From: Legionella qingyii
GTDB lineage: Bacteria > Pseudomonadota > Gammaproteobacteria > Legionellales > Legionellaceae
DNA length: 25,060 nt
Assembly (NCBI RefSeq): GCF_003184185.1
Contig: NZ_QHJG01000047.1
Span: forward strand, 1 to 25,060
Direction: 5' to 3'
In this document: piece by piece, positions 1 to 25,060 of the stretch
Numbering within the stretch: position 1 is the stretch's first letter
Layout: each line of letters opens with the position of its first letter
Translations under genes and position numbers: made by a program
The notes under the pieces: generated by a model
The model's database searches: none
The model's input: only the letters and a program-made list of their open reading frames with translations
What the model was told of the DNA's origin: nothing

Positions 1-1127
1 CTGTTTTATCAGAGCAGTCTGTTTTATCAGAGCAGTCTGTTTTATCAGAGCAGTCTGTTTTAACTGAATTAAAACAAGAAGTTGAAGTAAATCAGATAAA
101 CTCTAAACAAAAATACAATTTAATTAAGGATAGAAATACAACTACAAGACAAATGGAAGAACCGAGTCTATTTAGAACGGTCCAATTAAATGGATTACAA
201 ACTCCAATTCATATGCAAACTCAAAAAGCTCAAAATATGAACGAAAATACTTTAACTCAAGAAGTGCAGCAATTAGATGAACCTGCTTTAATTGAAAATA
301 AAGATGAAAATAATTTGTTACAAAATGAAGATATTATTTTCAATTCCGATTCTTACCGAATTATAAAAAGTGTTTCATCGGATCCTGCTCAGTCTGCTGA
401 ACACACTGAAGAGCCAGAGTGTATTCCCTCATCACGTGAAACACGTATGAAATCACCATTGGCTCCTAAAGTGAATTCCTGGGAGAGCAAAGAAGGAAAA
501 AATGAGGAGGAGCAGGAGGCTTTATTGCAAGCCATAACAGGTGTAATAGAAAATCAAAAGGAGACAACGTTGCCAACTCAGCCAAAACCTGCGCCTCTCA
601 GTGAACGTATTGATGAGATTAAATTACCATTAATGGTTAATGTATTGGCAAATGAGTTACGTACTACGCCTATGGAAAGTTCTGCTCGTACTTTCGATAC
701 AATTCCTCAATCTCTCACTATACCAGTTCAAATAGATAATCCTGAATGGTCAAACCAATTTTCAGAACATATTACCTGGCTTGGCCAGCAAGAAATTAAA
801 GGCGCGGTAATTAAAATAAATCCTGAAGACTTAGGTCCGTTGGAAATCAATATTAAAGTAATAAACGATGTAGCTTCAGTCAATATAACGACACATAATC
901 ATCATGTCCGAGAAATTATTGATCAGTCGTTACCTAAACTACAGGCAATGATGGCTGAACAGGGCTTAAATTTATCAGAAGTGCAAATTGATTCTGATAC
1001 CGGTTCACGTCAATTTTCACAACAGAATAATGGTAATCAGGCACATTTGACTCACGAAGAAGAAGTGGGTGTTACCCCCTTAAAGACCAAGAGGGTAATT
1101 AAAGGTTTGGTTGATTATTTTGCCTAA
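1..1127 (+). CDS. fliK: Flagellar hook-length control protein FliK, C-terminal part (5' truncated by window)
   Basis: FliK is the molecular ruler that measures the flagellar hook and switches export specificity from hook to filament. The reading frame is open from the window edge (codons begin at base 3), so the ATG at 153 is internal and the true start lies upstream. The N-terminal part seen here is polar, Gln/Glu/Asn-rich and low in complexity, as in FliK linkers, and begins with a VLSEQS repeat. The last ~110 residues form the conserved Flg_hook domain, with the signature NPEDLGPLEINIKV followed by a helix resembling VREIIDQSLPKLQAMMAEQG. After this comes the Gln/Asn-rich tail typical of the family. 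The stop is at 1125-1127. No other flagellar gene is in the window. Confidence in the family is high because the LGPLEI motif and the helix after it are diagnostic. Confidence 0.88.
   Translation, partial: VLSEQSVLSEQSVLSEQSVLTELKQEVEVNQINSKQKYNLIKDRNTTTRQMEEPSLFRTVQLNGLQTPIHMQTQKAQNMNENTLTQEVQQLDEPALIENKDENNLLQNEDIIFNSDSYRIIKSVSSDPAQSAEHTEEPECIPSSRETRMKSPLAPKVNSWESKEGKNEEEQEALLQAITGVIENQKETTLPTQPKPAPLSERIDEIKLPLMVNVLANELRTTPMESSARTFDTIPQSLTIPVQIDNPEWSNQFSEHITWLGQQEIKGAVIKINPEDLGPLEINIKVINDVASVNITTHNHHVREIIDQSLPKLQAMMAEQGLNLSEVQIDSDTGSRQFSQQNNGNQAHLTHEEEVGVTPLKTKRVIKGLVDYFA
3..62 (+). repeat. 18-bp tandem repeat in fliK (VLSEQS)
   Basis: Three identical copies of gttttatcagagcagtct occupy 3-20, 21-38 and 39-56, followed by the first six bases of a fourth. 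The unit is in frame and encodes VLSEQS. The array is cut by the window edge, so the total copy number is unknown. Perfect nucleotide identity, including wobble positions, points to recent expansion by slippage. Confidence 0.95.
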
Positions 1128-1173
1128 GAATTAATTCGCATAACACATTCGCTCAAGAATAAGCGCGAGTTAT

Positions 1174-1506
1174 TTAATGGCAACTTCTTTTGCAACGAAT
1201 TATATCTCCATTCCAGCGGTCAATGAGGCAGCTTTGGCTACAGCCATGCCCTATGTATCTCCAATCTGTCCAATAAAATCTTCTATGGTGACGGTGGTGA
1301 TTGTATGGAGGCGGTCCATAATATGGAGATGGTCCATAATAGTCGCCGGAATGATATCCAACGAAATAAGCAAGCTGTTGGTATGACAGTTTTGAAGATG
1401 TCGTTTCTGCCTTAGCTAAATTGCTGTATAAGAAACCTGCGAGTATTGTAAAAGACAGAATAAGGAGCCGAAAAATCTTGTAGCTTTGAATGCTTACCTT
1501 TTCCAT
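1174..1506 (-). CDS. Small secreted Tyr/His/Pro-rich protein with two CX3C motifs
   Basis: This 110-residue protein is not recognised as a named family. A basic N-terminus, a hydrophobic stretch (about residues 12-27) and an AKA site give a likely signal peptide cleaved near residue 33, so the mature product is probably periplasmic or secreted. The middle is rich in Tyr, Pro, Gly and His (YYGPSPYYGPPPY then NHHRHHRR). The C-terminus carries CSQSC and CKRSC, a pair of CX3C motifs that could form disulfides. The ATG at 1506 has a good ribosome site (TGGAG about 8 bases upstream on the minus strand). It faces away from the dehydrogenase starting at 1587, so the two probably share a divergent control region. 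The His cluster could bind metal, but that is only a guess. Similar short secreted proteins of unknown function are common in Legionella. Confidence 0.7.
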   Translation of the reverse strand: MEKVSIQSYKIFRLLILSFTILAGFLYSNLAKAETTSSKLSYQQLAYFVGYHSGDYYGPSPYYGPPPYNHHRHHRRFYWTDWRYIGHGCSQSCLIDRWNGDIIRCKRSCH

Positions 1507-1586
1507 GTTGCAACTCCATATTATGTTGTTACATTAGGAATTATAGATTATAAATGATTTTTCTGGGTAACTTTTGGATACGATTT

Positions 1587-2432
1587 ATGAAGGAAAAGAT
1601 AATTCTAATTACTGGATGTTCCAGTGGAATTGGCTTTGATGCTGTTTTTAGTCTGAAGAAAAGAGGGCATAGGGTTATTGGTTCATGTAGAAAAATGGAA
1701 GATGTCCAAAAATTATTAGATAGGGGAGTAGAAGCCGTTCAACTGGATGTTTCGGATTCATCTTCAATTCAAAATGCATTCGCCGAAGTGTTGGTTAAAA
1801 CAGAAGGGCGCTTGGATGTTTTGATTAATAACGCCGGATATGGCCAGGCAGGGGCTTTGGAAGATATTACACGCGATGTCTTACGCGCTCAATTTGAAAC
1901 GAACGTTTTCGGACTGCTTGAACTCACTAATCGAGCTATTCCCGTCATGCGTAAACAGGGATATGGTCGTATTATCAATATAAGTTCGATTTTAGGCATA
2001 ATCAGTATGCCTTTTCGCGGTGCTTATAATGCATCCAAGTATGCAGTAGAAGGTATAAGCGATACACTAAGATTGGAATTGAAATCTTCTGGTGTTGATG
2101 TGATAACGATAGAACCAGGTCCTATAGAAAGTCAGTTTCGGGCTAATTGTGTAGATAATTCATTAAATAACATTGATATGCAACATAGCTTTTTCAGCAA
2201 ACAGTATGAACGGATGCTGACCTCTTTTAAGCAAAAGAAATCCGAATCTATTTTTACTCGAAAAACCGATGCAGTGATTAACAAATTGATTCATGCCATT
2301 GAATCTAAAAGACCTAATGCCAAATATCCAGTAACGTTCCCAGCTCATCTTATGATTTTTTTAAAATGGATTTTAAGCGTTAAAATGCTGGATAAATTCT
2401 TTTTGCGGGTTTCAAAAAATGAACTGTCCTAA
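1587..2432 (+). CDS. Short-chain dehydrogenase/reductase (SDR family oxidoreductase)
   Basis: This is a classical SDR, an NAD(P)-dependent oxidoreductase with a Rossmann fold. I chose the ATG at 1587 (281 aa) over the one at 1554 because SDRs begin a few residues before the cofactor motif. From 1587, TGCSSGIG starts at residue 9, while the earlier start would add an atypical hydrophobic stub. The NNAG motif is near residue 81, and the catalytic triad is Ser134, Tyr147 and Lys151 (SSILG, then YNASK). Basic residues after the second strand (SCRK) hint at NADP preference. The C-terminal extension beyond the core resembles SDRs acting on steroids, retinol or lipids (17-beta-HSD-like), but the substrate cannot be read from sequence. 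It stands alone, with no operon partner. Family confidence is high. Confidence 0.9.
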   Translation: MKEKIILITGCSSGIGFDAVFSLKKRGHRVIGSCRKMEDVQKLLDRGVEAVQLDVSDSSSIQNAFAEVLVKTEGRLDVLINNAGYGQAGALEDITRDVLRAQFETNVFGLLELTNRAIPVMRKQGYGRIINISSILGIISMPFRGAYNASKYAVEGISDTLRLELKSSGVDVITIEPGPIESQFRANCVDNSLNNIDMQHSFFSKQYERMLTSFKQKKSESIFTRKTDAVINKLIHAIESKRPNAKYPVTFPAHLMIFLKWILSVKMLDKFFLRVSKNELS

Positions 2433-2570
2433 TTTTGATACTTAGAGGTTGGCGGCCGTGATAAAAATGGCATGGAATGATAACTTTTTAAAAAAAAAGA
2501 AGAAAAATTCAATTTTCTTTGCTAATATCTAAATGGGTTAAAAATCATTAACTATCAAGGAAGTAAAATT

Positions 2571-2768
2571 ATGAAAAAATCAACAATAGCTGTCGCTGCT
2601 TTATTAACTGTATTAGCAGCTCCTGTAGTATCTGTTGCTTATGCAGATGATGCTTCTACTACTACTAGCACTTGCAAAGGCTGTAATGGTTGCAAAGGCT
2701 GTAAAGGTTGCAAAGGCTGCAAGGGTTGTAACGGTTGCAAAGGCTGCGGCGGTTGCTCTGGTAGCTAA
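2571..2768 (+). CDS. Secreted Cys-rich XGC-repeat peptide
   Basis: This is a 65-residue protein with a clear signal peptide (MKKS, a hydrophobic core, AYA cleavage after residue 25). The mature part is about 40 residues: a short Asp/Ser/Thr-rich linker, then ten cysteines in a run of XGC triplets where X is mostly Lys (KGC, NGC, GGC), ending SGS. Nothing else is in the mature chain, so the cysteines must be the functional part, binding metal, carrying a modification or crosslinking. AAGGAAG at 2557-2563 is a strong ribosome site 7 bases before the ATG, and a strong terminator follows at 2789. Exported Cys-repeat peptides of HvfA type are RiPP metallophore precursors modified by MNIO enzymes. 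Those use EGKCG motifs, and no MNIO gene is nearby, so the similarity is only loose. The DUF6969-like gene at 2844 is the only candidate partner. Confidence 0.8.
   Translation: MKKSTIAVAALLTVLAAPVVSVAYADDASTTTSTCKGCNGCKGCKGCKGCKGCNGCKGCGGCSGS
2673..2756 (+). repeat. 9-bp coding repeat array (XGC triplets)
   Basis: A degenerate array of 9-bp units encodes Cys-Lys/Asn-Gly. Synonymous changes alternate (ggctgt/ggttgc, aaa/aag), which gives a partial 18-bp period. Wobble differences with a conserved peptide indicate purifying selection on the XGC pattern, not fresh slippage as in the fliK array. Confidence 0.85.
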
Positions 2769-2788
2769 TCTGTAGTTTTGGTTTTATT

Positions 2789-2820
2789 AAGAGGTAGTTT
2801 TTACTACCTCTTCTTTTTTT
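2789..2820 (+). terminator. Rho-independent terminator after the Cys-rich peptide
   Basis: A perfect 10-bp stem AAGAGGTAGT / ACTACCTCTT with a TTTT loop (2789-2812) is followed by CTTTTTTT. It lies 24 bases before the next gene at 2844. Most transcripts should therefore end after the peptide, leaving limited read-through into the DUF6969-like gene, unless that gene has its own promoter. Confidence 0.9.
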
Positions 2821-2843
2821 CTTCCTATATGAAGTAAAGAAAT

Positions 2844-3560
2844 ATGATTACTCATTCTGAATTTACATTACCTCAACTTAGCAATTGGCATAAAAATATT
2901 TATTTGAAATACGCCAAACAAATTTTAGAAGCCCAACAAATAATGACGGCAAAAAAAGGTAAAAGCATTCTGCATTATACCTTACAAAGGAAACGACGTT
3001 TTGAACGAATGAGCCATTATCCTCGCGGAGACCGCATTGATCATAAAACTGGTGCTCAATATTTTTATCATTGCCATAGAGAAAATTATGAAAGTACAGA
3101 GCATGGACATTTTCATTGTTTTTTACGTTACAAACATATACCCAAAAGTATCAAACCAGCCCCTTTGGCAGATTGGGACAAATATATCGATAACCCTATG
3201 ACCCATTTAATAGCAATTGGCATGAATCAACTGGGGCAACCAATACGCTTGTTCACAGTTAATCGGTGGGTTACTTCAGAAATTTGGTATAATGCGGAAT
3301 ATAGTGCACGCTTACTTAAACACTATAAAATGACTTTAAATGATGATCCTTACTGGCAAGTGCTGGATCGCTGGGTTGAAGGGATTTTGCATTTATTTAA
3401 ACCACAAATTTTATGGTTACATCAAGAACGTGATAAAAAAATCATGCATCATCAGGCAAATAATAGTTCAATTGAGAACCCTTATCTAGATTATGATCTT
3501 GAGGAGCTTTCAGAGATTTCAATTGATTTAAAACAACAGATTGAATGGCTAATAAGTTAG
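2844..3560 (+). CDS. DUF6969-like His-rich protein of unknown function
   Basis: This 238-residue soluble protein has no signal peptide or membrane segment. From memory its conserved blocks match the uncharacterised family I know as DUF6969: HYPRGD (58-63), YFYHCHR (73-79), EHGHFHCFLR (86-95), HLIAIGMN (about 111-118) and LFTVNRWVTSEIWY (136-149), then W and LFKPQI further on. The closely spaced His residues in HCH and HGHFH, with acidic and Arg neighbours, look like a metal or cofactor site, suggesting an enzyme. Its activity is unknown. It lies just downstream of the secreted XGC peptide in the same direction, separated only by a terminator, which suggests but does not prove a joint role. 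The ribosome site is weak (gaagtaaagaa). The gene ends in a terminator at 3579. Confidence 0.75.
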   Translation: MITHSEFTLPQLSNWHKNIYLKYAKQILEAQQIMTAKKGKSILHYTLQRKRRFERMSHYPRGDRIDHKTGAQYFYHCHRENYESTEHGHFHCFLRYKHIPKSIKPAPLADWDKYIDNPMTHLIAIGMNQLGQPIRLFTVNRWVTSEIWYNAEYSARLLKHYKMTLNDDPYWQVLDRWVEGILHLFKPQILWLHQERDKKIMHHQANNSSIENPYLDYDLEELSEISIDLKQQIEWLIS

Positions 3561-3578
3561 TATAAACTATTTTACGAG

Positions 3579-3604
3579 GATTGATTTTTTTAAATCAATC
3601 TTTG
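3579..3604 (+). terminator. Rho-independent terminator after the DUF6969-like gene
   Basis: A perfect 9-bp stem GATTGATTT / AAATCAATC with a 4-T loop (3579-3600) is followed by TTTG. The stem is AT-rich and the T-run short, so termination may be partial. Confidence 0.65.
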
Positions 3605-3660
3605 TAGCGAATAAGACTCTGTAGACCTCAAATTCAAAAATCAAAATAATTAATCTGTAC

Positions 3661-3666
3661 TATAAT
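3661..3666 (+). promoter_or_regulatory. Probable -10 element of the PAS-receiver gene
   Basis: A consensus TATAAT lies 35 bases before the ATG at 3702, just after a terminator, so a promoter is expected here. No convincing -35 box sits 16-18 bases upstream, which suggests a weak or activator-dependent promoter. Confidence 0.4.
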
Positions 3667-3701
3667 TTACATGCAAAATTATAAATTCTTGGAGCATTTG
3701 C

Positions 3702-4601
3702 ATGTCATCCCACGCTAAAAATAGGACTGAAGAAGATCTCAATTCGATACATGAGTATTACATGGAAATTATCAATTCAATGCCCAATATTGTTTATTGG
3801 GTTGATACTGAATGTAATCTAAAGGGATGCAATAACAATTTTGTCAAACTGCTGGGACTCAATACACTCAAAGATTTCAAAGGCACTCCTTATCAAAAAA
3901 TGGAAGAATTTGCTCATTGGGATAAGGAACGAATAGAAGAATTAAAACTAGAAGATATGAAAGTGATATTTTCGGGTGTTCCTCAGCATAACGTGGAGGA
4001 AAAAGCGATTGAAAACAATTCGGGTAAGACTTTTTACTTCCTATCATCACGTATATTAATGCGTAATCGCAATAAAAAAGTAATTGGATTGCTCGTGATT
4101 TTAAACGATATTACTTTAAGCAAAGAACTTGAAAAACATACTAACGTTTTACAAGAAGACAATCAAAAGACTCAACCTTTATTAAAAGAAGGTTATTTGC
4201 CTACTGTGCTCATGGTAGAAGATAATGTTATTGCACAAAACGTTGAAAAAGCACTACTAACTGCATTGCATTGTCAGGTTGATATAGCTGATTCTGCTGA
4301 TAGTGCAATAAAATTATTTCAACCTGGAAAATATGATTTAGTGCTAATGGACATTGGATTAGAAGATTCTTCTGGCTATGTCGTTGCAAAACAATTACGT
4401 CAAAAAGAAAAGAATACACAACATCATGTACCTATAATTGCCTTAACTGGTTTTGAAGCAGATGTAGTAAAATACGATTGCCAGCATTATTTTATGGAGG
4501 GGGCAATCAGCAAACCTTTAACCTGTGAACAAGCCGAACAAATTATCAAACATTATGTATACCACATGGATGTTCCTGTACGCGGTTTGAAGACGACTTA
4601 G
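3702..4601 (+). CDS. PAS domain - response regulator receiver protein without kinase or output domain
   Basis: This 299-residue cytoplasmic signalling protein has a PAS sensor domain at about residues 20-140 (NIVYWVDTECNLKGCNNNFVKLLG, ending VILNDIT). A short Gln/Lys linker leads to a receiver domain at about 166-288. The receiver has every phosphorylation residue: acidic pair E173/D174 (VEDN), phospho-acceptor D217 (LMDIGLED), T249 and K271 (SKP). No histidine kinase core or DNA-binding domain is present, although PAS and receiver domains of this kind usually flank a kinase in hybrid sensor kinases. It may be a hybrid kinase that lost its core, or a stand-alone phosphate sink or adaptor. GGAG at 3691-3694 gives a good ribosome site, so the start is well supported. 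No partner kinase is in the window. Confidence 0.85.
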   Translation: MSSHAKNRTEEDLNSIHEYYMEIINSMPNIVYWVDTECNLKGCNNNFVKLLGLNTLKDFKGTPYQKMEEFAHWDKERIEELKLEDMKVIFSGVPQHNVEEKAIENNSGKTFYFLSSRILMRNRNKKVIGLLVILNDITLSKELEKHTNVLQEDNQKTQPLLKEGYLPTVLMVEDNVIAQNVEKALLTALHCQVDIADSADSAIKLFQPGKYDLVLMDIGLEDSSGYVVAKQLRQKEKNTQHHVPIIALTGFEADVVKYDCQHYFMEGAISKPLTCEQAEQIIKHYVYHMDVPVRGLKTT

Positions 4602-4641
4602 TATGCTGTTATCATGATCATTTTCGAAATGAACTTATTCT

Positions 4642-5760
4642 ATGAGCAGTAATTCAACCGAAGCCAGTCGTATTTTATCTTTAGATGTTTTTCGTGGTCT
4701 TACTATGGCATTAATGGTTTTAGTCAACAGCCAGGGAACACGAATTTCATACCCCATACTAGAGCACGCTGAATGGAATGGATGCACTTTAGCTGATTTG
4801 GTGTTCCCTGCATTTTTATTTATAGTGGGAATTACTACCGTTATTAGTCTTAAAAGACACATAAAAGTGGAGAGTAATGCATTGCTTTATCGAAGCATTG
4901 TTACCCGTACGCTTCTTCTATTTTTATTTGGTATGTTTCTTAATGCTTTTCCATCACATTTTGATTTAGCAACCGTGCGTGTTTATGGTATTTTGCAACG
5001 CATCGCCATTTGTTACTTAGTCTGCGCTCTTCTCTATCTTAATACATCAGTTAGAACTCAAATTTTTATTTTTTGTGGCATTCTTATAAGTTATTGGTAT
5101 TTTCTGACTCAAATTCCTATCCCTGTTCCTGGCATGGATCAGTTAAGTATGACAAGAAACTGGGCAGGCTTCATTGATACTATAATATTTTCCCCCGCAC
5201 ATTTATTATCGAAAACGTTTGATCCAGAGGGGCTTCTAAGTACTATCCCGGCGATTGCCACGACTCTATCTGGAGTTTTAGCTGGACACTTTTTGCTGAC
5301 CGCCATCAATAAGCAAAAGAAAAGTATGATGATGATTTTGATGGGCATATTATCCCTGTTATTAGCTTGGATATGGAGTTATTACGTTCCTATTAATAAA
5401 AATTTATGGACAAGCTCATTTGTTTTATGGAGTAGCGGTTTTTCACTTATTGTTTTTGGTTTGTGTTTTTTTATTATTGATGTATTAGGTTATATAAAAT
5501 GGTCATTGCCTTTTAAGATTTTTGGCATGAATGCATTATTTATTTTTATTTTTCATGTTGTTTTACTGAAAATTCAATCCATGTTTGTTTTTACCCTGCC
5601 TAATGGGTCACAAGACATTTTAAGAGTGGCAATTTCAGATTATTTATTTGGACGTTTTCGTCCAGAAAATGCGGGGCTATTTTACGCCTTACTCTTTCTT
5701 TTCTTAAATTTTTTAGTTGCTGCTTTTTTATATCGACGAAAAATATTTTTTAAAATTTAA
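4642..5760 (+). CDS. NagX/HGSNAT-like membrane acyltransferase (DUF1624/DUF5009 type)
   Basis: A 372-residue integral membrane protein with about ten hydrophobic segments. The N-terminus matches the heparan-alpha-glucosaminide N-acetyltransferase family: LSLDVFRGLTMALMVLVN, then HAEWNGCTLADLVFP, then FLFIVG. In the human enzyme the His of the equivalent H-A-x-W-N-G motif is the acetyl carrier, and here it is His42. Bacterial relatives (NagX, YeiB-like) are thought to acetylate sugars across the inner membrane using cytoplasmic acetyl-CoA. The C-terminal half keeps FGMNALFIFIFHVVLLK, also typical. It follows the PAS-receiver gene after about 40 bases and may be cotranscribed with it. The ribosome site is poor. 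The sugar substrate is unknown, and no amino-sugar catabolic genes are nearby. Confidence 0.85.
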   Translation: MSSNSTEASRILSLDVFRGLTMALMVLVNSQGTRISYPILEHAEWNGCTLADLVFPAFLFIVGITTVISLKRHIKVESNALLYRSIVTRTLLLFLFGMFLNAFPSHFDLATVRVYGILQRIAICYLVCALLYLNTSVRTQIFIFCGILISYWYFLTQIPIPVPGMDQLSMTRNWAGFIDTIIFSPAHLLSKTFDPEGLLSTIPAIATTLSGVLAGHFLLTAINKQKKSMMMILMGILSLLLAWIWSYYVPINKNLWTSSFVLWSSGFSLIVFGLCFFIIDVLGYIKWSLPFKIFGMNALFIFIFHVVLLKIQSMFVFTLPNGSQDILRVAISDYLFGRFRPENAGLFYALLFLFLNFLVAAFLYRRKIFFKI

Positions 5761-5815
5761 ACAATTATCAGACGGTTTCCAGTGACTTTGCTTGCTCTAG
5801 CATAGGATCTACATA

Positions 5816-5844
5816 TTGTTCATCCTTTGGGAGTTGGTTATAAT
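5816..5844 (+). promoter_or_regulatory. Putative sigma-70 promoter for the FmdB-DUF502-aspS run
   Basis: TTGTTC (5816-5821) and a perfect TATAAT (5839-5844) are 17 bases apart, 45 bases before the chosen FmdB start. The -35 box matches the consensus in only three positions. The location, in the gap before a tight gene run, supports it. Confidence 0.45.
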
Positions 5845-5888
5845 AACAGGTTAGATTAAACTGTCTGAAGTTAATGGAGTCGTTTTCG

Positions 5889-6179
5889 ATGCCAATTTAT
5901 GAATACCAATGTACAAGTTGTAATCATCATTTTGATTTGATGCAAAAAATCAGTGATGAGCCAGTTAAGCAGTGTCCTGTATGTTATAAAGATACAGTAA
6001 TTAAGCTTATTTCAGCTGCAGGCTTTCAACTTAAGGGTACCGGTTGGTATGCTACTGATTTTAAAAATAAAAGCAGTAAACCACAGGAAGCCACTACTAA
6101 GAATGACGCCCCAGGTTCCACAGAGAAATCAAAAGATACTTCTTCATCTAAAAAAACTCAAGATGGTGATAAAAAGTGA
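5889..6179 (+). CDS. FmdB family zinc-ribbon protein
   Basis: A 96-residue protein of the FmdB/CxxC-CxxC zinc-ribbon family, usually annotated as a putative regulator. Its molecular role is not settled. It begins MPIYEYQCTSC, the standard family start, with zinc ligands in CTSC and CPVC about 20 residues apart. The Lys/Ser/Thr-rich tail is disordered, as in relatives. I chose the ATG at 5889 over 5874 because GGAG at 5876-5879 is ideally spaced (9 bases) and the family starts at MPIYEY. Its stop overlaps the GTG start of the DUF502 gene (GTGA), implying translational coupling. The FmdB - DUF502 - aspS order is a recurrent gammaproteobacterial arrangement, by general knowledge. Confidence 0.88.
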   Translation: MPIYEYQCTSCNHHFDLMQKISDEPVKQCPVCYKDTVIKLISAAGFQLKGTGWYATDFKNKSSKPQEATTKNDAPGSTEKSKDTSSSKKTQDGDKK

Positions 6180-6805
6180 AAACAATGTCATTAAGAAGCT
6201 ATTTACTCGCTGGATTGGTAGTATGGCTACCCATACTAATAACCATAGGCGTATTGCGCTTTATTATTGACTTACTCGACAACACGGTTGCTTTAATTCC
6301 TAAGGCATATCAACCTGAGCAACTAATTGGACATTATATTCCGGGTTTGGGGGTTATCCTGTCGCTTGTGATTTTACTGGTTACAGGAGTAATTGCCACA
6401 AATTATTTTGGACAACGCTTAGTGGAGTGGGGAGAGTCCATTCTTATCAAGATACCTTTGGTCCGGTCAATTTATAAAACAGTAAAACAAGTAATTAATG
6501 CAGTATTATCTACAAACAGTGAAGCCTTTCGTAAAGTAGTGTTAATTGAATACCCACGTAAAGGATTATGGAGTATCGCCTTTCAAACAGGCGCAGGAAA
6601 TACTGCAATAAATAATAAAACAAAAGATGAAATGATCTCTGTATTTATACCAACTACTCCCAACCCCACTTCAGGTTTTCTTATGATGATTCCCAGAAGT
6701 GATGTAATTGAGTTAGATATGAGTATTGATGAGGCACTAAAATTTATAATTTCTTTAGGAGTAATGCCGCCAGCATCAGAGGCTGCATTAGCAAACAATT
6801 TGTAA
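6176..6805 (+). CDS. DUF502 family membrane protein
   Basis: A 209-residue protein of the DUF502 family, function unknown. Two N-terminal membrane segments are visible: [21 protein letters not shown] (about residues 7-27) and a second around [22 protein letters not shown]. The family hallmarks [29 protein letters not shown] and [17 protein letters not shown] are all present. The start is either GTG 6176, which overlaps the FmdB stop by four bases, or the ATG at 6185, and I kept the coupled GTG. It lies 22 bases before aspS in the same direction and probably shares its transcript. Homologues affect envelope traits in plants and bacteria, but no biochemical role can be assigned. Confidence 0.87.
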
Positions 6806-6827
6806 AAATTTATATAGGCGGTTTTAT

Positions 6828-8609
6828 ATGCGTACACACTACTGTTTGGGCGTCGATGAGTCAAGTTTAGGTAAAGAGGTTGTTGTATGTGGTTGGGTGC
6901 ATCATCGTCGAGATCATGGTGGTGTGATATTTCTTGATGTTCGGGATAGCTCAGGTTTATTGCAAGTAGTCTATGAACCGGAAAATAAAATATCTTTTTC
7001 TGATGCAGAAAAATTACGTTCTGAATTTGTTGTCAGAGTAACGGGGATTGTACGAAAAAGACCAGAAGGAATGATTAATGAAGCAATGGCCACAGGTACA
7101 GTAGAAGTCCTTGGCACAAAGCTTGAGATTCTTAATCAATCACCGACACCACCATTTTTACCTGATGATTTCCAGGTCGTGAACGAAGATTTACGTTATA
7201 AGTATCGCTATATTGATTTGCGTCGTCCATCAATGAAACATAAACTTACGATACGTCATCAGTTAAACAGCTGTATTCGAAATTATCTCGATCAGTATGG
7301 TTTCCTTGATATAGAAACGCCAATGCTTACAAAAGCAACTCCAGAAGGGGCTAGGGATTATTTAGTTCCTTCTAGAGTACATCCAGGATCATTTTATGCC
7401 TTACCTCAATCACCACAGCTTTTTAAGCAACTATTAATGATTTCGGGGTTTGATAAATATTACCAGATTGTGCGTTGTTTTCGTGATGAGGATTTACGTG
7501 CTGATAGACAGCCTGAATTTACTCAGCTTGATATTGAAATGTCTTTTATTGATGAAGAAAGCATTTTAAATCTTATTGAAGGATTGTTAAAAACCGTATT
7601 TAAAAAAATTCTTAATGTAGAACTTCCCGAAAAGTTACGCAGAATGCCTTATGCAGAAGCAATGCGACGCTTTGGCAGTGATAAACCTGATTTACGTAAT
7701 CCTTTAGAGTTGATTGATGTTGCGGATTTAGTAAAGGAGTGTGATTTTAAAGTATTTTCTACTGCAGCAAATGATTTAGAATCACGAGTGATTGCTTTAC
7801 GATTACCTGGCGGATGCGATCTTAGTAGAAAAGATCTCGATGATTATGGTCGTTTTGTAGGTATTTATGGTGCAAAGGGTCTTGCTTACATTAAGGTAAA
7901 TAATCTTGACGAGGGAATGGCAGGATTGCAATCACCTATTCTAAAGTTTCTCTCTGACGAAGCAGTACAAGCAATTTTGCAACGCACAGAGGCTAAAACA
8001 GGTGATGTCATTTTCTTTGGCTCTGATAAAAATCATATCGTCAATGAATCTATGGGGGCACTAAGAATAAAGCTAGGGCATGATAGAAAACTACTCAAGG
8101 AAGGGTGGGAGTTATTATGGGTTGTTGATTGGCCAATGTTTGAAAGAGATTATGAGAACAATAAATTAAATGCGATGCATCATCCATTTACTTCGCCTAA
8201 GGATCTATCACCCGAGAACTTACGAGCTAATCCAACAAACACATTAGCAAAAGCTTATGATATAGTAATCAATGGTTATGAAATCGGTGGAGGATCCATA
8301 CGTATTCATCAATCGGATTTACAAAAAGCAGTTTTTGAATTGCTTGGAATTAATGAACAAGAAGCTCAGGAAAAGTTTGGCTTTTTACTGGATGCCTTGC
8401 AATATGGTGCGCCGCCACATGGTGGTATTGCTCTTGGTATCGATCGCCTAGCTATGTTGCTTACAGACTCTACATCAATTAGAGATGTTATTGCTTTTCC
8501 TAAAACACAAACAGCATCGTGCCTTTTAACGAGTGCGCCATCACCTACGGGTAACGCACAATTAAATGAATTGGGAATAAGACTTGCTCCGACTACACAG
8601 ACTAAATAG
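6828..8609 (+). CDS. aspS: Aspartyl-tRNA synthetase
   Basis: A class IIb aminoacyl-tRNA synthetase of 593 residues, the normal bacterial length, that charges tRNA-Asp in the cytoplasm. The N-terminal OB-fold anticodon-binding domain ([20 protein letters not shown]) is followed by the catalytic core. Motif 2 is at about residue 217 ([14 protein letters not shown]) and motif 3 near residue 535 ([13 protein letters not shown]). The GAD insertion domain lies between them. The QSPQLFKQ segment near residue 190 is the aspartate/ATP pocket signature. The ATG at 6828 is the natural start, leading straight into the family N-terminus. Whether the enzyme also charges tRNA-Asn cannot be decided here. Nothing in the gene is truncated. 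Confidence 0.97.
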
Positions 8610-8760
8610 TAAATTTGGTACATATTTAGCCAATCTCGTAAAAAAAGTGATTATCCCTGCGAAATCTGGGATCAACTCTCTAATTGGTGTAAAAGCTAAT
8701 TTGAGGGTAGGTCCCTGTGCTCGTCAAACTAATATTTTCTTTGGAAAATTGAACTCATTA

Positions 8761-11664
8761 ATGTTAAATCGTACATATTGGGGCTTTTTATTTTTTTTAG
8801 TTTGTTCTGTTTCCTTTGCTGCAACTGCATCAGTAAAAAAGCAGGTTACTTTTTCTGAATACTTAACTCAGGAAAAAATCCACTTAATAACCGCAATCCA
8901 GGATGCAAAAAAACCGATACAGCTCAAGAGTGAAAAAGAATTTGACGCCAAAATGAAACAGGTGTCGGCAATACGCTCTATGACTCGTGTTAAAATTGAA
9001 AGTTTAGAAAGTTTCCTCGAACATCAAAATAAAGAGCAAAACAATCTCAATCAGCGTTTAAAGCAGCTTCAGCAGATGCCTCTCGATAAAGAGAATACCT
9101 CCATTCCCGAACGTGTAGAGAAAGTTGAAAATTTAATCAATATTAACAAGCAAACAACCGAGCTTATTACTGAAAATTTAAAACTTGCAAAAGAATATCA
9201 ATCTTCTCTAGATGATGAGATAAAACATTTGGAATCGTGGCATTCAAACTTTGTACTTGAACAAAAACTAGTACAAATCAAGTCGCTAAAAGAGCAACTC
9301 AATAAACGCTTAAGTGTACTTTATGAAAGCAACCTGAATAATCATTCAGATAAGCGTTCTAAGTCATCAACAAAACTTTTAGAAGCAGATTACGAAGCAA
9401 TGTTATTGATTAACAATCAAAATATTGCAGCAATTCAAAATCATTTAAATGCTTTAAATATACAAAAGGCTGTGGTTAAAGCAGACATGGTCTACCTTAA
9501 GAATCCAGATACAAAAAATTTACAACTTATTACTGAGATTTATAAGGACGCATTAAATCAATACGCAAAGATTGAAAAAACAATACAACACATAGAAAAT
9601 TTTCTGGATAAGGAAACAAAACTTGTTGCCGCGCCAACGTTAAAGAAATCGATAAGTTCCTTGCAATCTAATTTAGCGCAGCAGCTTAAAGAGGCGAATG
9701 TACAAAAACAACTTTTATTTAAGAACTTATCTGATTATCAAACTCAGCTCAAAACACTCATGTCTTCACGACAAACTCTTGCCAATTATAGTTTTAGCAG
9801 CTGGCCAATTATTCTTAAAAAAATAGGAGCAATTCCTGGACTATTTTATAAATACCTAAGAACATTGAGCTTAAAAGTTTATGATAGCTATTTGTGGTTA
9901 AGTACTTTATCCATGGTTCTTTTGTGGGGTGGATTTGTGCTGACCATAGGTTTTTTCTTTATGATAAGCCGTATCTTAAAGATGATTCGGAGAGATAAAG
10001 AGCGATCCCGTTTAACAGGTTACCTATATGATGGTGTTTTAGTTCTAATACAAAGAAATATACCGTATTTTTGCATTGTTTCCATGCTCTGGTCATTACT
10101 TTACATAACGCATATTTCTTTTTCCAATTACCAATTATTATTTCAATTAATTGCAGTATGGTTCACTTTTAAAATATTAATCTTAATAGCACGCTTAGTG
10201 TTATTAGAACGAATCACTGACTCATCAGGTAAGGATGTCAAACTCTATTACCGTATAAAATGGCTATTACTATTCGGCGGGTGGACCACCGCTTTAATGA
10301 CTATTGGCCATTTATTACCCTTATCGATACTTCTTCAAGACATATTTAATCGCTTATTTATGCTCTTTATTTTAACCGTATCTCTGGTTACATGGAAAAG
10401 TAAAGATGTTATTCCTTATCTTTTGCGCCCATTGTTTAAGAGTCAAAAACGATATGTTAGTAATGCTATTTCTTTATTAGTTATTTTAGTACCCATTACA
10501 TTATTAACTACGGGCGTAATAGGATTATTAGGATTTATCGGCTTAGCATGGAGTCTGAGTCAATATTTGGCTTATGCATTACTTGTATTAGTAGGATATA
10601 TTATTGCCAGAGGTTTGTTGTTCGATGCGCTCGAATTGTTTTCTGAGTTGATGATTTCTTCATTACGTAATGGATGGCTATGGGTAGAAGTCTTTTTAAA
10701 GCCTTTAGACAATATTTTACGTATTTTATTACTATTAGCGAGCATTCATGTTCTATTCCAATTATTTGGTTGGAATTCCGATTCATTAGTTATGATCAAT
10801 TTAGGTAAATTTGCTCAATATACTATTGTAAATATCCCAGGAATCCACGTTACTGTTACAAGCACTATAGAATTTTTTATTCTACTTGCAGTTTGTGTTT
10901 GGGCCTCAAAATGGACGCGCGAATTTTGTTATCGTTGGTTGTATAAAAATGCCAAAGATGCAGGAATACGTAATAGTCTTTCAGTTTTTACTCAGTACGC
11001 TGTTATTCTCTTAGGTGGTTTTGTTTCCCTCCATGTACTTGGATTTGATTTTAGTGGTATGTCAATGATTATTGGTGGTCTTGCCGTGGGTATGGGATTT
11101 GGCTTACGTGATTTTGCAAGTAATGTTGTAGGCGGTCTTATGTTGCTTGTTGAAAGACCTGTGCGTGAGGGGGATTTGGTAACTATTGGTGAGCATGAAG
11201 GACGTGTTGCCCATATTGGCATTCGTTCTATGAGAGTTTGCTCCTGGGACAATATGGAAGTTCTGATCCCTAACGCAGAAACGTTTAACAAACCATTTAC
11301 TAACTGGACACACCAAGACGGCATTGTCAGAACAGTTATTCCGATAAAAGTTAGTCGCTCTGATGATCCAGTGATGATCCAACAACTGATACAAGATGTC
11401 CTGGCTACTACTCCAGAAATTGTTGGAGATCCTCCAGCTCAAGTTTTTCTTAAGAAAATTGATGAAGCATTACTTGAATTTGAAGCTCGATATTTCATTA
11501 ATGTTCAAATTCACACCCGTTTTGAGGTACGATCTAAAGTATTGTTCGCTATTATGACTCAGTTCAAAGCCGCCAATATTAGACCTCCAATTGAACCACT
11601 CGCTATCGAGATTAAAGAAGGACATAGTGACCTCACTACCAAAAAACAGACCACCGAAAACTGA
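8761..11664 (+). CDS. MscK/KefA-like mechanosensitive ion channel
   Basis: A large inner-membrane mechanosensitive channel (967 aa from this start) that opens under osmotic downshock. I chose the ATG at 8761 because it starts a signal peptide (hydrophobic core then SFAATA). A longer frame from TTG 8584 would overlap aspS and bury that peptide. After the signal come about 320 residues of coiled-coil helix, Gln/Lys/Glu-rich and periplasmic, then around ten membrane segments (about 380-780). The MscS pore module ends the protein: GGLAVGMGFGLRDFASNVVGG lines the pore, followed by LVERPVREGDLVTI, GRVAHIGIRSMRV, and the beta domain with PNAETFNKPFTNWTHQD. The architecture matches MscK and MscM (YjeP) types, and I cannot tell which. 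Its 3' end overlaps mutH by 38 bases. Confidence 0.9.
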   Translation: MLNRTYWGFLFFLVCSVSFAATASVKKQVTFSEYLTQEKIHLITAIQDAKKPIQLKSEKEFDAKMKQVSAIRSMTRVKIESLESFLEHQNKEQNNLNQRLKQLQQMPLDKENTSIPERVEKVENLININKQTTELITENLKLAKEYQSSLDDEIKHLESWHSNFVLEQKLVQIKSLKEQLNKRLSVLYESNLNNHSDKRSKSSTKLLEADYEAMLLINNQNIAAIQNHLNALNIQKAVVKADMVYLKNPDTKNLQLITEIYKDALNQYAKIEKTIQHIENFLDKETKLVAAPTLKKSISSLQSNLAQQLKEANVQKQLLFKNLSDYQTQLKTLMSSRQTLANYSFSSWPIILKKIGAIPGLFYKYLRTLSLKVYDSYLWLSTLSMVLLWGGFVLTIGFFFMISRILKMIRRDKERSRLTGYLYDGVLVLIQRNIPYFCIVSMLWSLLYITHISFSNYQLLFQLIAVWFTFKILILIARLVLLERITDSSGKDVKLYYRIKWLLLFGGWTTALMTIGHLLPLSILLQDIFNRLFMLFILTVSLVTWKSKDVIPYLLRPLFKSQKRYVSNAISLLVILVPITLLTTGVIGLLGFIGLAWSLSQYLAYALLVLVGYIIARGLLFDALELFSELMISSLRNGWLWVEVFLKPLDNILRILLLLASIHVLFQLFGWNSDSLVMINLGKFAQYTIVNIPGIHVTVTSTIEFFILLAVCVWASKWTREFCYRWLYKNAKDAGIRNSLSVFTQYAVILLGGFVSLHVLGFDFSGMSMIIGGLAVGMGFGLRDFASNVVGGLMLLVERPVREGDLVTIGEHEGRVAHIGIRSMRVCSWDNMEVLIPNAETFNKPFTNWTHQDGIVRTVIPIKVSRSDDPVMIQQLIQDVLATTPEIVGDPPAQVFLKKIDEALLEFEARYFINVQIHTRFEVRSKVLFAIMTQFKAANIRPPIEPLAIEIKEGHSDLTTKKQTTEN

Positions 11665-12307
11665 AGTTGAATTGCTTGAGCGTTGCAATTGTATTGCGGG
11701 CCTAAGTTTTGCCCAATTAGGGTTGAGTTTAGGGCTATTTATCCCTGCTCATCCTAATCAACGAAAAGGTTGGGTTGGGCAAGCGATTGAGTTGGCCTTG
11801 GGCACTGATGCTCAGAATAAATCATTACCCGATTTTCAGGCTTTAGGTGTAGAGTTAAAAACATTGCCTCTAAATAAATCCGGAAGACCTACAGAATCGA
11901 CATTTATTACTTCTATTCCATTGCTTACCATTCACCAACAGCAATGGAAGTCATCTCAATGCTATGCAAAATTAAGACGAATTTTATGGGTTCCAGTAGA
12001 AGGGGATACGGATATTCCTTATTCACAGAGAAGAATTGGGCAGGGTTTTTTATGGTCACCCGATGAAACAGAGGAGCGTATTTTAGCAGAAGATTGGAAT
12101 TATCTATCATTTCAAATCAGTAGCGGACATCTTGAGACACTCGATGCAAAGTCAGGTGAGTATTTGCAGGTGAGACCTAAGGCAGCCAATGGCAAATCAT
12201 TATGTTACGGTTATGATATCTATGGAAATAAAATTAAAACATTACCTCGTGGATTCTATTTAAGAAGCAGTTTTACCGCAAAAATTTTATCATGTTCCAT
12301 GGAGTAA
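11627..12307 (+). CDS. mutH: DNA mismatch repair endonuclease MutH
   Basis: MutH nicks the unmethylated strand at hemimethylated GATC sites during MutSL-directed mismatch repair. This product is 226 residues from GTG 11627, close to the E. coli length of 229. The start is chosen by AAGGA just upstream and by the N-terminus: PPKTEVELLERC aligns with PPETEEQLLAQ at the same depth in E. coli MutH. A TTG at 11591 would be too long. Catalytic landmarks are visible: KGWVGQAIELALG, then DFQALGVELKTLPL, which carries the D, E and K metal-binding residues (D-x(n)-E-x-K). The C-terminal GFYLRSSFTAKIL is also typical. It overlaps the channel gene and is probably cotranscribed. Function depends on Dam methylation, and no dam gene is in the window. 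Confidence 0.93.
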   Translation: MTSLPKNRPPKTEVELLERCNCIAGLSFAQLGLSLGLFIPAHPNQRKGWVGQAIELALGTDAQNKSLPDFQALGVELKTLPLNKSGRPTESTFITSIPLLTIHQQQWKSSQCYAKLRRILWVPVEGDTDIPYSQRRIGQGFLWSPDETEERILAEDWNYLSFQISSGHLETLDAKSGEYLQVRPKAANGKSLCYGYDIYGNKIKTLPRGFYLRSSFTAKILSCSME

Positions 12308-12394
12308 AGTGCAATTAATTTATAATTCAATGATACAGCAAAACAATACATTAAATAATAAACATTTTTTAGACAGAATATAGATCACTAAACC

Positions 12395-12419
12395 TTTTAA
12401 AACTACTCAGTTTTTAAAA
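12395..12419. terminator. Weak bidirectional hairpin between convergent genes
   Basis: TTTTAAAACT (12395-12404) pairs with AGTTTTTAAAA (12409-12419) with one bulged T and a loop of ACTC. It lies between mutH and the convergent acyltransferase gene. It is AT-only apart from one pair, so termination would be inefficient. The rest of 12308-12477 shows nothing I can name. Confidence 0.35.
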
Positions 12420-12477
12420 CCTATAATCTAGTTTTCTCAATTGGATCAAAACAGGTGACAATATTTTGATTAGTCTT

Positions 12478-13554
12478 CTATTTTTGCAGTTTTCTTTTTG
12501 CCGCGGATCTTATGGGTTCTTCAATTAAATTGTAAAGTAGATGAGCAAATATTATTGTTAGAGCAATATAAGACAAAAAAAGAGTTACTTGAAGAATTAA
12601 GCCTGGCTGCCCAATTATGTTTTTGGTTATTTGATTGAAAATCATTAAAATTATATAATGCGTCAGATAAATAGAATAAGAAATCTTGCCAAGATATAAC
12701 ATTGTGCGGTTGGCGAAGAGCTTTGTTGTTATTGGTCCTGTTTTACTTAAACCATAAACAAGAAAAGTAAACATAATTATAATCACTCCATCAAAGATGG
12801 AGGCAATCGATAAAATACAAAGTATTACCATAGAAATAAATGAAATTAGAACCATATAATCTGCTGTATAAGATGGGGCTGATTGCCGATTAATATTAAA
12901 TAAACAGCAACCTACTAAAAACTCTGAACTAACTCTAATAAGAGTCAAGTTCCATGAAAGCATGAATTGATTAGCATCATTTAAAATGATGGCTAAATAA
13001 AAGAGGACCAAATAAACACATGCGATAAGAACTAAATGCGATTTTGCAGATTTTAATTTACCAAGAAAGAAGGCTATAAAAGGAAAACATAAATAGGCAA
13101 ACCATTCGGAACTCACAGACCATGAGGGTATATTCCAACCATCACTCGCATTAAATCCCCATCCATTTAATAAAAAGAAACTATAGAAGAACTTTGACAA
13201 TGAAAATTGATCGAAAGGTGAATGGTATTGAAATAAAAATCGTGAACCACAAACTATAGGTATTAAAGATAAGAGCGTTGTAAGATGTGTAGGATAAATT
13301 CTTGAGAGACGTAATAACAGGAAATTTTTAAATCTGTAAAGATGAAAAGTTTTAAATTCATCTTGATGAACATAAGATATAATAAAACCACTGAGAATAA
13401 AGAATAAGTCAACACCTAGCCAACCCTTGTGGATAAAGTTATTTATAAATATATGATTCGATAGAAATGGATATGAAGATAAAGCATGGTGCAGTAAAAC
13501 CCATAAGGCAGCAAATCCTCTGATACCGGTTAACGCTATTATATTCTGACGCAT
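12478..13554 (-). CDS. Acyltransferase family 3 membrane protein (OafA/NodX-like)
   Basis: A 358-residue membrane protein of the acyltransferase-3 family, which transfers acetyl or other acyl groups to envelope sugars such as LPS O-antigen. The N-terminal signature is clear: ALTGIRGFAALWVLLHHA with the paired His, followed by GWLGVDLFFILSGFIISYV. About ten hydrophobic segments follow. The C-terminus has the typical YLGKISYSIYLTHYIIL and FAHLLYNLIEEPIR. It lacks the extra SGNH esterase domain found in some O-acetyltransferases. The start has a plausible GGA close to the ATG. It is the first gene of the accessory part of the window and stands alone on the minus strand. The target polysaccharide cannot be inferred. 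Confidence 0.9.
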   Translation of the reverse strand: MRQNIIALTGIRGFAALWVLLHHALSSYPFLSNHIFINNFIHKGWLGVDLFFILSGFIISYVHQDEFKTFHLYRFKNFLLLRLSRIYPTHLTTLLSLIPIVCGSRFLFQYHSPFDQFSLSKFFYSFFLLNGWGFNASDGWNIPSWSVSSEWFAYLCFPFIAFFLGKLKSAKSHLVLIACVYLVLFYLAIILNDANQFMLSWNLTLIRVSSEFLVGCCLFNINRQSAPSYTADYMVLISFISMVILCILSIASIFDGVIIIMFTFLVYGLSKTGPITTKLFANRTMLYLGKISYSIYLTHYIILMIFNQITKNIIGQPGLILQVTLFLSYIALTIIFAHLLYNLIEEPIRSAAKRKLQK

Positions 13555-13624
13555 TTTTCCATTTTGATTATATTATTCGTAGAGCGTTCTAATATATTAT
13601 TAAGTTTAGACTATTTATTTTTTT

Positions 13625-13786
13625 ATGGTTAAAGAATGTATTAAAGTAGGTGGACACTCATATCCAGTGGAAACCATTCGAAGATGTTATACGGATAGAG
13701 TAAGAAATTGCTTCAATTTGTATAGTCCATTAGCAGAGTCATGGCAGCTCTATAATAATTCAAATACAGTAGTTTTTCTCTTGTAA
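13625..13786 (+). pseudogene. Zeta-toxin family C-terminal fragment
   Basis: This 53-codon frame is too short to be a working protein. Its peptide matches the C-terminal region of zeta-toxin/AAA kinases, where the pattern is GGHxxPxxxIRRRY, N, LY, PLAD, W, DNS. Here it reads GGHSYPVETIRRCY, then RNCFNLYSPLAESWQLYNNSN. The P-loop and catalytic half are absent, and the ATG is probably just an internal Met. It lies upstream of the acyltransferase in opposite orientation, within about 470 bases of otherwise empty sequence. Zeta toxins phosphorylate UDP-sugar cell-wall precursors. The fragment is taken as the relic of such a gene, and no antitoxin is visible. The family match comes from motif recall and was not searched. 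Confidence 0.6.
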
Positions 13787-14022
13787 TTAACGAGTAGGAT
13801 CAATTAAGTAGAGAATTTCGCGGGCATCATTAAAAAAATCAAATTTATCAATTGATTATGGAAAAAGCGTGATTGCCACATACCCCATAAACAACCCCAC
13901 CATGTGTTTGTTCGGTATGAGCTAACCCACATTTTTGCGAAGTTAATATTTAACTTTGAGGTTTAATTGAAATGAGCGAACCCGGATTACTTTTCAGTAT
14001 CCGGGTAACAAACATATTTTCT
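13787..14022. other. Non-coding stretch with AT-rich inverted repeat
   Basis: No gene is seen. AAGTTAA-TAT-TTAACTT at 13941-13957 is a perfect inverted repeat, and the hairpin listed separately at 13980-14006 follows. The rest may be further decay of the zeta-toxin gene, but I could not match it. Confidence 0.4.
13980..14006 (-). terminator. Hairpin downstream of the 14023-14820 gene
   Basis: A perfect 8-bp GC-containing stem ACCCGGAT / ATCCGGGT has an 11-base loop and begins 16 bases past the stop of the minus-strand gene. A T-run is lacking on the minus side, so it may be a terminator of modest strength or an mRNA-stabilising hairpin. Confidence 0.5.
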
Positions 14023-14820
14023 TTATTCCGATTTAGAGTGTCCAAAAGTGAGTACCGAAGGCAACATGTCTCTTATCTGATCGACAGGTTGTTTTACTTT
14101 CGCCATTAAAAGTTCTCTGAAATGAACATCAGTTGCGAAATAACGAATTGCTCCCTCTACACCTTTATATACACCTACATCAAGTTCGCGTCGCTCTACA
14201 CTCGCTTTTAAATCTTGAAGACGATTGAGATCGACGTCGGGTTTAGACGATGAAAAAAGAGAATAAGCATTGTAGAAACTACTCCAAATAGAGGTTTTGG
14301 TTTCTTCAGTTGCAGTTACTTTTTTCCAAACCAACATAAACTCAGTAGAACACAACGGAGCCATTAATTTAATCATGCGTTGAATGTCAGGATTAGAGAG
14401 TATGCTTGTATTATCCATTCCATCATATTCAGCCTGATTTTTCTTCAAACACCAGTTATAAATGGTTTTCATTTCATCAAGTTGGCTATGAAAATCGGAA
14501 AGACTAAAATTTTGGAGAATATAGCCAGCAGCACCACAGTAAAGAAACATGCTTAGAAAGTAATTTGCAAACTCAGGAATTGGCAAAAGAAAACCTGCAA
14601 GCCAAGATCCTCCCCAAGCTGTTAGCCCGGTACTCATTCCTTGGAAAAGATACATTAGATTCGCATTATACTCAAAGTCATTAATGTATTTTCTAAGTGC
14701 TGTTTGCTGTTCATCGTCATTTAAGTTGTACGGTCTTGAAGTTAATGATTTTAAAGCTTCCGCACGTTCTTTTTTTGATTTTTCAACAGCGGTCATTCCA
14801 TCAACAGTAAGTGTGCCCAC
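14023..14820 (-). CDS. Uncharacterised protein with membrane hairpin
   Basis: Not recognised as a named family. I start it at GTG 14820 (265 aa) because AAGGAG lies exactly six bases upstream on the minus strand. The upstream ATG at 14862 has no such site and would place that ribosome site inside the gene. A charged Lys/Glu-rich N-terminus leads to a long hydrophobic pair of segments (around GLTAWGGSWLAGFLLPIP and FLSMFLYCGAAGYIL, residues about 62-102). A mostly helical polar C-terminal domain follows. No signal peptide is visible. The hydrophobic hairpin with flanking cytosolic domains is a layout seen in some Legionella translocated effectors, which is speculation. Regulation is unknown, and the gene stands alone. 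Confidence 0.7.
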   Translation of the reverse strand: MGTLTVDGMTAVEKSKKERAEALKSLTSRPYNLNDDEQQTALRKYINDFEYNANLMYLFQGMSTGLTAWGGSWLAGFLLPIPEFANYFLSMFLYCGAAGYILQNFSLSDFHSQLDEMKTIYNWCLKKNQAEYDGMDNTSILSNPDIQRMIKLMAPLCSTEFMLVWKKVTATEETKTSIWSSFYNAYSLFSSSKPDVDLNRLQDLKASVERRELDVGVYKGVEGAIRYFATDVHFRELLMAKVKQPVDQIRDMLPSVLTFGHSKSE

Positions 14821-15065
14821 AATACTCTCCTTGAATAAAATTACAATGAAAACCCTATTCATCCTACCCGAAAAAACATAAGTTGTACCATTGCTTTTTT
14901 ATAAAAAATCTATTTGTTAAAATATTTTTATCAGTTAAGAATCAATATAAATCTTATAAAAGCAGAGGTTAATTTTAAAGAAAGCGTTTCTGCACTGGTA
15001 TTTGATGATAATGAGGCACTATAAAATGATGTTTTTGAATACTAAATGTACTGAGTCGATTTTAT
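14821..15065. other. Divergent intergenic region, nothing recognised
   Basis: About 245 AT-rich bases lie between the minus-strand 14820 start and the phasin promoter. I see no gene, repeat or RNA here. It presumably carries the promoters of both flanking divergent genes. Confidence 0.4.
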
Positions 15066-15094
15066 TTGACAAATCAATTAATTATAACTAATCT
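15066..15094 (+). promoter_or_regulatory. Putative promoter of the phasin-like gene
   Basis: A perfect TTGACA (15066-15071) is followed after 17 bases by TAATCT (15089-15094), which shares three positions with the -10 consensus. It lies 32 bases before the chosen start at 15127. Confidence 0.4.
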
Positions 15095-15126
15095 TGAATT
15101 GTGCAATGCAACATAAGGAGATGCTA

Positions 15127-15804
15127 ATGAAAAATGAATTTTTTGATCAAAAATTTTTTAACAATTTTGACGCTCCGATGAAAAAACTTATGGAGCTCAA
15201 CGTTAAAATGATGCAAAACTTATCTTTAATGAAGCCAATGGATTTATCGAGCATAAAAAGACCAGAGGATTATTTTGAAAAAAATATCGAACTTTTTATG
15301 CAAAATAGTCATATGACTCTAAATTATATGCGAGATATGTTTAATATTCTTGAAAGTCATTGGTTAAATGTCTCTCGTAATTTAGATCAAAACACTAAAA
15401 AAATGATGAGTGAAGTTTCTGCAACCATGGAACAAAGCACTAAAAAGGCATCAGCCGCTGCTAAGTCTACTGCCAAAAAAGTTTCTTCATCTGTTAAAAA
15501 AGCTTCTTCGCCTGCAAAAAAAGGAGCGCCAACGGCTCAAAAAGCTTCATCACCAGTAAATAAAGTAAGTGAAAAAAAGAATACTAAGATCACAAGTAAG
15601 ACAACTTCTAGCTTAAAAACAAAACAGGAAGCTAAAAGCACAACTCCAAAATCAACTGTAATACCCAAAGAACCCATGGCTCAAAATGCGACAAAGGGCA
15701 ATATAATAGCTGAAAAAAATATGCCCAAGCTAAATAACCTGACTGAAAAAAGCAATCCTAATATCCAAAATTTGGGTAAAAGCAATCCCATAACGAATCA
15801 ATAG
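15127..15804 (+). CDS. Phasin-like protein with Lys/Ala/Ser-rich tail
   Basis: A 225-residue protein likely to coat polyhydroxybutyrate granules. The start is ATG 15127, because AAGGAG at 15115-15120 is ideally spaced (six bases), and upstream ATGs are not served. The first ~90 residues are amphipathic helix, with the phasin pattern PMKKLMELNVKMMQNLSLMK, PEDYFEKNIELFMQN and a Tyr-Met rich helix. After residue ~95 the chain becomes Lys/Ala/Ser/Pro-rich and repetitive (KKASSPAKK, KKVSSSVKK). This resembles histone-H1-like or PhaF-type tails that bind DNA or granules. Legionella accumulate PHB, so the role fits. The two-part layout suggests a granule-nucleoid linker, which is inference. A strong terminator follows at 15809. 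The phasin call rests on composition and pattern, not a strict motif. Confidence 0.65.
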   Translation: MKNEFFDQKFFNNFDAPMKKLMELNVKMMQNLSLMKPMDLSSIKRPEDYFEKNIELFMQNSHMTLNYMRDMFNILESHWLNVSRNLDQNTKKMMSEVSATMEQSTKKASAAAKSTAKKVSSSVKKASSPAKKGAPTAQKASSPVNKVSEKKNTKITSKTTSSLKTKQEAKSTTPKSTVIPKEPMAQNATKGNIIAEKNMPKLNNLTEKSNPNIQNLGKSNPITNQ

Positions 15805-15808
15805 GAAT

Positions 15809-15848
15809 AAAAGAGCTCTATCCTTATAGTAAGAGCTCTTTTATATAA
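15809..15848 (+). terminator. Rho-independent terminator after the phasin-like gene
   Basis: A perfect 10-bp stem AAAAGAGCTC / GAGCTCTTTT (15809-15818 and 15833-15842) with a 14-base loop is followed by an AT tail. It lies five bases after the stop. Confidence 0.85.
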
Positions 15849-16001
15849 TTACTTAATCTGGCTGAAATGGTCATTGGGCGCTGAGATCTTCATTCGATGG
15901 CTCTAAAAGAGGATGGTTCGGTTTACGTTTTAGGTTGTAATGATGAGGAACAATTTGGCCTTGATGATACAAACAAACGAGAAAAACCAAATAAAATTTA
16001 A
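15849..16001 (+). pseudogene. RCC1-repeat protein fragment
   Basis: Read in one frame, this stretch gives MVIGR, a TGA stop, then DLHSMALKEDGSVYVLG, CNDEEQFGLDDTNKREKP and NKI before a final stop. That is one RCC1 (chromosome condensation regulator) blade, whose consensus is GxxHSLALxxDGxVYxWGxNxxGQLGLGDxxxRxxP. The in-frame TGA at 15882-15884 replaces the usual Ala/Gly-Gly before the His. Only one blade of the seven is left, so this is a relic. RCC1-repeat proteins in Legionella (such as LegG1 and PpgA) are Dot/Icm effectors that act on host small GTPases, and the ancestor was probably one of these. Position and strand do not match any neighbouring gene. About 120 unassigned bases follow before the TPR gene. 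Confidence 0.65.
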
Positions 16002-16123
16002 GGATTACCGTCAAAGCTTTTACATTGGGTCATATGTCTTCATTAACTTCACACCAACCATATTCGGGTTTTACCGCATATCCAGCCCAAACTGGCAATG
16101 AACTAAATATGCTTAAAAAAATT

Positions 16124-17263
16124 TTAGTTAAACTCAAATTGGAAACTTGATTCTTGAACTGTTTTGCTTCCAGCACCTTGAGAATCAGGATTTGAGCTGC
16201 CAAATAATGTTTGAGGTGTAGATAGAAGAAGTGTCGCCAATTTTGATTCATTCAGCTTCATTTCTTCCTCGGTAATAGATGAGTCCTCAGGTGCAAATTT
16301 CTTAGTTTGGCTAAGAGCTTCTTCAGCCTCCTCCCATTTTTTCTCTAATCTATAAGTGCAAGCAATATTTAACCAAGCATCCGCAATTTCTTGTTTATCT
16401 TCTGTTTTTTCCAAGATGGACGAAAAGTACTTTCTTGCCTCAGGGAAACAATCCTGTTTAAAAAGTGACATTCCAATTTGATTAATGACAATAAGGTGTT
16501 CTGGATCAAGATGGATTGCTTCTAAATAAGTTTCTTGTGCATTTTTATAATCTTTATTTTTATACAAATGATGGCCATATTGCGCTAAACATTCTGTAAG
16601 GTTAGATAAAATAATATTTCTTAATGCTAAGTCTTGTTCATGACATACTGATAATGCTTTTCGGTAATATTGTATTGCATAACTAAAATTGCTAGCTATA
16701 TTTTTTTGTACAGCCCCCTCATTTTCAACGGCTCTTCCAAGAACTTCGATGTATTGTTCATACCAACTGGCTACAGTTTGCAAAAATACAGGGTTGTCAC
16801 TAGATAGTTCCAAGGCTTTTTTGATAAAAAACAGCGCACCTTTAAAAAGTTTATCGCTGTTTGCCAGATCTGTTTCAAGATAATGCAGAGCAGATTTTAT
16901 ATAAAACAAACCCATGTTGTTCCAGGCAGAAGCTCCAGATGGATAAATCTTAGTTGCCGTTTCGTAACATCTTAGTGCAGCAGCATCCTTGTTTTCCGCT
17001 TCATAACACTGGCCTAATAAATCGAATGCATAAGAAACATTGGCTACTTCATCTGAATTATTTTGTCTTAATTCAATAAATTTTTTTAAAGGAGAAATAG
17101 CCTGGTGCTTTTCATCACAAAAAAAATAACATTTCCCCAAATAAAAATAACTTTCTGCTGCTTCTGGATTTTTTTCAATTTCTTGAAGAAAAAAATCTTT
17201 AGCTATTCCATAATTATTTTCATCAAATGCTTTTACTCCATCTATATGGAACGAATTAAACAT
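16124..17263 (-). CDS. Tetratricopeptide-repeat protein
   Basis: A 379-residue protein built mainly of TPR helices, a scaffold for protein-protein contacts with no catalytic motif. The start is ATG 17263, with AGGA six bases upstream on the minus strand. A TTG two codons earlier is less likely. TPR units appear as AAESYFYLGKCYFFCDEKHQA, SYAFDLLGQCYEAENKDAAA, SAWNNMGLFYIKSA, LYKNKDYKNAQETYLEAIHLDPE, INQIGMSLFKQDCFPEARKYF and AWLNIACTYRLEKKWEEAE. No signal peptide or membrane segment is present. After residue ~325 the chain becomes polar and ends in QESSFQFEFN, a flexible tail with Glu and hydrophobics of the kind seen at Dot/Icm secretion signals. That makes an effector possible but unproven. 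It is the gene next to the Tn3 relic. Confidence 0.85.
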   Translation of the reverse strand: MFNSFHIDGVKAFDENNYGIAKDFFLQEIEKNPEAAESYFYLGKCYFFCDEKHQAISPLKKFIELRQNNSDEVANVSYAFDLLGQCYEAENKDAAALRCYETATKIYPSGASAWNNMGLFYIKSALHYLETDLANSDKLFKGALFFIKKALELSSDNPVFLQTVASWYEQYIEVLGRAVENEGAVQKNIASNFSYAIQYYRKALSVCHEQDLALRNIILSNLTECLAQYGHHLYKNKDYKNAQETYLEAIHLDPEHLIVINQIGMSLFKQDCFPEARKYFSSILEKTEDKQEIADAWLNIACTYRLEKKWEEAEEALSQTKKFAPEDSSITEEEMKLNESKLATLLLSTPQTLFGSSNPDSQGAGSKTVQESSFQFEFN

Positions 17264-17291
17264 ATTCAATCCTATTTCTCACTAAAATTGC

Positions 17292-17732
17292 TCATAATTT
17301 TATCATAGGAGATAACTTAGTTATATAAGATTTAAGAGATAAGTACTTTCCATAACCTAGATGTGCGGAGATTATTTTTTGTATTGGTACTCCTAATTGA
17401 TAAAGATGGAGAATCTTTTCTTTATCTTTATCTTTATCATACATCGATGCTTGGATAACACCTTTGGGTTTTCCCAGCTTTATTCCTTTTGCCACGCGTG
17501 CACGGAGCCCCTCTTTTGTTCGCTCTGAAATAAAATCTCTTTCTAATTCAGCAAGCATGGAAAAAATGGTGATTAGAACTTTATTAGCTACATTATTTTT
17601 AGCCGCTGGATTTAAATCAAGATTTTGTTTAATTAAAATTAACCTTGCTTGCTTCTCTTGCGTAATCATTTCTATTGTATTAAGTGTTTCTTTAATAGAG
17701 CGTCCAAGACGAGATAATTCAGAAGCAAGAAC
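17292..17732 (-). pseudogene. Serine resolvase/invertase, N-terminally truncated
   Basis: The visible protein starts in the middle of the catalytic domain: VLASELSRLGRSIKETL matches the helix after the active site. ILIKQNLDLNPAAKNNVANKVL and FSMLAELERDFISERTKEGLRARVAKG, the E-helix signature, follow. The C-terminal helix-turn-helix (KILHLYQLGVPIQKIISAHL) is intact, with a KDKDKDKEK run before it. The first ~60 residues, including the catalytic Ser near residue 10, are missing. Upstream of 17732 the same frame stays open but gives only a hydrophobic peptide antisense to the transposase, so it is not part of the gene. Such recombinases resolve Tn3 cointegrates at res. This copy cannot be active. 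Confidence 0.85.
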
Positions 17733-17734
17733 TA

Positions 17735-18573
17735 GGAAAATTATCCACCTGAACCAAAGCTGGATGAATTTACAAAACAAGCACTCGATGAGATGAATGC
17801 ACAAAACCATTATCAGATCCTGGAAGATTTATCCCTTAAATTACAGAACAGAGTGGCTGATATTTTGCGCAATATTGCTTTTGATATACCTGAAAATCAA
17901 GATATTCCTGCCATTTTGGTGGCCATCAAACACTATCAGGCTAAAACAGGTAATGTGGCGAAAGAGGCGCCCGACAGCTTTTTATCTGAAAAAGAGCAGG
18001 CAGCACTCTATTCCAGTGAGGGTAAATTCAGGGTATCCCTTCGAGAAGCAGACTATGTCGCCGATGGGTTATTACATAATCTTTCGATCAAGAGCACAAT
18101 CCATTCCACTGATACACATGGTTATTCTGAAGCAATTTTTGGGATATTGAACATGCTTGGGATTTATTTTGCACCCAGAATTAAAGGTCTCAAGAAATCC
18201 ACCCTATTCCAGAAATACCTATGAAACCAAAGGATATAAAATACTCCCACATCGCTATATTGACACTGATTTAATTAAAACACATTGGGATGACATTTTG
18301 CGTTTGATGGTTACAATTAAACTTAAAGCCACAACGGCATCACAACTGTTCAAGCGTCTCAGTTCATATTCTAAACAACATCCATTGTACTGTGCTATAA
18401 AGGAGTTTGGACGGATTATTAAAAGTCTGTTTATTCTTCGATATATCGATGATGTGGAATTACGACAGGCTGTTGAAAAGCAATTAAATCGTGTTGAGCT
18501 ATCGAATAAATTCTCAAATGCCATTTTGTTTGGTAACAACCAGGAAATTCAATACAGCAGCAAAGAGGAGTAA
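17735..18573 (+). pseudogene. Tn3-family transposase (TnpA) relic with internal deletion and frameshift
   Basis: The first section (17735-18034) reads PPEPKLDEFTKQAL and continues to FLSEKEQAALYSSEGKFRVSL, matching the region just before the central part of TnpA. It is joined directly to READYVADGLLHN and HSTDTHGYSEAIFGILNMLG, then FAPRIKGLKK, from the DDE catalytic region far downstream. Several hundred residues are thus missing in frame near 18035. A frameshift around 18205-18220 moves the frame to SRNTYETKGYKILPHRYID, THWDDILRL and LFKRLSSYSKQHPLY, up to FGNNQEIQYSSKEE and a stop at 18573 where the family normally continues. The 5' and 3' ends are missing. It is inactive but identifies a Tn3-family parent. 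Homology is judged from motif recall. Confidence 0.8.
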
Positions 18574-18618
18574 GGACATTATTGATATTGGTGTATATAA
18601 TATCCTATAGATATTAAG

Positions 18619-18651
18619 AATTCAGGAACAGTGGAACCTTGTTCCTGAATT
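18619..18651. terminator. Strong hairpin between the Tn3 relic and the Spy-like gene
   Basis: A perfect 12-bp stem AATTCAGGAACA / TGTTCCTGAATT has a 9-base loop, 18 bases after the stop of the minus-strand Spy-like gene. No T-run follows in either direction, so it may act as a weak terminator or as mRNA 3' protection for the Spy-like transcript. Confidence 0.55.
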
Positions 18652-18669
18652 AAAGTTTCCCATTCTAGT

Positions 18670-19110
18670 TTATTCTTTATGACAATTTTCAAATTGTTTT
18701 TCCATTTTTTCTTCCATTTTTTTCATTTTATCTTGCAGTTCTGATTTTTGTTTAGGTTTAAGTACAGAAAAAATTTGATTTTTTGCGGTGATTTTGGCTT
18801 TCATCATATCACCAATAAGTTTAGTTTTTTTATCAATTAAACCATCTACTGTGGATTGATCCATGGTGGCTGATTCTGCTTGCTGATTGATTTGCTGACT
18901 TAAATCCTTCATTTGGTCAAAATCACTTTTCATCAATGTTTTAAGTTGATCTAAAATAGGTTTAATTTTAGCTTTTTGGCTGTCATCAAGTTTTAGTGAT
19001 TCAACCATGCTTTTAAAACCCTTTCCACAATCTCCAGAATGAGCCAATACTACTGGGCTAAGTGCCAATGTAACCGTAAATACAGCAGTCTGTATGATTT
19101 TTTTATACAT
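18670..19110 (-). CDS. Spy/CpxP-family periplasmic stress protein
   Basis: A 146-residue exported protein. A signal peptide (MYKKIIQTAVFTVTLALSPVVLA, cleavage after the VLA near residue 23) is followed by an all-helical mature chain with repeated amphipathic segments rich in Lys, Gln, Met and Asp. SLKLDDSQKAKIKPILDQLK resembles the LTxxQ segment of Spy/CpxP, and a similar segment is near the C-terminus (VLKPKQKSELQDKMKKMEEKM). Spy and CpxP chaperone or sense misfolded periplasmic proteins, and CpxP feeds back on the Cpx envelope-stress system. AAGGAACG precedes the ATG at seven bases. Two cysteines (one in HSGDCGKG, one in NCHKE) could pair. No clear CpxR box was found upstream. Confidence 0.78.
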   Translation of the reverse strand: MYKKIIQTAVFTVTLALSPVVLAHSGDCGKGFKSMVESLKLDDSQKAKIKPILDQLKTLMKSDFDQMKDLSQQINQQAESATMDQSTVDGLIDKKTKLIGDMMKAKITAKNQIFSVLKPKQKSELQDKMKKMEEKMEKQFENCHKE

Positions 19111-19393
19111 GATACGTTCCTTCCCTAGTTAATTGTTAAAATCATAAATTAGTATAGATGCTCTAAATTAATTTTTGTTATTTGGCTGAATAGTTTCTTT
19201 AATTCCAGATCTGAATAGACAAGAATCATTCCGAAGAGGTGATTGGGAGCATTGATTATGATCCATCACAGCCTAAGATTCGAATCAATTTCTATTGTTC
19301 CATGCGAATTCGTCACTCGGAGCATGCATAAGCCTTAATGCTAATTTAATTTTTAATCTATATTTATAAGAGGGTAGTGGAAGGGTATATTTT
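19111..19393. other. Intergenic region, possible gene relic
   Basis: A 38-codon open stretch (19215-19331) on the plus strand encodes EEVIGSIDYDPSQPKIRINFY and similar, with no start codon of its own. It may be decayed coding sequence, but I could not match it to a family. No other structure is visible. Confidence 0.25.
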
Positions 19394-20446
19394 ATGTCTA
19401 AAGAGTTAATTGAACTCAGTAAGGGGAATAGCGATCCATTATTGAAGCTTCTAAAATCAATCTCTAATAATGCTCAAGCGCATGCCCAACAGTATGCACT
19501 TCAGAAATCCGAAACAGTAACTCAGGATATGTACATCACGTTTCTCAAAAAAGAGCTGATTGATTATCATTCTCGCTTTAAACTTGATGATAAAGAAATT
19601 AAAAAATATTGCGATCTCCTTTTAAACGAGTTTCAATTTACGTCAAATGAGAATGAACGACTTTATACCGATGCACTGGCTTGGCTGTGGCAAGGGCTAA
19701 ATATACAATCCACACAAACGGATCTTTCTCAAGAGACAAAAGAAAATATTGAATATTTAAATCAAATTAATCAACTTCGGACGCTTAGAAATGTATACGA
19801 AGAGTGTTTCAAAAAGCCACACGAAGATTATGCACAACATTTAAGTTCTGAGCTAGAAAAAGAATGCCAACAGTGGGGATTTAGTGATCACGAGCCCATA
19901 CCTCAGACAGAAATAAATACGATGGTGCGTCAGATAAAAGGAGGCAAAGAAGTAACATTAAGTACGGATTTTCAAAATGGGGTATATGACAAAGTTCAGA
20001 CAGCGAATATATTAAAGATAGTAAACAAAGCAAATTTGAATGCAAAAGTCTTGCAGGCTGGAGATAATAAACTCAATCTGCAAGGAATTACCGAAATTAA
20101 CGCGCCAATTGATTATTACAAAATAAAACTTGAGGCATCAGCTAAATTATCTACTCCCGAATATCTAGCACAAATTAATGAAGACAGACACTCATCCGCC
20201 CAAAAAGTAATCAAAGGTTTTGAACTTTTTGTAAAATTTTTAGCCTCCCTTGTAACTCAATCTGGTCTGGGATTAGAAGATATTGCAAAAGAAATAGATA
20301 ATCGAGAAAAGCGTGAAAAAATTTCAATTGGTGTAGAAAAATTCAAAGAAATAAAATCAAGTCTGAGTACCTTAAAATCCGAATGCACCACAGAGGTAGT
20401 GGACACTGATTTGAGCTCACAAGGTTTAACTGCAGGTAATAACTAA
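19394..20446 (+). CDS. Uncharacterised 350-residue protein
   Basis: Not recognised. The start is ATG 19394, with AGGG eight bases upstream. The chain is soluble, acidic-Lys rich and mostly helical in appearance, with no signal peptide and no membrane segment apart from a modestly hydrophobic stretch (GFELFVKFLASLVTQSG, near residue 275). A central Val/Thr/Gln region (EVTLSTDFQNGVYDKVQ) may form a strand-rich domain. The C-terminal 30 residues are Ser/Thr/Glu-rich (KSECTTEVVDTDLSSQG). A cytoplasmic, chiefly helical protein with a polar tail fits the general look of a Legionella effector, but no known catalytic or eukaryotic motif is visible. It sits alone between the Spy-like gene and the merR-like gene, and function is unassigned. 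Confidence 0.72.
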   Translation: MSKELIELSKGNSDPLLKLLKSISNNAQAHAQQYALQKSETVTQDMYITFLKKELIDYHSRFKLDDKEIKKYCDLLLNEFQFTSNENERLYTDALAWLWQGLNIQSTQTDLSQETKENIEYLNQINQLRTLRNVYEECFKKPHEDYAQHLSSELEKECQQWGFSDHEPIPQTEINTMVRQIKGGKEVTLSTDFQNGVYDKVQTANILKIVNKANLNAKVLQAGDNKLNLQGITEINAPIDYYKIKLEASAKLSTPEYLAQINEDRHSSAQKVIKGFELFVKFLASLVTQSGLGLEDIAKEIDNREKREKISIGVEKFKEIKSSLSTLKSECTTEVVDTDLSSQGLTAGNN

Positions 20447-20501
20447 TGACTATCGTCTTTCAACGTCTAAGAAATAATGTCCGGTATTGTTAATTTCCAG
20501 C

Positions 20502-20903
20502 TTAACTTTTTTCAAAAGTCATAAGAATAGGACAAGGTGAGGATCCGGTATCTCTACATTTTGCTACTAAGAGTGATAGGGTGTTACGAGCCGCTGATAA
20601 CTCATCAATTTTTAAATTCAGTTGTTCAATACGCCTTTCAGCCATATCTCTTACATGTTCCCGATCATTTTTAGCATCAAACTCTAATAAATCTTTTATC
20701 TCTTTTAGAGTAAAGCCTGCTTTTTTAGCTAAAAGAATAAACCTTAAACGACTTATATCATTATCACCATAACGTTTTATTTTTGGGGCTCCAAGTTCTT
20801 TGGTACGTAATGGGACATGAAGCAGTCCTGTGCGTTGATAATAGCGTATGGTTTCAACTCCAACCCCACATAATTTAGCAAATTCACCGATTGTTTTATA
20901 CAT
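20502..20903 (-). CDS. MerR-family metal-responsive transcription regulator
   Basis: A 133-residue MerR-family activator. The winged helix-turn-helix at the N-terminus (IGEFAKLCGVGVETIRYYQRTGLL) and the RYGDNDISRLRFILLAKKAGFTLKEIKDLL segment are typical. After the long dimer helix a metal-binding loop carries Cys116 and Cys124 (C-x7-C, ending CPIL). Mercury sensors also need a Cys at the end of helix 5 (C82 in MerR), but the aligned residue here is Arg81. The C-x7-C spacing without that Cys matches CueR-type sensors of monovalent Cu, Ag or Au more closely than MerR. It is divergent from the Grx-MauE gene at 20973 and presumably controls it through the operator between them. No clear ribosome site precedes the ATG. 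Confidence 0.85.
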   Translation of the reverse strand: MYKTIGEFAKLCGVGVETIRYYQRTGLLHVPLRTKELGAPKIKRYGDNDISRLRFILLAKKAGFTLKEIKDLLEFDAKNDREHVRDMAERRIEQLNLKIDELSAARNTLSLLVAKCRDTGSSPCPILMTFEKS

Positions 20904-20906
20904 TAC

Positions 20907-20938
20907 TTGACTCAGTACTATGGTACGTACTCTATATT
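20907..20938 (+). promoter_or_regulatory. MerR-type promoter/operator between merR-like and Grx-MauE genes
   Basis: TTGACT (20907-20912) and TATATT (20933-20938) are 20 bases apart, the overlong spacing that MerR-family activators correct by twisting DNA. Inside the spacer GTAC-TATG-GTAC (20915-20926) forms a dyad with a 4-base centre, the same layout as the mer operator core (GTAC-N4-GTAC). It faces the Grx-MauE gene. Confidence 0.75.
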
Positions 20939-20972
20939 ACTATTTATAGACCATTAATCGTAGAGGATGAAA

Positions 20973-21716
20973 ATGAATAATAATTCAATTAAAAAAGCGA
21001 TTTTGTATCGCATGGTGATGGGGCATCATATTTGCCCTTATGGCCTTAAAGCCAGAGATTTATTAAGACGTCAAGGCTATGAGATAGAAGATCATAGGTT
21101 AACAACCCGTGAGCAAGTCGATACGTTTAAAAACAAACACAACGTAAAAACTACACCTCAAATTTTTATCAACGATGAGCGAATAGGTGGTTATGACGAT
21201 TTACGGCATTACTTTGGAAAAAAAATAAGAGACTCAAAAGAAAAAAGTTATCGCCCCGTCATTGCACTTTTCGTAGTTACTGCATTAATGGCAATGGCAG
21301 TTAGTTACATGAGCTTTGGTAATCCGTTTACGCCACAAGTTATAGGTTGGTTTATTGCGTTTAGCATGGCGGTCCTTGCTTTATTAAAACTACAAAATAT
21401 CGAAAGCTTCTCAACCATGTTTTTAAACTATGACCTTTTGGCTAAACGCTGGGTTCCTTACAGCTATATTTACCCATTTGCTGAAGGTTTAGCAGGGATA
21501 TTAATGATTTCAGGCGCGTTGAATTGGCTTTCCATTCCGGTTGCCTTATTTATTGGGACTGTAGGTGCTCTTTCTGTGTTTAAAGCTGTTTATATCGACA
21601 AACGTGATCTTAAATGCGCCTGTGTAGGAGGTGACAGTAACGTACCTTTAAGATTTATTTCACTCACTGAAAATTTAATGATGATGGGCATGGCTTTATT
21701 CATGTTGATTAAGTAA
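20973..21716 (+). CDS. Glutaredoxin-MauE fusion membrane protein
   Basis: A 247-residue protein. I start it at ATG 20973 because AGAGG lies six bases before, while the ATG at 20967 abuts that site. The N-terminal glutaredoxin domain (about 1-80) has a CPYG active site at Cys21 and TPQIFINDERIGGYDDL, so the second active-site Cys is replaced by Gly and chemistry would be monothiol. The rest is a MauE/DoxX-type redox membrane domain of four hydrophobic segments (about 90-247), ending with CACVGG and LTENLMMMG typical of MauE. Such fusions are thought to move thiol electrons across the inner membrane and are often linked to metal resistance loci. Control by the divergent MerR-family regulator fits a metal-stress role. 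No metal pump is in the window. Confidence 0.85.
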   Translation: MNNNSIKKAILYRMVMGHHICPYGLKARDLLRRQGYEIEDHRLTTREQVDTFKNKHNVKTTPQIFINDERIGGYDDLRHYFGKKIRDSKEKSYRPVIALFVVTALMAMAVSYMSFGNPFTPQVIGWFIAFSMAVLALLKLQNIESFSTMFLNYDLLAKRWVPYSYIYPFAEGLAGILMISGALNWLSIPVALFIGTVGALSVFKAVYIDKRDLKCACVGGDSNVPLRFISLTENLMMMGMALFMLIK

Positions 21717-21891
21717 TTACACTATTGGGATGAAACATCGACTATTATCATATTCAGACTGTAATGGATGATGAGTACAAGGAGTTATTTTTCAAATTCG
21801 GGATTTTGCAGAGGACAATTTTAATGAGTTAAGCAGCGGGCGAGTGTTAAAATTAAATAATTCGGCCATACACTAAGTGTAAACCGCCACA

Positions 21892-21929
21892 ATAGGCTCA
21901 ATTTCTATTCAAAAAAAATTGAAGCCTAT
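21892..21929. repeat. Bulged inverted repeat in the gap before the FAD gene
   Basis: ATAGGCT-CAATTT pairs with AAATTG-A-AGCCTAT with one bulged A and an 11-base loop. It lies between the convergent Grx-MauE and FAD genes (gap 21717-21997) and may terminate one or both. I see no gene in the remainder of this gap. Confidence 0.45.
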
Positions 21930-21997
21930 CAACTGAATCTTATAAGAGAAAAACAAGAAAACCTATAACTATATAACTCGCTAAATTTTACAGGCTT

Positions 21998-23821
21998 TTA
22001 TTGTTTTCGTGGGGATGGTGATTCATTACTACCGAGAAGAGGGGATGAATCACCTATTCCAAATTTATTATTAGTATTAAAAAAACTTAGATTTCCAGCA
22101 CTCAATGGAGTTCTAACTCCAATATTAGGAACAGAATTCAATAATAAAAACAATAAAAGAGAATCATCAACCGGTATTTGAACATAAGCCGACGGTCTAT
22201 TATTCTGTGCTTGCAGTTGAGGAATTTGTTCTAATATTTCTTTTGTTTTGCTTAAGATCAAATTTGTCGAAAAATGACCGTCTAACCGTTGAAAATTTGG
22301 TGCAATGTTTTCAAATAGAGCACGTAATCTTCTTTCATTGTTAAGCTGAGTAAAAACTTGTTCAATATTAAAAGCACTTAATTCTTGGCCAATCATATTA
22401 ATAATGGATAGTAATTTATTATTAACATCATGATGCTCCGTAGTATTATTAGCTGGCATCACACTATGAGCCCTTATTAAGACACTGAGACATTTATTAA
22501 GAACTTCAAGGCTAGCGACTGCTGTTCGCTCTCTTGTTTCTACCTTAGAAAATTGATTGGTTACTGCTTGGTATGCTAGTTGGCCAGCTACGGCTTGATA
22601 TTCTTGCTTTTTCGCAGCGTCTAAGAAAGGTATTGCGGCTGCTGCACTTTCATAAACTTCACTAAAATAGTCAAAAGCATTCTCTATAGCTTTTTGCCGA
22701 ACGCTTAACCTACTAGTTAACCGATTTTTATGTAGTTCATTAATATAAGCAAATGTTTCACGTTCAATAGCAGCTGAGTCAATGGATTGTATGCTGCCAT
22801 CTGTAACTGTAATATGTCTCAACATACGTTCACAGCACTCTATTCCAGAGGTTACGCCATGAGCTAGACGATAATCAAAACCTTTTACGGCATCAAAGCC
22901 CACAATCACCGTAGGTAAGTTGTCAGATTCATGAATAACTTTATTTAATACATAAGGTATACTTTGGAAGCTTACAATCCTAGGTTTAACTCCATATTTT
23001 CTTGATGGCTTTAACTCAGTATAATCATTTATCATACCATCACTATAAATATCCAACAGCAACTGCATCCATTCTCGCTGCTGCTCTTGAGATAAATTAG
23101 GTGGTGCTTCCATATATAGGCATACTTTATCTTTAGACCTTTGAGAGTGAATATAAAATGTAGGAAATGCCTCATAAGTCCACCCTAATGCTCTTAATCT
23201 TTCTCTTAATTCGATATTCCTCTGCAATGAACTACGTTGGACATGAAGTGGTACAGCCTCTCCTTCTCGTGACACAAAAGAAATTAAAAAAGAATTATTA
23301 GGGATTAAGACGTGCCCTACTAAATGATGTGGAATAGGATTAATATCAATTAATGATTTTGTTTCAAAAACTAATCCTGAGTTTATTAATTGCTGATGAG
23401 CATTTACCGCTTGTGCTACAGACGCGTTTCGTCCCGAACAATCAAAAACATAATCGGCAGGATAAACACCTTGAGAAGCATCACTCTTACGAGTTATTAC
23501 TGCTTTGGGTTGAGCTTCAGTTTGAGCTTGTAATCCAATAAATTCTTCATCAATAAATCGTACATTTAATTGACGCAAATGAGCATACATCACGCGCTCT
23601 AATTCTTTGATGTGATTTGCTTGTGAATGAGGCGTTTGGATGCCAGTGTTGCTAGTGACTAAATCAAATGTATTAGGATTCAAATGTCCAGGTCTTGTAT
23701 AATGATTTTCCGGGCGTTTTTCTATAATAACTATATTCTCAGGCTTTACCCCTTTATTTATTAAACGGTTTGCCTCATATAAACCACCTAAACCTGCGCC
23801 AACAATTACGTGATTAGCCAT
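21998..23821 (-). CDS. FAD-binding oxidoreductase-like protein with long C-terminal extension
   Basis: A 607-residue protein. The N-terminus MANHVIVGAGLGGLYEANRL is a Rossmann dinucleotide-binding fold (GxGxxG at residues 8-13), with the ribose-binding acidic residue at E34 (VIIEKRPE). Further FAD-monooxygenase landmarks are VFDCSGRN near residue 127 and VIVGFDAVKGFDYRLAHGVTSGI near 310, the position of the usual GD motif. The catalytic half (about 1-350) resembles PHBH/UbiH-type flavin monooxygenases, including MICAL-like ones. The remaining ~250 residues are helical and polar (HKNRLTSRLSVRQKAIENAFDYF), then low complexity, ending SPLLGSNESPSPRKQ. No signal peptide is visible. Such length with a non-catalytic tail suggests an effector or multidomain enzyme, but the substrate is unknown. 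No ribosome site is evident before the ATG. Confidence 0.75.
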   Translation of the reverse strand: MANHVIVGAGLGGLYEANRLINKGVKPENIVIIEKRPENHYTRPGHLNPNTFDLVTSNTGIQTPHSQANHIKELERVMYAHLRQLNVRFIDEEFIGLQAQTEAQPKAVITRKSDASQGVYPADYVFDCSGRNASVAQAVNAHQQLINSGLVFETKSLIDINPIPHHLVGHVLIPNNSFLISFVSREGEAVPLHVQRSSLQRNIELRERLRALGWTYEAFPTFYIHSQRSKDKVCLYMEAPPNLSQEQQREWMQLLLDIYSDGMINDYTELKPSRKYGVKPRIVSFQSIPYVLNKVIHESDNLPTVIVGFDAVKGFDYRLAHGVTSGIECCERMLRHITVTDGSIQSIDSAAIERETFAYINELHKNRLTSRLSVRQKAIENAFDYFSEVYESAAAAIPFLDAAKKQEYQAVAGQLAYQAVTNQFSKVETRERTAVASLEVLNKCLSVLIRAHSVMPANNTTEHHDVNNKLLSIINMIGQELSAFNIEQVFTQLNNERRLRALFENIAPNFQRLDGHFSTNLILSKTKEILEQIPQLQAQNNRPSAYVQIPVDDSLLLFLLLNSVPNIGVRTPLSAGNLSFFNTNNKFGIGDSSPLLGSNESPSPRKQ

Positions 23822-23914
23822 AAAATAATGCTTTTATTTGTCATGATGTGTCCATAATTTACACTAATTGGCTTAAGTAATTATTAAGAGCTTAAAAAAA
23901 ATATGAAATTACAG

Positions 23915-23970
23915 TTTGTGCTGGACAAAAATGAATATAAATTGTGTTGGCAAGAAGAAATTTAAAACCT
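23915..23970 (+). repeat. Miniature derivative of the adjacent IS
   Basis: The first 29 bases (23915-23943) match the left end of the IS starting at 23982. They join a 28-base block at 23942-23969 that matches the IS transposase interior at about 24443-24469 with one mismatch (ggcaagaagaaatttaaaac shared). Everything between is missing, so this is a short internal-deletion remnant of the same IS. Confidence 0.75.
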
Positions 23971-23981
23971 CTAGATTCGGG

Positions 23982-24001
23982 CTTTGTGCTGGACAAAAAA
24001 C
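23982..24001 (+). repeat. Left terminal inverted repeat of the IS
   Basis: The sequence begins CTTTGTGCTGGACAA. It pairs with 24971-24990 in inverted orientation with one mismatch in the first 15 bases. Confidence 0.8.
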
Positions 24002-24084
24002 GAATGTAAATAAGAAAGATCAGAAATAACTCACTGATTTACAATGCATTTAATATACTCAGCTTCGACCAAAAAGGAGCATAT

Positions 24085-24971
24085 ATGGCGTATATCAGTG
24101 AGTTGAGTAGGATTTTAAGCCAGAGATTAGATTGGCACAAGTCACGAATAGACTGTTTTGCACAAATGTTGTTAGCCTTATTTGTGGTGCGAAGCGTTAA
24201 TTTAAGTGAAATTGCAGTGGCTATGAATGGTGATAAGGCGAGTATTGAATCACGCTATAAAAGGATATACGCTCTATTTTTTAATAAAGAACATAAAGTC
24301 TATTTAGCTATAGACCGAACGAATGGGTATTGGGGAAAAGCGAAGATCAACGTGTTAGAGAGTTCCCGAACAAAACCCTTATATCTTGGCTTGTAGCAGA
24401 GAAGATTCCTTTTTATTTACGGATTAAAGGTAACATAGATATTTGTGTGGGCAAGAAGAAATTTAAAACTTCAGCTCAGTTATTCAGCCACTTAGCACCA
24501 TACCAGCAACAGGTATTTGGCATGAACGTTCAGGTGTTTGGTCAATCTCTTTATCTCGCAGGTAGCAAAAACTCTCGTGAAGACTTGATGATTGTTGTAA
24601 CAAACCAGAATCCCAAGAATGCCATCGCTTGTTATTTGCGCCGTTGGGAAATAGAAACACTTTTTGCTGCATTAAAAACAAAGGGATGGCGATTTGAAGA
24701 CACACGAATTATTGATCCTCAGCGTATAGAAAAACTCCTGGTTTTATTAGCCTTGGGGTTTGTCTGGGCCCATCGTATTGGTGAGTGGAAGGCAACTATT
24801 AAACCGATTCCTCTTAAAAAAATAAGGAATCAAAAAAGACCCAAAAACAGTTTTTTCCGATTGGGTTTAGATCATCTTAGAGATTTGCTAACCAATTCCA
24901 AAATTAAAATTAAATTGTTTTTAAATCTCTCAAATTGGATTTTGTTTGACCTTGAAAAAACTCTCTTCTAA
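24085..24971 (+). pseudogene. IS4-family transposase, deleted and frameshifted
   Basis: The gene starts at ATG 24085 behind AAGGAG. The first part encodes the N-terminal helix domain (SELSRILSQRLDWHKSRIDCFAQML, SIESRYKRIYALFF) and the first catalytic Asp in YLAIDRTNGYWGK. Soon after this the frame ends at 24396. A second frame, overlapping from 24330, resumes with REFPNKTLISWLVAEKIPFYLRIKGN and then the third catalytic region YLRRWEIETLFAALKTKGWRFED, whose Glu is the E of DDE. The segment holding the second Asp is missing, so an internal deletion and a frameshift lie around 24340-24390. The protein cannot be active, though it could be mobilised in trans through the terminal repeats. Confidence 0.82.
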
Positions 24972-24990
24972 AAAATTGTCCGGCACAAAG
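24971..24990 (-). repeat. Right terminal inverted repeat of the IS
   Basis: The top strand ends with TTGTCCGGCACAAAG, the partner of the left repeat at 23982. The 70 bases after it to the window end hold no recognisable gene. Confidence 0.8.
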
Positions 24991-25060
24991 GATTCAGGAC
25001 AGGGCGATTTCATCAAAGTTTAAGAATAGAACAGATTGATATGAGAATTCCCAGATGTTT

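What the first reader, a model, noticed from the sequence alone, without database searches (positions are those of the whole stretch)
2571..3560. Secreted XGC-repeat peptide paired with a DUF6969-like His-rich protein
Seen: an exported 40-residue mature peptide with ten Cys in XGC triplets, a perfect terminator, then a 238-residue protein with HYPRGD, YHCHR and HGHFHCF blocks. Known: Cys-repeat exported peptides can be metallophores or RiPP precursors (HvfA-type), and abundant precursor plus terminator plus low-level enzyme is a common RiPP layout. Inference: the DUF6969-like protein may modify, load or regulate the peptide, forming a small undescribed metal-handling system. No MNIO or other known modifying enzyme is present.
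Basis: partly seen in the sequence, partly recalled or inferred. Interest (0 to 1): 0.75.

Follow-up and report, generated by a model that had tools for sequence, protein, structure and literature searches.

The report
DUF6969 proteins pair with cysteine-repeat peptides
A small exported bacterial peptide packed with evenly spaced cysteines sits next to an unstudied protein, and relatives of that protein in distantly related bacteria repeatedly sit next to other, unrelated cysteine-repeat peptides, which points to an undescribed bacterial system for making or handling such peptides, probably for binding metals.

Summary
In detail: a 65-aa exported XGC peptide (10 Cys, 40-aa mature part), a terminator, then a PF22308/DUF6969 protein in a Fluoribacter (Legionella) gormanii-like genome. 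In Legionellaceae-type loci the peptide precedes DUF6969 in 50 of 61 (50 of 56 uncut). Alphaproteobacterial DUF6969 lies within about 5 kb of a different exported Cys-repeat protein (mostly NPC repeats) in 46 of 98 loci, against 0 of 30 control regions; gammas 7 of 20 under a looser rule without controls. Among 385 alphaproteobacterial genomes, 33 of 36 with NPC repeats carry DUF6969 (p=3e-20), with no link to MNIO (p=0.59). Neighbourhoods share parts of bufferin clusters (NrsF, FGE-sulfatase, c-type cytochrome); 2 of 198 loci also hold MNIO, one as peptide-DUF6969-MNIO-DUF2063 on one strand. DUF6969 is confidently modelled but matches no solved fold; its invariant residues are a His/Asp/Glu/Tyr/Arg set. 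Best reading: DUF6969 is a dedicated cytosolic partner, probably a metal-dependent maturase, of exported Cys-repeat peptides in a bufferin-like metal-buffering system. The partnership is well supported; the chemistry is inferred. About half of the other DUF6969 genes show no partner nearby.

The parts
2499..2570 (+). conserved promoter-like region and 5' leader of the peptide gene: GAAGAAAA block, extended -10-like TGCTAATAT (2520-2528), TGGGT block, Shine-Dalgarno AAGGAAG (2557-2563)
   Evidence: alignment of 130 bp upstream of the peptide in the window and 25 Legionella loci. The promoter reading is inference; the consensus scanner did not list this site
2571..2768 (+). exported XGC-repeat peptide, 65 aa, 10 Cys
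2571..2645 (+). Sec-type signal/leader region, 25 aa; far more conserved than the mature part (mean pairwise identity 0.73 against 0.42, 50 sequences, leader taken as the first 26 residues)
   Evidence: cleavage site by eye
2646..2765 (+). mature Cys-repeat part, 40 aa, arrays of CxxC
2789..2812 (+). terminator stem-loop, followed by a T-run
   Evidence: hairpin plus T-run in 36 of 50 loci with the peptide, window included
2844..3560 (+). DUF6969 (PF22308) protein, 238 aa, no signal peptide seen (by eye)
3015..3032 (+). HYPRGD block (residues 58-63; H58 and P60 invariant)
3066..3080 (+). YHCHR block (residues 75-79; Y75, H76, H78 invariant, C77 not)
3099..3122 (+). EHGHFHCF block (residues 86-93; E86, H87, G88, H89, F90, H91 invariant) on predicted strand 86-95

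Best explanation
DUF6969 is the dedicated cytosolic partner of exported cysteine-repeat peptides, and the pair forms a bufferin-like periplasmic metal-buffering system. Proposed mechanism: the precursor is made from its own promoter; while still in the cytosol its conserved leader presents the CxxC-rich core to DUF6969; DUF6969, using an invariant His/Asp/Glu metal site, modifies or otherwise matures the Cys array; the peptide is then exported by Sec and binds a soft metal (Cu most likely, Cd/Zn/Hg possible). Shown here: the pairing across families and classes, replacement of one Cys-repeat type by another beside the same DUF6969 family, the conserved leader and variable core in Legionellaceae, the invariant residue set, neighbours shared with bufferin clusters. 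Inferred: that DUF6969 is cytosolic, an enzyme and metal-binding, that the peptide is modified, and which metal is bound.
For: Legionellaceae-type loci: exported peptide 5-140 bp upstream in 50 of 61, 46 with 5 or more Cys; 5 of the 11 misses are cut by a contig end and 4 are second copies in genomes that also hold a paired copy. Alphaproteobacteria: Cys-repeat ORF in 46 of 98 DUF6969 loci against 0 of 30 control regions from 21 of the same genomes; all 56 such ORFs have a hydrophobic stretch before the repeat (lenient test). Genome level: two or more NPCNPC matches in 36 of 385 genomes, 33 with DUF6969, odds ratio 56, p=3e-20; MNIO in 12 of 36, p=0.59. Gammaproteobacteria: 7 of 20 loci, with further repeat designs; L173 and L177 hold yet other Cys repeats 101 and 211 bp from DUF6969. 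Partner-bearing rows are spread over the DUF6969 tree rather than confined to one clade. Bufferin-like partners: NrsF plus ECF sigma, FGE-sulfatase in 30 of 98 survey loci and enriched with Cys repeats (22/8/24/44, p=8e-4), CxxCH in 24 of 56 Cys-repeat ORFs; bufferins are reported with sigma factor/NrsF and as Buf1|Cytochrom_C|FGE-sulfatase fusions (PMC12452194 section 14). L266 carries NPC peptides, DUF6969, MNIO and DUF2063 on one strand. Conserved catalytic-looking residues on a confident model (pLDDT 92).
Against: 52 of 98 alphaproteobacterial loci and 13 of 20 gammaproteobacterial loci have no detected Cys-repeat neighbour (5 of 48 re-examined alpha loci gain one under a relaxed rule), so DUF6969 may have other substrates or act in trans. 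57 of the 90 DUF6969 genomes lack repeated NPCNPC DNA altogether. One Legionellaceae genome (G480, L249) keeps the peptide at the syntenic place without any DUF6969 match in the genome. Four Legionellaceae-type peptides have only 3-4 Cys. One alphaproteobacterial NPC protein (G307, L250) occurs without DUF6969. No fold match gives a chemistry. The 9 Legionella genomes tested have MNIO elsewhere, which could do any modification. The Cys-repeat rules were written after the KGC and NPC motifs had been seen, the gamma rule was looser and had no controls, and the genomes are not phylogenetically independent. No expression or biochemical data.
Confidence: 0.5

Rival explanations
1. DUF6969 is a metallochaperone or thiol-protecting carrier: it binds metal and/or the unfolded Cys-rich precursor and delivers it reduced or loaded to Sec, without covalent modification.
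For: His-rich invariant site; thioredoxin and a DsbD-type membrane protein next to the L266 cluster and thioredoxin in L166; the peptide is kept without DUF6969 in G480, as could be expected of a helper.
Against: Invariant E86, D66, Y75, R95, N140 and W142 look more like an active site than a metal shuttle (inference); Sec-exported proteins travel unfolded, so metal loading before export is unlikely (recalled).
Confidence: 0.22
2. The peptide is an ordinary unmodified periplasmic metallothionein and DUF6969 is a regulator or sensor of the same stress response.
For: Database names of close homologues include 'Metallothionein'; separate promoter-like region and terminator; sigma factor-NrsF neighbours suggest that some of these genes sit in stress regulons.
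Against: No DNA-binding or known sensory domain in DUF6969; it stays paired although the partner peptide changes sequence family, which fits substrate handling better than regulation.
Confidence: 0.15
3. The system handles sulfur rather than metal: Cys-repeat proteins carry sulfane sulfur or serve as periplasmic dithiol relays, with DUF6969 in their maturation.
For: YeeE/YedE-type sulfur transporters and rhodaneses near alphaproteobacterial DUF6969 (clusters in 9 of 118 loci each); SoxA/TsdA-like cytochrome domain on a gammaproteobacterial NPC protein; the FGE-like protein is also similar to EgtB/OvoA/SenA models, below cut-off.
Against: Most of the 118 loci lack these genes, and the window shows none next to the pair.
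Confidence: 0.1
4. The neighbourhood is incidental: DUF6969 is a housekeeping protein that happens to lie near Cys-rich genes.
For: Many DUF6969 loci have no Cys-repeat neighbour; a Legionella second copy lies beside a coproporphyrinogen III oxidase gene.
Against: 0 of 30 control regions against 46 of 98; p=3e-20 for genome co-occurrence, uncorrected for relatedness.
Confidence: 0.03

Closest known systems
Bufferins (Buf1 DUF2282, Buf2; MNIO + DUF2063 + DoxX clusters)
   Same: Cys-rich precursor with Sec signal peptide, separate partner protein(s), sigma factor-NrsF in some clusters, association or fusion with cytochrome c and FGE-sulfatase (PMC12452194 section 14)
   Different: No MNIO in the window or in 196 of the 198 DUF6969 loci screened (DUF2063 and DoxX were not screened); the window's precursor scores 23.7 bits against the BufA2 cut-off of 60; unrelated partner protein of unmatched fold
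Oxazolins / HvfA (Buf_EGKCG)
   Same: exported peptide with many regularly repeated Cys
   Different: no EGKCG motif (sequence; definition) and no adjacent MNIO
Metallothioneins
   Same: CxxC-rich small protein; database name of close homologues
   Different: exported, highly conserved leader, dedicated partner gene; no metallothionein model among the Pfam and NCBIfam matches
PF22308 / DUF6969
   Same: full-length member, E 1e-73
   Different: no function in the family's name or description; 0 papers name it in the held library

Membership tests
DUF6969 (PF22308) | profile score above the curated cut-off (27 bits) | tested here: met
   247.7 bits over residues 22-227
Bufferin Buf2 (NF050166 BufA2) | model score of 60 bits or more | tested here: not met
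   23.7 bits, E 4e-5
Bufferin | signal-peptide precursor rich in Cys | tested here: met
   leader and repeat in the window and its relatives; signal peptide by inspection
Bufferin | MNIO gene in the cluster | tested here: not met
   no MNIO in the window or in 60 Legionellaceae-type loci; MNIO exists elsewhere in 9 of 9 Legionella genomes tested
Bufferin | DUF2063 and DoxX genes in the cluster | not tested
   no screen was run for these two; none of the 10 window proteins scanned matched them
Bufferin | Cys-derived thiooxazole | not testable with these tools
   needs mass spectrometry
Oxazolin/HvfA | EGKCG repeats | tested here: not met
   sequence of 2571-2768
MNIO (PF05114) | profile match of the DUF6969 protein | tested here: not met
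   only DUF6969 and a weak AHSP match at E up to 1
Metallothionein | match to a metallothionein model | tested here: not met
   no such model among the Pfam and NCBIfam matches at E up to 1; HMMER filters drop most matches above about 0.1
Any fold in the Protein Data Bank | significant structural match of the DUF6969 model | tested here: inconclusive

The most novel reading that the evidence does not exclude
DUF6969 is the founding member of a new class of metal-dependent peptide-modifying enzymes that act on exported CxxC-repeat precursors independently of MNIO, defining a widespread family of ribosomal metallophores (90 of 385 alphaproteobacterial genomes sampled carry DUF6969) with several unrelated precursor types (XGC, NPC, NPC-cytochrome, NPCAPSARGG, AEGCC).
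Probability: 0.35. Interest if true: 0.88.

Novelty: new variant of a known kind. Interest (0 to 1): 0.76.

Why it matters
It links an uncharacterised protein family of unmatched predicted fold to cysteine-repeat peptides in three bacterial groups and makes its function directly testable. If DUF6969 modifies the peptides, it would add a second enzyme class to bufferin-like metallophores, which the survey read here (PMC12452194) ties to MNIO enzymes, and explain Cys-repeat proteins that occur without MNIO.

Tried and rejected
Fold assignment of DUF6969: two confident models; Foldseek on PDB (both models) and on viral models (the first) and VIA second looks gave only scattered weak rows. Sequence search of the PDB with the family profile: best E 0.11, valine-tRNA ligase, chance level. 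The weak BufA2 hit of the peptide was not taken as membership because it is far below cut-off. PHROG hits of the peptide look like low-complexity tail-fibre matches. Rfam (window 1100-4700) and tRNA (whole window) scans: nothing. Literature: DUF6969 0 papers, NPCAAKNPC 0, KGCKGC 1 irrelevant title, NPCNPC 3 irrelevant titles, cysteine-rich + Asn-Pro-Cys + periplasmic 0, Legionella + metallothionein 79 papers, no relevant title among the 20 listed; only open-licence PMC papers were searched.

Rows dropped or doubled: two fragment hits (G082:C468, G027:C44) were not fetched; L124 and L227 overlap on one contig and L073 and L238 are the same locus of one genome (in different sets); the gamma set holds 20 of the 27 places (2 of the 7 others are F. 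gormanii itself); one gamma frame (L277) was rejected by eye as an out-of-frame Arg-rich frame; only 80 of 221 relatives were kept by the tool; in the tree 5 cut Legionellaceae-type loci, 4 alpha loci with matches under 520 bases and 3 gamma loci (L270, L275, L282) were not entered. Exceptions to NPC-DUF6969 co-occurrence: G135's contig ends inside the FGE-like gene, G169's first match lies in an unrelated 1252-aa ORF (its second match was not looked at), G307 is a real exception.

Full report
What is there. The window is from a Legionellaceae genome close to Fluoribacter (Legionella) gormanii: its DUF6969 protein is 96% identical to a F. gormanii entry and 95% to that of strain ATCC 33342. 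ORF 2571-2768 encodes a 25-residue Sec-type leader (cut by eye) followed by a 40-residue part with ten Cys, nine in XGC triplets. A stem-loop at 2789-2812 with a T-run follows. ORF 2844-3560 is a full-length PF22308/DUF6969 protein (E 1e-73).

The pair is conserved in Legionellaceae. A scan of genome contigs with a 28-sequence DUF6969 alignment found 221 relatives, of which the best 80 were kept. Taking the window and the 60 Legionellaceae-type loci among them (L001-L059, L061; a few bear broader names such as Gammaproteobacteria MAG, but those entered in the tree fall in one clade), a small exported peptide with a similar leader lies directly upstream in 50 of 61 (5-140 bp); 46 of the 50 have five or more Cys and four have three or four. 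Of the 11 without, five are cut by a contig end (L027, L031, L034, L058, L059); L038, L045, L050 and L053 are second copies in genomes that also hold a paired copy and form one clade. L038, L045 and L053 have similar upstream neighbours by sequence start, identified in L053 as coproporphyrinogen III oxidase. L054 and L056 are unexplained. A hairpin plus T-run separates the genes in 36 of 50 loci; three loci have gaps of only 5-7 bp. Upstream of the peptide a block of about 70 bp is conserved across 26 sequences, with an extended -10-like TGCTAATAT and a strong Shine-Dalgarno sequence. The leader is much better conserved than the Cys part (0.73 against 0.42 mean identity, 50 sequences), the pattern expected of a leader that is recognised by something besides the export machinery (inference). 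Genome G480 has the peptide at the same place between similar neighbours but no DUF6969 match in the genome, so the peptide can persist alone.

The pairing extends to unrelated peptides in other classes. Many of the 20 divergent loci from the scan (L060, L062-L080, alphaproteobacterial by record title) lie near non-homologous Cys-repeat ORFs such as CAANPCAANPC or CAACDPCAPC (13 of 20 by the first rule). To test this without hand-picking, PF22308 was searched in 385 alphaproteobacterial genomes: 90 have it. In 98 fetched loci a Cys-repeat ORF occurs in 46 (35 of 67 loci with over 5 kb on both sides), against 0 of 30 control regions (378 kb) taken elsewhere in 21 of the same genomes. Five of 48 re-examined negative loci gain one under a relaxed rule, controls staying at 0 of 30. 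The detection rules were written after the motifs had been seen. Two kinds of partner exist: short peptides with a hydrophobic leader and little else, a number of them 80-260 bp from DUF6969, and longer proteins with a CxxCH near the C-terminus (24 of 56 ORFs). Of three long Cys-repeat proteins scanned with Pfam, one (L141) passes the cytochrome P460 cut-off and two (L065, L073) score below it. In 20 gammaproteobacterial loci (of 27 places) seven have Cys-repeat partners under a looser rule without controls, among them NPCAPSARGG repeats, NPCSLDED repeats and NPC proteins with a cytochrome domain, SoxA/TsdA-like in the one scanned. On a DUF6969 tree of 167 rows (quick method, many weakly supported forks) the NPC label needs 25 changes, so partner-bearing rows are spread widely; the XGC and NPC labels were given by set (Legionellaceae-type or other), so their separation on the tree is no test.

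Genome-level co-occurrence. The DNA for NPCNPC occurs two or more times in 36 of the same 385 genomes, and 33 of these carry DUF6969 (odds ratio 56, p=3e-20); with one match or more it is 37 of 49 (p=6e-17). The same 36 show no association with MNIO (12 of 36; 148 of 385 overall; p=0.59). Conversely 57 of the 90 DUF6969 genomes lack two such matches. Relatedness of the genomes is not corrected for. Of the three exceptions, one contig (G135) ends inside the FGE-like gene, one (G169) was seen not to lie in an NPC protein at the match examined, and one (G307) is real.

What the neighbours say. Near alphaproteobacterial DUF6969 the recurrent genes include an FGE-sulfatase-like protein with a signal-like start (30 of 98 survey loci, enriched with Cys repeats, p=8e-4), cytochrome c (a cluster in 27 of 118 loci), and an ECF sigma factor with NrsF (NrsF in 10 of the 20 genome-contig loci, many titled Rhodobacteraceae, and 4 of 98 survey loci) (the FGE and NrsF profiles were built from these loci and checked with Pfam on single members). 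In a published survey of MNIO clusters, sigma factors and NrsF occur in Buf1 clusters and Buf1|Cytochrom_C|FGE-sulfatase fusions exist, the authors noting that formylglycine-generating enzymes are cuproenzymes (PMC12452194; I read sections 14 and 15 and passages). SigmaF/NrsF responds to chromium and cadmium in Caulobacter (PMC3511200, abstract and outline). MNIO itself is near DUF6969 in only 1 of 98 alphaproteobacterial survey loci, 1 of 20 gammaproteobacterial loci, 0 of 20 alphaproteobacterial genome-contig loci, 0 of 60 Legionellaceae-type loci and not in the window; 0 of 30 controls. Those two exceptions are informative: L266 has, on one strand, thioredoxin, a DsbD-type membrane protein, two NPC peptides, DUF6969, MNIO and DUF2063; L166 has a Buf1-type precursor (DUF2282), MNIO, DUF2063 and NrsF within about 6 kb of DUF6969, and an NPC ORF. 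So the DUF6969/Cys-repeat set keeps company with bufferin parts but usually without the bufferin enzyme. YeeE/YedE-type and rhodanese genes also recur in a minority (9 of 118 loci each), which keeps a sulfur role open.

The protein. Across 49 diverse sequences 19 positions are invariant: H58, P60, D66, Q72, Y75, H76, H78, E86, H87, G88, H89, F90, H91, R95, H121, G131, F137, N140 and W142; C77 is not conserved. AlphaFold2 gives confident models of the window protein (pLDDT 92.0, pTM 0.91) and of an alphaproteobacterial member (92.2, 0.89); several invariant His lie at alternate positions in and next to predicted strands 71-77 and 86-95, as in a metal site on one face of a sheet (inference; distances not measured). 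No solved structure matches; an absent match does not prove a new fold.

Interpretation. A small, apparently cytosolic protein with invariant His/Asp/Glu residues that stays beside exported CxxC-rich peptides while the peptides change sequence family is best read as something that acts on those peptides before export, as MNIO-DUF2063 is thought to do for bufferins. I put about 0.5 on the full maturase and metal-buffering model and about 0.22 on a non-covalent chaperone or loader role. That DUF6969 and Cys-repeat peptides are functionally linked at all I hold at about 0.95.

Limits. Signal peptides were judged by eye or by a lenient hydrophobicity test. About half of the alphaproteobacterial and most of the gammaproteobacterial DUF6969 loci have no visible partner. 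No expression, binding or mass data exist here. The absence of print reports refers to the named searches of open-licence PMC papers only.

Noticed in passing
window 1174-1506 (-): Exported-looking 110-aa protein rich in His and Tyr with a Cys-containing end; similar proteins stand at the same place in L035 and L249. No Pfam match.
   Followed up: partly
L249 (unnamed Legionellaceae genome G480): KGC peptide kept between SDR-like and PAS-REC-like genes with DUF6969 absent from the site and from the genome.
   Followed up: partly
L053, L038, L045, L050: Second, peptide-less DUF6969 copies in Legionella genomes; L053's lies beside coproporphyrinogen III oxidase, and L038 and L045 have a similar neighbour by sequence start.
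   Followed up: partly
L126, L141, L217 and others: FGE-sulfatase-like proteins with a conserved GSWDDKGCGVCRPAARH end beside NPC proteins; the one scanned (L126) is also similar, below cut-off, to EgtB, OvoA and SenA models.
   Followed up: partly
homologues P0125, P0128, P0134: Precomputed Pfam domain PF27784 on some XGC peptides; it did not appear in the held Pfam scan of the window peptide, so its name is unknown here.
   Followed up: no
window 1-60: Short tandem repeat (about 18 bp) at the very edge of the window; a frame in L001 shows a similar repeat with more copies.
   Followed up: no
window 20502-21716: MerR-type regulator divergent from a glutaredoxin-MauE fusion protein, another possible thiol or metal unit.
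   Followed up: no
window 17292-18573 and 24085-24971: ORF pieces that look like mobile-element remnants (resolvase-like and transposase-like, by eye).
   Followed up: no
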